Assembly (NCBI RefSeq): GCF_040436365.1
Contig: NZ_AP026369.1
Span: 1-64,000 of the forward strand
Direction of reading: 5' to 3'
DNA: 64,000 bases
Source of the DNA: Hydrogenimonas sp. SS33
GTDB taxonomy: Bacteria > Campylobacterota > Campylobacteria > Campylobacterales > Hydrogenimonadaceae
Shown: positions 1 through 64,000 of the stretch, in pieces
Numbering within the stretch: the first letter of the stretch is position 1
How the letters are laid out: each line of letters opens with the position of its first letter
Translations under genes and position numbers: made by a program
The notes under the pieces: model-generated
The model's database searches: none
Seen by the model: the letters and a program-made list of their open reading frames with translations, nothing else
What the model was told of the DNA's origin: nothing

Positions 1-1
1 T

Positions 2-2983
2 GTCGCCATGAGCATGCACGAGAAGGGGATGCTCGAAGGGGTGGAGTTCCTGGGGGCCGATCCGGAAGCGATCAAGAAGGGGGAAGACCGCCAGGCCTTC
101 AAGGAGGCGATGCTCAAGATCGGCATGGACCTGCCCAAAAGCCGGTACGCCTACTCGATGGAAGAGGCGATGGCGGCGGCGGAGGAGATCGGCTTTCCCC
201 TCATCATCCGCGCCTCCTACACCCTGGCCGGCGGCGGCAGCGGCGTGGCCTACAACATCGACGAGTTCAAGCAGCTGGCGGCGGCAGGCCTGGAGGCGAG
301 CCCCATCAACGAGATCCTCATCGAAGAGAGCCTGCTGGGGTGGAAAGAGTACGAGATGGAGGTGATCCGCGACCGGGAGGACAACTGCATCATCGTCTGC
401 TCCATCGAAAACGTCGACCCGATGGGGGTCCATACCGGCGACTCCATTACCGTGGCGCCCGCTCTGACGCTGACGGACAAGGAGTACCAGCGGATGCGCG
501 ACGCCAGTTTCGCCATTTTGCGTGAGATCGGTGTCGATACCGGCGGCTCCAACGTCCAGTTTTCGGTCAACCCGAGAACGGGCCGGATGATCGTCATCGA
601 AATGAACCCGCGGGTCTCCCGCTCCTCCGCCCTGGCATCCAAGGCGACGGGGTACCCCATCGCCAAAGTGGCGACGCTGCTGGCGGTGGGCTTCACGCTG
701 GACGAGATCAAAAACGACATCACCGGCACACCCGCCAGTTTCGAGCCGGTCATCGACTACATCGTCACCAAAATCCCCCGATTCACCTTCGAAAAGTTCC
801 CGATGGCCGATTCGACCCTGACCACGTCGATGAAGTCGGTCGGGGAGGTGATGGCCATCGGCCGCACCTTCAAGGAGTCGGTGCAGAAGGCGCTCTGCTC
901 CCTGGAGACGGGCCTGGTGGGCTTCGACCCCGTCTCGTGCGACGAAGAGACTCTGCGCCGCGAAATCCGGCGCCCCAACGAGAAGCGGCTGCTCTATGTT
1001 GCCCAGGCGTTCAGGGAGGGGTTCAGTGTCGAAGAGGTGTTCGAACTGAGCAAAATCGACCCCTGGTTTCTGCGGCAGATCGCCCAGATCGTCGAAGCGG
1101 AGAAGGGCATCGGCATCGAGACGCTCAACGACGCGGATGCGATGCGCAGCCTCAAAGCCGACGGCTTCAGTGACGCCATGATCGCCCGCATCATCAACGA
1201 AAAAGAGCATATGGACCTGAGCGAAAGCGACATCTATAGCGCCCGCACGAAGCTCGGGGTGGAGCTGAGCTACCACGAGGTGGACACCTGCGCCGCCGAG
1301 TTCAAGGCCCTCACGCCCTACCTCTACTCCTCCACAAACATCACTCCGATTCCCGATTCCCGATTTCCCATTTCCGAAAACGCCGAAGGCGAAAAGAAGG
1401 TGCTCATCATCGGGGGCGGCCCCAACCGCATCGGGCAGGGGATCGAATTCGACTACTGCTGCGTCCACGCCTCCTTCGCCCTGGAGGATATGGGGATCAC
1501 CTCCATCATGTACAACTGCAACCCCGAAACGGTCAGTACCGACTACGACACCAGCGATATCCTCTATTTCGACCCTATCGACTTCGAGCATGTGCGCAAC
1601 GTGATCGAAACGGAGAATCCCGACGGCATCATCGTCCATTTCGGCGGGCAGACCCCCCTGAAACTGGCCAAGAAGATTTCGGCCATCGGCGGCAAGATCA
1701 TCGGCACCAGCGCCAAAGTGATCGACGAGGCGGAAGACAGGGAGAAATTCTCCGCCTTCATCCAGCAGCTAGGGCTCAAGCAGCCAGAAAACGGGACGGC
1801 TTTCACGAAAGAGGAGGCCTTCGCCATCGCCGCGCGCATCGGCTACCCGGTGCTGGTGCGCCCCAGCTACGTTTTGGGCGGGCGTGCCATGCGGACGGTC
1901 TACAACGAAGCGGAGCTGCGCGAATATATGGACGAGGCGGTGAGTGTGAGCAACGAGTCGCCGGTGCTGATCGACAAGTTCCTCGACCACGCCATCGAAC
2001 TGGATGTGGATGCCATCAGCGACGGGAAGGATGTCTACATCGGCTCCATCATGCAGCATATCGAAGAGGCGGGGATCCATTCGGGCGACAGCGCCTGCTC
2101 CCTGCCGACGGTGAGCATTTCCCGAAAGCTGGTCAAGGATGTGGAGAACCAGACCAAGGCGATCGCCCTGGGCCTGGGGGTCAAGGGGCTGCTCAACATC
2201 CAGTACGCCATCTTCCAGGACGAGGTCTACCTGATCGAAGTGAACCCCCGCGCCAGCCGGACCGTCCCCTTCGTCTCCAAAGCGACCGGCGTACCGCTGG
2301 CGAAAGTGGCGACCCGCGTCATGGTGCGCGGCGACCTGCGCGAAGCCCTCGCCTATTACGACACTTTCCATGTCGTCACCGACGACGGCAACGTCCTCAA
2401 ACCCCGCCTCAAAAACCATGTGGCGGTGAAAGAGGCGGTCTTCCCCTTCAACAAACTGACGGGAAGCGACCTGATTCTGGGGCCCGAGATGAAGTCGACC
2501 GGAGAGGTGATGGGTATCAGCGAAACCTTCGGCGTTTCGTTTGCCAAGAGCCAGTTCGCCTCCAAAAACCGCATTCCTACCGGCGGGACCCTCTTCATGT
2601 CCCTGACCGACCATGACAAACCCGAAGCGGCTGAGCTGGGGCGGCTTTTCGTCGACCTCGGTTTCAAGATCGTCGCCACAGCGGGAACCCAGAAAGTTCT
2701 GGAAGAAGCGGGTGTGGACTCCCAGGTCGTACTGAAGATTTCGGAGGGGCGCCCCAATGTGGAGGACTTGCTCAAAAACGGAGAGATCGACATGGTGCTC
2801 AACACCTCCGACAACAAGTCGAGCAAGGACGACGCCAGACGGATCCGCCAGGCCGTCATCCGCTTCAATGTCCCCTACTTCACGACGCTGGCGGCTGGCA
2901 GGGCAGCAGCCTCGGCGATCCGGGAGATCAGAAAACACGACGCTCTGGAGCCCAAGGCATTGCAGGACTATCTGTACGAGTGA
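2..2983 (+). CDS. carB: Carbamoyl-phosphate synthase large subunit (5' partial)
   Basis: Large subunit of carbamoyl-phosphate synthase, which makes carbamoyl phosphate from bicarbonate, ATP and CarA-derived ammonia for arginine and pyrimidine synthesis. About 993 residues are visible, against about 1,075 for the family, and the frame is open to the left edge, so the N-terminus lies outside. Both ATP-grasp halves are recognisable: [17 protein letters not shown] in the first, and [20 protein letters not shown] followed by [20 protein letters not shown] in the second. A C-terminal allosteric MGS-like domain follows. The linker between the halves (about residues 445-465) contains an extra PIPDSRFPI stretch encoded by a heptanucleotide repeat, which the E. 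coli enzyme lacks as far as I recall. The stop codon overlaps the next start, suggesting co-transcription. Confidence 0.97.
1348..1375. repeat. Heptanucleotide tandem repeat inside carB
   Basis: Four 7-bp units are seen: GATTCCC, GATTCCC, GATTTCC, CATTTCC. They are read in frame as part of the carB inter-domain linker. The same unit occurs four times perfectly at 12796-12823, and a decayed version lies near 19790. Confidence 0.85.
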
Positions 2984-3420
2984 TGCGGGGCGATTTCGTC
3001 TATCTGGTCCAGACCGACACGACCGTCGGTTTTCTCTCCCGCTCTGCCGAACGGTTGCGCCAGGTGAAGGGGAGGCCCCAGGCCAAACCCTTTCTGATGG
3101 CCGTCGCCTCTTTCGCCACTCTTGCGGAAGTGGGCAGGGTGCCGGCAAAATACCGGAACCTGGTGCGCCGCAGCCGAAAGAGTACCTTCATTCTTCCCAA
3201 CGGGCGCTCTTTCCGGCGTGTGACGGGCCCCCACCGGCGTTTTGTGGAGAAGTTCGGCTGGTGTTGGAGCACCTCCGCCAACCGCCACGGCGAGCCTTTC
3301 GACGAAACCTATGCCCGCACCGTATCCGATGTTGTGGTAGAATCAGAAGAAGGGTTTCATGAAAGTGCGCCATCGCGCATCTGGCGGCTCGGCCGGGAAA
3401 AGAGGGTGAAAATACGATGA
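2983..3420 (+). CDS. Short YrdC/Sua5/TsaC-like protein
   Basis: About 145 residues resembling the YrdC/Sua5 fold. Family members make threonylcarbamoyl-AMP for the t6A37 modification of ANN-decoding tRNAs. The family-like features are an opening VYLVQTDTTVGFLS, a KGRPQAKPFL motif (the KxR-x-KP nucleotide-binding signature) and a late WCWSTSANRHGEPF (the STSAN signature). It is shorter than E. coli TsaC (about 190 residues), as is common in Campylobacterota. The ATG shares its A with the carB stop; a GTG one codon upstream is also possible. The stop overlaps the next ATG (ATGA), so the two are probably translationally coupled. Whether the short form alone supports t6A synthesis cannot be told from sequence. 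Confidence 0.8.
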   Translation: MRGDFVYLVQTDTTVGFLSRSAERLRQVKGRPQAKPFLMAVASFATLAEVGRVPAKYRNLVRRSRKSTFILPNGRSFRRVTGPHRRFVEKFGWCWSTSANRHGEPFDETYARTVSDVVVESEEGFHESAPSRIWRLGREKRVKIR

Positions 3421-3866
3421 GAGACCGCATTCTGTCCATACTGTTTTTCGGAACACTCTTCTGGCTGGCGTTCGTGTTTATCTTCTATGCCGGCCTCTTC
3501 GTCAACTACATCGAACATCACGGTATACCGATCTTCTATAATCAGTTTTTTGCCGATTCCCAGGCCTGGTGGCTCTGGCCTTTCGGCATTCTTCTTTTCG
3601 GTGCCGTTTTCATGACAGAGGGGAAAAAGAGGGAGAAAATCGCCTTTTCCCTGTTGACGCTGCTGCTGGCCGTCATTCCCTGGATCCCCTCGTTCGGAGA
3701 AGAGATCGGAAGGGCGCTCTTTTCGCAGCCCCATATGGATTACCGTTTCAACCGTGTGGTCATCAAAGACGCGACGATTCTCTACAGCGGGCGCGGATAC
3801 GACTACGTCATCGTACCCGGAAGAAAAATGACCCTGCGCTACCCCACGAAATATCGGACAAAATAG
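3417..3866 (+). CDS. Membrane protein of unknown function
   Basis: A 149-residue protein that I do not recognise. It has three hydrophobic stretches that could span the membrane: about residues 7-29, 49-66 (rich in W and F) and 74-92. A short soluble C-terminal tail of about 50 residues, rich in basic residues and tyrosine, follows. It begins in an ATGA overlap with the YrdC-like gene, so it is probably the last gene of the carB transcript. The next gene is convergent. No catalytic motif is visible. Confidence 0.75.
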   Translation: MRDRILSILFFGTLFWLAFVFIFYAGLFVNYIEHHGIPIFYNQFFADSQAWWLWPFGILLFGAVFMTEGKKREKIAFSLLTLLLAVIPWIPSFGEEIGRALFSQPHMDYRFNRVVIKDATILYSGRGYDYVIVPGRKMTLRYPTKYRTK

Positions 3867-3867
3867 T

Positions 3868-4320
3868 TCACTCTTCCAACTCTTTCATCTTCCTATAGTC
3901 CTGCTCGAACTTTCTGACCTGGTTGCGGTCGGGTATTTTCCGTCCGGCGATATAGCCGACAATGTTCCCCTCTTTGTCGAATTTCGGTTTGATCCAGACA
4001 ATGACCCAGTAGTACTTCCCGTCTTTGCGCATGTTTTTGACGTACCCTTCCCACATTTCACCTCTTTTGATGGTTTCCCACATCTGGGCGAAGGCGGCTT
4101 TGGGCATGTCGGGATGGCGGTTGATATTGTGGGGAGAGCCGATCAGCTCCTCTTTGTCGTATCCCGTCATTTCCCGGAATTTCCGGTTGGCGTAGGTGAT
4201 GATGCCGGCGGTGTCGGTCTCGGTGATCATAACGCCCCCGTCGAAAGGGACCTCCCGGTCGACCGGTTCGGGTTTGGTGATGCTTTTGCCTGTCTTCAGG
4301 TTTTTGACTGTTTTACCCAC
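3868..4320 (-). CDS. CetB-like single PAS-domain redox/energy-taxis protein
   Basis: A 150-residue cytoplasmic protein that is essentially one PAS domain (about residues 25-135) of the Aer/CetB type. Recognisable elements are GGVMITETD, the NRKFREMTGYDKEELIG core and the GEMWEGYVKNMRKDGKYYW block typical of FAD-binding Aer-like PAS domains. In Campylobacter, CetB binds FAD and passes redox signals to the membrane partner CetA; FAD binding here is inferred. There is no output domain and no cetA neighbour. A close paralogue lies at 33970-34479 and shares the unusual N-terminal segment with NLKTGK, EPVD and FDGGVMITETD. It is divergent from metH across an AT-rich gap of about 145 bp. Confidence 0.85.
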   Translation of the reverse strand: MGKTVKNLKTGKSITKPEPVDREVPFDGGVMITETDTAGIITYANRKFREMTGYDKEELIGSPHNINRHPDMPKAAFAQMWETIKRGEMWEGYVKNMRKDGKYYWVIVWIKPKFDKEGNIVGYIAGRKIPDRNQVRKFEQDYRKMKELEE

Positions 4321-4466
4321 GAATTGCCTCTTTCTGAAAAGTTGTGAACTATAGGATCTTCCTTATGCGAATCATAGCAACGGCAGGGTAAAATGGGTAT
4401 AAAAAACCGTGCTGTTTTTAAAAAGAAATATAAAAATTTTTAAACTGTTGTGAAAAAGGGTGGTAT

Positions 4467-7400
4467 TTGAACAGTTCCAATGTGATCCGGAACCTTATGC
4501 GTGAAAAAGTAATGATTATCGACGGTGCCATGGGGACCCAGATCCAGTCGATGGAGATCCCCGAAGAGGCGTGGGAGGGCAACGAAGGGTGCAACGAGCT
4601 GCTCAACGCCACCGCCCCGGAGCTGATACGGCGCATCCACGAGCGCTACGCCATGGCGGGGGCGGACCTCATCAAGACCAACACCTTCGGCGCCATGAAC
4701 TGGGTACTGGAGGAGTACGGCATCGGCCACCGGGCCGGGGAGTTGGCGAAAAAGGGGTGCGAGCTGGTCAGGTCGGTCTGCGACGCCTATGCCACCGCCG
4801 AAAAGCCCCGTTTCTGCCTCGGCTCCATCGGCCCCGGGACGAAGCTTCCCTCTCTGGGGCATATCACCTATGACGAGATGTATGCGGGTTACCGCGAGAC
4901 GGCGGAGGGGATGATCGAAGGCGGGGTCGACATCTTTTTGCTGGAGACCTGCCAGGACCCGCTGCAGATCAAGGCGGCGCTGCATGCCTGCCAGGATGCC
5001 GCGCAAGCGACGGGCAGGGAGATTCCGGTGATGGTTTCGGTGACCATCGAACTCTCGGGCTCCATGCTCATCGGTACCGATGCGGCGACGATCGCCACGA
5101 TCATGACACCCTTCGACATCCTCTCCCTCGGTTTCAACTGCGGCACCGGCCCCCAGCAGGTGGAGAAGCACCTCAAAACCCTCTCCGAGGTGTGGCACGG
5201 CCCCATTTCGGTCCATGCCAACGCGGGGCTGCCGCAAAACAGGGGCGGCTACACCTACTACCCGATGGGCCCCGACGAGTTCGCGCGGCTGCAGAAGGGC
5301 TTCACCGCCTACGACGGCGTGACGTTCCTCGGGGGGTGCTGCGGGACGACGCCCCAGCACATCAAGGCGCTGGCGGAGGCGGTGGAGGGGGTGGTACCCA
5401 AACCCGCCACCGGAAGCCACCCCGCCTCCCTGGCGTCGCTTTTCAATTCGGTGCCCCTTATGCAGGAACCTCCGCCGCTGCTCATCGGCGAACGCGCCAA
5501 CGCCACCGGCTCCAAAGCCTTTCGGGAACTGCTGCTGGCGGAGGATTACGAGGGGACCCTGACCGTGGGGCAGCAGCAGGTGCGGGCTGGCGCCCATGTT
5601 CTGGATGTCTCCGTCGGTTTCGCCGGCCGGGACGAAACGAAAGACATGTTCAACGTCATCAGCCTCTACAACCAGAAGATTCCCCTGCCGCTGATGCCCG
5701 ACTCCACCCAGGTCAAGGGGCTGGAGACGGCGCTCAAATGCATCGGCGGCCGTCCCATCCTCAACTCGGTGAACCTGGAAGACGGCATCGAGAAGTTCGA
5801 CGCGGTCTGCCGGCTGGCCAAACGCTTCGGCGCCGCCCTGGTCTGCCTGACGATCGACGAGCAGGGGATGGCCAAAACCGTGGAGCGCAAACTGGAGGTG
5901 GCGGAGCGCATCTACGAGCTGGCGACGAAGAAGCACGGCATCAAGGCCGAGGACCTGGTCTTCGATGTCCTTACTTTCACCGTCGGATCGGGAGACGAAG
6001 AGTACCGCGACGCCGCCGTCCAGACCATCGAGGCGATCCGCGAACTGCGGCGGCGCCATCCGGAGGTGGGGACGACGCTGGGGCTTTCGAACATCTCCTT
6101 CGGACTGGACAAGGATGCCCGCCCCTATCTCAACTCGGTCTTTCTGCACCACTGCCTCGAAGCGGGGCTTACGAGCGTCATCATCAACGTCAAGCACATC
6201 ATTCCGATGAACAAAATCTCCGAAGAGGACAGGAGAGTGTGCGAAGATCTCCTCTTCAACCGCGCCGAAGAGGGGGACCCGCTCTTCCGCTTCATCGAAC
6301 ACTTCGGCAAGAAGGAGAAGGTGGATCAGGGGGCGGAGGATGAAGCCTTCGCCAAGATGAGCGACGAGGAGAAGATCCACAAGCTCCTGCTCGACGGCGA
6401 CAAAGAGAGGATGATCCCACTGGTGGAGGAGGTGCGCCACCGCATCGCCCCCGAAACCATCGTCAACGACATCCTCATCGAGGCGATGAAAGTGGTGGGA
6501 GACCTCTTCGGCAGCGGCCAGATGCAGCTGCCCTTCGTTCTCCAGAGCGCCGAGACGATGAAAGCGGCGGTGGATTATCTCAACCCCTACCTTCCCAAAA
6601 AGGAGAAGACGAGCGACACGACCCTGGTGCTGGGAACGGTGAAGGGGGATGTGCACGACGTGGGCAAAAACCTGGTGGACATCATCCTCACCAACAACGG
6701 CTTCAAAGTGATCAACCTGGGCATCAAGGTGGAGCTGGAGGATTTCCTGAAGGCGGCGAAGGAGCACCATGCCGACGCCATCGGCTTTTCGGGCCTGCTG
6801 GTCAAGTCGACCCAGGTAATGAAGGAGAACCTGGAGGCGATGGCCGAAAAGGGGCTCGACATACCGGTTTTGATGGGCGGCGCGGCCCTGACCAAAGGGT
6901 TCGTGGACGACTACTGCCGGCCGCTCTACAAAGGCCCCATTTTCTACTGCCGGGACGCTTTCGACGGGGTCATCGCCATGAGCCGCATCGAAGAGGGCAA
7001 TTCCGACACCAGGCTGCCGGGCGACCTGAAGAGTGACGAGACGGAGGTGAAGGTCAAGGAGAAGAAGGAGGCGGCCATTCCGCCGCTGGAGGAGATTCCG
7101 ATGCCTTCACGCGACGTGCGCATTCCGGTGCCGCCCTTTTGGGGACGGCGGGTCATGACGGGCAAAGATTTCGACCCCGCCATCGCCTTCGAGTGGCTCA
7201 ACCACCGGATGCTCTTCAAGCAGCGCTGGGGGTACCGCAGCAAGGGGATGACCAAAGAGGCGTACGAAAAGCAGCTCGACGAAGTGGTCTGGCCCGCCTA
7301 CGAGCGCCTCAAGCGGCAGTTTCTGGAGGAGGGGCTTTTCGAACCCACCATCCTCTACGGGTACTGGCCCTGCCGAAGCGACGACAGGACGCTGCTCATC

Positions 7401-7961
7401 TTCGACGAGAGCGAGGGGTGGCACAGGGACGAAGATGCCGACCGGGAACCGCTGGAGTACGTGATGGGCCGTGCCGTGGCGCAGATGACCTTTCCCCGGC
7501 AGACCAAAAAGCCCTGGCGCTGCCTGGCCGACTATTTCCACCCCGACCGCCACGATGTGGTCGCCTTTACCACCGTGAGTGCCGGAAGCAAAATCAGCGA
7601 TTACGAGCGCAGGCTCTACGAAGAGGGCAAGTTTCACGAATACTACCTGGTGCACGGGCTGGGCGTGGAGCTGGCGGAAGCGCTGGCGGAGGTGGCCCAC
7701 AAGCAGATCAGGCTGGACCTCGGGATCGCGAAAAACGAAGGGCACACCCTGCGGGACGTGGAGATGCGCAAATACCAGGGGGCCCGCTATTCGCCGGGCT
7801 ATCCCGCCTGCCCGGACCTGGAGCTCAACGGCCCCATCTTCCAGCTTCTGAAGCCCGAAGCGTACGGTATCACGCTCAGTGAAACGTGGCAGATCCACCC
7901 GGAACAGTCGACGGCTGCCATTGTCGTGTACCATCCCGAAGCGATGTACTACAGTGTTTGA
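4467..7961 (+). CDS. metH: Cobalamin-dependent methionine synthase
   Basis: Transfers the methyl group of methyltetrahydrofolate to homocysteine through cobalamin. All modules are present over 1,164 residues. The homocysteine domain has zinc ligands C225, C291 and C292 (FNCGTG, GGCCGTTP). The pterin domain follows (about 335-600; NATGSKAFRELL, SVNLEDG). The B12 cap and Rossmann domains come next, with the DVHDVGKN motif whose H730 should be the lower cobalt ligand. A C-terminal AdoMet activation domain contains RYSPGYPACPDLE. It is slightly shorter than the E. coli enzyme (1,227). The TTG start at 4467 has an AAAGGG-like ribosome site; ATG at 4497 is the alternative. No cobalamin riboswitch is visible upstream. 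The adenosyltransferase at 12216 and metY/metX at 49.9-52.3 kb fit the same pathway. Confidence 0.97.
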   Translation: MNSSNVIRNLMREKVMIIDGAMGTQIQSMEIPEEAWEGNEGCNELLNATAPELIRRIHERYAMAGADLIKTNTFGAMNWVLEEYGIGHRAGELAKKGCELVRSVCDAYATAEKPRFCLGSIGPGTKLPSLGHITYDEMYAGYRETAEGMIEGGVDIFLLETCQDPLQIKAALHACQDAAQATGREIPVMVSVTIELSGSMLIGTDAATIATIMTPFDILSLGFNCGTGPQQVEKHLKTLSEVWHGPISVHANAGLPQNRGGYTYYPMGPDEFARLQKGFTAYDGVTFLGGCCGTTPQHIKALAEAVEGVVPKPATGSHPASLASLFNSVPLMQEPPPLLIGERANATGSKAFRELLLAEDYEGTLTVGQQQVRAGAHVLDVSVGFAGRDETKDMFNVISLYNQKIPLPLMPDSTQVKGLETALKCIGGRPILNSVNLEDGIEKFDAVCRLAKRFGAALVCLTIDEQGMAKTVERKLEVAERIYELATKKHGIKAEDLVFDVLTFTVGSGDEEYRDAAVQTIEAIRELRRRHPEVGTTLGLSNISFGLDKDARPYLNSVFLHHCLEAGLTSVIINVKHIIPMNKISEEDRRVCEDLLFNRAEEGDPLFRFIEHFGKKEKVDQGAEDEAFAKMSDEEKIHKLLLDGDKERMIPLVEEVRHRIAPETIVNDILIEAMKVVGDLFGSGQMQLPFVLQSAETMKAAVDYLNPYLPKKEKTSDTTLVLGTVKGDVHDVGKNLVDIILTNNGFKVINLGIKVELEDFLKAAKEHHADAIGFSGLLVKSTQVMKENLEAMAEKGLDIPVLMGGAALTKGFVDDYCRPLYKGPIFYCRDAFDGVIAMSRIEEGNSDTRLPGDLKSDETEVKVKEKKEAAIPPLEEIPMPSRDVRIPVPPFWGRRVMTGKDFDPAIAFEWLNHRMLFKQRWGYRSKGMTKEAYEKQLDEVVWPAYERLKRQFLEEGLFEPTILYGYWPCRSDDRTLLIFDESEGWHRDEDADREPLEYVMGRAVAQMTFPRQTKKPWRCLADYFHPDRHDVVAFTTVSAGSKISDYERRLYEEGKFHEYYLVHGLGVELAEALAEVAHKQIRLDLGIAKNEGHTLRDVEMRKYQGARYSPGYPACPDLELNGPIFQLLKPEAYGITLSETWQIHPEQSTAAIVVYHPEAMYYSV

Positions 7962-7993
7962 GGTGAGAAGGTGGGAAAGTGAGAGGGTGAGAA
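7962..7993. repeat. Octanucleotide tandem repeat after metH stop
   Basis: Four imperfect 8-bp units: GGTGAGAA, GGTGGGAA, AGTGAGAG, GGTGAGAA. They begin at the base after the metH TGA. The same unit recurs after guaB (49786 onward). Confidence 0.8.
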
Positions 7994-8012
7994 TAAGGAT
8001 GAGGAGTTTGGA

Positions 8013-8603
8013 ATGAAGGGGAAGTTTACGCCGTTGTTTCGGTTGTGGCACTGGTTGACGGTCTTTTCGGTTTTCGGCCTGCTTTTTACCGTGTTGCTCA
8101 GAAAGAGCTTTTTAAACAAAAACGCCGTAGCGGAGATCGTTCGGCAGAAACTGGAAACCTTCGGTGTGGCGATCGGCGCCGACCAGGCGATCGCCGTCGC
8201 CAAGGCGATCCGCGCGCCGATGTGGGAGTGGCACTACATTTTCGCCCTCTTTCTCGGCATCGCCATCGCACTGCGGCTCTGGCTGATGGCGACAGGGCGG
8301 GCGAAGCTTCCGATACTTGCCGTGTTGGAGGCGAAAGGGGTGCAGGAGAAAGTAAAGGCGTTTGTCCATCTGCTTCTTTGCGTCACCATCGCCCTGATGG
8401 CTTTGAGCGGTGCCGTCTACTACTTCCACGAGGCGCTCGGTTTTCAAAAATCCTCCGTGCACTGGCTTAAGGAGTTGCACGAGTTTCTGCTGACGCCGCT
8501 GCTTCTTTTCATCGCGCTGCATATCGGGGGAGTCGTGCGCCACGAGTTGGCGACGAAAGAGGCGATCGTTTCACGAATGATCCACGGTGACGAGGTAAGA
8601 TGA
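8013..8603 (+). CDS. b-type cytochrome (cytochrome b561 / hydrogenase cyt-b-like)
   Basis: A 196-residue integral membrane protein with four predicted helices (about residues 14-28, 72-92, 113-134 and 158-175). It has histidines positioned as heme ligands: RLWHW (H13), WEWHY, KELHEF and ALHIGGVVRHE. The arrangement is that of the cytochrome b561/Ni-Fe hydrogenase b-subunit superfamily, which carries electrons between a membrane quinone pool and a partner. No hydrogenase or dehydrogenase gene is adjacent, so the partner is unknown. A GAGGAG ribosome site lies 6-8 bp before the ATG. The stop overlaps the next start (ATGA). Confidence 0.8.
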   Translation: MKGKFTPLFRLWHWLTVFSVFGLLFTVLLRKSFLNKNAVAEIVRQKLETFGVAIGADQAIAVAKAIRAPMWEWHYIFALFLGIAIALRLWLMATGRAKLPILAVLEAKGVQEKVKAFVHLLLCVTIALMALSGAVYYFHEALGFQKSSVHWLKELHEFLLTPLLLFIALHIGGVVRHELATKEAIVSRMIHGDEVR

Positions 8604-8776
8604 TCGAGCACTTCTTCACCTGCCCCTACTGCTGGCAGCGCATCAGCATACTCATCGACGGGGGGCTCCCCTTTTTCGAAGGGGTGGAGGATTGCGAAGT
8701 CTGTTGCCGGCCCATTACGGTGACGGCGCGGATAGAAGAGGGCCGGATCGTGATGTTCCGGTATGAAAAAGCATAA
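8600..8776 (+). CDS. CPXCG-motif cysteine-rich mini-protein
   Basis: A 58-residue protein translated from position 8600. It starts MIEHFFTCPYCWQRIS and has a second cysteine set in EDCEVCCRPI. The CPxC...CxxCC pattern over a short beta-rich body is that of the small CPXCG/zinc-ribbon family found in many proteobacteria, whose function is unknown. The start overlaps the cytochrome stop by ATGA, indicating translational coupling, and the size matches the family. Confidence 0.8.
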   Translation: MIEHFFTCPYCWQRISILIDGGLPFFEGVEDCEVCCRPITVTARIEEGRIVMFRYEKA

Positions 8777-8782
8777 GGATCA

Positions 8783-8902
8783 GACGTTACGCAAAAGGCG
8801 TAACGTCATCTCGAAATCTTTGATTTCGAAGCTTTAGGGGGGTGCAGGGGACACTTGTGTCCCCGCCAAATCATGGGCTTTGCTCATGTTTTGTATAACA
8901 TC
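8783..8902 (+). repeat. Multi-hairpin interspersed element, copy A
   Basis: A 120-bp element made of successive inverted repeats. The first hairpin is GACGTTACGC/GGCGTAACGTC (8783-8807). The second is TCGAAATC/GATTTCGA (around 8811-8829). The third is GGGGACAC/GTGTCCCC (around 8847-8864). A CATGGGCTTTGCTCATG palindrome (from about 8872) follows, and the element ends in TATAACATC. The first and last 10 bp are inverted copies of each other in the best-preserved copy (D). The right end stops 13 bp before the ATG of the DUF4139 gene and is followed by AAGGA, so the leader and ribosome site abut the element. Confidence 0.85.
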
Positions 8903-8915
8903 AATAAGGACAATA

Positions 8916-10316
8916 ATGAAACGATGGTTGGCACTTGCGATGGCGGGAATGGCGGCGGCTGCGTGGGGCTCCACGTTCGAACTCTATACCGACGGGGCGC
9001 GGTACACCTTCGCGCCGAGGCAGGGTTTTCTTGGTTTCGTCTCTCCCGCAGCGAAACTGGTCTGCGGCAAGCGGGAGATGCGGCCGTTTTTCGGAGATTT
9101 CTGTCCTGAAAAATCGAAACTCTGCCGCCTGCGGGGGCGTATCGTCGCGACGGAGCGGGCGGTGGTCCATGCGGAGCGCTCCCAGGCCTATCTCCAGTCC
9201 CTGCTCGATCATGCCGCGCCCAAAAACGGCAATGCCAAAACATTCATCGACCTGGCCAAACGGAGCGGGGAAGCCTATGCCGGCTGGGAGATGGAGAAGC
9301 GGGCCAACCAACGCAGGCTCAAGGCGCTGAAAAACCGAATGCGGCAGATGGCGCCTTCGATGGAGCCGGCCGCCGTTCCCGATGGGTGCGGCAAAGAGGT
9401 GACGCTGAAACTTCCGGCGGGGAGTGTGGCCCTTTCGATGCTCTACGAAGCGGACCTCGGCCGGAAAGGGGAGGTCGGCGTCACCCAGTACCTCAAACTG
9501 ACCAACCGCAGCGGCATCGACATCGATGCCAGGGAAGCCCGTTTCTTTTTCAAGCCGATGCACCGCTATCTTCGCCCCATCCGCTTCTCCCCCTGGATTG
9601 TGCGTGACGCAACGGCGAGGCCGAAAGTCCGCAACATGAAGAGAGTGGGGCTGCCGATGGCGGCGATGGCGACGGATATGGCCCAGGCGCAGCCGGTGCC
9701 CGTGACGAAAATCTCCGCCCGCCGCTACGAGGTGAAGGGGCTCCACCTCCCCTCGGACGGCAGAGAGAGGGAAGTGGCGGTCTCCGCGTGGCATGTGAAA
9801 GCGGCTGCAACCGAAACGGTCTACCCCTACCGGGACCCCCGGGTCTACAAAGTGGTCCGTTTTGTTCCCAAGGAGCCGCTGGAGGGAGACCGGTGGCGCA
9901 TCGTCAAAGGCGGCGAGATTCTCTCTACCGACGCGACGGGACTCTACGAAGGGGGCAAATATACCCTTTTCGTCGATGTGGACGAAGATGTCAAAGTGCG
10001 ACGCGACAGAAAAGTCCTCAAAGCGAAAGAGAGCTTCTTTGGCGGCAGTATCCACAAAAAAGACGGCTACCGCATCGAAGTGACCAATAGCGCAAGCGAG
10101 ACCAAAAAGATCACGATCGTCGACCGGATCCCCGTGGCGCCCCAGCCCGATGTAACCGTCAAACTCGTCAAAATCGATGCCGACGCCCCCATCCGTTACC
10201 GGCTGGGCGAAGAGGGGAAGGTGACGATCGACCTGACCCTCAAAGGCGCCTCTTCCGCCCGCGTGGATGTGGTGTTCGAAGTGGTTTACGAAAAGGGAAA
10301 GAAGATCAATTACTGA
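8916..10316 (+). CDS. Exported DUF4139 / MuiA-like protein
   Basis: A 466-residue protein with a clear Sec signal peptide (MKRWLALAMAGMAAAAWGS). A cysteine-containing N-terminal region and a charged, probably coiled-coil segment (about residues 75-140) follow. The beta-rich C-terminal half resembles the DUF4139/mucoidy-inhibitor A family: the LYEADLG, YLKLTNRSGIDI, ARFFFKPMHRY and late YRIEVTNSASETKKITIVDR stretches. Periplasmic or surface location is inferred. MuiA was named for a mucoid-capsule phenotype in enterics, but its biochemical role is unknown. I chose the ATG after AAGGA because upstream in-frame codons fall within the repeat element. The gene is bracketed by direct copies A and B of that element. 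Confidence 0.75.
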   Translation: MKRWLALAMAGMAAAAWGSTFELYTDGARYTFAPRQGFLGFVSPAAKLVCGKREMRPFFGDFCPEKSKLCRLRGRIVATERAVVHAERSQAYLQSLLDHAAPKNGNAKTFIDLAKRSGEAYAGWEMEKRANQRRLKALKNRMRQMAPSMEPAAVPDGCGKEVTLKLPAGSVALSMLYEADLGRKGEVGVTQYLKLTNRSGIDIDAREARFFFKPMHRYLRPIRFSPWIVRDATARPKVRNMKRVGLPMAAMATDMAQAQPVPVTKISARRYEVKGLHLPSDGREREVAVSAWHVKAAATETVYPYRDPRVYKVVRFVPKEPLEGDRWRIVKGGEILSTDATGLYEGGKYTLFVDVDEDVKVRRDRKVLKAKESFFGGSIHKKDGYRIEVTNSASETKKITIVDRIPVAPQPDVTVKLVKIDADAPIRYRLGEEGKVTIDLTLKGASSARVDVVFEVVYEKGKKINY

Positions 10317-10318
10317 CT

Positions 10319-10410
10319 GACGTTACGCAAAAAGCGTGACGTCATCTCGAAATCTTCGATTTCGAAGCTTTAGGGGGTGCAGGGGACATTTATGTCCCCG
10401 CCGAAACATC
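10319..10410 (+). repeat. Multi-hairpin interspersed element, copy B (shortened)
   Basis: Same orientation as copy A and nearly identical over hairpins 1-3 (GACGTTACGC..GCGTGACGTC; TCGAAATCTTCGATTTCGA; GGGGACAT..ATGTCCCC). It lacks about 28 bp of the last palindrome but retains the terminal AACATC. It starts 3 bp after the DUF4139 stop and ends 33 bp before the next ATG. Confidence 0.85.
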
Positions 10411-10443
10411 CGTTACTAAGTTGATTTGAGTTATCATTAACGA

Positions 10444-12219
10444 ATGCCGACAGAAAAAGATACCCCATTCGATTATTCCAAAGCGGTCGAGATCGCACCG
10501 CGCATATGGTGGGTAGGCCGGGTCCTGGAGAACGACCCGTTCCAGTGCCACGTCTACCTCATCGAAAACGGAGAGGATTCCGTATTGATCGACCCGGGTT
10601 CTAAACTGACCTGGCCGGAGACCCGGAAGAAGATTCTCTCCCTGATGCCTCTGGAAAAGATCCGCTACATCATCTGCCATCATCAGGACCCCGACATCAC
10701 CAGTGCCGTAGGCGACCTGCTGGAAGAGATCGGCACCGAGGGGCGCCGGCTCGTCACCCACTGGCGGGCGGCGGAACTGCTGGACCACTACGGGTGGGGC
10801 ATCGACTATTACGAAGTCTCTTCCCGTGACTGGGTCCTGCATGCGGGGAAGAGAAAACTGCGCTTCATCTTCACCCCCTACATGCACTTTCCGGGCAACT
10901 TCTGTACCTTCGACGAAGAGAGCCGCATTCTCTTCTCCAGCGACATCTTCGGGGCGATTACCGAAAGATTCGCCCTCTTCGCCGACAATGCGGAGAGCTA
11001 TTTCCGGCAGATGAAGCCTTTCCACACCCACTATATGCCCGCGAGGGAGATCGTCAACCACGGGCTGAACAACATCGAAAAGGGGAGTACCGACATCGAG
11101 ATGATCGCTCCCCAGCACGGCTCCATCATCCCCCGGGAGATGGTCAAACCGATCATGTCGAAACTGCGCAAACTGGAGTGCGGGCTGTTCCTCGAATTCG
11201 GAGGGACCCGCAACATCGAGATGATGAGTGAAGTCAACGACATTCTGCCAAGGGTCTTTGAAACGGCGGCCTACTTCGACAATTTCCAGGCCGATGCCAA
11301 CAGAATCATCGAAATCGTCAACAGGGTCTTTCCGCTGAAGCGGATATTCGCACTCTCCCTGATCGACGATGACCACTTCATCCGCCTCGATTCCGAGAGC
11401 GCCATCGTGCGTCCCTGTACCCGAAGCAAAGAGGAGATCAAGCGCAATGTCGCCGAAGTCATGGAAAAACGGAGACGGAAGTTTGTAACGAGCGACCAGG
11501 TCGGATGCCTCGAAGAGCAGGAGGCCTACCCGACCTACCTTTTCCCTCTGATCGGCTACGAAGGAGACGATGTAATCGGTGTCGGGATGTTCGTGTTCGA
11601 CCGATCGATGCCCACCGGCGGCAATGTGGCGGAGCTGGTCGGGAAGTTCGAAAAGGCGATCGCCATCATCGCCAGGCGGGAGATCGAAGTCTACCGGATG
11701 GAGGATGAGAAGCGACGGGTCTACAAGATGGCGATTACCGACAATCTCACGGGGCTCTACAACCGCTACTACCTTGAGGAGACGGGCACGAGGGAAATGG
11801 CGAAATCGAAGCGGTACGAATACCCGGTGTCGGTGCTCTATATGGATATCGACCATTTCAAAAAGATCAACGATACCTACGGCCACGATGTGGGAGACCT
11901 GGTTCTCAAACGTTTTGCGGCCCTGATCTCGGAAAACCTTAGAGAGAGCGACACGGCCTATCGCCTGGGGGGTGAGGAGTTTCTCGTTCTGATGCCCTAT
12001 ACGGATGAAAAGAGGGCCCTTGAATCGGCCGAACGGCTGAGGCGGATCGTCAGGGAGAGGGGGTGTGTCGACATCGGGCACGAACATATCTGTTTCACCT
12101 TCAGCGCGGGGATTACGGATACCACAGAGGCCGACCACGACATTTCGCGGCTGCTGAAAATTGCCGACGATAAACTCTACCGGGCCAAAGAGAGCGGCCG
12201 GGACAGGATCGTGGTATGA
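10444..12219 (+). CDS. ODP-type di-iron (MBL-fold) sensor fused to diguanylate cyclase
   Basis: A 591-residue cytoplasmic fusion. Residues 1-250 are a flavodiiron-type metallo-beta-lactamase fold, with HHQDPD at 79-84, TPYMHFPGNF, LFSSDIFG and APQHGSIIP. The HQDPD form departs from the HxExDH of flavodiiron proteins and matches my recollection of oxygen-binding di-iron protein (ODP) sensors. A helical/GAF-like middle (about 260-430) follows, then a GGDEF domain with GGEEF at 509-513 and an intact RxxD inhibitory site at R500-D503. The likely role is c-di-GMP synthesis controlled by oxygen or iron state, with product feedback. The stop overlaps the next gene's ATG. The multi-hairpin element B lies upstream. 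PelD, a c-di-GMP receptor, is encoded 42 kb away. Confidence 0.88.
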   Translation: MPTEKDTPFDYSKAVEIAPRIWWVGRVLENDPFQCHVYLIENGEDSVLIDPGSKLTWPETRKKILSLMPLEKIRYIICHHQDPDITSAVGDLLEEIGTEGRRLVTHWRAAELLDHYGWGIDYYEVSSRDWVLHAGKRKLRFIFTPYMHFPGNFCTFDEESRILFSSDIFGAITERFALFADNAESYFRQMKPFHTHYMPAREIVNHGLNNIEKGSTDIEMIAPQHGSIIPREMVKPIMSKLRKLECGLFLEFGGTRNIEMMSEVNDILPRVFETAAYFDNFQADANRIIEIVNRVFPLKRIFALSLIDDDHFIRLDSESAIVRPCTRSKEEIKRNVAEVMEKRRRKFVTSDQVGCLEEQEAYPTYLFPLIGYEGDDVIGVGMFVFDRSMPTGGNVAELVGKFEKAIAIIARREIEVYRMEDEKRRVYKMAITDNLTGLYNRYYLEETGTREMAKSKRYEYPVSVLYMDIDHFKKINDTYGHDVGDLVLKRFAALISENLRESDTAYRLGGEEFLVLMPYTDEKRALESAERLRRIVRERGCVDIGHEHICFTFSAGITDTTEADHDISRLLKIADDKLYRAKESGRDRIVV

Positions 12220-12743
12220 GTTTGCGAAAGGGGCAGATCCAGCTCTATACGGGAGACGGCAAAGGCAAGACCACGGCGGCGGTCGGGCAGTCCCTGCGGG
12301 CGATGGGCAGCGGGCTGGAGGTGCTCTTCGTGCAGTTCATGAAGAGCGTCCCCAGCGGCGAGGTGGAGATGCTGCGCCGGTGCGGGGGTGACTTGGTCGA
12401 AATCCTGCGCAAGTGGGACGACAGCTTCATCATCGGCAGGGCGAGCGAGAGGCAGGTGGCGCTGGGGGAAGCGTTGTGGCAGGAGACGATGGAGGCACTG
12501 CAGAGACGCCCCCGGGACCTGCTGGTGCTCGACGAGATCTGCGTCGCCATCCATTTCGGGCTGGTGAAGGAAGAGGCGGTGGCCGGTTTTCTGGAAACGA
12601 AGCCCGAGACCCTGGAGGTGGTGCTGACCGGACGGGATGCCTCGCCAAGGCTCGTGGAGATCGCCGGGCTCGTGACGGAGATGCGAAAGATCAAACACTA
12701 CTACGATGCGGGTGTGGAAGCGAGGAGGGGGATTGAGTATTAA
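12216..12743 (+). CDS. cobO: Cob(I)yrinic acid a,c-diamide adenosyltransferase
   Basis: A 175-residue CobA/BtuR/CobO-family enzyme that adenosylates cob(I)alamin or its precursor. The P-loop GDGKGKTT lies at about residues 11-18. VLFVQFMKS and the Walker-B-like LLVLDEICVAI follow, then TGRDASPRLVEIAGLVTEM near the C-terminus, all typical of the family. It is coupled to the preceding sensor-cyclase by an ATGA overlap, an odd pairing. cobA and btuR are alternative symbols for this family. A different heptamer repeat begins directly after the TAA. Confidence 0.93.
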   Translation: MSLRKGQIQLYTGDGKGKTTAAVGQSLRAMGSGLEVLFVQFMKSVPSGEVEMLRRCGGDLVEILRKWDDSFIIGRASERQVALGEALWQETMEALQRRPRDLLVLDEICVAIHFGLVKEEAVAGFLETKPETLEVVLTGRDASPRLVEIAGLVTEMRKIKHYYDAGVEARRGIEY

Positions 12744-12823
12744 ATTGGTCATTGGTCATTGGTCATTGGTCATTGGGAAACCGTTTTTTCAGACCGATTC
12801 CCGATTCCCGATTCCCGATTCCC
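12744..12823. repeat. Two unrelated heptanucleotide repeats in tandem
   Basis: Four perfect ATTGGTC units (12744-12771) plus a partial fifth, starting at the base after the cobO stop. A spacer of about 18 bp follows, then four perfect GATTCCC units (12796-12823). Translation through them gives low-complexity peptide (VIGHW, PDSRFPI), which is not expected of a real N-terminus. Confidence 0.9.
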
Positions 12824-12839
12824 GAAATCGCTGTCGCCA

Positions 12840-13418
12840 ATGAAAATCCTCCCCCGTTACTACATCCGCTACAAGGGGCTCAACTCCTTTTTCATGGGGC
12901 TGACGGTCGGGTCGGTTTTCACGATCTACGCGGTGCTGGACCCCTCCGTCTTCTCTCTGGGAGGGATCTTTCTGGCAGTCGGCATGCTGGCGGTGGCGAA
13001 GTTTTATGAAAAGATCCTCAACATGCGGACTTTTTTCAAAATCTCTCTGCTGGTGGAGCTGGTGATGCTGGTGCTCATTGTGGGGTTTTTGAGCCTGCCC
13101 TACGGTTTTGCAACAGCGCTTTTCGTCTACATCGGCTATCAGTTCACCTTCATGTTCGGCAGCTACCTGGTCCGGGCCGAGACGATCTTTCTCAACCGCA
13201 AGCAGATCCTCTCCTGGCTCGACATGGCCAAACAGGCGGGGTACCTGGCGGGAATGCTGGTCTCCTGGCTCTTTTACAAAGTGCTGGAGAGAGGGCTGGG
13301 TATCACCGACCACGCCAAACAGGTCTACGAACTCCACTGGCTACTGCTCGTCACGGAGCTTGGCATCATCTATCTGCTTCTCCGGTCGTTTGAAAAGGTC
13401 AAAAAACGAGCAGCCTGA
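12840..13418 (+). CDS. Polytopic membrane protein, unknown (MFS-like look)
   Basis: A 192-residue hydrophobic protein with about five or six predicted transmembrane helices (roughly residues 16-34, 38-54, 64-84, 88-108, 125-145 and 165-182). It has short charged loops such as RKQILSWLDMAKQAGY. It could be a half-sized transporter fragment or a standalone membrane protein; I do not recognise the family. I place the start at the ATG at 12840 because an in-frame upstream start would translate the heptamer repeats. No good ribosome site is visible, so the start is uncertain. Its 3' end overlaps a convergent small gene by 78 bp. Confidence 0.65.
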   Translation: MKILPRYYIRYKGLNSFFMGLTVGSVFTIYAVLDPSVFSLGGIFLAVGMLAVAKFYEKILNMRTFFKISLLVELVMLVLIVGFLSLPYGFATALFVYIGYQFTFMFGSYLVRAETIFLNRKQILSWLDMAKQAGYLAGMLVSWLFYKVLERGLGITDHAKQVYELHWLLLVTELGIIYLLLRSFEKVKKRAA

Positions 13419-13583
13419 CGGCCCGCATCTCCCTTTCATGGCGAGGACGGTTCTGACGTTGCGCTGCAACAACCAGACGAAAAAGAGGGCGATGGTGCCG
13501 TAGAGGGCGGTGAATGCCCACTCTCCCGTCATGGCGGCCTGGACCGCGAGTACGATGAAAACGATGGTGAGGATCAGACACAT
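13341..13583 (-). CDS. Small two-helix membrane protein, unknown
   Basis: An 80-residue protein with two hydrophobic helices (about residues 2-20 and 24-43), followed by a basic, cysteine-containing tail (GRCGPSGC) and a charged C-terminus. An AAAGGA ribosome site precedes the ATG by about 7 bp, which is the main reason to believe the gene. It is divergent from the DUF255 gene (26 bp apart) and overlaps the convergent membrane-protein gene by 78 bp. I know no function for it. Confidence 0.6.
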   Translation of the reverse strand: MCLILTIVFIVLAVQAAMTGEWAFTALYGTIALFFVWLLQRNVRTVLAMKGRCGPSGCSFFDLFKRPEKQIDDAKLRDEQ

Positions 13584-13609
13584 ATCGGTTCCTTTGGTAA
13601 ACTACGGGT

Positions 13610-15631
13610 ATGAAAAAATATAGTATCCCATTCTTCCTGATATTTGCCGCGCTGCTCTTCGCCGACGGGCCGGCGAAGGTGCGGTACACCAACCATCTGG
13701 CCGGGGAGTCCTCCCCCTATCTTCAGCAGCATGCCCACAACCCGGTCGATTGGTACCCCTGGGGCGAGGAGGCGTTCGAGAAGGCGCGGCGGGAGCACAA
13801 ACCCATCTTCCTCTCCATCGGCTACAGCACCTGTCACTGGTGCCACGTCATGGAGCGTGAATCTTTCGAAAACCCCGACATCGCCGAACTGATCAACCGC
13901 TGGTTCGTCCCCGTCAAAGTGGACCGCGAGGAGATGCCGGACCTGGACAGCCACTTTCAGCGGGTCTACTCCCTCCTGCACCGGCGCAGCGGCGGGTGGC
14001 CCCTGACGCTCTTTCTGACCGAAGAGGGGAAGCCCTTTTTCGCGGCCACCTACATTCCCGCCGACGACGGCTACGGGGTGCGCGGGCTTCGGACACTGCT
14101 CCCCACTTTCGGGCGTCTCTACCATGACAACCCCCGGAGAATCCGCAAGCGGGCCGAGGCCATCGATGCGCTGATGAAGCGCAGTACCCGGGTGCCGCCC
14201 CAAAAGATCGACGCGGGGCTCAAGATCGCCGACAGGGCGGTGGAGGCGATGTGGAAATACTACGACAAAACCTACAAAGGGTTCTGGGACCGTCCCAAAT
14301 TTCCAGAGAGCTCCCGCATCCGCCTACTGCTGGATATCGTCCGTCTCGACGGGAACGAAAAGGCGGAAACGATGGCCCTGGAGACGCTGGACGCGATGCA
14401 GAGCAACGGCCTCTACGACCAGGTTGACGGTGCCTTTTTCCGCTACTGTGTCGATAGGGCGTGGATCATCCCCCACTTCGAAAAGATGCTCTATACCAAC
14501 GCGGAACTGATACCGCTCTATGTGAAGGCATGGGAGATGACCGGCAGGGAGCGGTTCAAAACGGTGGTACGGGAGACGATCGCCGAAACCAACCGCCGTT
14601 TCAGAACGAAAGAGGGGCTCTATTTCGGCGCCAGCGACGCCGACAGCGACGGTGAGGAGGGCGGCTATTTCCTCTACCGTTACGACGATGCCTACCAACG
14701 GCTGAAAGAGGCCGGCTTCAACGACGACGAGGCCCGGGAGATGCTCCACTTTTTCGGCATCGAAAAAAACGGCACCTTCGACGGGGATCTCTCCCATGCC
14801 AGGCGGACGGCGAAAAGGGAGCCGGCGGGCTACGAAAAGGCGAAAGCGGTCCTCAAAGCGATGCGCAAAGGCCGCACCTTCCCCTTCATCGACAAAAAGA
14901 TCATTACCGCCTGGAACGGGATGATGGTCAAGGCGCTCTTTGTCGCCTCCCGTATCGACGCGGCCTATGCCGGGGAGGCGGAGAGCTCCTACCGTGCCCT
15001 CAAATCGCTGATGCAAAAGAGCGACGGTTCGCTCTATCACCAGACCCTCTACGGCCAGAGCCCCAGCCGGGAGGGGTTGCTGGAAGATTACGCCTTCATG
15101 GCCGACGCGGCGCTGGAAGGGTATGAAACGACCCTGAAACCGGACTATCTGAAAGATGCCAAACGGTGGGCCGACCTGGCGATCGACAAGTTTCACAAAG
15201 GCGGGGGGCGTTGGGTCCTGGGCCTCTCCGACGTGACGGCATGGGCGGACATCTCCGACCGCTACTACACCTCGCCCCTCTCGAAAATGGTGGTCAACCT
15301 CGGAAAACTGGCGCTTTTGGAGAGCGACCCCTCCTACGAAGGGCTGGCGCTGAGGACCCTGGAAGCCCGCGGGAAGGCGCTGCTCTCGCATCCGGACGCC
15401 TATCCCGAAGCCCTCCGGGCCTACCTGCAGCTTAGAAAAGGGTGGGTCGGCATCAAATCAAACCGGGGGAATCTCCTGAAACACCGCCGGGAAATCGCCT
15501 CCATCGACTACCCCTATATTCTGCTGGAAACGGAAGAGACGGATGGGTACGTCGCCTGCAACATGCGGGCCTGTTTCGCTTTCGGTAAAGAGCTGGAGAC
15601 GGTGGCGAAGGCGGTAGAAGCGGAGGATTGA
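13610..15631 (+). CDS. YyaL/SSP411-like thioredoxin-fold protein (DUF255)
   Basis: A 673-residue protein. Its N-terminal thioredoxin-like DUF255 domain shows the family hallmarks [33 protein letters not shown] and GGWPLTLFL. The rest is an alpha/alpha-barrel like N-acylglucosamine 2-epimerases and glycosidases, with [13 protein letters not shown] and [12 protein letters not shown]. The CHWC pair could be redox active. A leading hydrophobic segment ([15 protein letters not shown]) suggests export. The biochemical role of the family is unsettled. The length fits the usual 650-750 residues. Confidence 0.9.
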
Positions 15632-15663
15632 GGGCCCCTTCCCGAAGGAAGAGGCTAAAGCGG

Positions 15664-17649
15664 TCAGACTTTGAACTGGCTGATCTGGCGCAGGACTTCG
15701 TCGGCGAGCCGGCCGATACGTTTGACGTTTTCGTCGCTGCTGAGGATGCTCTGCTTGTTGGTTTCGGAGAGCTTTTTGATCTCTTCCATCTTCTGAATGA
15801 AGGCTTCCATGATCTTCGCCGCCTCGTCGATCGCCTGGGCAGTCGTCTCGACGCTGCCGACCGCCTCGGTCATTTTGGAGGAGACGGTGCCGATTTCGCT
15901 TTCGACCCGGGTGGCATCTTCGGTGAGGCGGTTGACGTTTTCGATGTTCCGGTTCATCGCCGTCGAACTGTCCATGATCGCCTGGACGATGATGTTGATG
16001 GTGGCGTTGATGTCCGCCAGGCTCTTCTGGGTCCGCTCCGCCAGTTTGCGCACTTCGTCGGCGACGACGGCGAAGCCGCGGCCGTGCTCGCCCGCCCGTG
16101 CCGCTTCGATGGCGGCGTTGAGGGCCAGCAGGTTGGTCTGGTCGGCGATGTCGCTGATGACGGTCAGCACCTCTTTGACCTGCTCCGCATCCTGGCTGAG
16201 CTGCTGCAGCCGCTGCGCCAGGTCGTTCTCCACGACGGCATTCTGTTCAATCTGGGCGATCGTGTTTTGGACCAGTGAGATCGTCTCCTGAAGGCTCTGG
16301 TTGGCTTCGAGCATATTCTCTTTCGTGGAAGCCGCTTCAGTGTTGCTTGAGAGCAGTTTGTTCTTGAGGTTGCTCGCCTCCTGCGCCCCCTCGTCGACGA
16401 TGGCCGCCTCTTGCTTGATGTTGTCGGTGATTTCGTCGAAGGTATGGTCGAGCTTGTCGGAGACGGCTTTGTTCTCATTGGCACTTTTTTGGGCGTGGGA
16501 GGCGAAGTCGTGGAGCGCTTTGAGGAAATCGCGCAACGCTTCGCGGATGCTGCCGAATTCGTCGTGTTCGTAGACCCGGATCTGGGTCGTCAGATCTTTG
16601 CTCTGGGCGATCGTCGTGATGAGCCCTTTGAGGGAGTTGAGGCGCAGTTCCAGGTCCTTGACCGAAAGCCCCGCGACGATCAGCATGATGAGTATGACGA
16701 CAATCCCGATGATCGTGTCGATGATGGCGGTGTCATGGAAGGTGTTCAGGTCTTTTTCGGTCTCCGCCGCGATATAGTCGTCGATTTTTTTGAGGACATT
16801 GATCTTTTTCGTGATCGTCTTGAACCAGTACTCCGCATTGACATCGAAACCGCCTTCGATTGCATGGGCGATGGCGATGTCGCGCATCTTCTGCACTTTG
16901 GCGAAGGCGGGGTTCTGGATCTCTTTTTTATAGAAAGCGACCATTCTGTCGGGCGCGAAGGAGAGGAAGTCGTCCATATAGGCATCCTGCTCGGCGATCA
17001 GCTTGATGAGCTTGCGGTACATGCCGGGTGAAAATTTGTCCGCGGCGAAAGTGCCGCTCAGAACCGCCCGCTCGATTCCCGCCCGCTCTTTGGATTTGAG
17101 GAAAGAGGTGTAGGCGACCAGGTCCTTGGTAATCTTTTCGCTGGGCGAGAGTTTGGAAGAGAGGGCGACGATATTGAGCATTTTGGCGTTCATCTTCGTA
17201 AAGTAGCCGACGACATCTTTCAAAGGGAGCTGCAGCGCCGTGATTTTTCGCCGCATCTCCGGCAGTCTGGCCAGGTCGGCGTTGAGGGCGTCGATCCGGC
17301 TTTTTAATGCCGGAGGGTATTGGGTAAGATCGATCGTTTGCAGTGTGGCTTCGTACTCTTTGATTCGCCGGTCGGTCAGTTCTCTCTGCTTGGGAAGGAT
17401 TTCGGTGAACTTTTTCCCCCTGCTTCCCGTATAGCCTGCGCTGGCACCCCGCTCCTTCTGGGTTTCGTGCACCAGCCGGCTGAGGCTTTCGCTCAGATGG
17501 ACCAGCTGTCGGACCTGTTCCACTTTGTGCTGAAACCGGAAATGGTGGTTGAGCTCGGTTAGCGTGAAGTAGAGCAGGGCGATAACAGGGAGGACGATGA
17601 GAAGGATCATCTTCCCCTTGATGGTCAGTTTCGACAGCGGATTGTTCAT
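15664..17649 (-). CDS. Methyl-accepting chemotaxis protein with NIT sensor domain
   Basis: A 661-residue transmembrane chemoreceptor. The first membrane helix is at about residues 13-29. A periplasmic region of about 270 residues has NIT-domain hallmarks ([14 protein letters not shown] and [17 protein letters not shown]), the family proposed to sense nitrate or nitrite. The second helix is at about 308-328, followed by a HAMP-like segment. The signalling domain has the conserved hairpin tip ([38 protein letters not shown]). No CheR-docking pentapeptide is seen at the C-terminus (QFKV). It probably biases flagellar rotation through CheA/CheW encoded elsewhere. Nitrate or nitrite as ligand is a family-level inference only. 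Confidence 0.92.
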
Positions 17650-17664
17650 ACAGCTCCCTTGTGT

Positions 17665-17700
17665 AAAAAGGGAGCCGCCCTTACTGCTGCTCCCCTTTTT
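17665..17700 (-). terminator. Intrinsic terminator of the small lipoprotein gene
   Basis: Read on the minus strand, GGGGAGC pairs with GCTCCC and is followed at once by TTTTT. The upstream arm lies inside the last codons of the lipoprotein gene, so the stop codon sits in the loop. It separates this gene from the chemoreceptor downstream. Confidence 0.7.
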
Positions 17701-17881
17701 CAGTGATATCTTTGTAGTCGATCAGGTTTTTGTCACACTCGCAATGATAGATCCCCTCGGCATCGTAATACTCGACGCAGTCCCGGTATTTTCTGGTGCC
17801 GATGCCGTCATCATTGAAGTAGACACACCCTTGTAACAGAAGCAATATCGGCAGGGCGATGAAAATTTTAATAGTATTCAT
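17681..17881 (-). CDS. Small predicted lipoprotein
   Basis: A 66-residue protein starting [19 protein letters not shown], a short signal peptide ending in a clear lipobox (LLQGC). The mature part of about 49 residues is acidic and contains [17 protein letters not shown], with three cysteines in addition to the lipidated one. I chose the ATG at 17881 because it gives a proper lipoprotein signal; longer in-frame extensions do not. The function is unknown, and membrane anchoring is inferred from the lipobox. It is divergent from pepD, 37 bp away. Confidence 0.75.
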
Positions 17882-17918
17882 TCTACAATTATAGCCCATT
17901 GCCATTGGAAGGAAGAAA

Positions 17919-19214
17919 ATGCAGCGACGTGTACTGGAAATTTTTACCGAAATCACCAGGATCTCCCGTTGCAGCGGGGAGACATCCGAAATGCAAGCCT
18001 ACCTGCTCCGGTTTGCCGAAAAGTGCGGCTACCGGGCCGAAAGCGATGAAGCCGGCAATGTCATGGCCTACGGCAAGAGAGCCGGGGTGACCCTGCAGTC
18101 GCACTACGACATGGTCTGCATCGGGAAGGCGCCGGAGATCGAGACGGTGGTGGAGGATGGCTGGATGCGGGCGGAGGAGAGCTCCCTCGGTGCGGACAAC
18201 GGCATGGGCGTGGCGATGATGCTGGCCCTGATGGAGCGAAACGCCGCCGCCGACTTCCTCTTCACCAACGACGAAGAGATCGGCCTCATCGGCGCTTCGA
18301 AACTGGCGCTGAAGATCAGGACCCCCTATCTGCTCAACCTCGACAGCGAGGAGCTGGGGAAAATCTACATCGGATGCGCCGGCGGGGAAGATATCTATGC
18401 CGGGATGCCGCTGGAGCGGGTGCCGGTGTCCGGCGGCAGGTGGTGGCGGCTTCGCGCGTCGGCCCCGGGCGGCCATTCGGGGGTCAATATCGCCGACGGC
18501 ATTCCCAACGCCATCACCGAACTCTGCGCGGCGATCGCGGCGGAACCTACCGTGAAGATCGCTTCGATCGAGGGGGGAGAGCGGATCAATGCCATTCCCC
18601 GCCATGCCGAAGCCCTGGTCTCTCTGCCCGAAAGCGCGACACCTCTTTCAGGCAATTCCCGTGTCGTTTTCCAAGAGGCGGAACCGCCGGAAGGGGGGAG
18701 GGTATGCAAAGGGGGGCGCCGCATCGTCGAAGGGCTCTTCGGTTTCGCCCACGGCGTCAGGGCATGGAACCGTGAACTGGGCCTGCCCGAAAGCAGCATC
18801 AACCTGGCGCAGGTGAAGATGGAGGAGGGGCGGCTGACGGTGGCCTGTTCCGGCCGCGCCATGAGCAACGAGGAGCTGGCGCGGCTCAGCGACCAGACGG
18901 TGGCCGGATGGGAGGCGCTGGGATACCGTTGCGAAAGGGAGGGGAAATACCCCGCCTGGAAACCCCAAAAGGGGCCTTTTGCAAAAAAAGTGCTGATCCT
19001 CTACCGCCGCTATCTTCCCGAAGCGTCCTACGCCGCCATCCATGCCGGCCTGGAGTGCGCCATTTTCGCCGAGAAGTTTCCCCGCCTCCAGATCGCGTCC
19101 ATCGGGCCGACGATCCTCGACCCCCATTCCGACAGGGAGCGTGTCGACCTTGCCTCGGTAGAGACCGTCATGCGGGTGGTGGAGGATCTCATTGCCGATT
19201 TATCGCCAGTTTAA
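17919..19214 (+). CDS. pepD: Aminoacyl-histidine dipeptidase (PepD-type, M20)
   Basis: A 431-residue cytoplasmic metallopeptidase of the PepD (Xaa-His dipeptidase) branch of M20. Metal-site motifs are visible: LQSHYDMV (H and D ligands), SLGADNGMG, FTNDEEIG (catalytic glutamates) and a late DPHSDRERV. The lid-domain PGGHSGVNI is also present. It is somewhat shorter than the E. coli protein (485). The likely role is hydrolysis of dipeptides for amino-acid salvage. A GGAAGG ribosome site precedes the ATG. Confidence 0.9.
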   Translation: MQRRVLEIFTEITRISRCSGETSEMQAYLLRFAEKCGYRAESDEAGNVMAYGKRAGVTLQSHYDMVCIGKAPEIETVVEDGWMRAEESSLGADNGMGVAMMLALMERNAAADFLFTNDEEIGLIGASKLALKIRTPYLLNLDSEELGKIYIGCAGGEDIYAGMPLERVPVSGGRWWRLRASAPGGHSGVNIADGIPNAITELCAAIAAEPTVKIASIEGGERINAIPRHAEALVSLPESATPLSGNSRVVFQEAEPPEGGRVCKGGRRIVEGLFGFAHGVRAWNRELGLPESSINLAQVKMEEGRLTVACSGRAMSNEELARLSDQTVAGWEALGYRCEREGKYPAWKPQKGPFAKKVLILYRRYLPEASYAAIHAGLECAIFAEKFPRLQIASIGPTILDPHSDRERVDLASVETVMRVVEDLIADLSPV

Positions 19215-19258
19215 CCTTGCCATGTTAGAATAATTACATCAAACTTGAGGAGAAAACG

Positions 19259-19744
19259 ATGAAAGTTGGAGATATCGTCATTGTCGCCGATCTGGGCGAA
19301 ATGAAAATCTATAGAGCCGAACCCCGGGACCTGGAGGCCGAAGCGGGCCTGAAACCGGACAATGTGAAGCTCGACCTGATCGACGCCAAAGATTACGTGG
19401 AAGCCCACTGGGACCTGAAAGATGTGGTCACCGACGAGCCGGGCCGCTTCAAAGGGGGCAGCCAGGGACGCGGCAACTTCACCCAGGAAAGCGCGGGCGA
19501 GCGCCACGAGCTGCAGAAGCATATCGAAGAGGAGATTATCGCCGCCATCGCGAACGATATCAACGAAACGGTGGAGAAGAACAACCCTCCCAAATGGTTC
19601 CTCGGCCTGCCCGAAACCATCTACGACCGCGTGATGGCGAAAGTGAAACCGGCCGTGCAGGAGAAACTCTTCAACAGCGTCAGAAAAGACCTGGTCAAAA
19701 CCAACAAGAACGACCTGGTCGACATTTTCAAGAAAAAGCTCTAA
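19259..19744 (+). CDS. Host-attachment-protein-like (baeRF family)
   Basis: A 161-residue protein resembling the family annotated as protein required for attachment to host cells. It has an opening IVIVADLGEMKIYRAE strand region, GRFKGGSQGRGNFTQESAG (compare the GR...SR motif of the family), and the C-terminal RVMAKVKPAVQEKL and VRKDLVKTN segments. The fold is related to archaeal release factor domains, so a ribosome-related role is as likely as attachment. It is followed by a strong terminator hairpin. Family assignment is moderately secure; function is not. Confidence 0.75.
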   Translation: MKVGDIVIVADLGEMKIYRAEPRDLEAEAGLKPDNVKLDLIDAKDYVEAHWDLKDVVTDEPGRFKGGSQGRGNFTQESAGERHELQKHIEEEIIAAIANDINETVEKNNPPKWFLGLPETIYDRVMAKVKPAVQEKLFNSVRKDLVKTNKNDLVDIFKKKL

Positions 19745-19747
19745 CCG

Positions 19748-19773
19748 GTCCGGGCAAAAGCCCGGCCATTTTC
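19748..19773 (+). terminator. Intrinsic terminator
   Basis: CCGGGC-AAAA-GCCCGG hairpin (19750-19765) followed by CCATTTTC, starting 6 bp after the stop of the attachment-like gene. The downstream gene is convergent, so it may serve in both directions. Confidence 0.75.
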
Positions 19774-19812
19774 ACCCTCTCTTTCCCCTTCCCGATTTCC
19801 GCTTTCCGAAAA

Positions 19813-20460
19813 TCACTTCGCCTTGAAACTCTCCCTGCTTTTGCACAGGTCCGTCAGAAAACACTCCGTGTCGCATTTGGGGTTTTTCGCCGTGCAGATG
19901 TAGCGGCCGAACAGTACCATCGCCTGATGGATGCGGTTGAGGTCGGTTTTGAACTTCTCGACCAGGTCCTTCTCCGTCCCCTCCACCGTCTTGGCGTCGC
20001 TGAGCCCCAGGCGGTGGGCGACCCGGAAGACATGGGTGTCCACGGCCATCAGATTGGCGTGGGTGTACTCGATCATGAAGACATGGGCGGTCTTCTGGCC
20101 GACGCCCGGCAGTTTGACCAGCTTCTTTTCATCCATCGGGATCTCGCCGCCATACTCCTCCATGACCATCTGGGCCATTTTGATCAGGTTTTTGGCTTTG
20201 TTGTTGAAAAAGGAGCAGGTTTTGATGAGCGCTTTCACCTCGTCCAGGTCCGCGTTGGCCAGGGAGGGGATGTCGGGATATTTTTCGAAAAGGGCGGGGG
20301 TGATCATATTGACCCGCTTGTCGGTGCACTGGGCCGAAAGCATAATGGCCACCAGCAGCTCGTAGGCGTTGCGGTAGTGCAGCTCCGTCTCCGCGGCCGG
20401 GTAGTGCTCCAGCAGCCGCCGCTTGATCTCCTCGATCTCTTCTTTCGTGGCGAGTTTCAT
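19813..20460 (-). CDS. nth: Endonuclease III
   Basis: A 215-residue base-excision-repair glycosylase/AP lyase acting on oxidised pyrimidines. The helix-hairpin-helix [11 protein letters not shown] carries the catalytic lysine, and [13 protein letters not shown] holds the catalytic aspartate. A C-terminal 4Fe-4S cluster loop is present. The loop spacing here is Cx6C-x3-Cx5C ([18 protein letters not shown]), one residue longer in the middle gap than the usual Cx6Cx2Cx5C. I use the ATG at 20460; the longer frame upstream runs through the intergenic region. It is divergent from yebC. Confidence 0.95.
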
Positions 20461-20542
20461 TGGGTATCCTTGTATATCGTTTTTATCGAAATTATACCTG
20501 AGAGAGAGTATAATCCACGCAAATTTCGTAGAAGGTGGATGC

Positions 20543-21256
20543 ATGGCCGGTCATAACAAATGGTCGAAAGTCAAACACATCAAAGCGAAAGAGGATGCCA
20601 AGAAGGGCAAACTCTTCACCAAGGCGGTGCGGGACATCACCACCGCCGCCAAAGCGGGCGGCGGGGACCCCGACACCAACGCGGCGTTGCGCCTGGCTAT
20701 CGAACGGGCCCGTGCCGTTTCGATGCCGGCGGAGAATATCCAGCGCGCCATCGACAAAGCCACCGGCAACCTCAAGGGGGTCAATTACGAAGAGGTGACC
20801 TACGAAGGGTACGGCCCCGGCGGCGTGGCGATCATGGTGGAGACGATGACGGACAACCGCAACCGGACCGTCGCCAATGTCCGCCACGCCTTCTCCAAGA
20901 TGGGAGGCAGCCTGGGCACCAGCGGCAGCGTGGCGTGGATGTTCGAGAAAAAGGGTGTCATCACCGTTCCCCGCAGCGAAAAGGATGAAGAGGTGATGGA
21001 AGCGGCACTGGAAAACGGCGCCAGCGACATTCAGGAGTATGACGAGGTGCTGGTCATCGAGAGTGACCCCGCCGATTTCGACAACCTGCTGCAGGCGATC
21101 GAAAAGACCGGCGTCGAGATTCTGGAGAGTTCCGTGGGGCTGGTGGCGACCAATACGATCGACGTGGACGACGAAACCGCCGAAAAGGTGGAGAAACTGA
21201 TCGATATGCTCGAAGAGGATGACGACGTCCAGAACGTCTACCACAACATGGCGTAA
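20543..21256 (+). CDS. yebC: YebC/PmpR family protein (TACO1-like)
   Basis: A 237-residue member of the YebC family. It starts with the diagnostic [19 protein letters not shown], followed by [34 protein letters not shown] and an acidic C-terminal domain. Family members have been described as transcriptional regulators, and YebC-type proteins more recently as translation factors relieving stalls at proline-rich stretches. Which role applies here is unknown. The ATG at 20543 gives the canonical N-terminus. Confidence 0.95.
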
Positions 21257-21322
21257 CGATTTACCTTCGTTTACTGCCCGGATGGTACAATTTCGCCGAC
21301 AAAATTTTCCAAAAGGATATTG

Positions 21323-22144
21323 ATGAAAAAAGTCTTAATCGCATGTATGGGCGCGGCCGTCCTCGCCCTCGCCGCTCCCTCTTCCGAAGTCCTCGCCGTC
21401 GTCAACGGCCACAAGATCACGGAGGCGGACGTTCAGAACGTGCTCAACGCGATGGGGGCACGGGCGAGTTTCACCCAGCTTCCCAAAGATGTACAGAAAA
21501 AGGTACTCGACCAGGTGGTTCAGCAGGAGCTGCTGCAGGAGCATGCCATCAAAAGCGGCATCGAGCGGACGAAAGAGTACAAAGAGGCACTGGCGAAGCT
21601 GAAGAAGAAACTGGCGCTCGATATCTGGATGAAAAAACAGCTCGACAGCATCAAAGTCAGCGACGCCGAAGCCAAAAAAGTCTACAACGAGCATAAAAGC
21701 GCCTTCAAACGGCCCGAAACGGTCCATGCGCGCCACATTCTGGTCAAAACCGAAGCGGAAGCGAAGCAGATCATCGCCGAACTGAACAAGACACCCAAAA
21801 GCAAGCTCAAAGAGAAGTTCATCGAACTGGCAAAGAGCAAATCGACCGGCCCCAGCGCCGTCCGCGGAGGCGACCTGGGAACCTTCGGACGCAAGCAGAT
21901 GGTCAAACCCTTCAGCGATGCGGCTTTCACTCTCAAAGCGGGCCAGTACACCAGGCAGCCGGTCCATACGCAGTTTGGCTACCATGTCATCTACGTGGAG
22001 GAGAAACATCCCGCCCAGACGGTGCCTTTTGGCGAAGTGAAAGATCGTATCAAACAGAACCTCAAAATGGAAAAATTCAAAGAAAAGGTCCAGAAAATCG
22101 CCAAACAACTCGAAGCCAAAGCGAAAATCAAGTATAATCAATAA
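21323..22144 (+). CDS. peb4: Periplasmic SurA/PpiC-type peptidyl-prolyl isomerase (Peb4-like)
   Basis: A 273-residue protein with a Sec signal peptide (MKKVLIACMGAAVLALA). A SurA-like N-terminal chaperone domain follows (VVNGHKITEADVQNVLNAM). The parvulin PPIase domain is at about residues 130-235, with ARHILVKTEAEAKQII, GGDLGTFGRKQMVKPFSDA and TQFGYHVIYVEE. A basic helical tail ends the protein. The role is folding of outer-membrane proteins in the periplasm. It lies immediately upstream of fba, the arrangement known for Campylobacter peb4 (Cj0596-Cj0597). ATG at 21323 follows AAAAGGA. Confidence 0.93.
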   Translation: MKKVLIACMGAAVLALAAPSSEVLAVVNGHKITEADVQNVLNAMGARASFTQLPKDVQKKVLDQVVQQELLQEHAIKSGIERTKEYKEALAKLKKKLALDIWMKKQLDSIKVSDAEAKKVYNEHKSAFKRPETVHARHILVKTEAEAKQIIAELNKTPKSKLKEKFIELAKSKSTGPSAVRGGDLGTFGRKQMVKPFSDAAFTLKAGQYTRQPVHTQFGYHVIYVEEKHPAQTVPFGEVKDRIKQNLKMEKFKEKVQKIAKQLEAKAKIKYNQ

Positions 22145-22185
22145 ACACGGGATGCGGGGTTTTGTGCCCTGCGCCTTACTCCGTG

Positions 22186-22213
22186 CGCCCACCCGGGCGT
22201 GCGGGCCTTTTTC
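22186..22213 (+). terminator. Possible terminator/attenuator between peb4 and fba
   Basis: A CGCCC-ACCC-GGGCG hairpin (22186-22199), with an alternative GCCC/GGGC pairing reaching 22206, is followed by TTTTT. It would limit read-through from peb4 into fba. Confidence 0.5.
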
Positions 22214-22243
22214 TTCATATCAACGCCCTTTGAGGAGCCTTCC

Positions 22244-23314
22244 ATGTCCAGAATTTCCGATTTCGTACAACCCGGTGTCGCGACAGGCGACGATGTCCAG
22301 AAGATTTTCGAAATAGCCAAAGCCAACGAATTCGCCCTACCGGCGGTCAACGTGGTGGGCAGCAATTCGATGAACGCGGCAATGGAGGCGGCCAAAACGG
22401 TCAACTCTCCCATTATTGTCCAGTTCAGCAACGGCGGTGCCGCCTTCCTGGGGGGCAAAGGGCTGGAGAACGACAAGGCGGCGGTGCTCGGCGCCATCAG
22501 CGGAGCACAGCACATCCATACCATGGCGGAAGCCTACGGCATCCCCGTCATTCTCCACACCGACCATGCCGCCCGAAAACTGCTCCCCTGGATCGACGCC
22601 CTGCTGGAAGCGAGCGAACAGCACTTCGCCAAGACGGGCAAACCCCTCTTCAGCTCCCATATGATCGACCTGAGCGAAGAGCCGCTGGAGCAGAACATCG
22701 AAACCTGCAAGGTCTATCTGGAGCGCATGAGCAAGATGGGGATGACCCTGGAGATCGAGCTGGGCATCACCGGCGGCGAAGAGGACGGGGTCGACAATAC
22801 CGACGTGGACAACAAACTCCTCTATACCCAGCCCGAAGAGGTGGCCTACGCCTACGAAGAGTTGAGTAAAATCAGCGACCGCTTCACCATCGCCGCCTCT
22901 TTCGGCAATGTCCACGGTGTCTACAAACCCGGCAACGTCGTCCTTCGCCCGGAAATTCTGAAAAACTCCCAGGAGTATATCCGGGAGCATCTCAAAACCG
23001 GCCCCAAACCGGTCAACTTCGTCTTCCACGGCGGAAGCGGCTCCGACCTCAAAGATATCCGCGCCGCCATCAGCTACGGCGTCATCAAGATGAATATCGA
23101 CACCGACACCCAGTGGGCCTTCTGGGCCGGCGTCAAGCAGTATGTGGAGTACTACCACGACTACCTCCAGAGCCAGATCGGCAACCCCGAAGGGGAGGAG
23201 AAGCCCAACAAGAAGTACTACGACCCGCGCAAATGGCTGCGTGAGGGTGAAAAATCGATGGTCGAGCGCCTCAAAGTTGCCTTCGAAGATCTCAACTGCA
23301 TTGACCGCTACTGA
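22244..23314 (+). CDS. fba: Class II fructose-1,6-bisphosphate aldolase
   Basis: A 356-residue zinc-dependent aldolase of the E. coli FbaA type, which interconverts fructose-1,6-bisphosphate and two triose phosphates. Motifs are ILHTDHAARKLLPW (catalytic D and zinc H), ELGITGGEEDGVDN, ASFGNVHGVYKPGN (zinc H), FHGGSGSD (phosphate loop) and KMNIDTDTQWAFW. Full length. In this lineage it mainly serves gluconeogenesis. The ATG is preceded by GAGGAG. Confidence 0.97.
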   Translation: MSRISDFVQPGVATGDDVQKIFEIAKANEFALPAVNVVGSNSMNAAMEAAKTVNSPIIVQFSNGGAAFLGGKGLENDKAAVLGAISGAQHIHTMAEAYGIPVILHTDHAARKLLPWIDALLEASEQHFAKTGKPLFSSHMIDLSEEPLEQNIETCKVYLERMSKMGMTLEIELGITGGEEDGVDNTDVDNKLLYTQPEEVAYAYEELSKISDRFTIAASFGNVHGVYKPGNVVLRPEILKNSQEYIREHLKTGPKPVNFVFHGGSGSDLKDIRAAISYGVIKMNIDTDTQWAFWAGVKQYVEYYHDYLQSQIGNPEGEEKPNKKYYDPRKWLREGEKSMVERLKVAFEDLNCIDRY

Positions 23315-24206
23315 GCAGCCCTTCTCCTTCCCGCCCTCACGGGTGGGGCCTTTCGTTTTCGAAGGGCGGACCTTTTACGTCAAACGCGACGATCTGATCG
23401 ACCCCCGCTACTCCGGCAACAAAGCCCGGAAATTCCATAGGCTCTTTTCCCTTCCCTCCGACCGTTACGACACCCTCGTCTCCTACGGTGGCGCCCAGAG
23501 CAATGCCATGCTCTCCCTGGCCCATCTGGCGAAAGCCAAGGGGTGGCGCTTCGAGTACCACTGCAAACGCCTGCCGCAATGGCTAAGACGTGAACCGGCG
23601 GGCAACCTCTCCGCCGCGCTGGCACTGGGGATGGAGCTGAATGAGAGCGAGGCCCGGGATTTTTACGAAGTAGTGCAGCGGCGGCGTCAGCGGTGCGGCG
23701 AAAGGGAGCTCTTCGTTCCTCAGGGGGGCGCGGACCCTATGGCGGAGGAGGGTGTCAAACGGCTGGCCGACGAAGTGGCCGCCTGGTTCGCCGGGAAGGG
23801 CTTTGCCAAAGGCAGCGTAGCGCTCCCCTCCGGCACCGGCAGCACGGCCTTCTACCTTTGCAAACATCTGCCCCCCTCTTTGAGGGTGGCGACGGTGCCG
23901 GTGGTGGGGGATGCGGATACCCTCAGGAACCAGTGGCGGCAGCTGGACCCTTCCGCCGCCGCGTTTCCGGCCATTCTGCCCAGCCCCAAATGGCCCTTCG
24001 CCAAACCCCGGGCCGATTTTCTGCAGCTGTGGCGAAAGCTACTGGAAGCGGGCATCGAATTTGATATGATTTATGCACCCAAAACCTGGATGGCGCTGCT
24101 GCGGCAGGCGGACGCGTTGCCTGCCCCGATCCTCTATATCCACACCGGCGGCGTCAGCGGCAACGCCAGCCAGTTGGAGCAATACCGCTACAGGAAGATG
24201 CTATGA
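23301..24206 (+). CDS. PLP enzyme of the ACC deaminase / D-cysteine desulfhydrase family
   Basis: About 301 residues with the fold-type II PLP signature VKRDDLIDPRYSGNKARKFH, whose NK lysine should hold PLP. YGGAQSNAML (substrate/PLP loop) and PSGTGSTAFYLCKHL (phosphate loop) follow. Family members deaminate 1-aminocyclopropane-1-carboxylate or degrade D-cysteine. The specificity here cannot be read from sequence. The start is uncertain: a TTG at 23301 overlaps the fba stop, and a GTG lies at 23343. The 3' end overlaps lutA (ATGA), so it is probably the first gene of the lut operon. Confidence 0.8.
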   Translation: MTATEQPFSFPPSRVGPFVFEGRTFYVKRDDLIDPRYSGNKARKFHRLFSLPSDRYDTLVSYGGAQSNAMLSLAHLAKAKGWRFEYHCKRLPQWLRREPAGNLSAALALGMELNESEARDFYEVVQRRRQRCGERELFVPQGGADPMAEEGVKRLADEVAAWFAGKGFAKGSVALPSGTGSTAFYLCKHLPPSLRVATVPVVGDADTLRNQWRQLDPSAAAFPAILPSPKWPFAKPRADFLQLWRKLLEAGIEFDMIYAPKTWMALLRQADALPAPILYIHTGGVSGNASQLEQYRYRKML

Positions 24207-24952
24207 AACGTATCGGCCTTTTCGTCCCCTGCTACATCGACGACTTCTACCCCGAAGCGGCCCTCTCGACGCTGGAGATCCTGGAGGCGCACGGCTTTGA
24301 TGTGGCCTACCCCGAAAACCAGAGCTGCTGCGGCCAGCCCCTCTTCAACAACGGCCTTCCGGAAGATGCCCGGCTGCTGGCGGAGCGTTTCGTGAAGCTT
24401 TTCGGGGCTTTCGACTATGTGGTCGCCCCCTCGAGCAGTTGCATCGCCACGGTGAAATACCGCTACCGGGAGGTGCTGCCCCAAAAGGAGGCGGAAGCGC
24501 TGGGAAAGCGCGTCTACGAGCTTTTCGAATTTCTCCATGATGTGGTGGGGGTGGAGCGTCTGAGGCTCCCCCACCCCTTTCCCCACAGGGTCGGGCTGCA
24601 CCAGAGCTGCCACGGCCTGCGTGAGCTGGGGCTGGGGTGCCCCAGCGAAACCTTTGTCAAAGGGTGCGGCGACAAGGTGCGGCGTGTGCTCGAAAAGGTG
24701 GAGGGGATCGACGTGGTGATGCCTTCAAGGGACGAATGTTGCGGTTTCGGAGGGACCTTCAGTGTCCAGGAGCACGCCCTGTCGGCTAGGATGGGGCGCG
24801 ACCGCATCGCCGACCATACCGCCAACGGGGTGGAGGTAATCACCGGCGTGGATATGTCGTGCCTGATGCACATGCAGGGGCTGGCAAAACGCGACGGCAT
24901 ACCGCTTCGCTTCGTCCATGCGGCGCAGATTTTAGCGGGGAGGGCGGAGTAG
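24203..24952 (+). CDS. lutA: Lactate utilisation protein A (CCG-domain Fe-S protein)
   Basis: A 249-residue protein with two cysteine-rich CCG domains (NQSCCGQPLFNNG near residue 35; RDECCGFGGTFSV near residue 178) and LHQSCHGLRELGLG between them. This pattern is shared by LutA/YkgE, GlpC and heterodisulfide-reductase-like subunits. With LutB and LutC it forms a non-flavin L-lactate dehydrogenase complex in Bacillus and Campylobacter. It is followed directly by lutB (stop TAG, then ATG with no gap). Confidence 0.92.
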   Translation: MKRIGLFVPCYIDDFYPEAALSTLEILEAHGFDVAYPENQSCCGQPLFNNGLPEDARLLAERFVKLFGAFDYVVAPSSSCIATVKYRYREVLPQKEAEALGKRVYELFEFLHDVVGVERLRLPHPFPHRVGLHQSCHGLRELGLGCPSETFVKGCGDKVRRVLEKVEGIDVVMPSRDECCGFGGTFSVQEHALSARMGRDRIADHTANGVEVITGVDMSCLMHMQGLAKRDGIPLRFVHAAQILAGRAE

Positions 24953-26320
24953 ATGGCCTGCGTCGACCATGCCGGCAACGCGGCGGCCTTTCTGAAGGAT
25001 AAAGCGCAGGCCCGTTGGCACGACGAAGCGCTCTGGTACGTGCGCAAAAAACGGGACGCCGCGGCCGCGTCCGTGCCGGAATGGGAGGAGCTGCGCCGGG
25101 CCGCCGAGGCGGTCAAAGAGCATACCCTGGCCCATCTGGGGCACTACCTGACCCTTTTCGAATCCCAAGCCCGTGCCAACGGCATCGAAGTCTACTGGGC
25201 CGAAAACGGCCAGGAACTCAACGACATCGTCGCCGGCCTTTTGCGGGAACACGGTGCGAAAAGGGTGGTCAAAAGCAAGTCGATGCTGACCGAAGAGTGC
25301 GGGCTCAACGCCTATTTGCAACAGCGGGGCATCGAGGTGACCGACACCGACCTGGGGGAGCGGATCGTGCAGCTGGCGGGGCAGCACCCGAGCCACATCG
25401 TCCTGCCGGCGATCCATATGCGCAAGCGGGAGGTGGCGGCGCTTTTTTCCGAGCATTTGGGGACCGAGCGCGACAATGACGACCCGCTCTATCTCACCCG
25501 TGCCGCCCGCGCCCACCTGCGCCAAAAGTTTCTGGAAGCCGACGCGGCGATCACGGGGGTCAATTTCGCCCTGGCGGAGGAGGGCGGGGTGGTGGTCTGC
25601 ACCAACGAAGGAAACGCCGATTTGGGAACGGCCCTGCCCGGCCTGCACATCGCCTGCATGGGGCTGGAGAAGGTGGTCCCTGACGCGCGGGCGCTGGGGG
25701 TTTTGACCCGCCTGCTGGCCAGGAGTGCCACGGGGCAGGCCATCACGACCTACACCTCCCATTTCCTGCGCCCCAAACCCGGCGGACGGCTCTGTGTCGT
25801 CATCGTCGACAACGGGCGGAGCGGGCTGCTGCAGAGCGGTCAGAAAAAGGTGTTGACCTGCATCCGTTGCGGGGCCTGCATGAACAGCTGCCCCGTCTAT
25901 AGAAGAAGCGGCGGTCACAGTTACGAAACGACGGTCCCGGGGCCCATCGGTTCGGTGCTGGCGGCGGCGAAAGAGCCAGGGAGATTCGCTTCCCTGCCCT
26001 TCGCCTGCACCCTCTGCGCCTCCTGCGACCATGTCTGCCCAGAGCGTATCGACCTCCACGACCGCCTCTTCGCGGCGCGCCGGGTGGCAATGGAGAGCAC
26101 CTGTTTTGGAGGAAAACGGAGATCCCTGCGCCTGGCGGCGGTTTTGCTGCGCCATCCCCGCCTCTACCGTTTCGTCATGGCGGCGGCCAGGGCGGTTTTG
26201 CCGAAACTGCCGCGAAACTGGCTCTACAACCGCCATAACCTCTGGGGCCTGGAGCGGGAGGTGCCGATGCCGGCGAAAAAGCCCTTCAGGCAGATGATGC
26301 GGGAAAGGAAGAGAGGATGA
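24953..26320 (+). CDS. lutB: Lactate utilisation protein B (Fe-S / LUD domain)
   Basis: A 455-residue protein. The N-terminal LUD-type domain contains KSKSMLTEECGLN and a TNEGNADLGTALP block. Two 4Fe-4S motifs follow, CIRCGACMNSCP (around residue 303) and CTLCASCDHVCP (around residue 352), with a C-terminal helical region. It acts as the electron-transfer subunit of the LutABC lactate-oxidising complex. No lactate permease gene is near. It overlaps lutC by ATGA. Confidence 0.92.
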   Translation: MACVDHAGNAAAFLKDKAQARWHDEALWYVRKKRDAAAASVPEWEELRRAAEAVKEHTLAHLGHYLTLFESQARANGIEVYWAENGQELNDIVAGLLREHGAKRVVKSKSMLTEECGLNAYLQQRGIEVTDTDLGERIVQLAGQHPSHIVLPAIHMRKREVAALFSEHLGTERDNDDPLYLTRAARAHLRQKFLEADAAITGVNFALAEEGGVVVCTNEGNADLGTALPGLHIACMGLEKVVPDARALGVLTRLLARSATGQAITTYTSHFLRPKPGGRLCVVIVDNGRSGLLQSGQKKVLTCIRCGACMNSCPVYRRSGGHSYETTVPGPIGSVLAAAKEPGRFASLPFACTLCASCDHVCPERIDLHDRLFAARRVAMESTCFGGKRRSLRLAAVLLRHPRLYRFVMAAARAVLPKLPRNWLYNRHNLWGLEREVPMPAKKPFRQMMRERKRG

Positions 26321-26862
26321 ATGCGAGGGATAAGATTTTGAAGCGCCTTTCGGAGTCGATGGAACCGCCGGCCCGAAGGCCGGAAATCGAAGTCGAAACC
26401 ATGCAATTCGACGACAAGGTCCGTGCTTTCAAAGAGGCGCTGGAAGCGGCGGGCGGAGCGTGTGTGGAGGCCAAAGAGAGGGTCGGCAAGGCACTAGACG
26501 AAACTTTTACGGAAGCAAAAAAGGTGTGCGACACGACCGCGCAGGATCGGAAGGAAGCGGACCCTTTCGAGACCGACCTTCTGATCGTGGAAGCGGCCTT
26601 TGGTGTAGCGGAAAACGGTGCCGTCTGGATCGCGTGGCAGGATCGGTATCCAAGAAGCCTGCTGACCCTGAGCGAAAATATCGCCGTCGTTTTGCGCCGC
26701 GACAGACTCGTGCACACGATGCAGCAGGCCTACCGGCACATCGATCTGAAAGAGACCTCCTACGGCCTCTTCCTCTGCGGCCCCTCCAAAACCGCCGATA
26801 TCGAGCAGTCGCTGGTCATCGGCGCCCACGGCGCGATGCGGCTCGTCGTCCTTCTGGTTTAG
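26317..26862 (+). CDS. lutC: Lactate utilisation protein C (LUD domain)
   Basis: A 181-residue LutC/YkgG-family protein. The conserved core VEAAFGVAENGAVWIAW, the SLLTLSENIAVVLRRDRLVHTM region and the ending LCGPSKTADIEQSLVIGAHG are diagnostic of the LUD domain. It is the third subunit of the LutABC complex. It overlaps lutB at its start and the convergent FAD oxidase gene by 4 bp at its end. Confidence 0.92.
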   Translation: MNARDKILKRLSESMEPPARRPEIEVETMQFDDKVRAFKEALEAAGGACVEAKERVGKALDETFTEAKKVCDTTAQDRKEADPFETDLLIVEAAFGVAENGAVWIAWQDRYPRSLLTLSENIAVVLRRDRLVHTMQQAYRHIDLKETSYGLFLCGPSKTADIEQSLVIGAHGAMRLVVLLV

Positions 26863-28052
26863 CCCTTTACATACTTCTCCACGACCCACTCCCCGAAGGG
26901 GAGGGAACAGGTAAAGGCGGGGGAGACGGCGTTGAGGATGTGGACGCTTTTCCCGTCCCCCTCGACGACGAAGTCCTGGACAAGCTCCAGGGTCCGGGTA
27001 TCCAGAAGCTGTGCCCGGATGCCCGGCGTGCTCCACCGGTCGAATTTTCTCTCGTCGATCTCTTTGACCATATCTCTTGCCAGATGGGCGAGCCGGCGTT
27101 TGGAGTATTTGCGAAACTCCTCGAAGGCCAGGGCTCGGAAGTGGAAGCGGTTTGTCATGAAGAGTTCGGCTTCGTAACGCAGAATCTCCAGCATATCCCG
27201 GCCGTCGAAGCGGTCGAACCCCCGGTAGTTTTCCCGCCAGAAGGCGGGGATGGCGGTGGGGCCTATTTTGACGGTGCCGTCGACGGTAACGGTGTAGTGG
27301 ACGCCCAGGAAGGGGTTTTTCAGGTTGGGGACCGGGTAGATGTTGGTTTTGACGGGGCGGTCGCTGTCACTGTATTTTAGGTAGACACCCTTGAAGGGCA
27401 GAATCGTGTAATTCTTGGAAAAACCGAAATCCCTGGCGATCTTGTCGGCGAAGAGGCCGGCGCAGTTGATGACACATCCGGCGCTGAAGGTGCCGGCGGG
27501 GGTTGCAATTTCGTTTTCACCCGCTTGTTTCAGGTAGGGGGTGCCCAGGTACAGACGGGCACCCCGTGCCACGACCTCCTCTTTCAGGGCGTGCACCACT
27601 GCCTTCGGGTCCACCGTCGCCGTGGTGGGGCTGTAGAGCGCCTTTTGGCAGGTGCGGATGTTGGGGTCGATTTTGGCCGTCTGCTCTTCGTCGATGATCG
27701 TCACCTCCACGCCGTTGGCGTGGCCCCGGCGCTCCAGCTCGTAGAGGGTCTCCACTTCGCTCTCATTCCGGGCGACGACCACTTTGGCGCAGGCGTTGAC
27801 AGGCAGGCCCTTTTCGCGGCAGAAGGCTTTCATACTGGCGTTGCCCTCCCGTGTAAAACGGGCTTTGAGGCTGTCGGCGGTATAGTAGAAACCGGCATGC
27901 AGCACCCCGCTGTTGCGGCCGCTGGCGTGCAACCCCACATCTCCCTCTTTTTCGATAATGCGAATGGAACTTTTCGGATACTTCTGCTGCAGAGCCCTGG
28001 CGATGCTCAGGCCGATGATGCCTGCACCGATAATAAGAAAGTCCGTTTTCAA
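26859..28052 (-). CDS. FAD-dependent oxidase, LhgO (L-2-hydroxyglutarate oxidase)-like
   Basis: About 397 residues. A Rossmann FAD motif opens the protein (FLIIGAGIIGLSIARALQQ), then HASGRNSGVLHAGFYY and SPTTATVDPKAVVHAL. Further on are INCAGLFADKIARDFG and a C-terminal LNAVSPAFTCSLPFGEWV, typical of L-2-hydroxyglutarate/L-2-hydroxyacid oxidases of the DAO superfamily. The likely reaction is oxidation of a 2-hydroxyacid with electrons to the membrane quinone pool. I chose TTG at 28052 after GGGGGA because it places the FAD motif at residue 3-4; the frame further upstream encodes an implausible 40-residue extension. It is convergent with lutC, also a hydroxyacid pathway. Confidence 0.85.
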   Translation of the reverse strand: MKTDFLIIGAGIIGLSIARALQQKYPKSSIRIIEKEGDVGLHASGRNSGVLHAGFYYTADSLKARFTREGNASMKAFCREKGLPVNACAKVVVARNESEVETLYELERRGHANGVEVTIIDEEQTAKIDPNIRTCQKALYSPTTATVDPKAVVHALKEEVVARGARLYLGTPYLKQAGENEIATPAGTFSAGCVINCAGLFADKIARDFGFSKNYTILPFKGVYLKYSDSDRPVKTNIYPVPNLKNPFLGVHYTVTVDGTVKIGPTAIPAFWRENYRGFDRFDGRDMLEILRYEAELFMTNRFHFRALAFEEFRKYSKRRLAHLARDMVKEIDERKFDRWSTPGIRAQLLDTRTLELVQDFVVEGDGKSVHILNAVSPAFTCSLPFGEWVVEKYVKG

Positions 28053-28165
28053 AACAGATCCCCCGCCTTTGCGAATTTGCAGAATTATATCAAATAGCCG
28101 TCGGTAAGCGGCTCTGAAACCAAATTTGGATATAATGGAACATATTTTGTGAAAAAGGAGAAAAA

Positions 28166-28381
28166 ATGGCAAGTGTTGTCAAAGTGATCGAAGTGATCGC
28201 TCAGTCGAAAAAGAGCTGGGAGGATGCCGCTGACAATGCGGTCAGAGAAGCTTCGAAGAGTGTCGAAAATATCAAATCCATCTATATTCAGGATATGAGT
28301 GCCAAAGTGGAGAACGGGAAAATCGTTCTCTATCGGGTAAATGCCAAAATATCCTTTGTTGTCGGGAAAAAGAAAAAGTAA
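28166..28381 (+). CDS. Dodecin (flavin-binding)
   Basis: A 71-residue dodecin, a small protein forming dodecameric shells that bind flavins. Family features are KVIEVIAQSKKSWEDAADNA, SVENIKSIYIQDMSAKVENG and a final basic strand (ISFVVGKKKK). The N-terminus is preceded by AAAAAGGAG. The likely role is flavin storage or buffering. It is monocistronic, with a strong terminator after it. Confidence 0.93.
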   Translation: MASVVKVIEVIAQSKKSWEDAADNAVREASKSVENIKSIYIQDMSAKVENGKIVLYRVNAKISFVVGKKKK

Positions 28382-28393
28382 CTGATTCGCAGA

Positions 28394-28417
28394 GGGCTCT
28401 TTCCGAAGAAAGAGCCC
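28394..28417. terminator. Bidirectional terminator, dodecin / malic enzyme
   Basis: A perfect 10-bp stem GGGCTCTTTC-CGAA-GAAAGAGCCC lies between two convergent stops, 13 bp after dodecin and 10 bp after the malic enzyme gene. Confidence 0.8.
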
Positions 28418-28426
28418 GAAAAGAAT

Positions 28427-29731
28427 TTAGAGCTTGCCGTCGAGGTGATCGGCGAGGCGCTGCAGCTTAACTTTGTAGGCGTCGAGGTCGAAATCTTTGA
28501 CCCGGGCGACACCGTCTTCCACGGCTGCCTGGGCCACGGCGGAAGCCACATAGACCAGGACACGGCGGTCGAAGGGAGAGGGGATGATGTAGTCGGGCCC
28601 GAACTCCATGCAGGTGCGGCCGTGGGCTTTCATGACATGCTCGGGCACCTTCTCTTTGGCCAGAGCCGCGAGGGCTTTGGAGGCGGCCATCTTCATGTTT
28701 TCGGTGATCTTGGTGGCCCGGACATCCAGGGCGCCGCGGAAGATCTGGGGGAAGCCCAGAACGTTGTTGACCTGGTTGGGGAAGTCACTGCGGCCGGTGC
28801 CGATGATGACATCCGGGCGTGCCTCTTTGGCGACGGGAGGCATGATTTCGGGTACTGGGTTGGCACAGGCGAAGATGATGGGGCTCTCTTCTGTCATTGT
28901 CTTGACCCACTCGGGCTTGATCAGATCGGGGCCGGAGAGGCCGAGGACCATGTCGGCGCCCTTCATGGCATCTTCGAGGGTGCGGTCGGGGGTCTCGAAA
29001 GCGAATTCCTGCTTGTATTTGTTGAGGTCCGTCCGTCCGCTGTGGATGACCCCTTTGGAGTCGAGCATCGTGATGTTCTTGACACCCAGCTGCTTGTACA
29101 TGCGGGCACAGGCGATTCCGGAGGCACCGGCGCCGATGACGACCACTTTGAGGTCTTCGGGCTTTTTGCCGGTCATCTCCAAAACGTTGATGAGACCGGC
29201 GGTGGTGATGACGGCGGTTCCGTGCTGGTCGTCGTGGAAGACGGGAACGTTACAGATCTCCTTGAGGCGGTCTTCGATCTCGAAACATTTGGGTGCATTG
29301 ATGTCTTCGAGGTTGATGCCTCCGAAGGTGTCGGCGATGCGGGCGACGGTTTCGATGATCTCTTCGGGATCTTTGGTGTTGAGCTCGATATCGACGGCGT
29401 CGACGTTGGCGAAGGTCTTGAAGAGAACCGCTTTTCCCTCCATGACCGGCTTGGAGCCGAGGTGGCCGATGTCTCCCAGCCCCAGGACGGCGGTTCCGTC
29501 ACTGATGACGGCGACCAGGTTGCCTTTGTTGGTGTACTCGTAGGCTGCCTCTTCGTCTTTTTCGATCTCGAGGCAGGGGTAGGCGACGCCGGGGCTGTAG
29601 GCCATGGCCAGCTCTTTTTCGGTGTCGCAGGGCTTGGTGATCAGGGTGCCGATCTTGCCGTTGGTATCGAATTCGTTACGTGCTTTGTGATACTGGAGGG
29701 ATTCTTCTTTGAATTTCTCATTGTTGCTCAT
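28427..29731 (-). CDS. Malic enzyme (oxaloacetate-decarboxylating, NAD(P))
   Basis: A 434-residue malic enzyme converting malate to pyruvate and CO2 with NAD(P) reduction. Motifs are AYSPGVAYPCLEI, LGLGDIGHLGSKPVMEGKA, FHDDQHGTAVITTAGL (metal/substrate site) and the dinucleotide loop VVIGAGASGIACARMY. It lacks the phosphotransacetylase-like C-terminal domain of long MaeB, so it is the short bacterial form. Coenzyme preference is not assignable. A CAGGAGAG ribosome site precedes the ATG. It lies 457 bp from the Oad operon, which acts on the same metabolites. Confidence 0.95.
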   Translation of the reverse strand: MSNNEKFKEESLQYHKARNEFDTNGKIGTLITKPCDTEKELAMAYSPGVAYPCLEIEKDEEAAYEYTNKGNLVAVISDGTAVLGLGDIGHLGSKPVMEGKAVLFKTFANVDAVDIELNTKDPEEIIETVARIADTFGGINLEDINAPKCFEIEDRLKEICNVPVFHDDQHGTAVITTAGLINVLEMTGKKPEDLKVVVIGAGASGIACARMYKQLGVKNITMLDSKGVIHSGRTDLNKYKQEFAFETPDRTLEDAMKGADMVLGLSGPDLIKPEWVKTMTEESPIIFACANPVPEIMPPVAKEARPDVIIGTGRSDFPNQVNNVLGFPQIFRGALDVRATKITENMKMAASKALAALAKEKVPEHVMKAHGRTCMEFGPDYIIPSPFDRRVLVYVASAVAQAAVEDGVARVKDFDLDAYKVKLQRLADHLDGKL

Positions 29732-29906
29732 GTTGCTCTCCTGGTTGATTTGGATTTGATTACCATTCTACACTCTTTTATCTCCCTGTTTGATATATTG
29801 GAGAGCGATAGCCCGATTCCGCCGGGAAAATGTCACTTTTATACACACTCTCTATATTTATGGTTGGTGAAAGTAAAAGTTGGTCATAATCGGATCACTA
29901 CATAAT

Positions 29907-30173
29907 GGGCACCTCTAAAAACCAATGCCCAGCCATAGAAGGCAAAGAGAGCGTCGGATTTCGTGAAAGGCGGGCGTTGGGCTACCCGAAGGTAACTCAA
30001 GGAGAGTTTTTGCGAAAGACGATGCTCACTTTGCCTTCCCTCCGGGCTTTGCGAGCTTTTACGCATACCGCGTTGCCGCTCCTTGAATTGGCTTTGGCCA
30101 GTCCTGTGTCGCGTCACCTTGTCTGCGTAAAAGCTCGCAAAGCTATGGCGGGGATGGTTTTTTAGAGGTGCCC
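29907..30173. mobile_element. 267-bp MITE-like element with terminal inverted repeats
   Basis: The left end GGGCACCTCTAAAAACC is matched by the inverted right end GGTTTTTTAGAGGTGCCC. With a few mismatches the inverted similarity runs about 31 bp inward, to CCATAG/CTATGG. A second internal inverted repeat pairs CTTTGCGAGCTTTTACGCA (30047-30065) with its complement (30124-30142). No transposase is encoded; the short ORFs inside look like non-protein. The ends resemble IS5-like termini, but that is a recollection, not a match. No clean target duplication is seen. The rest of the 29732-30188 gap holds the malic-enzyme upstream region and nothing else I can identify. Confidence 0.75.
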
Positions 30174-30188
30174 CAATAGGAAACAGCC

Positions 30189-30455
30189 ATGGAAGATATG
30201 GTCGCGGAGTCGTTCAAATATACGATATTGGGAATGGGTGTCGTCTTTGGCTTTCTCTATTCCCTCGTGTTGCTGTTGCGGTTGCAGAAGCTTCTGATCG
30301 CAAGGTTTTTCGGGAAAGCGCGGCGCGGGGCCGTCGTACCGGCGGCGCCGAGGCAGCGGAGCTGGCAGGGGGACGAGATACGCCGGCGGCGGAAGAAGAC
30401 GGCCGCCATCATCGCGGCTGTGCACCACCACAAGAGGGAAGGAAAAGCACGATGA
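30189..30455 (+). CDS. oadG: Oxaloacetate decarboxylase gamma subunit (OadG-like)
   Basis: An 88-residue protein with one N-terminal transmembrane helix (about residues 10-30: YTILGMGVVFGFLYSLVLLL) and a basic soluble tail ending in HHHKREGKAR. This is the layout of OadG, the assembly subunit that bridges OadA and OadB. The start is 15 bp from the MITE-like element, so the promoter of the operon may lie in or beyond it. It overlaps oadA by ATGA. Confidence 0.8.
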   Translation: MEDMVAESFKYTILGMGVVFGFLYSLVLLLRLQKLLIARFFGKARRGAVVPAAPRQRSWQGDEIRRRRKKTAAIIAAVHHHKREGKAR

Positions 30456-32290
30456 AGAAAAAGTATATCGATGTCATGGACACCAGTTTCAGGGACGGAT
30501 TCCAGTCGGTCTTCGGAGGCCGGGTACTGATGGAGGATTTCCTTCCCGCCGTGGAGGCGGCGCGGGAAGCGGGCATTACCCATTTCGAATTCGGCGGCGG
30601 GGCCCGTTTCCAGAGCCTCTACTTCTACCTTCAGGAAGACGCTTTCGAAATGATGGACAGGTTCCGTGAAAAGGCGGGGCCCGACGCCAACCTCCAGACC
30701 CTCGCCCGCGGCATCAACACCGTTATGCTCGATACGGGCAGCCGGGAGCTCATAGACCTGCACGCCAGGCTTTTCAAAAAACACGGCACGACCACCATTC
30801 GCAACTTCGATGCCCTCAACGATGTGGACAACCTCGCCTTCAGTGCCGAATGCATCCACCATCACGGCCTCAGGCACGAAGTGGTCATCACCGTCATGGA
30901 CCTCCCCCCTGGATGCACCGGGGCCCATGACCCTGAATTCTACGAACAGATTCTGCGCAAAATACTCGATTCCAAACTCCCTTTCGACAGTCTCTGCTTC
31001 AAGGATGCCAGCGGGACTGCCAATCCCAACAAGATTTACGAGACGATCAGCCGTGCAAGAAAGCTTTTGCCCGAAAGTATGCATATCAGGCTCCATACCC
31101 ACGAAACGGCGGGGACCAGCGTCGCCTGCTATCTGGCGGCTCTGGAAGCGGGTGTGGACGGCATCGACCTGGCGGTCGCACCCGTAAGCGGCGGAACGAG
31201 TCAGCCCGACATTCTGACGCTGATGCATGCGCTTAAAGGGGGACGGTACGATCTCGGCGGCCTCGACCCCGAGAAGATACTGGTTTACGAAGAGGTGCTG
31301 CAGGATTGCCTGAGCGACTACTTCATTCCGCCGGAAGCGACCCGCGTGTCGCCCCTCATCCCTTTCTCGCCCATGCCCGGCGGCGCCCTGACGGCCAATA
31401 CCCAGATGATGCGGGACAACGGTATGCTGGACAAGTTCCCCGAAGTGATCCGCGCCATGCGGGAAGTGGTGGAAAAGGGGGGCTACGGCACCTCCGTCAC
31501 GCCGGTTTCCCAGTTCTATTGGCAGCAGGCATTCAACAATGTCATGTTCGGGCCCTGGAAGAAGATCGCCGACGGGTACGGCCGCATGGTGCTGGGATAT
31601 TTCGGCAAGACACCGGTGGCGCCCGACCCCGAAATCGTCAGGATCGCTTCCGAGCAGCTGGGCCTGGAACCGACTACCGAAAACCCCCTCGACATCGCCG
31701 ACCGGGACGAGAAGAAGTCCATCGCCTACTGGAAAAGCATGCTGCAGAAAGAGGGGATCGAAACGACGGAGGAGAATATCTTCATCGCCGCGTCGTGCCA
31801 GGAGAAAGGGATCGCCTTCCTCAAAGGCGAAAGCCCGCTGATGGTGCGCAAAAAGAGCATGATGGAAGCGGAAACACAGAGTAAACAGGCGGCTACCCCC
31901 AAAGAGAACGAAAAGGCGGCGGCGTCGCTCTATACGGTTGTCGTGGAGGGGGAGACCTTCCATGTCAAAGTGGTCGAGGGCGACGTGGAGGTGGTCGAAC
32001 CGGCACCGGCCGCCGCGGCGCCGAAAAGGGCGGAAGAGAAACCGGCTACACCGGCCCCCGCATCCGAAGCGGGCGAAGGGGAGGCGGTGACGGCCCAGAT
32101 TCCCGGAACCGTGGTGAAAATTCTCAAAAAGACGGGAGAGCGGGTCGAAGCGGACGAGGTGATCATGGTCATCGAGGCGATGAAGATGGAGATCGAAGTG
32201 ACGGCTCCCAGGGCGGGCGTGGTGAGCGACATCGCCGTGGAGGCGGGCCAGAGTGTCCAGGAAGGGCAGGTGCTCGCCCATGTTCGGTAA
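30452..32290 (+). CDS. oadA: Oxaloacetate decarboxylase alpha / pyruvate carboxylase B-type subunit
   Basis: A 612-residue carboxyltransferase with a biotin carrier. The DRE-TIM barrel (about residues 1-270) has DTSFRDGFQS, the metal site RLHTHETAG and FKDASGTANPNK with the active-site lysine. The conserved carboxylase domain follows, then an Ala/Pro/Glu-rich linker (about 480-535) and a biotinyl domain with EAMKME, biotin on K578. With OadB and OadG adjacent, the simplest reading is the sodium-pumping decarboxylase that turns oxaloacetate into pyruvate. The same subunit type also serves two-subunit pyruvate carboxylase (PycB), so reverse use is possible. Confidence 0.93.
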   Translation: MKKKYIDVMDTSFRDGFQSVFGGRVLMEDFLPAVEAAREAGITHFEFGGGARFQSLYFYLQEDAFEMMDRFREKAGPDANLQTLARGINTVMLDTGSRELIDLHARLFKKHGTTTIRNFDALNDVDNLAFSAECIHHHGLRHEVVITVMDLPPGCTGAHDPEFYEQILRKILDSKLPFDSLCFKDASGTANPNKIYETISRARKLLPESMHIRLHTHETAGTSVACYLAALEAGVDGIDLAVAPVSGGTSQPDILTLMHALKGGRYDLGGLDPEKILVYEEVLQDCLSDYFIPPEATRVSPLIPFSPMPGGALTANTQMMRDNGMLDKFPEVIRAMREVVEKGGYGTSVTPVSQFYWQQAFNNVMFGPWKKIADGYGRMVLGYFGKTPVAPDPEIVRIASEQLGLEPTTENPLDIADRDEKKSIAYWKSMLQKEGIETTEENIFIAASCQEKGIAFLKGESPLMVRKKSMMEAETQSKQAATPKENEKAAASLYTVVVEGETFHVKVVEGDVEVVEPAPAAAAPKRAEEKPATPAPASEAGEGEAVTAQIPGTVVKILKKTGERVEADEVIMVIEAMKMEIEVTAPRAGVVSDIAVEAGQSVQEGQVLAHVR

Positions 32291-32302
32291 CGGGAGCGGC
32301 AA

Positions 32303-33643
32303 ATGAAGCGGTTTCTGGCGCTGATGCTGCTTCTCTGTTTCGCTTTCGGTACGGCCCTCTCGGCCTTGGAAACCGGGCCGATGCCAAAGAAAGAGACTGC
32401 GGCGGCCGCCCATCCCCAAAAAGAGGCGACGAGCCATGACAAAAGCATCCTGGGGCTTCTGGGCTCCTTTTACAAGACCACAGGCATCTACGCCCTGATG
32501 CACCCCGAAAGCCCCCAGGCGAAGGTGGAAGGGGAGAAGGGGACCCCCTTTCAGCGCTCCTGGGGGCGGGTCATCATGATCGGCGTGGCGATGATACTCT
32601 TCTATCTCGCCATCGCCAAGGGGTTCGAACCCCTGCTGCTGCTTCCCATCGGGTTCGGCGGTCTGCTGGCCAACATCCCCATTGCGAACATGACCGCCCC
32701 CGAAGGGTTTCTGGGCATCATCTACCATGCCGGCATCGCCAACGAATTTTTCCCGCTGCTCATCTTCATGGGGGTGGGGGCGATGACCGACTTCGGCCCG
32801 CTGCTGGCCAACCCCAAAACGGCCCTGCTGGGAGGGGCGGCGCAGTTTGGCATCTTCGCCACGCTGCTGGGGGCGGCGGCATTGAGCCAGTACACCTCTC
32901 TATTCGACTTTTCCCTGCAGGATTGCGCCGCCATCTCCATCATCGGCGGTGCCGACGGCCCCACCTCCATCTTCATCGCCGCCAAGCTCGCCCCCGACCT
33001 ATTGGGCGCCATCGCCGTGGCGGCCTACTCCTACATGGCGCTGGTGCCGGTCATTCAGCCCCCCATCATGAAGGCGCTCACGACCAAAAAAGAGCGGCAG
33101 ATCGTCATGAAGCAGCAGCGGAAGGTCCACAGGCTCGAAAAACTTTTCCTGCCCATCATCATACTGATTCTCAGCATCTTCATCCTGCCCCAGTCCACCC
33201 CTCTCATCGGCGCTTTCACCTTCGGCAACTTCGCCAAAGAGTCGGGGGTCGTCAACCGCCTCAGCGACACGATGCAAAACGCCCTCATCAACATCGTCAC
33301 CATCCTGCTGGGGCTGGGCGTCGGCTCCAAACTGGCGGCGGAGAATTTCCTGGTGCCCGACACCCTGGGTATTCTTCTGCTCGGTGTCCTGGCTTTCGCC
33401 ATCGGAACCGCCTCGGGCGTGCTGATGGGCAAGCTGATGAACCTCTTCTACAAAGAGCCCATCAATCCGCTCATCGGTGCGGCGGGGGTTTCCGCCGTGC
33501 CCATGTCGGCGCGGGTCGTCAACAAGATGGGGCTTGAATCCAAACCGGGCAACGTCCTGCTGATGCACGCCATGGGCCCCAATGTGGCGGGTGTCATCGG
33601 TTCCGCGGTGACGGCGGGTATTCTCATCTCCATTTTCAGTTAG
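32303..33643 (+). CDS. oadB: Oxaloacetate decarboxylase beta subunit, Na+ pump
   Basis: A 446-residue polytopic membrane subunit that couples carboxybiotin decarboxylation to sodium export. Family blocks are [62 protein letters not shown] and [17 protein letters not shown]. An extra N-terminal segment of about 60 residues begins like a signal peptide ([21 protein letters not shown]), followed by a KE-rich stretch before the canonical start of the family. It begins 12 bp after oadA. Confidence 0.95.
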
Positions 33644-33969
33644 CGCCGGATTCTCCGGAGTATGGACGTTTTCGGGGACAGATCCAATGTGCCTTAACCG
33701 ATATTAGCCAAGCCCGGGTTTTGACGGGGACTGATAGTCCCTGCACCCCCCTCTAAAGCTTGAAATCGAAGATTTCGGGAAGAAGAAGTCCAATGTCTGC
33801 ACCTTAATACAAAACTGAAAGAACAGAAGAAAAAAATTCACATAAAAATCAAGGAAAATTTTTTGGATAAACTCTTAAAATACATTTTAACACAGCAAGA
33901 AACATTCTGCTTGCATCCCGGAGTGTGTGGAGCCTCCGGATGAACCACGCTGTAGAAAAGGTCTGAGAG
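33644..33969. other. 326-bp intergenic region
   Basis: It contains a short CCGGATTCTCCGG palindrome just after oadB and the decayed hairpin element copy C (33700-33785). An AT-rich tract of about 110 bp follows, with candidate -10 sequences (TTAAAATAC near 33886). A CCGGA..TCCGG palindrome lies around 33918-33940, about 30 bp before the PAS gene. I see no ORF. Confidence 0.6.
33700..33785 (-). repeat. Multi-hairpin interspersed element, copy C (decayed)
   Basis: Reverse orientation. It retains the GGGACTGATAGTCCC hairpin, the CACCCCCCTCTAAAGCTT block and GAAATCGAAGATTTC. The GATATTA end and the AAGCCCGGGTTTTGACGGGG stretch align with copy D after a deletion of about 12 bp. The GACGTTACGC hairpin is no longer recognisable. 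Unlike copies A, B, D and E, it does not point at a start codon. Confidence 0.65.
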
Positions 33970-34479
33970 ATGAAGAAAGGTACCAGAATCGTCAACTTCA
34001 AAACGGGCAAAGTCATTGAAAAAGCAGAACCGGTCGATGAGGAGGTCTATTTCGACGGCGGTGTGATGATTACGGAAACCGACTTGAAAGGTGTTATTAC
34101 CTATGTCAACAAAAAGTTTCGGGAGATGACCGGTTATACCAGGGAAGAATTAATAGGCGCACCCCATAGCATCATCCGCCACCCGGATATGCCGAAAGGG
34201 GCTTTCAGAAGCATGTGGGAAACCCTGAAAGAGGGAAAGATATGGCGGGGATATGTCAAAAATCTCAGAAAAGACGGAAAGTATTACTGGGTTTTGGTCT
34301 ATGTGCAGCCCAAATATGATGAAAACGGGGATGTGGTCGGATATATTGCGGGCAGGAAGGTTGCCGATCCGCAGAAGGTCAAACAAGCGGAGATGATGTA
34401 TGAACAGTTTGGCGCTGACGAGTTGGCGGATGAAGAAATCTTTGACTGCTCATATCATGAATATATAGAAAGCAAGTGA
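33970..34479 (+). CDS. CetB-like single PAS-domain protein, paralogue
   Basis: A 169-residue cytoplasmic PAS protein, clearly paralogous to the one at 3868-4320. It has the same N-terminal pattern (NFKTGK, AEPVDEEVYFDGGVMITETD), KFREMTGYTREELIG and the GYVKNLRKDGKYYW block. It differs by a 25-residue acidic C-terminal tail ending in SYHEYIESK, which could be the partner-binding part. FAD binding and an energy-taxis role with a CetA-like membrane protein are inferred from the family. No chemoreceptor gene is adjacent. It has an AT-rich upstream region. Confidence 0.85.
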   Translation: MKKGTRIVNFKTGKVIEKAEPVDEEVYFDGGVMITETDLKGVITYVNKKFREMTGYTREELIGAPHSIIRHPDMPKGAFRSMWETLKEGKIWRGYVKNLRKDGKYYWVLVYVQPKYDENGDVVGYIAGRKVADPQKVKQAEMMYEQFGADELADEEIFDCSYHEYIESK

Positions 34480-34534
34480 GCGGTTTTCTGCAATGAAGTC
34501 ATTAAGTCGGAGGTTTTTGTTCTGAAAAAAGGAG

Positions 34535-34621
34535 TGGTGCGGACGAGAGGACTTGAACCTCCACGGGCTAATGCCCACTAGAACCTGAATCTAGCGCGTC
34601 TACCAATTCCGCCACGTCCGC
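34535..34621 (-). tRNA. tRNA-Leu (CAG)
   Basis: An 87-nt cloverleaf with a long variable arm. The acceptor is GCGGACG/CGTCCGC and CCA is encoded. The anticodon stem CTAGA/TCTAG encloses TTCAGGT, giving anticodon CAG. The T-loop is GTTCAAGTC. Confidence 0.95.
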
Positions 34622-34706
34622 GTGAATTGGACTGAAAGTATACAAAAGCATTCTTAAATAAAAGTTTAAATAAAATTGTTTTCGAATATAAATAAAAAGG
34701 TGAGAG

Positions 34707-36005
34707 ATGTTGTTGATAAAAACAACCGACAGTGACTTTAAAGAAAAATTTGAAGAGATTCTGGGACGCGGGGCGATGGATATGGAGCATGTGGCTTCCA
34801 TTGTCGGCGGCATCATCAAAGAGATCCGCAGCGAGGGCAACGGCGCACTGAAGCGGCATATCGAAAAGTTCGACCGCTGGAAGCCCGAGAGCGACGCCGA
34901 CCTGATGGTCGACCCCGCCGAAATGAAAAAGGCGTACGAAGCGCTGGATAGCAGGCTGCGTGACGCGCTGCATCTGGCATACGAGCGGATCGCGCGCTAC
35001 CACGAGAAACAGATGCCCAAAAGCTGGATCGATTTCGACGAGGCGGGCAACGTGCTGGGGCAGAAGGTGACGCCGGTAGAGAGAGCGGGGCTTTACATTC
35101 CCGGCGGCAAGGCGGCCTACCCCAGTTCGCTGCTGATGAACGCCATTCCCGCCATCGTGGCGGGGGTCGGGGAGATCGTCGTGGCGACCCCCACGCCCGA
35201 GAATGAGATTAACCATCTGGTCCTGGCGGCGGCACACCTGTGCGGTGTGAAAAAGATGTTCAAGATGGGAGGCGCCAGCGCCATCGCCGCCATGGCCTAC
35301 GGGACCGAGACGGTTCCCAAGGTCGATGTGATCACCGGGCCCGGCAATATCTTCGTCGCCACGGCGAAAAAGATGGTCTACGGCGACGTCAACATCGACA
35401 TGATCGCCGGCCCGAGCGAAATCGGCATTCTGGCCGACGGGTCGGCAATACCCGACTATCTCGCCATCGACCTGCTCTCCCAGGCGGAGCACGACGAGAT
35501 GGCCAGTTCCATTCTCATCACCCCCGATGCCGAACTGGCGGAAGCGGTGCGGGAGCTAGTCTATGTGGAGCTGGCGAAGCTGGAGCGCCAGGCCATCGCC
35601 CGCAAATCGATCGAGGAGCGGGGGGCGGTCATCGTGACCGAAACGATGGAGGAGGCGATCGGACTGATGAACCGCATCGCCCCCGAGCATCTGGAGGTGA
35701 TGACTGCCAATCCCTTCGAACTGCTGCCCAAAATCAAACATGCCGGCGCCATTTTCATGGGGCAGTTCACCCCCGAACCCATCGGCGACTACATCGCCGG
35801 CCCCAACCATACGCTGCCCACGGGCGGCACGGCGAAGTTCTACTCGCCCCTGAATGTGGAGAATTTCCTGAAAAAATCCTCCATCATCAGCATGAGCGAA
35901 GAGGGGATAGAGGCGATCGGCGACGCCTGCGCCCTGCTGGCCCGCACCGAAGGGCTGACCGCCCATGAACGCTCCGTGCTCGTACGGTTGGACGGGAAAC
36001 AGTAA
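34707..36005 (+). CDS. hisD: Histidinol dehydrogenase
   Basis: A 432-residue zinc enzyme that performs the last two oxidations of histidine biosynthesis, histidinol to histidine. Motifs are ERAGLYIPGGKAAYPSSLLM, TGPGNIFVATAKKMVYG, DMIAGPSEIGILAD, LLSQAEHDEMA (zinc ligands Q and H) and AGPNHTLPTGGTAKF (catalytic H). Full length, with no other his gene nearby. An AAAAGGTGAG ribosome site precedes the ATG. The stop codon and the last codons fall within a GTGAAC-type heptamer repeat. Confidence 0.97.
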   Translation: MLLIKTTDSDFKEKFEEILGRGAMDMEHVASIVGGIIKEIRSEGNGALKRHIEKFDRWKPESDADLMVDPAEMKKAYEALDSRLRDALHLAYERIARYHEKQMPKSWIDFDEAGNVLGQKVTPVERAGLYIPGGKAAYPSSLLMNAIPAIVAGVGEIVVATPTPENEINHLVLAAAHLCGVKKMFKMGGASAIAAMAYGTETVPKVDVITGPGNIFVATAKKMVYGDVNIDMIAGPSEIGILADGSAIPDYLAIDLLSQAEHDEMASSILITPDAELAEAVRELVYVELAKLERQAIARKSIEERGAVIVTETMEEAIGLMNRIAPEHLEVMTANPFELLPKIKHAGAIFMGQFTPEPIGDYIAGPNHTLPTGGTAKFYSPLNVENFLKKSSIISMSEEGIEAIGDACALLARTEGLTAHERSVLVRLDGKQ

Positions 36006-36028
36006 ACGGTGAACAGTGAACAGTGAAC
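36001..36028. repeat. Heptanucleotide repeat at the hisD stop
   Basis: Units are AGTAAAC, GGTGAAC, AGTGAAC, AGTGAAC. The hisD TAA lies in the first unit, and a possible earlier unit GGGAAAC covers its last codons. The same family occurs at 46908-46942 and 52274-52308, also across stop codons. Confidence 0.85.
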
Positions 36029-36056
36029 GGGTAGGGTTGGTAAGCCTGGAGACTCT

Positions 36057-37013
36057 CTACAGCGTGAAATGGAGTTTTTCGAAGATTTTTCTCTCCAGGC
36101 TCGAGAGGGCGATGTCGCGAAGGTCCGCTTTGCCGAGCCATTCTCCTTCGACTCCCTTCTCCTCCTTGACTTCGTAGATTTCGGCGATGCGGCGGAAGTG
36201 GGTGTAGTCGTGGACCACTTCCGCCACTTTTTTACCTTCTGAAGGCGCCTTTTCGACGGCGGGCAGTTCCCACAGCCCGCCGAGCATTTCCCCCTTGCGC
36301 TTTTGCATCAGAATTTTTCCCTGCTTTTCGACCCAGAGATAGATTTGGTGTTTTATGGGGCGTCGCTTTTTTTGAGCGGGTGCCGGGTAGGCGAGGGGGT
36401 CCGATTTTCCCCGGCAGCGGGTGGCAAGGGGGCAGCGGCCGCAAAGAGGCGCTTTGGGGAGGCAGACCGTGGCGCCGATATCCATCATCGCCTGGTTGTA
36501 GGTGTAGGGGTTTGTTCGGTCGAGCAGCGTTTCCGCCAGATTCCAGAGGATTTTTTCGCTGCGGCTTTTTTGGGCGAAGAAGCGGTGCAGAATGCGCCTG
36601 ACGTTGGCATCCAGCACCGCCACGGGCCGGTGGGCGGCGAAGGCGGCGATGGCGTGGGCGGTGCTTTTGCCGATGCCCGGCAGTTTCATCAGCGCTTCCG
36701 GCTCCGTGGGAAGGTCGGGGGCGCAACGTTTCGCCGTTTCGTGGATGTAGCGTGCCCGGCGGTAGTACCCCAGCCCCTGCCAGGCGTGCAGCAGGTCGTC
36801 CAGAGAAGCGTCCGCCACGCTCTGCAGGGTGGGAAAGCGCTCTAAAAAGGGGCCGTAGAAACGCTCCAGCACCGTTTTGACCTGGGTCTGCTGCAGCATC
36901 ATTTCGCTGATGTAGATACGGTAGGGGTCGTCGGTTCGGCGCCACGGCAGGTCGTGCCGGCCGTTCAGCGCATACCAGTTGGCGATGGCAAGGCGGATGT
37001 CGCTATAATTCAT
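36057..37013 (-). CDS. mutY: A/G-specific adenine DNA glycosylase
   Basis: A 318-residue repair enzyme that removes adenine mispaired with 8-oxoguanine. The N-terminal HhH-GPD domain has NGRHDLPWR, MLQQTQVKTV (catalytic Glu region nearby), LPGIGKSTAHAI and VLDANVRRILHR (catalytic Asp). The 4Fe-4S loop CLPKAPLCGRCPLATRC has the standard Cx6Cx2Cx5C spacing. The C-terminal NUDIX-like 8-oxoG recognition domain includes KRKGEMLGGLWELPAVE. It is divergent from the FIST kinase gene. Confidence 0.95.
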   Translation of the reverse strand: MNYSDIRLAIANWYALNGRHDLPWRRTDDPYRIYISEMMLQQTQVKTVLERFYGPFLERFPTLQSVADASLDDLLHAWQGLGYYRRARYIHETAKRCAPDLPTEPEALMKLPGIGKSTAHAIAAFAAHRPVAVLDANVRRILHRFFAQKSRSEKILWNLAETLLDRTNPYTYNQAMMDIGATVCLPKAPLCGRCPLATRCRGKSDPLAYPAPAQKKRRPIKHQIYLWVEKQGKILMQKRKGEMLGGLWELPAVEKAPSEGKKVAEVVHDYTHFRRIAEIYEVKEEKGVEGEWLGKADLRDIALSSLERKIFEKLHFTL

Positions 37014-37065
37014 AAAAGCGATTATACACCGTGAACCATCCGGAATCGCTGCGGAAGGCTGCCAA

Positions 37066-39150
37066 GTGAAACAATGGAATATACGTTATACCGGTCCCGC
37101 TACATTGCGCCGTTTCGTGGAAAATAAAAATCTGGGTGAGGGAAGAGACGTTCTCGTCCAGATCAGTTGCGCGGTTGAGGAGAGGGAAGAGCTGGAAGCG
37201 ATTCGCCGCATGATACGCAGCGTTATGCCCAAAGCCGTAATCGCAGGTATGGGAAGTGTCATTCAACTGGTGGAAGGCGGTTTTGCGAAGGATGCGGTCT
37301 CTCTGACGATAACACAGTTTGAAAAGAGCCGATGCACACTGGTGGAACTTTCTCTCGATTCGGAAGAGGATTCGGTAGACGAGGCAGTCAGAATGATCGG
37401 TGCCGAAGTGGCGGGGGACTCCAGGTCGGTCCTGTTATTGACGAATGCCATTGCCACCGATATCGAAAAACTGGTCCTGCGATACAAAAAAAGAATCGAC
37501 CTTCCCATATTCGGGGGAATTGCTACGGCAAACCCGGGAGAACATTCGTTTCTGATAAGCAGCCACCGTATCTATACCGAGGATGCGGTGGTGGCTGTCA
37601 TTTTTCACGGAGAGGCGCTGAGGGTGCATATCGACCATCTGTTTGCCTGGGATGCCATCGGTAAAGAATTTACCGTTACGGAAGCCGAAGGCCGCCGCCT
37701 GAAAAGGCTGGACGGTATGACCATCATGGATGTCTATAGCCGTTACTTCGGCCTGATGGAAAAAAAAGATCTTCTTTCGATCGCCCTGGCCCACCCCCTC
37801 ATCAAACGATCCGACGATTTTGGAGAAGTCTCCAGAGTCCTTTTGCGTCTTGATGGTGACGACGGCCTCTATACCGGCTCTTTTAAGGTAGGGGAGAAAG
37901 TCCAGATCGGTTTCGGAAATTACAAAAAAATGGTGGACTGCCTTCGAAAGACTCCGGACAAATATCGGGATATTCCCACCGAAGCGATCTGGATAGATCT
38001 CTGCCTCTCCTATGCGGCGCCCGGGTATACCGACCTTCTCAACCGTTCTCTCGAGATTTTCGGTGCAAATCCGGATGCTTTGCACCTCAATGTGACATTC
38101 GGAGAATTCGGGTATGTCAACGGCACGAACAGCCTTTTGAACAATGTCGTGATCAAAGTTTTTCTCAGTGAAGACGAAACGGCCCGCTTCCCCTATCGGA
38201 AGATCGATCTGGATCTGGATGCGAAAGACCGCCTTCTCGAAACCCTTTCCACTCTTGTCGTGACCAGCGGACAGGAGATTATGGAACTCAACCACTACCT
38301 GGAGGAGGAGGTCGCAAAACGGACCGAGGAGCTCGCCCGTCTCAACCGGATGCTCGAAAAGAAGATCGAACAGGAAGTGCGGAAAAACCGGGAGAAAGAC
38401 AAGATACTTTTCCACCAGTCCAAACTGGCAGCCATGGGAGAGATGCTTCACAATATAGCCCATCAGTGGCGGCAGCCGCTCAACATCATCGCTCTTGTGA
38501 TGCAGGATCTCTCACTGAAAGCGAAGATGGGAACGCTTTCCACAGAAGCGATTCTGCTTGCGGAAAAGAAGATCAACGAAACGCTCAATTACCTCTCCGA
38601 AACCATCGATGACTTCCGAAGTTTCGCTTCCATGGGAGAGGAGAATCAGGGAAGAGCCCGTTTCGAAGCTGGCAGAGCGATTCGGGAGACGCTTCGTCTG
38701 GTTTCGGTCCTTCTGGAAGATGAGAAGGTGCGTCTGCAAATCGATCTTCCCAGGGAAGAGGTTATGGTGGCAGGCAGGGCCAATGACCTCAAACAGGTGC
38801 TGCTGAACCTGGTATACAATGCTATCGACGTATTTCGTGACAGGAGTGTGGAGAACCCAGTTATCCAGATAGGAATGCATGTCGGCAATATGGTTGAGAT
38901 CTACGTCAGAGACAACGGTGGAGGTATCGATGAAAAGGTGATACACAGAATTTTCGAGCCGAATTTTTCCACGAAGTTTCACCGCCACGGTACCGGAGTG
39001 GGGCTCTATATGTCCCGTATGATCGTAAGAAAACGTCTCGACGGTGAAATCGTGGTCAAAAACGTAGCGGAGGGTGCAAAGTTCGAAATCATGCTGCCGC
39101 TTTACGGAAGGCAATCTCTCTGCCGGTTGGAAAATGGAAGGAAACGATGA
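37066..39150 (+). CDS. Cytoplasmic FIST-domain sensor histidine kinase (1)
   Basis: A 694-residue protein. The FIST_N sensor is at about residues 25-220 (VLVQISC, VIAGMGSVIQ, LPIFGGIATANP) and the FIST_C domain at about 225-385 (GMTIMDVYSRYFG, KVGEKVQIGFGNY). A coiled coil spans about 400-450. The kinase core has KLAAMGEMLHNIAHQWRQPL, with H466 the likely phospho-acceptor, and an ATPase domain with NDLKQVLLNLVYNAIDVF, DNGGGI and GTGVGLYMSRMI. No membrane helix is visible, so the signal is intracellular; FIST domains are proposed to bind small ligands such as amino acids. The GTG start follows GGAAGG. It overlaps the next kinase gene by ATGA. Confidence 0.92.
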   Translation: MKQWNIRYTGPATLRRFVENKNLGEGRDVLVQISCAVEEREELEAIRRMIRSVMPKAVIAGMGSVIQLVEGGFAKDAVSLTITQFEKSRCTLVELSLDSEEDSVDEAVRMIGAEVAGDSRSVLLLTNAIATDIEKLVLRYKKRIDLPIFGGIATANPGEHSFLISSHRIYTEDAVVAVIFHGEALRVHIDHLFAWDAIGKEFTVTEAEGRRLKRLDGMTIMDVYSRYFGLMEKKDLLSIALAHPLIKRSDDFGEVSRVLLRLDGDDGLYTGSFKVGEKVQIGFGNYKKMVDCLRKTPDKYRDIPTEAIWIDLCLSYAAPGYTDLLNRSLEIFGANPDALHLNVTFGEFGYVNGTNSLLNNVVIKVFLSEDETARFPYRKIDLDLDAKDRLLETLSTLVVTSGQEIMELNHYLEEEVAKRTEELARLNRMLEKKIEQEVRKNREKDKILFHQSKLAAMGEMLHNIAHQWRQPLNIIALVMQDLSLKAKMGTLSTEAILLAEKKINETLNYLSETIDDFRSFASMGEENQGRARFEAGRAIRETLRLVSVLLEDEKVRLQIDLPREEVMVAGRANDLKQVLLNLVYNAIDVFRDRSVENPVIQIGMHVGNMVEIYVRDNGGGIDEKVIHRIFEPNFSTKFHRHGTGVGLYMSRMIVRKRLDGEIVVKNVAEGAKFEIMLPLYGRQSLCRLENGRKR

Positions 39151-41195
39151 GACAACTGGGATTCGAATACCGCAACAGGATAGATTTCGAAAGCTTTGTC
39201 CGCAGAGAGGGGTTGGACCGTTGCAGGCATCTTCTTCTGCAGGTGAGTTGCCCCAACGGCTCTTCGGAAAAGATGGAGTCGTTACGCAGGGAACTGCATT
39301 CCGCTCTTCCCCATGCGGTCATTGTAGGCGGATCGAGTGCCCTTCAGTTTTCGGGCACGCAAATAAGAGAAGAGGTCACCTTCCTCGGGATTACCGTATT
39401 CGAGAACAGCCGGATCTCCCTTTTCGAGCAGGAGCTGGGAAATGTGCAAAAGAGTGACTACGATGAGATAGCAAAACGTCTGGCGGAAAGGACAAACGGC
39501 GAGACCAAAGGGATATTGCTGCTGAGCAATACTTTTGTGCATGATATGGAGAAACTGATCGTTTCGATCAATCATTATATGGCCCATATCCCGGTTTTCG
39601 GGGGTATCGCTTCGGACAACGAGCCATATCGTCATTTCAAACTTTTCAGCCAAAACCGGGTTTTTGAGGAGGAAGGGATCGTCGCGGTTATTCTGGAAGG
39701 GGAACACCTGCATATCAGCTGCAACCATTTTTTCGACTGGGAACCGATAGGCAGGGAGTTTACGGTAACCAAGGCATCCGGGCGCTATATTTATGAACTG
39801 GACGGGCAGCCGATTATCGACATCTACTCCAAATACTTCGGCCCGCTGGATGAAGCGAAGCTTCTGCAGCTTTCCCTCTCCCACCCCCTCATACGTACCT
39901 CTCCCCTGTTTGGTACGGTTGCAAGGGCTCTGTTGGAGATCGATGAAGAAAAAGGGTTTTTTACCGGAGAGTTTCGGGAGGGAGAGAAGGTACAGATAGG
40001 GTTCGGGCACTACAAACGAATGACCAGTCGCTATGAAATCATCCCCGAAGCCTATCGGCAGATCCCGGCAGAGGCGCTTTGGTTCTATATCTGCATCTCC
40101 TATCAGTATGGCTATATCGATATTCTCAAAGCTTCCGGACAGTTTTACCGGGAAAGCGATAAAGTTTTCGCATTCATTACCTTCGGGGAGTTTACCCATC
40201 GTAATGACAGAAATCTCTTTCTCAACTACTCGTTGACCCGCGTGGCATTGACGGAAGATCTTTCCGCCCGGGCGAAAATCAATCTGATTGAGGTGGAAAG
40301 AGATCCCAAAGATGAGCTTCTCGCGACACTTTCGACACTGATTTCCGCTTCATCGAAGGAGATTACCGATCTCAAACGCCATTTGGAAAGAGAGGTGGAG
40401 GAACGGACGAAAGAGCTGGCCGAACTCAATGCGTCGCTGGAACGGCGAATCGCGATGGAAGTCAACAAAAACAGGGAGAAAGACAAGATCCTTTACCATC
40501 AATCCAAACTTGCTTCCATGGGGGAGATGATCAACAACATCGCCCACCAGTGGCGGCAGCCGCTCAATATTATCGCCCTGGTCATGCAGGACCTGGCCCT
40601 GAAAGCGCATATGGGAAATGTAGCACCGCCGGCTGTGGAGCATGCGGAGAAAAAAGTTCACGAAACCCTGCGCTATCTCTCCGATACCATCGACGATTTC
40701 CGAAGTTTTACGGTTGACAGGCCCGAATATACGCATCCCGGCGCTTTTGAAGTATGCAAAACGGTCAAAGAGATGGTCCGGCTTGTCTCCATCGTTCTGG
40801 AAGACGAAAAGATCGGCCTGAAGCTCAAACTTCCCGAACGGGAAGCACTGGTCAAGGGAAATGCCAACGATCTCAAGCAGGTATTGCTGAATCTGGTCTA
40901 TAACGCCATTGATGTATTCAAAGAGCGGAAAGTGAAAGATGCGAAAATCAGTATTGAAGTGAAATACAACAGGGAAATCACGATCATCGTCAAAGACAAC
41001 GGCGGGGGGATCAACCCGGAAATTGTCGACAAGATTTTCGAACCCTATTTCACCACCAAATACAAAGCGAGGGGAACAGGGCTGGGGCTCTATATGTCTA
41101 AAATGATTGTAGAGAAGAGGCTGAAAGGAAAAATAGCGGCCCGGAATCACCGTTCCGGTGCCGTATTCTGGATAGAGCTTCCGATACTCTCGTAG
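39147..41195 (+). CDS. Cytoplasmic FIST-domain sensor histidine kinase (2), tandem paralogue
   Basis: A 682-residue paralogue of the preceding kinase with the same order of domains. FIST_N has LLLQVSC, VIVGGSSALQ and IPVFGGIASDNE. FIST_C has GQPIIDIYSKYFG and EGEKVQIGFGHY. A coiled coil (HLEREVEERTKELAELNASL) is followed by the kinase core with MINNIAHQWRQPLN (H467), NDLKQVLLNLVYNAIDVF, DNGGGI and GTGLGLYMSKMI. The kinase halves are much closer to each other than the sensor halves, which suggests duplication followed by sensor divergence. The two could form homo- or heterodimers. The ATGA overlap implies coupled translation. A hairpin follows, then the convergent REC-RHH gene. Confidence 0.92.
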   Translation: MRQLGFEYRNRIDFESFVRREGLDRCRHLLLQVSCPNGSSEKMESLRRELHSALPHAVIVGGSSALQFSGTQIREEVTFLGITVFENSRISLFEQELGNVQKSDYDEIAKRLAERTNGETKGILLLSNTFVHDMEKLIVSINHYMAHIPVFGGIASDNEPYRHFKLFSQNRVFEEEGIVAVILEGEHLHISCNHFFDWEPIGREFTVTKASGRYIYELDGQPIIDIYSKYFGPLDEAKLLQLSLSHPLIRTSPLFGTVARALLEIDEEKGFFTGEFREGEKVQIGFGHYKRMTSRYEIIPEAYRQIPAEALWFYICISYQYGYIDILKASGQFYRESDKVFAFITFGEFTHRNDRNLFLNYSLTRVALTEDLSARAKINLIEVERDPKDELLATLSTLISASSKEITDLKRHLEREVEERTKELAELNASLERRIAMEVNKNREKDKILYHQSKLASMGEMINNIAHQWRQPLNIIALVMQDLALKAHMGNVAPPAVEHAEKKVHETLRYLSDTIDDFRSFTVDRPEYTHPGAFEVCKTVKEMVRLVSIVLEDEKIGLKLKLPEREALVKGNANDLKQVLLNLVYNAIDVFKERKVKDAKISIEVKYNREITIIVKDNGGGINPEIVDKIFEPYFTTKYKARGTGLGLYMSKMIVEKRLKGKIAARNHRSGAVFWIELPILS

Positions 41196-41230
41196 TTGAC
41201 TTTTTCAGGGACCCGAAAACAGGGGTTCTG

Positions 41231-41275
41231 CCCATGCTTGGGTGGGAACCGGCCGTTCCCCGCCCCAAACGCTTT
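41231..41275 (-). repeat. Partial multi-hairpin element, copy F, with terminator-like stem
   Basis: TTGGGTGGGAAC pairs with GTTCCCCGCCCCAA (41238-41268). The GCCCATGCTT..GGCCGT..CCCCGC stretch aligns with the central part of copy D in the same orientation. It lies between convergent genes (kinase 2 and the response regulator) and could serve as their shared terminator. It is strongly decayed, so the assignment is tentative. Confidence 0.5.
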
Positions 41276-41288
41276 TGTGGAACCGATG

Positions 41289-41843
41289 TCAGGGTTTGAT
41301 GTCGTAAAAGGCTTTGAGAGCCCGGATGATCATGGCGTTTTTGGAGATGCGCTCCACCTTCGCATCGGCATGGACCCGGTCGTAAAGGTCCATCGGCAGG
41401 GTGATGGAGAAGGTCTTCGTCTCGATCTTCTTGCGTTTGGCGATAGTCTGGTTGATGTTTTTGAGCAGGTCGATGATCTTGTTGGAGTCGATCGGTTTCT
41501 GGATGAAACTGTCGACACCGATTTTGATGGCCTCGGAAATTTTGCTCATGTCGTTGCTGGCGGAGATAATGACGATGATCTGGTCCTTGTTGATTTCACG
41601 GATCTTGCGGGCCAGCTCCAAACCGTCCATACCCGGCAGGATAATGTCGATGAAGACGACGTCGGGCTTCTTCTTTTTGTAGATCTCCAGCGCCTCTTCC
41701 GCCGTAGCGGCCGAATCGACCTCATTGAAAAAGTTGCTGAAGGTGGAAACCATCAGCTCATTCGCCTCCTTCTCGTCTTCGACGACCAGCGCATTCAGCT
41801 TTTTGGTTTCGTTCGCAATTTTGACAATATCATTGTCGATCAT
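41289..41843 (-). CDS. Response regulator: REC domain with C-terminal ribbon-helix-helix
   Basis: A 184-residue protein. The receiver domain (about residues 15-130) has acidic residues VVEDE, phospho-acceptor D66 in VFIDIILPGMDG, the switch ISAS and the conserved K in FIQKP. A linker is followed at 142-182 by a segment that reads like a ribbon-helix-helix DNA-binding domain: the strand KTFSITLP, helix MDLYDRVHADAK and helix SKNAMIIRALKAFYDI. Output domains of this kind are rare on receivers. It is convergent with the FIST kinases and is the only response regulator in the window, so it is their natural candidate partner. An AAGGAG ribosome site precedes the ATG. Confidence 0.85.
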   Translation of the reverse strand: MIDNDIVKIANETKKLNALVVEDEKEANELMVSTFSNFFNEVDSAATAEEALEIYKKKKPDVVFIDIILPGMDGLELARKIREINKDQIIVIISASNDMSKISEAIKIGVDSFIQKPIDSNKIIDLLKNINQTIAKRKKIETKTFSITLPMDLYDRVHADAKVERISKNAMIIRALKAFYDIKP

Positions 41844-41953
41844 TTGTGACTCCTTGGTTTTGTTGTTTTTGAAATAATAACAACAAAAAACATAAAGATA
41901 AATTAACGGAATGAATTATGTGAGTCTCGAAAATGTCACAAGGGAGGATAGTT

Positions 41954-42009
41954 GCAGTATGCAGCATGCAGGTTTAGGTGTTAGGTATTGGGTATTAGGT
42001 GTTAGGATT
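41954..42009. repeat. Heptanucleotide repeat array
   Basis: Eight consecutive 7-bp units: GCAGTAT, GCAGCAT, GCAGGTT, TAGGTGT, TAGGTAT, TGGGTAT, TAGGTGT, TAGGATT. The unit drifts from a GCAG type to a TAGG type without losing the 7-bp period. It lies in the 443-bp gap between the response regulator and the tRNA operon. Confidence 0.85.
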
Positions 42010-42061
42010 GAATTGACCGGCGAAGTTTAAAGAAGAAAATAGAAGCTGCGAAGCAACAACC

Positions 42062-42096
42062 TTAACTTTTAGTTTTTAGTTTTTAACTTTTCACTG
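42062..42096. repeat. Second heptanucleotide array in the same gap
   Basis: Units are TTAACTT, TTAGTTT, TTAGTTT, TTAACTT, TTCACTG. It ends 10 bp before the tRNA-Asp fragment. Confidence 0.75.
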
Positions 42097-42105
42097 AAAA
42101 AAGAG

Positions 42106-42130
42106 TGGCGCGGTGGACGGGACTCGAACC
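42106..42130 (-). other. Duplicated 3' end of tRNA-Asp (attachment-site-like scar)
   Basis: Exactly 25 nt, identical to the 3' end of the intact tRNA-Asp gene at 42287 (CCA end, acceptor strand and T-arm), in the same orientation and 157 bp downstream of it. Similarity stops abruptly beyond position 42130. This is the geometry left when an integrative element that used the tRNA 3' end has been lost. No integrase is present. Confidence 0.65.
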
Positions 42131-42133
42131 GGA

Positions 42134-42175
42134 GGGGCGTAAAGAAAACGCCAACTGCTTGGCGTTTTTAGCCCC
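42134..42175. terminator. Strong nested hairpin between tRNA fragment and tRNA-Asp
   Basis: Inner stem AAAACGCCAA-CTGC-TTGGCGTTTT (42145-42168) with outer GGGGC/GCCCC arms (42134-42138, 42171-42175). T-runs on both strands make it a bidirectional terminator. On the minus strand it would end the tRNA operon transcript. Between 42176 and 42286 I see nothing recognisable. Confidence 0.7.
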
Positions 42176-42286
42176 GCACGACGATGCGGTCGGAGTGGAA
42201 ACGGAGCCGCAGACGTCGGGCGAAGCGGGTGGTGGAAATGTCAGTTCGGGTATTGTAAAAAATTAGGAGTTTGCTAGGCTGTGAAA

Positions 42287-42363
42287 TGGCGCGGTGGACG
42301 GGACTCGAACCCGCGACCTCCGCCGTGACAGGGCGGCATTCTAACCAGCTGAACTACCACCGC
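42287..42363 (-). tRNA. tRNA-Asp (GTC)
   Basis: A 77-nt cloverleaf. Acceptor GCGGTGG/CCACCGC, encoded CCA, anticodon loop CTGTCAC (GTC), T-loop GTTCGAGTC. Last gene of the four-tRNA operon. Confidence 0.97.
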
Positions 42364-42391
42364 ACCAAAAAAAATGGGGAATAAAAAAGAG

Positions 42392-42467
42392 TGGTGGTCG
42401 CTAGTGGACTCGAACCACTGGCATCCACCTTGTAAGGGTGGCGCTCTACCAACTGAGCTAAGCGACC
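42392..42467 (-). tRNA. tRNA-Val (TAC)
   Basis: 76 nt. Acceptor GGTCGCT/AGCGACC, anticodon loop CTTACAA (TAC), encoded CCA. Confidence 0.97.
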
Positions 42468-42476
42468 GTGTGAAAA

Positions 42477-42552
42477 TGGCGACCCCTGAAGGATTTGAAC
42501 CTTCGTGTCCACCTTGAAAAGATGGCATCCTTGGCCACTAGATGAAGGGGTC
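42477..42552 (-). tRNA. tRNA-Glu (TTC)
   Basis: 76 nt. Acceptor GACCCCT/AGGGGTC, anticodon loop TTTTCAA (TTC), encoded CCA. Confidence 0.97.
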
Positions 42553-42574
42553 TTTCGACCCTTACAACGTTTCG

Positions 42575-42650
42575 TGGTGTCCCGTCTTGGATTCGAACCA
42601 AGGGCCACCTCCTTAAAAGGGAGATGCTCTACCAGCTGAGCTAACGGGAC
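42575..42650 (-). tRNA. tRNA-Lys (TTT)
   Basis: 76 nt. Acceptor GTCCCGT/ACGGGAC, anticodon loop CTTTTAA (TTT), encoded CCA. First gene of the operon, about 28 bp downstream of the expected transcription start. Confidence 0.97.
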
Positions 42651-42685
42651 ATCGGTTTGGCCTTCCGGCTGCAAATGTGAGCGAA

Positions 42686-42714
42686 ATTATAGGGAAAATA
42701 GCGGGGACTGTCAA
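42686..42714 (-). promoter_or_regulatory. Consensus sigma-70 promoter of the tRNA operon
   Basis: On the minus strand, TTGACA (42714-42709), a 17-bp spacer and TATAAT (42691-42686) match consensus perfectly. The TGA inside TTGACA is also the stop codon of the upstream cinA gene. Confidence 0.9.
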
Positions 42715-43808
42715 GAGCCTGAGTCGAAAAAGTCTTCCGAAGCGACCCGAAAGAGGAGTTTGTAGGCATAGAGCATGCTCTGTTGCTGGATATAGTTGCG
42801 GTCTCCCTCGAAGAAGAGGCGCTCGACGATGGTATGGGTATCGCTCTTGGCGCCGATGTAGACGGTGCCCACCGGCTTCTGGGGCGTGCCCCCGCCGGGT
42901 CCCGCGATGCCGCTGACGGCCAGGGCGTAGTCGGCGCGGGCGATCTCCTTGGCACCCGCGAGCATCTGCTCCACGCACTGTTCGCTGACGGCCCCGTACT
43001 TTTCCAGCACCTCCTTCTCGACACCCAGCCAACCCGCCTTGACGGCGTTGGAGTAGGTCACCAGGGAGCCCCTGAAAATCTCAGAAGAGCCCGGCTCGCC
43101 GGTCAGTTGCGCGGCAAGCCGCCCGCCGGTACAGCTTTCGGCGAAGGTGACACTCTTCTTCCTCTGGCTGAAGCGGTGGATGAGGTAGGCGAAAATGTTG
43201 GTCGACTCCACCACCTTTCTGGGCAGCAGCTGTTTCACGCCTTTGAGAAAATTGCCCAGCTGGCCATACTTCTTGCTGACGCACTCCACCTGGAGCCACC
43301 CCTCCACCAGCGGTGTCATGACGATTTCCACCTCATGGCTGGCCGCCAGCGGGTCCAGCAGCACGGCGGCACTCTCCTCGTCGATGTCAAAGAGGTGGAT
43401 GACCCCCTCCTTTTCCCGGTATTCGATGAGAAACATCGGCAGGACGCGGCCGGGAACCGCCTGAACCACATTGATGGCGCACCTTTCGTGTCGGACGAGA
43501 AAGCTCTGGTCGTCGTAAATTTCGCTTTTGGAGGGGATGAGCATATTCTCTTTGAGAATGAGGGTATCGTCGATCATTGTCGCGAGGAGTTTGGAGACGG
43601 GGGTGAAGGCGTTTTTGCTCGTGACGATGACGAGATTGCCCCCCAGCGCGATCTGCTGCTGCAGCAGAGTGACCGTGTCGCTGCTCGCTTCGGGCAGCTT
43701 GACGATCTGCTCCAGGAAACCGAGATGCCCCAGTTCCCGCTCTACGTACTCCATGAAGGGGCGGTTGAGGTAGAGGCTTCTTCCGATGACGACGAGACGG
43801 TTCTTCAT
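42711..43808 (-). CDS. cinA: CinA-family protein with C-terminal nicotinamide-nucleotide amidase domain
   Basis: A 365-residue protein. The C-terminal half (about residues 210-355) is the CinA/PncC amidase domain, with TFAESCTGGRLAAQLT, GSSEIFRGSLVTYSNAVKA, YGAVSEQC and AVSGIAGPGGGTPQKPVGTV. It deamidates nicotinamide mononucleotide in NAD recycling. The N-terminal half resembles the molybdopterin-binding-like (COG1058) domain but is diverged: it begins MKNRLVVIGRSLYLNR, and LGGNLVIVTSKNAFTPVSK stands where GGLGPTXDD is expected. I start at the ATG after AAGGAGCC; further upstream the frame enters element copy D, whose right end is 34 bp before the ATG. It is divergent from ileS. Confidence 0.85.
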   Translation of the reverse strand: MKNRLVVIGRSLYLNRPFMEYVERELGHLGFLEQIVKLPEASSDTVTLLQQQIALGGNLVIVTSKNAFTPVSKLLATMIDDTLILKENMLIPSKSEIYDDQSFLVRHERCAINVVQAVPGRVLPMFLIEYREKEGVIHLFDIDEESAAVLLDPLAASHEVEIVMTPLVEGWLQVECVSKKYGQLGNFLKGVKQLLPRKVVESTNIFAYLIHRFSQRKKSVTFAESCTGGRLAAQLTGEPGSSEIFRGSLVTYSNAVKAGWLGVEKEVLEKYGAVSEQCVEQMLAGAKEIARADYALAVSGIAGPGGGTPQKPVGTVYIGAKSDTHTIVERLFFEGDRNYIQQQSMLYAYKLLFRVASEDFFDSGS

Positions 43809-43842
43809 GGCCCTGGCTCCTTGCTGATTTGATTTGCATTCC

Positions 43843-43962
43843 GATGTTACGCAAAGCATGAGCAAAGCCCATGCTTTGGCGGGGACTGGCCGTCCCCCGC
43901 ACCCCCCTAAAGCTTCGAAATCAAAGATTTCGAGAAGACGTTACGCTTTTTGCTTTAACGTC
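43843..43962 (-). repeat. Multi-hairpin interspersed element, copy D (best preserved)
   Basis: A 120-bp copy, reverse orientation. On the minus strand it begins with the GACGTTAAAGC..GCGTAACGTC hairpin and continues with TCGAAATCTTTGATTTCGA and GGGGGACGGCCAGTCCCC. It then has the CATGGGCTTTGCTCATG palindrome and the terminal GCGTAACATC, the inverted counterpart of the GACGTTACGC start. It sits in the intergenic gap between divergent cinA and ileS, pointing at cinA. Confidence 0.85.
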
Positions 43963-44046
43963 CTACATTATAGCGCAAACCCTGCAAATCAGCCCTTTTT
44001 AATCACCTTCGAAGTATAATCGACCAATTTCTATCCGGAGCGATGA

Positions 44047-46803
44047 ATGGACTACAAGTCGACACTCAATCTTCCCAAAACCGATTTCCCGATGCGGGGG
44101 AATCTCCCGACCAACGAACCCAAACGCTACGCGAAATGGTTCGAGGAGGGCGCCTACGAGAGGATGAAGAAGAACCGGGAGGGAGCGGAGCTTTTTACTC
44201 TGCACGACGGGCCTCCCTACGCCAACGGCAAAATCCACATCGGCCACGCGCTGAACAAGATTCTCAAAGATATCATCGTCAAGGACAACTACTTTCAGGG
44301 CAGGGCGGTCCGTTTCACGCCCGGCTGGGACTGCCACGGCCTTCCCATCGAGCAGCAGGTGGAGAAGAAGCTCGGCAAGGCCAAGAAGGAGCAGCTTCCC
44401 AAAACGAAGATCCGCCAACTCTGCCGGGAGCACGCGGCGAAATTCGTCGAAGTGCAGAAAGAGGGGTTCAAGTCGCTGGGCGTCATCGCCGACTGGGAAC
44501 ACCCCTACATCACGATGGACTACCGCTTCGAAGCCAACATCTACCGCACCCTCTGCCAGGTGGCGCAAAAAGGGCTTCTCGTCGAACGCAACAAGCCGGT
44601 CTACTGGAGCTGGGCGGAGCGTACGGCCCTGGCGGAAGCGGAGGTGGAGTACGAAGAGAAGGAGGACTACTCCATCTATGTCGCTTTCGAACTGGGGGAC
44701 AAGGCGAAGGAGCAGCTGGGGCACCCCGGCGCGGCGGCCATCGTCATCTGGACGACGACGCCCTGGACCCTCCCGGCGAATGTCGGCATCAGCCTCAATC
44801 CCCACGAAATGTATGTCCTGACCCGTGACGGCTACATCGTGGCGGAGAAACTCTTCGACGACCTGACAGAAAGCGGCGTCGTCGAGGGGCCGGTGGAGAT
44901 GCGTATCCCCGCCGCGGACCTGGAGGGGATGGTGGCCATCAACCCCCTCAACGGCCGCCCTTCGCGGGTGGTGCTGGGGGAGCATGTCGTCATGGAGAAC
45001 GGCACCGGCGCAGTCCATACGGCGCCCGGCCACGGGGAGGATGATTACCGCGTGGGGTTGGTGAACAACCTGGAGGTGGTGATGCCCGTGGACGAAGAGG
45101 GGCGCTACGACGAGACGGTGGTGCGCCTTCAACTGCTCCCCGAGCCCGAAAAGTTCGTCGGGATGCACATTTTCGACGCCAACGAAGAGATCATCCGGCT
45201 GCTGGGCAAATCGCTGCTCAAAGCCGAGAAGTTCAGCCACAGCTACCCCCACTGCTGGCGCAGCCACACCCCGCTGATCTTCAGAGCCACCAAGCAGTGG
45301 TTCATCAGTGTCGACGGTACGCCGAAGGGAGCGGAGAAGAGCCTGCGGCAGATCGCCCTGGAAGAGATCGAAAAGACCGGTTTCTACCCCGAATGGGGGC
45401 GCAACCGCCTCCGCTCCATGGTGGAGGGGCGGCCCGACTGGTGTATCAGCCGCCAGCGGGACTGGGGCGTTCCCATCGCTTTCTTCCGACACAAGAAGAC
45501 GGGCGAGGTGATTCTGGATGAAAAGGTGCTCAACTTCGTGGCGATGATCTTCGAGATGAAGGGGTGCGACGCCTGGTACGACATGAGTGTCGAAGAGCTG
45601 CTCTATCCCGGCAGCGGGTACAACCCCGAGGAACTCGAAAAGGTGATGGACATTCTCGACGTCTGGTTCGACAGCGGGTCGACGTGGTATGCGGTCCTCA
45701 AGTCCCGCAACTACGACGCCGGGCGTTTCCCCGCCGACTTGTACCTGGAGGGAAGCGACCAGCACCGGGGGTGGTTCCAGAGCTCTTTGCTGCTCAGCAG
45801 TGCCATCGAACACCGCGCCCCCTACGAAGCGATCCTCACCCACGGCTTCACGGTCGACGAGAAGGGCGAGAAGATGTCCAAATCGAAAGGCAATGTCGTC
45901 GCGCCCGACGAGGTGGCCAAGAAGTACGGCAGCGAGATTCTCCGTCTCTGGGTGGCCATGAGCGAATACAAGAGCGACCTGAAGATCAGCGACGCCATTT
46001 TGAAACAGGTGGCGGAAAACTACCGGAAGATCCGCAACACCTTCCGCTTCCTGCTGGCCAACGTCAACGACCTGGAAACGTTGATACCCTCGGATGAACT
46101 GGGAGAGCTGGATCGGTGGATCGTCGCCAAAGCGGGCGACGTTTTTGCCCAGATCCGCAGGGATTTTGACGCCTACGACTTCTCCAAAGGGTTCCACCGC
46201 CTGGGGAATTTCCTGACAAACGAACTGAGCGGCATCTATCTCGATATCACCAAAGACCGCCTCTACTGCGATGAGAAAGAGGCGCCCACCCGCCGAAGCA
46301 GCCAGACGGCCATGGCGATGATCGCTAGGGCCATGCTGCCCCTGGTGGCGCCGGTGCTGACCTACACGGCCGACGAACTTCTGGAGTACGCCCCCGCCGT
46401 CATCCGGCAGGATGCGAAGGATGTTTTCGACCTGGTCGCCGAACCGCTCCCGGCGGTGGAGACGGCGATGGATGAAGCCTACATGACTGCCGCGAGGGAA
46501 GCCTTCTTCGAAATTGTCGACCGGTTGAAAAAAGAGGGGGCGATCAAGCAGACGCTGGAACTTGCCCTGGTGACCGAAAGCGAAAAGCTGGGCGTTTTGA
46601 GCCCCAAAGATGCCGAAGACTGGTTTGTCGTCAGCGAAATTGCCGCCGAGAGCAACCAACAACCTCTGGGAGAGTTCGAAGTGGAAGGTGACACCTTCGT
46701 CATCACCGGGGCTTCCGGCCACAAGTGCCCGAGGTGTTGGCGCTTCACCGCGCCTGAAGAGGATGCGCTGTGCGAACGCTGCGCGAAGGTGCTCAATGTT
46801 TGA
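44047..46803 (+). CDS. ileS: Isoleucyl-tRNA synthetase
   Basis: A 918-residue class I synthetase charging tRNA-Ile. Signatures are PPYANGKIHIGHALNK (HIGH box), TPGWDCHGLPIEQQ, the editing-domain VIWTTTPWTLPANVGI, LEGSDQHRGWFQSSLL and KMSKSKGN. A C-terminal zinc site is formed by CPRCW and CERCAKV. Full length, bacterial (ileS1-like) type. ATG at 44047 gives the canonical start; another ATG 4 bp upstream is out of frame. The end overlaps a tiny membrane ORF. Confidence 0.98.
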   Translation: MDYKSTLNLPKTDFPMRGNLPTNEPKRYAKWFEEGAYERMKKNREGAELFTLHDGPPYANGKIHIGHALNKILKDIIVKDNYFQGRAVRFTPGWDCHGLPIEQQVEKKLGKAKKEQLPKTKIRQLCREHAAKFVEVQKEGFKSLGVIADWEHPYITMDYRFEANIYRTLCQVAQKGLLVERNKPVYWSWAERTALAEAEVEYEEKEDYSIYVAFELGDKAKEQLGHPGAAAIVIWTTTPWTLPANVGISLNPHEMYVLTRDGYIVAEKLFDDLTESGVVEGPVEMRIPAADLEGMVAINPLNGRPSRVVLGEHVVMENGTGAVHTAPGHGEDDYRVGLVNNLEVVMPVDEEGRYDETVVRLQLLPEPEKFVGMHIFDANEEIIRLLGKSLLKAEKFSHSYPHCWRSHTPLIFRATKQWFISVDGTPKGAEKSLRQIALEEIEKTGFYPEWGRNRLRSMVEGRPDWCISRQRDWGVPIAFFRHKKTGEVILDEKVLNFVAMIFEMKGCDAWYDMSVEELLYPGSGYNPEELEKVMDILDVWFDSGSTWYAVLKSRNYDAGRFPADLYLEGSDQHRGWFQSSLLLSSAIEHRAPYEAILTHGFTVDEKGEKMSKSKGNVVAPDEVAKKYGSEILRLWVAMSEYKSDLKISDAILKQVAENYRKIRNTFRFLLANVNDLETLIPSDELGELDRWIVAKAGDVFAQIRRDFDAYDFSKGFHRLGNFLTNELSGIYLDITKDRLYCDEKEAPTRRSSQTAMAMIARAMLPLVAPVLTYTADELLEYAPAVIRQDAKDVFDLVAEPLPAVETAMDEAYMTAAREAFFEIVDRLKKEGAIKQTLELALVTESEKLGVLSPKDAEDWFVVSEIAAESNQQPLGEFEVEGDTFVITGASGHKCPRCWRFTAPEEDALCERCAKVLNV

Positions 46804-46912
46804 ACTCGGTGAACCGATCCGCTGGCAGGTGATCGTTGGGACGATCGCGGCGATTTTCGCGGTGACGGCCCTGGGGATCTTCTGGGTCAAAAGGCGCTGC
46901 GGGAAGTCGTGA
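46796..46912 (+). CDS. Tiny single-pass membrane protein between ileS and gatA
   Basis: A 38-residue ORF, MFELGEPIRWQVIVGTIAAI onward, then FAVTALGIFWVKRRCGKS: one transmembrane helix (about residues 11-30) with a positively charged C-terminal tail. It overlaps the ileS end by 8 bp, which suggests translational coupling. From memory, a small hypothetical membrane protein also lies between ileS and gatA in Campylobacter jejuni (Cj1060c), which supports it being real. The stop codon TGA is formed by the first unit of a heptamer repeat, so its C-terminus may have been trimmed. Function unknown. Confidence 0.65.
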   Translation: MFELGEPIRWQVIVGTIAAIFAVTALGIFWVKRRCGKS

Positions 46913-46942
46913 ACAGTAAACAGTGAACGGTGAATAGTGAAG
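46908..46942. repeat. Heptanucleotide repeat after the ileS-linked ORF
   Basis: Units are CGTGAAC, AGTAAAC, AGTGAAC, GGTGAAT, AGTGAAG. It supplies the TGA of the upstream tiny ORF. Same family as at 36001 and 52274. Confidence 0.85.
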
Positions 46943-46973
46943 AGAGGATGAATACAATGATTTGGGAGTGTGC

Positions 46974-48323
46974 ATGATGACGTTGAAAGAGGCGCTGGGC
47001 CTTTCTGCCGAGGAGCGCAAAGGGCTGAAGGAGGCGCTGAAAGAGAAGATCGAAGCGAAAAAGGAACTCAACGCCTATATCGCCCTCGATGAAGCGGGGG
47101 AGGGGGTGCCGCTGCTCATCAAGGACAATATCCAGGTGAAGGGGTGGAACGTCACCGCCGCCAGCAATATTCTGCAGGGATACGTGGCGCCGTATGACGC
47201 GACGGTTATCGAAAAGGTCAAGGCGGCGGGACTGGCGCCTTTCGGGCGGGCCAACATGGACGAGTTTGCGATGGGGAGCTCCACCGAAACCAGTTTCTAC
47301 GGCAAAACACTCAACCCCCATGACCCCCAGCGGGTTCCCGGCGGCAGTTCAGGCGGATCGGCGGCGGCGGTGGGTGCCGGCGTGGCCATCGCGGCGCTGG
47401 GAAGCGACACGGGCGGCTCCATCCGCCAGCCCGCGGCCTTCTGCGGCATCGTGGGCATGAAGCCGACCTACGGCCGCGTCAGCCGCTGGGGGCTGGGGGC
47501 CTACAGCTCCAGTCTGGATCAGATCGGGCCGATGACGCAGAATGTGGAAGATGCGGCGATCCTCTACGACATCATCAGCGGCCACGACCATCGCGACAGT
47601 ACGAGCGCGGACGTCGACTACACGCCCGTGGCGCCCAACCTGAATCCGGGGCGCAAACTCACGATCGCCGTGGTGGACAACTATGTCAAAGACGCGAGCC
47701 CTGAGGTGCAAAAAGCCTATGACAAGGCGATCGAAGCGTTGAAGTCGGAAGGCCACACCATCGTCCACAAAGAGATGATGGGAGCCAAATACGACATTGC
47801 CGCCTACTACATCATCGCCACCGCCGAAGCGAGCGCGAACCTGAGCCGCTACGACGGTATCCGCTACGGCAACCGCGCCAAAGATGTGAAGGATCTGAAG
47901 GAGCTCTACATCAAAACCCGCAGCGAAGGCTTCGGAGAAGAGGTGAAACGGCGGATTCTTCTGGGTAGCTTCGTCCTCTCCAGCGGCTATTACGACGCCT
48001 ACTACCTCAAAGCCCAGAAGGTGCGCCATCTCATCAAAGACGAGTTCGAGGCGGTCTTCGAAGAGGCGGATCTCATTTTAAGCCCCGTGGCGCCCACGCC
48101 CGCTTTCAAATTCGGTGAAATGGCCGACCCGCTGCAGATGTACCTGAGCGACGTCTACACCGTCGGCGTCAACCTGGCCGGCCTGCCCGCCATCAGCCTG
48201 CCGATAGACAAAACCGACGACGGCCTGCCCGTGGGGCTGCAGCTCATCGGCCGCCATTTCGACGAGCAGACCGTTTTCGACGGGGCTATGAGCCTTGAAA
48301 AAGCGGTCGGGTATTCAAAGTAG
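46974..48323 (+). CDS. gatA: Aspartyl/glutamyl-tRNA amidotransferase subunit A
   Basis: A 449-residue amidase subunit of GatCAB, which converts misacylated Glu-tRNA-Gln and Asp-tRNA-Asn to the cognate forms. The Ser-cis-Ser-Lys triad is visible: [11 protein letters not shown] (Lys), [14 protein letters not shown] and [15 protein letters not shown] (Ser). The C-terminal [10 protein letters not shown] and [10 protein letters not shown] are standard. ATG at 46974 gives MMTLKEAL, matching the start I recall for epsilonproteobacterial GatA; GGAG lies 5 bp before it. guaB follows 15 bp after. Confidence 0.97.
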
Positions 48324-49784
<1,461 letters not shown>

Positions 49785-49876
49785 GGGGTGAGAAGGTGAG
49801 CCGCGCTTTGCGCTGTGAGAAGGTGAGAAAGTATGGAATTTCTCACTTTCTTACCTTCCCACCTTCCCGCCTTCTC
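49785..49876. repeat. Octamer repeats in inverted arrangement between guaB and metY
   Basis: The left half carries GTGAGAAG-type 8-bp units (49788-49800, 49819-49832). The right half carries their complements (TTTCTCAC, TTTCTTAC, CTTCCCAC, CTTCCCGC, CTTCTCAC, about 49839-49878). The halves can fold on each other; a perfect GTGAGAAA/TTTCTCAC stem forms at the centre. It could act as a terminator for guaB, although no T-run follows. Confidence 0.75.
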
Positions 49877-49899
49877 ACAAAAATCCGAAGGATTGAAAC

Positions 49900-51165
49900 A
49901 TGAAACAGCAAACCGAAGCGCTGCATGCGGGCTATGAAAAGGATAGCCAGGGAACGATGGCGGTGCCCATCTATCAGACGACGGCGTATGAGTTTCGCGA
50001 TGTGGAGCATGCGGCCAATCTCTTCGCGCTCAGGGAGTTGGGCAACATCTACACCCGTTTGAACAATCCCACGACCGATGTCTTCGAGAAGCGTTTCGCG
50101 GCGCTGGAGGAGGGGGAAGCGGCCCTGGCCACTTCCAGCGGGATGGCGGCGATCTTTTATGCCATCGCCAATGCCGCCGAGGCGGGGGACAACATCGTCT
50201 GCGCTTCGCAGCTCTACGGCGGCACGCTGACCCAGGCGGCCCATACCCTGAAGCGTTTCGGCATTGAGGCGCGCTTTTTTGATGTCCACACCCCCGACGC
50301 CGTCGAGAAGCTGGTGGACGAAAAAACGAAGGTGATCTTTTTCGAAACCCTCACCAACCCCAGCATCGACGTGGCGGACATCGATGCCATCGTCGCCATT
50401 GCCGACAGGCACGGCATCGTGACCGTGGTGGACAACACCGTCGCCACGCCGATTCTCTGCCAGCCTCTCAAACACGGGGTCGACGTGGTGGTCCACAGTG
50501 CCAGCAAATATACGACGGGGCAGGGGCTGGCCATCGGCGGCATTCTGGTGGAGCGCAAAGGGCTGCGCGACAAACTCAAAGCCAACCCCCGCTATCCCCA
50601 ATTCAACGAACCCGATGAAAGTTACCACGGCCTGGTCTACCTGGATGTGCCGCTGCCTCCCTATACGCTGCGGGCGCGGCTGAGCCTGCTGCGGGACCTG
50701 GGTGCGGTGGTTTCGCCTTTCAACAGCTGGCTCTTCATCCAGGGCATCGAAACGCTGCCCATCCGCATGCCGGTGCACTCCGGAAACGCCCAGAAGGTGG
50801 CGGAGTTTCTGGCGGGCCATCCCAGGGTGGTGAAGGTCAACTACCCGGGGCTTCCCAACGACCCCAACCATGCCATGGCGATGAAATATTTCAAAGACGG
50901 CATGTGCAGCGGTTTGCTCAGTTTCGAGGTGGCCGACTTCGAAACCGCCAGGCAGGTGGTGGACAGGACGACCATCTTCTCCCTGGTGGTCAACATCGGC
51001 GACAGCAAAAGCATCATCACCCATCCGGCGAGCACGACCCATCAGCAGCTCAGCGATGAAGAGATGGAGGCGTGCGGGGTGAAACCGGGACTGATCCGCC
51101 TGAGCATCGGCCTGGAGGATGCCGACGATTTGATCGCCGATTTGAAGCAGGCACTGGAAGGATAA
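49900..51165 (+). CDS. metY: O-acetylhomoserine sulfhydrylase / aminocarboxypropyltransferase
   Basis: A 421-residue PLP enzyme of the Cys/Met metabolism family. It makes homocysteine from O-acetylhomoserine and sulfide. Motifs are ALHAGYEKDSQGTMAVPIYQ, YTRLNNPTTDVFEKR, ALATSSGMAAIFYA and the PLP lysine in VVVHSASKYTTGQGLAIGG, with ITHPASTTHQQLS near the end. The long form (about 420-430 residues) distinguishes it from cystathionine synthases. metX follows 6 bp after, supplying its substrate; MetH uses its product. Confidence 0.95.
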   Translation: MKQQTEALHAGYEKDSQGTMAVPIYQTTAYEFRDVEHAANLFALRELGNIYTRLNNPTTDVFEKRFAALEEGEAALATSSGMAAIFYAIANAAEAGDNIVCASQLYGGTLTQAAHTLKRFGIEARFFDVHTPDAVEKLVDEKTKVIFFETLTNPSIDVADIDAIVAIADRHGIVTVVDNTVATPILCQPLKHGVDVVVHSASKYTTGQGLAIGGILVERKGLRDKLKANPRYPQFNEPDESYHGLVYLDVPLPPYTLRARLSLLRDLGAVVSPFNSWLFIQGIETLPIRMPVHSGNAQKVAEFLAGHPRVVKVNYPGLPNDPNHAMAMKYFKDGMCSGLLSFEVADFETARQVVDRTTIFSLVVNIGDSKSIITHPASTTHQQLSDEEMEACGVKPGLIRLSIGLEDADDLIADLKQALEG

Positions 51166-51171
51166 CGCTCT

Positions 51172-52278
51172 TTGAAGATCGAAACGAAAACCGAGCACTT
51201 CAGCAATCCGCTCTACCTCGAAAGCGGCCGGATTCTGGAACCCTACGACCTGGTCTACGAAACCTACGGAGAGCTCGACGAAGAGAGAAGCAACGCCATT
51301 CTCGTCACCCATGCCCTCAGCGGCAGCCACCATGCCGCGGGACGGTACGAAGGCGACCGGAAGCCTGGCTGGTGGGACGGCCTCATAGGCGACGGCAAGG
51401 CGATCGACACGCGGCGTTTTTTCGTCATCTGCATCAATGTCATCGGCAGCTGTTACGGCTCTACGGGGCCGATGTCGCAGATGTACCCCTCCGAGGAGCG
51501 CTACCGCCTCCGATTCCCCGTCGTCACCGTCAAGGATATGGTCAAGGCGCAGCGGATTTTGCTGGACCGGCTGGGCATCGACCGGCTCCATGCGATCGTC
51601 GGCGGTTCCATGGGCGGGATGCAGGCGCTGCGTTTTGCGGTGGAGTATCCGGGGCTGGCGAAACACACCATCGCCATGGCCGCTACCCACGCCACCCGCC
51701 CCTGGGCCATCGCTTTCAACAAGGTGGTGCAGGAGGCGATCGTCAAGGACCCGCGTTTCAAAAACGGCAACTACGACCCGGAGGATTTCAGGGAAGAGGG
51801 GTTCACGGGCCTGGCCGTGGGGCGCATGGCGGGACACATCAGCTATCTGAGCCCGGAATCGATGGACCGCAAATTCGGCCGGGCCTACGTGGAGACCGAC
51901 GGCCTCTTCGAACTCTTCGGAAAGTTCCAGGTGGAGCGCTACCTGGAGTACAACGGCTACGGTTTCAGCAAATGGTTCGACCCTCTCAGCTACCTCTACA
52001 TCACCAAAGCGATCAACATTTTCGACATCTCCAGGGGGTACGATACCCTGGCGGACGCGCTGAAACGGGTGCGGACCGACCTGCATCTCATCGCCTTCAA
52101 GCGGGACCTTCTTTTCATGCCCCATGAGATGAAGGAGATCGAAACCGTCATGTGCGCCCAGGGGCAGGAGGGGCTCGTAAGCTACTACGAAGTCGACAGC
52201 GACTACGGGCACGACGCTTTTTTGGTGGAGCTGGAGAAGTTTTCCGATTACGTCGCCGACGTTATTGGCAAACGGTGA
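51172..52278 (+). CDS. metX: Homoserine O-acetyltransferase
   Basis: A 368-residue alpha/beta hydrolase that acetylates homoserine from acetyl-CoA. The nucleophile elbow is GGSMGGMQALRFAVEYPG, LSGSHHAAGRYE and INVIGSCYGSTGP are family blocks, and YGHDAFLVE holds the catalytic histidine. Succinyl versus acetyl preference is not certain from sequence. It starts with TTG at 51172. Its TGA stop lies in a GTGAAC-type heptamer repeat. Confidence 0.95.
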   Translation: MKIETKTEHFSNPLYLESGRILEPYDLVYETYGELDEERSNAILVTHALSGSHHAAGRYEGDRKPGWWDGLIGDGKAIDTRRFFVICINVIGSCYGSTGPMSQMYPSEERYRLRFPVVTVKDMVKAQRILLDRLGIDRLHAIVGGSMGGMQALRFAVEYPGLAKHTIAMAATHATRPWAIAFNKVVQEAIVKDPRFKNGNYDPEDFREEGFTGLAVGRMAGHISYLSPESMDRKFGRAYVETDGLFELFGKFQVERYLEYNGYGFSKWFDPLSYLYITKAINIFDISRGYDTLADALKRVRTDLHLIAFKRDLLFMPHEMKEIETVMCAQGQEGLVSYYEVDSDYGHDAFLVELEKFSDYVADVIGKR

Positions 52279-52308
52279 ACAGTTGACAGTGAACAATGAA
52301 CAGTGATT
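52274..52308. repeat. Heptanucleotide repeat spanning the metX stop
   Basis: Units are GGTGAAC, AGTTGAC, AGTGAAC, AATGAAC, AGTGATT. The first unit contains the metX TGA. Confidence 0.85.
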
Positions 52309-52323
52309 GATAAAAGGGAGAAG

Positions 52324-52545
52324 ATGGAAAAGACGCAGGATTTCGAAAGCCGAATCGAAGCGGCGAAGAAGATCATGGAGCAGCTGATGGACCCGGAGAT
52401 TCCTTTACAAAAGAGTGTCAAACTCTACAAGGAGGGGATGGCGCTGCTCAAAGAAGCGGGCAAAATTCTCGAAGAGGCGAAGCTGGAGGTGGAGACGATC
52501 GAAAAGTCCCAGATCGACGAAACAGAGCAAGAGGAGCCGTTTTGA
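52324..52545 (+). CDS. xseB: Exodeoxyribonuclease VII small subunit
   Basis: A 73-residue helical protein. DFESRIEAAKKIMEQLMDPE followed by PLQKSVKLYKEGMALLKEA is the XseB core, which packs around the XseA nuclease subunit (not in this window). I start at the ATG at 52324, 4 bp after AAGGGAG; an in-frame GTG at 52303 lies inside the heptamer repeat and is unlikely. The acidic tail ends ETEQEEPF. It overlaps the next gene at TTGA. Confidence 0.85.
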   Translation: MEKTQDFESRIEAAKKIMEQLMDPEIPLQKSVKLYKEGMALLKEAGKILEEAKLEVETIEKSQIDETEQEEPF

Positions 52546-53354
52546 TCCGTATCGCCGCACTGCAGATGCCGACCCAGGGCATGGACCCGACGCTGCTGGA
52601 ACAGTACTTCAAAACCGCCAAAGCCAAAGAGGCTCGGCTGCTTCTGCTGGGAGAGTATGTGCTCAACCACTTTTTCAAAGAGCTGGAGACGATGCCGATC
52701 AATATGATCAAAGACCAGAGCGACCACCATCTGGCGATGATCAAAGCCTTCAGCAAAGCCTACGATATGGTCGTCGTGGCGCCGCTGGTGCAGGTGAAGC
52801 ACCGCCGTTGCTACAAAACCATCGTCAAAGTGACCCCGAAAAGCACCCACACCTATTATCAGCAGATCCTCATCGACTATGGCCACTGGAACGAAGCGGC
52901 CTTTTTCGCCAACGAAGTCAAACCGCTGGAAGATCCGCTGGTTTTCAACCACGAAGGGGTCCGTTTCGGTGTCATCGGCGGTTTCGAAGTCCACTTCAAC
53001 CCCTTTTTCGACCGCCTCAATGCCAGGGACGTGGATGTGCTGCTCCTTCCCACCGCCGCGACCTTCGACTCCCACAACCGGTGGCGGGAGATCCTCAAAA
53101 CCCGGGCTTTTCTGCACAACATCTACATCCTCCGCGCCAACCGTGTCGGAGAGTACCTGGACAAAGAGGTCAAATGGCGCTTCTACGGCGACTCCATGCT
53201 CATCGATCCGATGGGTGAGGTGCAACAGGTCCTGGAGGACAAAGAGGCGATGATGGTTGTAGAAATCGACCGGAAAGAGGTGCGCCTCGCCAAACGGCTA
53301 TGGGGTTTCGAGAAGCAGTTGAAGATTCGTAGGAAAAGTATTGAAAATCTATGA
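52542..53354 (+). CDS. Nitrilase-superfamily protein lacking two catalytic residues
   Basis: A 270-residue member of the carbon-nitrogen hydrolase fold, recognisable from LLLLGEYVLN (catalytic Glu, E38), the FGVIGGFEVHFNPFFDRL block and LLLPTAATFD, RVGEYL and GDSMLIDPMGEV. The usual triad is Glu-Lys-Cys. Here the Lys position reads YQQIL (Q108) and the nucleophile position of GVxICYD reads GVIGGFE (G147), so both are replaced. It is probably not an amidase in the normal sense and may be a ligand-binding or structural relative. From memory, a homologue next to xseB-like and guaB genes exists in Campylobacter. The TTG start overlaps xseB; an ATG at 52566 is the alternative. Confidence 0.85.
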   Translation: MIRIAALQMPTQGMDPTLLEQYFKTAKAKEARLLLLGEYVLNHFFKELETMPINMIKDQSDHHLAMIKAFSKAYDMVVVAPLVQVKHRRCYKTIVKVTPKSTHTYYQQILIDYGHWNEAAFFANEVKPLEDPLVFNHEGVRFGVIGGFEVHFNPFFDRLNARDVDVLLLPTAATFDSHNRWREILKTRAFLHNIYILRANRVGEYLDKEVKWRFYGDSMLIDPMGEVQQVLEDKEAMMVVEIDRKEVRLAKRLWGFEKQLKIRRKSIENL

Positions 53355-53402
53355 GTGATAGGATAAACCATATCGGTTGACAGCATATATCAGGTAAAAG
53401 TG

Positions 53403-53500
53403 TTACATTTTCATGAAATTTTCGATATTGAAGTTCAGAAGGCCAGAGGGGAGTAAGTCCCTCCAAAGTATGGCTTTCTCTCATATTTCGAACAACATCA
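53403..53500 (+). repeat. Multi-hairpin interspersed element, copy E (diverged)
   Basis: Aligns to copy A along most of its length: GTTACAT start, GAAATTTTCGATATTGAAG, AGGGGAGTAAGTCCCT hairpin, CCAAAGTATGGCTTTCTCTC and the terminal ACATC. It ends 13 bp before the pelC ATG, exactly the spacing seen for copy A and its gene, with AAGAAAGG as ribosome site. Confidence 0.65.
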
Positions 53501-53513
53501 AGAAAGGTCTATA

Positions 53514-54011
53514 ATGCGCAAAAATCTCTTCGCCGTCGTTATGATGATCGGTATCATGTTGTTTTCCGGATGCTCTACAAAGGTCTACACGACCTCCCCG
53601 ATGCCACAGCCCGCTGAAAAAGGTGTGAAGAAAAAAGTCGCACTTTTTTCCCTTCACAATTATACCGATACCCCTGATGCCGGCAAACGAGCGGCAAATA
53701 TCGTTGAAGGGGTGCTCCTCGCGAAAGGGTACGAAGTCGCCAGCCACATTTCGGAAGGGGAGGTTTCTCAGTCCAAGGCGATCGCCGAGGCGGCATCCGA
53801 AGGGGATGATTATGTGCTTCTCGGCGGCGTGAGTGAATGGCGTTACAAAACGGGCATAGACGGAGAACCCGCCGTCAGCCTTCATATGAAACTGATCGAC
53901 CCGAAAACGGGAAAAGTGGTCTGGAGTGCGACCGCATCGGGCAACGATTGGGGGAATGCCTCCATCGGTACGACGGCCCAGCAGATGATCGAAGAGATGG
54001 TCGCCAAGTAA
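53514..54011 (+). CDS. pelC: Pel polysaccharide outer-membrane lipoprotein
   Basis: A 165-residue lipoprotein. The signal peptide ends in LFSGC with lipidated Cys20. The mature alpha/beta TolB-like domain starts KKVALFSLHNYTDTPDAGKRA and continues NIVEGVLLAKGYEV and YVLLGGVSEWRYKTG. It ends TAQQMIEEMVAK. PelC forms a ring on the inner face of the outer membrane that funnels the cationic Pel polymer to PelB. Assignment rests on size, lipobox, fold pattern and position at the head of the pel operon. pelD begins 10 bp after the stop. Confidence 0.87.
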   Translation: MRKNLFAVVMMIGIMLFSGCSTKVYTTSPMPQPAEKGVKKKVALFSLHNYTDTPDAGKRAANIVEGVLLAKGYEVASHISEGEVSQSKAIAEAASEGDDYVLLGGVSEWRYKTGIDGEPAVSLHMKLIDPKTGKVVWSATASGNDWGNASIGTTAQQMIEEMVAK

Positions 54012-54021
54012 AAAACCGTCA

Positions 54022-55242
54022 ATGGGACTCTTCTTCAACCGTAAAAAAAGCGGCAGGTATGCCGAAGCCCTGATACTGACGCTGCTCTATATCGGTGCCG
54101 GATTCTATTTCAATTCCCAGGATCCCTGCTGGATCAAGAGTGATCTGCCCATCCTGACGATTCTGCTTGCCATTATCACGCTTTTTCATGGACTTGGACC
54201 GGGTATTGTCTCACTGCTGACGATCGGTCTGGTCATGAAAGAGGCCTATGCGCAATTCGAAGTGGAAACCTTCCTCTCTCAGTTCGTATTGGTACTTATC
54301 TACGGTGAATTTCACTATTATTGGCAGAAAGTGATCGGAGCGCAGAACTACGAACTCCAATATCTCAACAGAAAATTCGACGAGATGGTGAAGGCTTTCT
54401 ATGCCCTCAAGATTTCCCATGACCAACTCGAAAAGATGTATGTGACCAAGCCGACGAGCCTGAGGAGTTCCCTGGAGATCATCCGACGCGAGAAGAAGGA
54501 GGAAGCGCTTTCCAAATTCATGCTTCTCTTGCAAAAGTCCTATGCGGTTCAAAGAGCCGTGTTGGCTGAACTGGAGAAAAACGTCCTCCATCCACTCGCA
54601 TCGGCCGGCGATGTGGTAGCCGATTACGAAGATCCGCTTGTGCAAAAGGCGATCGAAAAGAAAATGCCGGTCTACATTGCCGAGGATCCGCATACCGAAA
54701 GTGCCTATATCGCCGTGATTCCCGTGATGGATGAGGAGGAGACGAAATGGCTTCTGGCCATCGAAGAGATCCCTTTTCTATCCTACAACAAAGATACCCT
54801 CACGACCATCGCCATATTGGTCCAATATCTCTATTATGAACTGCAGCGTACGGAAATCATCGAACGTGTCGCTTCTCGATTCCGTCTGTTAAACGAGGCG
54901 TTTGTCTACGAACTCCACAGACTTACGGAACTGGAACGGCGTTACCGTGTCGAATCGACGCTGCTGGTATTCAAAACCCGGGATCCACTTCTCTTTCATC
55001 TGTTGAAACAGAAAGTCGAACGGACACTCAGATCTTTGGAAGTGATGACCGAATACAGTGACGAGGGTGTGCACTGTCTCGCCGTGCTGTTTCCGCTCGT
55101 CGACGATTCTGCCGTGGAGGGGTACGTCTCCAGAATCAAGAAGATACTCGCCAACGAAAATCTGGAAGGGCTCGACTATGCCACCTTCGGATTGGCGCAG
55201 CGAAAACTCTACCTTCGGTATATGGGCATCGAAAATGGGTGA
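54022..55242 (+). CDS. pelD: Pel c-di-GMP receptor
   Basis: A 406-residue inner-membrane protein. Four hydrophobic segments lie in residues 14-100, then a helical stalk (about 105-145), a GAF domain (about 150-290) and a degenerate GGDEF domain (about 300-400) without an active-site motif. PelD binds c-di-GMP through an inhibitory-site-like RxxD. Here the corresponding motif appears to be R337-S-L-E340, an Asp-to-Glu change. R371 stands near where Pseudomonas R402 would align. Binding switches on Pel synthesis. pelE overlaps by 8 bp. Confidence 0.9.
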   Translation: MGLFFNRKKSGRYAEALILTLLYIGAGFYFNSQDPCWIKSDLPILTILLAIITLFHGLGPGIVSLLTIGLVMKEAYAQFEVETFLSQFVLVLIYGEFHYYWQKVIGAQNYELQYLNRKFDEMVKAFYALKISHDQLEKMYVTKPTSLRSSLEIIRREKKEEALSKFMLLLQKSYAVQRAVLAELEKNVLHPLASAGDVVADYEDPLVQKAIEKKMPVYIAEDPHTESAYIAVIPVMDEEETKWLLAIEEIPFLSYNKDTLTTIAILVQYLYYELQRTEIIERVASRFRLLNEAFVYELHRLTELERRYRVESTLLVFKTRDPLLFHLLKQKVERTLRSLEVMTEYSDEGVHCLAVLFPLVDDSAVEGYVSRIKKILANENLEGLDYATFGLAQRKLYLRYMGIENG

Positions 55243-56176
55243 TCTCTTCCAGTCCGAACCGGGATTTGTATGGCTCTTTCTTCTCTATCTGCTCATCTCC
55301 GCGGCGGCCGCATTCGCCGCCGCTATCTTTCTCAAGAAAGAATATCCGAATCAGCGGCGGGGCGTGTTTCTTTTTTTTCTCCTCTTCAATCAGTCGATGC
55401 CTGTCATTGGCCTCCTCTTTACGGTGTGGGTCGTCTGGTATCTGAAGCATGTGGAGTATCCCCGGCAGCTTCACAAAGTCGAACTTCTCGATCTGGAAGA
55501 GTTCGCCATCTCCTTTCCGGAAGTTCGCAGGTCCTTCGGTGAGGGGGCAATGCTGCTGCTTTTTGAAAACGACCAGATTCCGCCTCAGATGAAGATTCGT
55601 GCGCTTACCTCCTTGGCGAACGAACTCTCCAGAAACAATCTGGAGATCATCAAGCTGGCGCTTTCTGACCGTAACGACGAAGTGAGACTTTTTTGCTTTT
55701 CGGTCGTGGACAAGCTGGAGAAGAGAATCAACGAACAGATCACCATCGAGAGGGAACGTTTCGAAAAAAGCTCTTTGGAAAAGGATAGAGTCGACACTGC
55801 CGAACGGCTCGCCAAGCTATACTGGGATCTGGTCTATTATGCCCTCTCCGATGAGGTGCTGGAAAAATTCATGGTAAGGGAATCGAAGAGATTCGCCCTT
55901 TTCGTGCTGAAACACCGTTATGCCAGCCGGGAGATGCATACACTGCTCGGCAAGATCTATCTCTATGAAAAAGATTATGAAAAAGCGGCTCAGGAGTTTG
56001 CCCTGGCCATTGAACTGGAAGAAGAAACAAGCGGATTTATCGCCCCCTATCTGGCGGAGGTCTTCTATATCAGACGCAATTTCGTATCCGTCAAATCGTT
56101 GATAAACAGTGACGAAGATATCATGCTCAATCCCAAACTCTACCATGTGGCACAAATGTGGAGAGGCGTGTCATGA
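55235..56176 (+). CDS. pelE: Pel membrane/TPR protein
   Basis: A 313-residue protein with two N-terminal transmembrane helices (about residues 12-34 and 45-70, the latter ending VVWYLKH). A cytoplasmic helical domain follows with HEAT/TPR-like repeats, including KYASREMHT-like and LGKIYLYEKDYEKAAQEFAL (a good TPR). PelE joins PelD, PelF and PelG in the inner-membrane synthase complex. I start at the ATG overlapping the pelD stop, which places the first helix near the N-terminus. It overlaps pelF by ATGA. Confidence 0.88.
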   Translation: MGDLFQSEPGFVWLFLLYLLISAAAAFAAAIFLKKEYPNQRRGVFLFFLLFNQSMPVIGLLFTVWVVWYLKHVEYPRQLHKVELLDLEEFAISFPEVRRSFGEGAMLLLFENDQIPPQMKIRALTSLANELSRNNLEIIKLALSDRNDEVRLFCFSVVDKLEKRINEQITIERERFEKSSLEKDRVDTAERLAKLYWDLVYYALSDEVLEKFMVRESKRFALFVLKHRYASREMHTLLGKIYLYEKDYEKAAQEFALAIELEEETSGFIAPYLAEVFYIRRNFVSVKSLINSDEDIMLNPKLYHVAQMWRGVS

Positions 56177-57684
56177 CCCTTCCCACGAGTGAGAGTGTCG
56201 ATATCATGATTCTCGCCGAGGGGACCTACCCCTTCGTTCGGGGAGGGGTTTCTTCCTGGATACATCAGCTTATTACAGGTATGCCCGATCTCACTTTCGG
56301 TATCACTTTCCTTGGATCGAGACCCGAAGAGTATGGCGGCATCCTCTATGAGCTTCCGGAAAACCTGCACCATCTCGGGGTGTACTACCTTTTCGAGGAG
56401 CAGGAGGAGGTTTCGGCGCCCCATAGGGATATGGATGGTCGCGCCCTGGAAAAGGTGAATGCCCTCCATCGCTGGTTCAAAAAACCCGAGGGGGAGATAC
56501 CGGAAACGATGCGTTCGCTCTCTTTTTATCTGGAAGAGGCGACTTTCGCACATTTCATGTACGGGAAAAGGGCCTGGGAATATATCCGGGAAGTCTACTT
56601 CGCCAATGCATCGGATGTTCCCTTCATCGACTATTTCTGGACATTGAGAAATATGCACAGGCCCATCTGGGTATTGGCGGAAATTGCCGACACGGTGCCG
56701 GCGTGCTCGATTTTTCATGCGCCGTCCACGGGATATGCCGGATTTCTGGGGGCATTGGCAAGTTACCATTACAACCGCCCCATGCTTCTGACGGAACATG
56801 GCATCTATACCCGCGAAAGGAAGATCGACCTTCTCGGTGCGGACTGGATCGCCTACCACAAGCCCGCACTTCTGATGGAGAACGAAGAGTTCAACTATGT
56901 GAAGGAGATGTGGATCCGTTTTTTCGAAAAGATCGCCGATTTTGCCTATGTACGAAGCCAAAAGATTATTTCGCTCTACCCCGGGGCGAAAGCGGTACAG
57001 ATACTCTTCGGGGCAGAGGAAAAGAAATGCGAAGTGATTCCCAACGGTGTGGACGTGGACGGCCTGTCGGCACTCGTCTCCCAACGGCCGGAGGAGGTGC
57101 CGAAAGTCATTACATTGATCGGGCGTGTCGTGTCTATCAAAGATATCAAGAGTTTCATCCGGGCCCTTCGCATCGTAGCCGATTCGATGCCCGAAGTAAA
57201 AGGGTGGATCGCGGGCCCGATGGATGAAGATCCGGAATACGCAAAAGAGTGTATGGATATGGTCAATGCACTGAAGCTCGAAGAGAATATCGAATTCCTG
57301 GGATTCCGCAATATCAAAGAGATATTGCCCAAAAGCGGACTGCTGACACTCACTTCCATCAGCGAGGGGATGCCGTTGGTGGTCCTGGAGGGCTTTGCGG
57401 CAGGAGTCCCCGCCGTTACCACCGATGTGGGAAGCTGCCGCGACCTGATCTACGGAGGCCTGGATGAAGAGGATATCGCCATCGGCGAGGCGGGCGCCGT
57501 GACGAAGATCGCCAATCCGGCGGAATTGGCGGAAAACTATCTCAAAATTCTCAATGACAGGGATGTTTGGGAGAGGATGCAGCAGAATGCACAGCGGCGC
57601 GTCGACCGATACTATCGTCAGGAGACGTTTCTTCAAAAGTATCGAGACCTTTACAAAGAGTTGGAAACGACATGGCAGGCATAG
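56173..57684 (+). CDS. pelF: Pel glycosyltransferase (GT4)
   Basis: A 503-residue cytoplasmic GT-B glycosyltransferase. The N-terminal AEGTYPFVRGGVSSWIHQLI is characteristic of PelF. The C-terminal domain has IPNGVDVDGL, TLIGRVVSIKDIKSFIRAL and the donor-binding SISEGMPLVVLEGFAAG (E-x7-E). It polymerises N-acetylgalactosamine-rich Pel from UDP-sugars. It overlaps pelE by 4 bp and pelG by 13 bp. Confidence 0.95.
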   Translation: MTLPTSESVDIMILAEGTYPFVRGGVSSWIHQLITGMPDLTFGITFLGSRPEEYGGILYELPENLHHLGVYYLFEEQEEVSAPHRDMDGRALEKVNALHRWFKKPEGEIPETMRSLSFYLEEATFAHFMYGKRAWEYIREVYFANASDVPFIDYFWTLRNMHRPIWVLAEIADTVPACSIFHAPSTGYAGFLGALASYHYNRPMLLTEHGIYTRERKIDLLGADWIAYHKPALLMENEEFNYVKEMWIRFFEKIADFAYVRSQKIISLYPGAKAVQILFGAEEKKCEVIPNGVDVDGLSALVSQRPEEVPKVITLIGRVVSIKDIKSFIRALRIVADSMPEVKGWIAGPMDEDPEYAKECMDMVNALKLEENIEFLGFRNIKEILPKSGLLTLTSISEGMPLVVLEGFAAGVPAVTTDVGSCRDLIYGGLDEEDIAIGEAGAVTKIANPAELAENYLKILNDRDVWERMQQNAQRRVDRYYRQETFLQKYRDLYKELETTWQA

Positions 57685-59045
57685 GTTTCGAGCTTCGTAA
57701 AGTACTCAAAGAGGACAGCATTCTCTCCCTCGGCAAGGTCTACGGATATGCGGCACTTCTGAGTTCCGGTCCATGGGTTATTTCGATCATTGCCATCATC
57801 GTCGTCGGTTTTATCAATGTCGCCACCATGGGAAGAATGAACGACACGGTACAGTTTCAGATCGTTGTCACCTACGCCATCGCCCTGGCGTCCAGCCTCA
57901 TCATTACGGGTTTTGTCCAACTCCCCTTTACCCGGTATATCGCAGACTTGATATTCGCCCATCAGGAGGAGAAGGTGCTTCCCTCCTACTTCGGCACCAT
58001 ATTCATGGCCTGGCTGGCGGGGATTCCTTTTGTCGTGCCGGCTGTGATCTATGTCTTTCCCGATGAAGATATCGTTTTTAAACTGAATGTCGTCTCCATT
58101 TTTCTGGTACTTTGCGGCGTATGGATCTCCAACATTCTGGCCACGAGTCTGAAATACTACAAAGGTGTTTTGTGGGCTTATGTGGTCAGCTACGGTCTCA
58201 TTGTCCTGCTCTCTTATATGGCTGGCGGCAATGTGGACCATCTGCTGACCATCTTTTTCCTTGGCAATGCACTTCTCTTCGTATGGCTCTTCATCCTGAT
58301 CGTCAAACATTACAAGGGAAACAAATTTCTCGACTTCGGATTCTTCCTCAACAAAAAGTTCTACTGGACACTGGGGATTGCCGGCCTTTTCTACAATCTG
58401 GGCTCCTGGGTCGACAAGTTCATTTTCTGGTACTACCCCTCCACCGGATATCCTGTCATCGGAAAACTTCACGCCTCCATCCTTTACGACCTTCCCATCT
58501 TTCTGGCCTACCTCTCGATCGTTCCGGGCATGGCCATATTCTTTTTCAGACTCGAAGCCGATTTTGCACAGAAATATGAACTCTATTACGATGTGGTCAG
58601 AAATGACGGTACGCTGGAAGTGATCGAGCATTACCGTGACGAAATGATCCGGACGATACGCCACGCGATCAGGGAGATCATTATCATCCAGGGGATCATC
58701 GATATCATCCTTTTTATGTTTGCCCCTCAGATTTTCTCGTTTCTGCACATACCACAGCTCTATATCGGGCTCTTTTACATTTTGACGGTGGGTGCGATGC
58801 TGCAGCTTGGATTCATGTCCGTTCTGGCGATCCTCTACTATCTCGACAGGAGGAGGGAAGCGATGTGGCTTTCCATCCTCTTTTTCGTTCTCAATGCCCT
58901 TTTCACGTTCGTTTCCATCAAACTCGGACCGCCTTTTTACGGCTATGGCTATGCCCTCTCCCTTCTCATAAGTTTTGCCTGGAGCCTCAAAGTGGTCCGA
59001 GACGAAATGGAGGATCTCGATTATGAGACGTTCATGCTTCGCTAA
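57672..59045 (+). CDS. pelG: Pel polysaccharide inner-membrane transporter
   Basis: A 457-residue polytopic membrane protein with about 12 helices, of the PST/MOP flippase-like family. The start MAGIGFELRKVLKEDSILS is the conserved PelG N-terminus, followed by GPWVISI, TGFVQLPFTRYIADLIF, WVDKFIFWYYPSTG and SIVPGMAIFFFRLEADF. It moves nascent Pel across the inner membrane with PelD, PelE and PelF. The ATG at 57672 lies within the pelF end. It overlaps pelA by 23 bp. Confidence 0.95.
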   Translation: MAGIGFELRKVLKEDSILSLGKVYGYAALLSSGPWVISIIAIIVVGFINVATMGRMNDTVQFQIVVTYAIALASSLIITGFVQLPFTRYIADLIFAHQEEKVLPSYFGTIFMAWLAGIPFVVPAVIYVFPDEDIVFKLNVVSIFLVLCGVWISNILATSLKYYKGVLWAYVVSYGLIVLLSYMAGGNVDHLLTIFFLGNALLFVWLFILIVKHYKGNKFLDFGFFLNKKFYWTLGIAGLFYNLGSWVDKFIFWYYPSTGYPVIGKLHASILYDLPIFLAYLSIVPGMAIFFFRLEADFAQKYELYYDVVRNDGTLEVIEHYRDEMIRTIRHAIREIIIIQGIIDIILFMFAPQIFSFLHIPQLYIGLFYILTVGAMLQLGFMSVLAILYYLDRRREAMWLSILFFVLNALFTFVSIKLGPPFYGYGYALSLLISFAWSLKVVRDEMEDLDYETFMLR

Positions 59046-61776
59046 ATGGTTTCTTCTTTTCCTCTTTCCTCTTCTCCTGTGGGGTGGAGGCGTTCATAAA
59101 AGCGCCATCTTCTATTACGGCAGCGACATCTCCTGGCCGTTGGTAGGCGCTCATGACTATATTGTCGTCCAGCCCGATCACATCGATGAATACACCCACG
59201 GTTTCAGGACCTATCGAAACAAGGTCTACGCCTATGTCAGTGTCGGTGAGGCGGAGGAGGGCCAGTGGTACTATTCCAAGATAGAGAAAAAGTGGATTAT
59301 CGCCCGAAACGGGGCATGGAAGAGCGATGTGATGGACCTGGCCAATCCTGCCTATCGTCGATTTTTCCTCGACAGGGTCATCGGCCGCCTGAAGCAGCGA
59401 GGCTTCGAGAACCTCTTTCTCGACACTCTCGACTCCTACCGTCTTGCGAAGCTCACAGAGAAAGAGCGAGAGAGGCAGCGAAAAGGCCTCGTGGCGTTGA
59501 TAAAGGGGGTCAAAGCACGTTGGCCCGATACGAAGATCATCCTCAACCGCGGTTTCGAGCTCATACCAGAGCTAAAAGGCATGGTCGTCGCGGTGGCGGC
59601 CGAATCGCTCTACCGGGGCATCGGTGGAAAAGAGCTTCGCTACAGGCCCGTGAAGGCGAAGGAGAGAGAGTGGCTTTTGGCCCGTATGAAGAAGGCGGCG
59701 GAAAAGGGCCTGGATCTCATCGACATCGAGTATCTGCCGCCCGAAAAGCTCGCCAAAGAGGGGCCGAAACTTCTTGAAAAAGTCTCGGATCGCGGGATCA
59801 TAGGGTATGTGACGGACAGGGACCTGCTCCATTACGGGATCACCGTCAATAAGGTGGCAAAACGGGAAATATTGATGCTCTACGACGGAACTTCCTATGC
59901 CAGGGAGTACCAGGCGGCACACCAGTACGGTTCCCTCCCTGCCGAATATCTCGGGTATGTGCCGATTCTGGCGGATATCCGTCACGGTTTGCCCCCTCAT
60001 GCATGGGAGAGATATGCCGGTGTGGTCGTCTGGCTCGACCGTCCCTATGCCCATCCGAAAAAATTGGCGCGGTGGATCGTAGAAAACGCTTCCGAAGGTT
60101 TGAAAACTCTCATCCTGGGAATTTCTCCCTTCCCCTACGATACCAAACAGGCTTTGGCGATGCTGGGTATGGATGCGGTAAAAAACAGCGAAGCGATGGA
60201 AACCTTTCACGTCGGTTCGGTCCAGGCCGGCAAAATGATGAATTACGAACAGAAGATTTACCCCAAATACCACGAGACGTTGCTTCGGCCCAAAAACGGT
60301 CGAGCCCTCTATTCCTATACCAACGGAGAGGGGGAGAGGGACGTTCTCGCTGCCCTGATGCCGTGGGGCGGTTTTGCATTGGACGAAGCTTCGATGGTGG
60401 AGTTCAACGGAGACAATATATGGACGGTAAACCCCTTCGAACTCTATGAACGTGCTTTGAAACTTCCCTCTATTCCGATACCCGACCCGACGACTGAAAA
60501 CGGCAGGCGCCTCCTCTTCACCCATATAGATGGTGATGCCTTCATAGACAGAGTGGAGTGGGACCAGAGCCGTTTCGCGAGTGAGGTCATCCGAGACGAA
60601 ATTTTGGCCCGTTACCCGATTCCCCACTCCGTTTCCATCGTGGAGGGTGAGATCGCTCCCTATGGCCTCTATCCCGCTATTTCCAAAAAGATGGAAGCGA
60701 TCGCCAGGTCGATCTACCGTCTTCCCAATGTCGAAGCGGCTACCCACACCTTCTCCCATCCTTTCGTCTGGGGTGCGATAGACGAAAAAGGCGACCTGCC
60801 TCTCAAGTACCGCCTTCCGATCGAAAACTACCATTTCTCTGTCGACAGGGAGATAGAGGGATCGCTGGCATATATCAACACGAAACTGCTCCCCCCTTAC
60901 AAACCGAAGGCGAAGACCGTTTTCTGGTCGGGCGACTGCCTGCCGACCGAAAAGATTCTCGATTATGTCTATCGGCACGACCTGCTGAATATCAATGGTG
61001 GGGATACCTATATCACGAAAGCGCATCCGTGGCTGTCGCTCGTCTCCCCCTATGGCATCCGGAAAGGGCCCTACTGGCAGATTTACTGTGGAGAGCAGAA
61101 CGAAAATCTCTACACCAACGAATGGCACGGCCCTTTCTGGGGTTTCAAAAACGCCATTCAAACCTATGAAATGACCGACTACCCCAAGCGTTTCAAACCG
61201 ATAGACATCTATTACCACTTCTATTCCGGTTCCAAGCGGGCCTCTCTCAATGCCCTGAAAACAGTTTTCGACTGGGCCATGAAGCAGGATGTGATGCCTA
61301 TCTATACCACCGAATTCATTCCCAAAGTAATGGCGTTTTACGACACCTCCATCGAACGCCTGGAAAATGGGTGGAGAGTCCATGGCCTGGGGGCACTGAG
61401 GACCCTCAGGCTCCGTGGAGGAGAAACTCCCGATATTGCCCGAAGCGAAGGTGTCGTGGGGTACCGAAAGCTGCCCCAGGGACTCTACCTCCACCTCTCC
61501 GGTTCCGATGAAATTTCATTACACGAGGGGCCAACCGAGGGGGTGGGCGCCTACCTTCTTTCGTCCAACGGAAAAGTGGGCGGGTACAGGAAACGACCTG
61601 ACGGTTTTTCCATCGACCTCATGGCCCATGTGCCGCTGGAGGCGGTGATTAAAATGGGAAAAGAGTGCCGTGTCGTCGCCTCGCCGCTGCATCTCTCCCT
61701 GCGCCGCCAGGAGGGTAGGGTCTATTTGCGATACCGGACAGTAAAAAGGGCTCATTTCGATGTCCAATGCCCCTAA
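59023..61776 (+). CDS. pelA: Pel periplasmic hydrolase/deacetylase
   Basis: A 917-residue exported protein. The signal peptide contains FLLFLFPLLLWGGGVH. The N-terminal glycoside hydrolase domain (about residues 25-275, GH166-like) has AIFYYGSDISWPLV, YAYVSVGEAEEG and NLFLDTLDSYRLA. A central Rossmann-like region follows. The polysaccharide deacetylase domain starts near residue 500 with LLFTHIDGDAFID (metal Asp pair) and continues THTFSHPF (H-x3-H). A beta-rich C-terminal part ends the protein. PelA partially deacetylates and can cleave Pel in the periplasm. The length is close to the Pseudomonas protein (948). Confidence 0.94.
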   Translation: MRRSCFAKWFLLFLFPLLLWGGGVHKSAIFYYGSDISWPLVGAHDYIVVQPDHIDEYTHGFRTYRNKVYAYVSVGEAEEGQWYYSKIEKKWIIARNGAWKSDVMDLANPAYRRFFLDRVIGRLKQRGFENLFLDTLDSYRLAKLTEKERERQRKGLVALIKGVKARWPDTKIILNRGFELIPELKGMVVAVAAESLYRGIGGKELRYRPVKAKEREWLLARMKKAAEKGLDLIDIEYLPPEKLAKEGPKLLEKVSDRGIIGYVTDRDLLHYGITVNKVAKREILMLYDGTSYAREYQAAHQYGSLPAEYLGYVPILADIRHGLPPHAWERYAGVVVWLDRPYAHPKKLARWIVENASEGLKTLILGISPFPYDTKQALAMLGMDAVKNSEAMETFHVGSVQAGKMMNYEQKIYPKYHETLLRPKNGRALYSYTNGEGERDVLAALMPWGGFALDEASMVEFNGDNIWTVNPFELYERALKLPSIPIPDPTTENGRRLLFTHIDGDAFIDRVEWDQSRFASEVIRDEILARYPIPHSVSIVEGEIAPYGLYPAISKKMEAIARSIYRLPNVEAATHTFSHPFVWGAIDEKGDLPLKYRLPIENYHFSVDREIEGSLAYINTKLLPPYKPKAKTVFWSGDCLPTEKILDYVYRHDLLNINGGDTYITKAHPWLSLVSPYGIRKGPYWQIYCGEQNENLYTNEWHGPFWGFKNAIQTYEMTDYPKRFKPIDIYYHFYSGSKRASLNALKTVFDWAMKQDVMPIYTTEFIPKVMAFYDTSIERLENGWRVHGLGALRTLRLRGGETPDIARSEGVVGYRKLPQGLYLHLSGSDEISLHEGPTEGVGAYLLSSNGKVGGYRKRPDGFSIDLMAHVPLEAVIKMGKECRVVASPLHLSLRRQEGRVYLRYRTVKRAHFDVQCP

Positions 61777-64000
61777 GAACCGGCCCAGAGTCATTTCCGA
61801 TACGGAAATTTTCCTTCTCATAACGCTTTTTGGCGTCATTCTCTATATTCTCTATCCGAAAACTTTCATCCAGAAGCAGCTGCTTTCGGAGAAGAGCAAC
61901 TACGACCTGACGCTGACCTATCTGGAAAACCTTCTGCCCCTTGAAAAAAAGAATGAAGCATTGATGTTGAAACTGGTGGAGAGTGCCCTGGAGACCGGCC
62001 GTATATCTCTCGCCAGGCGTGTCTGTGCGAAGCTCATCGCCAGTCATGACCCGCAGACGCAACGCCGGGCTTTCCCCCTGTGGTACCGAATAGAAAAACA
62101 AAACTACTTTTCCACGAAGGATGCTGCCGCACGGAAACGGATCAGGGAAGAGCTTGCCGGAATCCTGGAGTTGATGGAAGAGAAGGGGATGACAGGTACC
62201 AAAGAGGCCTCCAAATGGTATGACGAAGCGGTCTGGCTCGGGAAAGATGCCATGGCTCTGAGAATCGCCCTGGGGATCCTCCGCAAAGATCCCGACAACC
62301 TTCGGTGGCTCGAACGGAGCTACTACCTCGCCGCCAGATGCAACGATCTGAAAACGGCGGAAACGCTTCTGAAAAAATTGATTCGGCGCGATCGGAATAG
62401 AGCGGAGCGTTGGAGAGACGCGCTGGCCTCTCTCTATGTGAAGGAAAACCGCATCGAAGAGGCGGCCACACTCTACCTCCAGGCTTACCGACGCCATTTG
62501 TGTGCCGATGAATTTTTCAAAGCCCTCGACCTCCTTACATGGCACCACGAGAACGAAAAGGCGGTGCAGATTGCAAGAAAGTATGAAAAGAGTCTTCGGG
62601 CAGAAAAAGCGGCTGAATGGAAACTGTTGCGGTTCTATCTGTCGGCAAACGCACTCGATGACGCCCACCGCATGGCTCTCACCCTTTTTGGGCAATGCGG
62701 TGCAGAAGAGAACACTAAACAATGTAACACCGCGCTTCTTTACAAAACCTTCCTCTATGCTTCGGACCCGTCTCATGCCTATGAGGTGGCCGAACTGGCG
62801 CTGAAGGCCAAAAAAACCGACGACACATGGCAGCTCCGTGCCGCCCGAAGTGCGATGTGGTCGGGCAGGCCGCAGGATGCGATGCGTCACTACCTGGAGG
62901 CGTACCGTCTGCATCCCACTGCCGCGCTGCGTAAAAAGCTTCTGCCGATGCTTATCGCCAACTATCGCTACGAATCCGCCTTGCAACTGGCCATAGAGAC
63001 GGCCCGATCCCATCCCGACGACCGAAAAACCATCGAAACCCTCGTCTATCTCTACGACAAAGTGGGCTACCCTGAGGGTGCCATCGACTTTCTTATGAAG
63101 GCATACGAAAAGAACCATCGGACGTTTCTGCTCTCCAAAGCGCTCCAACTGGCCCTGGACATGGGCGATATGGTCAAAGCTGGCTCGATCGTTTCCATAT
63201 TCAGGAAGAGAGGCATAAAAGACTACACCACGGCACGCCGTGTCGCCTATTTCGAATACCTGCAGCGCCGGCCTTCTGTCGCCTATGAGATAGTGAAAAA
63301 ACAACTGACAAAGATAGACAAAAAAGTGCCGACCGACTTTCTGCAACTGGCAAGCGATCTGGCCTGGTATCTTGGTAAGTACGACGATGCCGGACGATAC
63401 GCCCTTGCACTGCTGGAAAGAGGAGCCGCGCGGAGTGTCGACAGGCAGCGAACCGTGGATGTCTATCGGGAATCGAACCCGAAAGTCGCGCTGGAGGCGG
63501 CCTGGCAAATCTATGAAAGCGACCCGACGCCTGCCCATTTTATAGAGTTCGCCTACCTCGCCGTGGAGCAGGGTGCATACAAGAGGCTTCTATCCGAATT
63601 CGAAAAGATAAAAAAGGACGACAGACTCCTTTCGGATGTCCGCTTCTGGACCATCAAAGCCCATTTGATGTCGGCGCTGCACCGACAGAGTGAAGCCTAT
63701 GAGGCGTTGAAAAAAGCCCTCGGCTTCAGCCCGCACGATCCCACACTCCGGGCCGAAATGCTTTGGATGATGATTGACACGGCCGATTGCCGTGCGCTTC
63801 GTACCTATGTCTCGACACTGGAAAAAGAGGGCGTGCAAAATTCTGAAATGCTTTGGCCCCCTCTGATTGCCGCACATATGCGGTTGCAGGAGGGCGACAT
63901 GGCCATGCTCTACCTGAAAAGGTTAATGAAAAGGGAGGGGGCATCGGTCGATCGGCGGCTCACCTACGCCTATCTCCTGCAGGGATGCAACGAAAACGAA
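61760..64000 (+). CDS. pelB: Pel outer-membrane export protein, N-terminal part (3' partial)
   Basis: An open frame of 747 residues runs to the window edge. One transmembrane helix lies near the N-terminus (about residues 15-33, IFLLITLFGVILYILYP). A long series of TPR-like helical repeats follows, for example RIEEAATLYLQAYRRH, MRHYLEAYRLHPTAALRKKL, VGYPEGAIDFLMKAYEKN and EAYEALKKALGFSPHD. The porin beta-barrel expected at the C-terminus of PelB lies beyond the window. The TPR region binds PelA and guides the polymer. The ATG at 61760 overlaps the pelA stop by 17 bp. Confidence 0.9.
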   Translation, partial: MSNAPKNRPRVISDTEIFLLITLFGVILYILYPKTFIQKQLLSEKSNYDLTLTYLENLLPLEKKNEALMLKLVESALETGRISLARRVCAKLIASHDPQTQRRAFPLWYRIEKQNYFSTKDAAARKRIREELAGILELMEEKGMTGTKEASKWYDEAVWLGKDAMALRIALGILRKDPDNLRWLERSYYLAARCNDLKTAETLLKKLIRRDRNRAERWRDALASLYVKENRIEEAATLYLQAYRRHLCADEFFKALDLLTWHHENEKAVQIARKYEKSLRAEKAAEWKLLRFYLSANALDDAHRMALTLFGQCGAEENTKQCNTALLYKTFLYASDPSHAYEVAELALKAKKTDDTWQLRAARSAMWSGRPQDAMRHYLEAYRLHPTAALRKKLLPMLIANYRYESALQLAIETARSHPDDRKTIETLVYLYDKVGYPEGAIDFLMKAYEKNHRTFLLSKALQLALDMGDMVKAGSIVSIFRKRGIKDYTTARRVAYFEYLQRRPSVAYEIVKKQLTKIDKKVPTDFLQLASDLAWYLGKYDDAGRYALALLERGAARSVDRQRTVDVYRESNPKVALEAAWQIYESDPTPAHFIEFAYLAVEQGAYKRLLSEFEKIKKDDRLLSDVRFWTIKAHLMSALHRQSEAYEALKKALGFSPHDPTLRAEMLWMMIDTADCRALRTYVSTLEKEGVQNSEMLWPPLIAAHMRLQEGDMAMLYLKRLMKREGASVDRRLTYAYLLQGCNENE

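Follow-up and report, generated by a model that had tools for sequence, protein, structure and literature searches.

Two tandem FIST-histidine kinases predicted to serve a single REC-RHH response regulator in Hydrogenimonas

Two overlapping genes for FIST-histidine kinases, A and B, together with the convergent gene of a REC-RHH response regulator, R, probably form a lineage-specific two-component system in Hydrogenimonas sp. SS33 in which both kinases feed the one regulator. By every testable feature the set is a two-component system, and an unusual one, with its ribbon-helix-helix (RHH) output, its FIST sensor fused to the kinase, its convergent overlapping genes and a visible exchange and loss of sensors. 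The comparison of sequences given below lends good support to the existence of a dedicated FIST-kinase/REC-RHH system. The pairing of one regulator with two kinases is genuine in the window, as we call the whole 64-kb stretch of DNA analysed, which is part of a complete 2.25-Mb genome; it is a derived arrangement, confined to a subclade.

In the mechanism that we propose, both A and B would use their cytoplasmic FIST domains to sense an intracellular ligand, heme and/or nitric oxide (NO) standing first among the candidates. The signal would pass through a helical linker to the HisKA-type DHp/CA core, leading to autophosphorylation at His466 of A and His467 of B, and both kinases would hand the phosphate on to Asp66 of R. 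The ribbon-helix-helix pair of R would then bind TGTTA-type sites, those in its own promoter among them. B would be the original cognate kinase and A a tandem addition whose FIST pocket has changed, bringing a second, separate input into R.

Kinase A, a tandem duplicate of 694 aa with a GTG start, is a soluble FIST-histidine kinase encoded at positions 37066-39150 of the forward strand. Kinase B (39147-41195, forward strand; 682 aa, ATG start) is a soluble FIST_N-FIST_C-histidine kinase and represents the copy conserved throughout the genus. The stop codon of A and the start codon of B overlap by 4 bp, ATGA (39147-39150, forward strand), which likely reflects translational coupling. Beyond a gap of 93 bp (41196-41288) lies R (41289-41843, reverse strand; 184 aa), convergent with A and B and the window's sole match to a receiver domain. 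The original prediction had described the overlap, the convergence and the single regulator correctly. On the other side of the kinases (37014-37065), mutY is divergent to them in some Hydrogenimonas species only, and elsewhere hisD is directly followed by B. Upstream of hisD, positions 33970-34479 of the forward strand encode a 169-aa protein with little beyond one PAS domain.

In both kinases, FIST_N (PF08495) and HATPase_c exceed their Pfam cut-offs and HisKA remains sub-threshold; FIST_C falls below the cut-off in B and is not detected by Pfam in A. The predicted FIST_N-FIST_C-kinase architecture is thus borne out for FIST_N, a HisKA-like DHp and HATPase_c in both proteins, and only partly for FIST_C. 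FIST_N of A extends over 37153-37719 (forward strand; aa 30-218), FIST_N and FIST_C of B over 39240-40196 (forward strand; aa 32-350) and HATPase_c of B over 40860-41186 (forward strand). The PF08495 matches indicate the FIST fold, and so does the model of B, which over residues 2-372 resembles FBXO22, a FIST protein from human (Z 20.9, 267 residues, rmsd 3.4, 13% identity). The phospho-accepting His466 of A (38461-38463, forward strand) lies within NIAHQWRQPLNIIALVMQD, and His467 of B (40545-40547, forward strand) begins the R-partner signature HQWRQPLNIIALVMQD; the conserved N/D-G-G-G-I/G-x-G-x-G-L motifs of histidine kinases are likewise present in both.

Between A and B, identity is 38% in FIST_N, 45% in FIST_C, 70% in DHp and 56% in CA. 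The sensor halves have therefore diverged as had been proposed, and to call the kinase halves nearly the same was an overstatement. The Asp of the GGIASD motif, kept by most B copies and by most other FIST domains, is lost in all three known A sequences (GGIATA in the window, GGLATS and GGLASS in the other two); despite this loss, the catalytic residues of A are intact.

The view that next to nothing is known of FIST ligands no longer holds, since FIST serves NosP as a module for heme/NO and CdpA as one for heme (PMC12570481, PMC8846402). Cytochrome cd1-type proteins are encoded in the window's genome, so that the cell probably produces NO, and these proteins, together with a stand-alone FIST gene in the same genome, make heme and/or NO the leading guess for A and B, an assignment by analogy that we hold only tentatively. 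The chances are about even that the FIST domains sense something else, such as amino acids or some other metabolite. The diversity of the FIST family, the missing GGIASD Asp of A and a 100% complete genome (G003) with the kinase-R pair and no cytochrome cd1 match all point that way, against which stand the probable NO production in the cell that carries the window and the heme/NO binding of the experimentally studied FIST proteins that we found in the literature (PMC12570481, PMC8846402). His246 of B was considered as a heme ligand and rejected, for it is conserved in B but not general among FIST proteins. Cys316 of B is present in all 27 sequences that cover its column.

The receiver of R (aa 19-127) matches PF00072 at 2.8e-26 and carries the phospho-accepting Asp66 and Lys116; Asp23, Asp66 and Lys116 are invariant. 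Its RHH DNA-binding domain (41301-41417, reverse strand; aa 143-181, TKTFSITLP...RALKAFY) belongs to a tail in which RHH_1 is matched in 12 of 13 R orthologues (best E 6.2e-5), the R of the window alone falling below the Pfam cut-off. In the model of R, the receiver is accompanied by a long helix and a pair of C-terminal helices, as expected of a ribbon-helix-helix protein, and a sequence search with the RHH tail alone returned no solved structure. Since the strand TKTFSI[ST]LP is conserved in all three families that possess R, one DNA word may be recognised throughout.

The promoter of R (41844-41930, reverse strand) contains a conserved box, CGTTAATTTATCTTTATGTT, at 41889-41908, and a TGTTA-like candidate operator. 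Upstream of R, no 5-mer is more over-represented than TGTTA/TAACA (51 occurrences against 19.5 expected in shuffles, 26 clusters), which outside Hydrogenimonas is found 2.08 times per 120 bp against 0.79 in GC-matched control promoters, figures that concern a word picked after the promoters were seen and an enrichment that could partly reflect promoter architecture. On this evidence R likely regulates its own gene through the candidate operator. The 20-base promoter box matched only its own site in the window's genome, and no regulon is therefore proposed.

At 17 of 17 Hydrogenimonas loci, R and a FIST kinase of the B type are convergent neighbours, flanked by hisD, with or without mutY, on one side and by cinA-ileS on the other, as far as the contigs reach. 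Such a recurrence argues that the pairing is not due to chance. The tails of B and R overlap in antisense by exactly 11 bp at 14 of the 15 measurable loci, the window with its intergenic gap being the sole exception. Named records with R orthologues of 91-96% identity include MAGs labelled Hydrogenimonas. Mean identity within the genus reaches 93% for R, and in B amounts to 81% for DHp, 78% for CA, 60% for FIST_C and 53% for FIST_N; by this measure, regulator and docking region are constant while the sensor drifts. The expected co-occurrence of FIST-kinase pairs with REC-RHH genes thus holds at every Hydrogenimonas locus for a FIST kinase and in just three cases for the A+B tandem. A kinase without the regulator was found at none of the R-type loci.

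The kinases adjacent to R share the sequence HQWRQPLNIxALxxQ[D/E] in the first DHp helix, where other WRQP kinases differ. This stretch of the DHp helix is the surface by which kinases contact their receivers, and its presence in A and B predicts that both serve R. We searched for the signature as a degenerate DNA pattern in 121 Sulfurimonadaceae and 248 Campylobacterales genomes (about 350 in all), which gave 15 and 20 matches respectively, 34 of them distinct. The kinase adjoins R in 33 of the 34 cases; in the remaining one, G263, the two genes are each near a contig end. Among the same genomes, no match occurred in those with a solitary R or without R; because the pattern was built from R-adjacent kinases, only this absence elsewhere counts as evidence. 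The signature misses one B (G151), and the window's genome holds exactly two matches, A and B. The proposal that the kinases feed R accordingly gains from their adjacency, from the signature and from the related kinase that occupies the same slot in another family; its generality is limited by the tandem, which is derived and restricted to a subclade.

Of 249 Campylobacterales genomes, 39 yielded a full-length R; they belong to three families only, namely the Hydrogenimonas family (17 of 18 genomes), the Sulfurimonadaceae and relatives of Thiovulum. R is present in 99 of 121 Sulfurimonadaceae genomes. No kinase accompanies R at most loci of Sulfurimonadaceae and Thiovulum, and a solitary R is the rule in Sulfurimonas and Thiovulum. 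Outside Hydrogenimonas, 61 loci extend for 700 bp or more downstream of R, and 13 of these have kinase sequence, always convergent and within about 60 bp of R. Two of these 13 kinases are apparently broken, their frames (L151:780-2203 and L154:3995-4276) looking frameshifted or remnant, possibly through kinase decay or assembly error.

As R often lacks a neighbouring kinase, it may also use other kinases or act unphosphorylated. Carried to its end, this reasoning would make R mainly an orphan, served by other kinases or independent of phosphorylation, and the adjacent kinase a dispensable accessory that phosphorylates several regulators. The persistence of R with no kinase beside it in most Sulfurimonadaceae and in Thiovulum, with no signature kinase left in those sampled genomes, and the broken kinases of L151 and L154 favour such a scheme, which we nevertheless judge unlikely given that the linkage of kinase and R is absolute in Hydrogenimonas, that signature kinases occur nowhere except beside R and that R has retained its receiver residues.

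A dedicated kinase for R is also compatible with what has become of the sensor outside Hydrogenimonas. Nine R-adjacent kinases scanned there contain one or two PAS domains each, and none of the nine has a Pfam match to FIST. The N-terminal ~60 residues of nine of the R-adjacent kinases outside Hydrogenimonas align with the N-terminus of A and B at an hhalign probability of 96.7 and a score of 55, against a maximum of 16.9 over 200 column shuffles, and the score is still 41 when the first five columns are removed. This stub corresponds to the first beta-alpha-beta unit of FIST_N plus a leader, and it is more easily explained as the relic of an entire FIST than as a precursor of one, which from the alignment makes a replacement of FIST by PAS the likelier direction. 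In Sulfuricurvum sp. PC08-66 (L095/L177), the R-adjacent kinase has PAS only, a FIST stub not being evident. In the genus of G250, it consists of the kinase core alone, without a recognised sensor.

In a kinase tree comparing the R-adjacent kinases with 11 other WRQP kinases, their grouping as one clade was not rejected (AU p 0.47); the long-branched kinase L209 falls among them, and they are hence not a strictly clean clade. On balance we lean towards a REC-RHH class of Campylobacterales with its own kinase lineage, in which FIST was reduced to a ~60-residue stub joined to PAS, the kinase then shrank in one genus to a bare core and was finally lost to leave an orphan R, with a duplication in one Hydrogenimonas subclade that added a second input. 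In such a history, the docking helix and the position of the kinase would have been retained throughout the change of sensor.

The duplicate A forms a single clade (100/100 support) separate from all B and has members in three species (G000, G067, G105); the firm result of the kinase-domain tree is A and B as two clades, not the placement of A among individual B lineages. A contig-edge fragment in G195, where the locus is split across contigs, may represent a fourth A+B tandem. The presence of A in few species, its lost GGIASD Asp and its intact catalytic residues indicate that A is, as read from these sequences, a later and diverged addition to the inputs of the system and not its basic state. 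That A and B constitute an obligate heterodimer with one combined input, as might be suggested by their 4-bp overlap, found in G067 as in the window, and by DHp helices 70-83% identical within a genome, is improbable, because most species carry B alone, so that B works without A, and because A has complete catalytic motifs.

Comparison with known systems emphasizes both the familiar and the unusual sides of the locus. In the NosP/NosK/NosR systems, which provide FIST-based nitric oxide sensing in Burkholderia, Pseudomonas and Legionella, FIST likewise controls a histidine kinase and a receiver protein, and the genes lie together (PMC12570481, PMC8846402). NosP is, however, a separate stand-alone protein, whereas A and B carry FIST and kinase in one polypeptide, and outputs of the NosR type act on c-di-GMP where R has an RHH domain that binds DNA. 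CdpA of Vibrio cholerae (FIST-FIST_C-EAL, heme-inhibited) is likewise a signalling protein of several domains with FIST as its sensory part (PMC8846402), but its output is a phosphodiesterase instead of a kinase. With the classical pairs of HisKA kinase and DNA-binding regulator, the locus shares a DHp-CA kinase, a phospho-Asp receiver and adjacent genes; it differs by the uncommon RHH output and by the convergence of B and R with overlapping tails. The C-terminal strand-helix-helix of R, with its TFSISLP-type strand, resembles the CopG/MetJ/Arc repressors, in contrast to which it is joined to a receiver and not controlled by a co-ligand or toxin partner. We found no described REC-RHH regulator in the open literature, an absence that is not proof.

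FIST-fused kinases are little studied, and here they are paired with one clear candidate regulator, so that one phosphotransfer and a predicted operator could report on the ligand, heme/NO first. Among their relatives, exchange of the sensor and loss or duplication of the kinase can be followed around a nearly constant DNA-binding switch, which makes the locus a readable case of the rewiring of a signalling circuit. The docking-helix signature lends itself to tests by mutation.

Other FIST genes were noticed in these genomes. The stand-alone FIST_N-FIST_C protein of the window's genome (380 aa; C1, about 1.32 Mb, L226:3993-5135, reverse strand) is encoded by a gene overlapping a PAS-PAS-GGDEF-EAL gene (L226:1765-4635, reverse strand), a NosP-like layout separate from A, B and R. 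A fourth FIST protein of 543 aa (L225:1947-3578, reverse strand; C1, about 0.379 Mb) has a C-terminal part without a Pfam match. In two other Hydrogenimonas genomes (L050 in G023, L060 in G184), the gene after a stand-alone FIST gene encodes a WRQP histidine kinase, a NosP-NosK-like arrangement.
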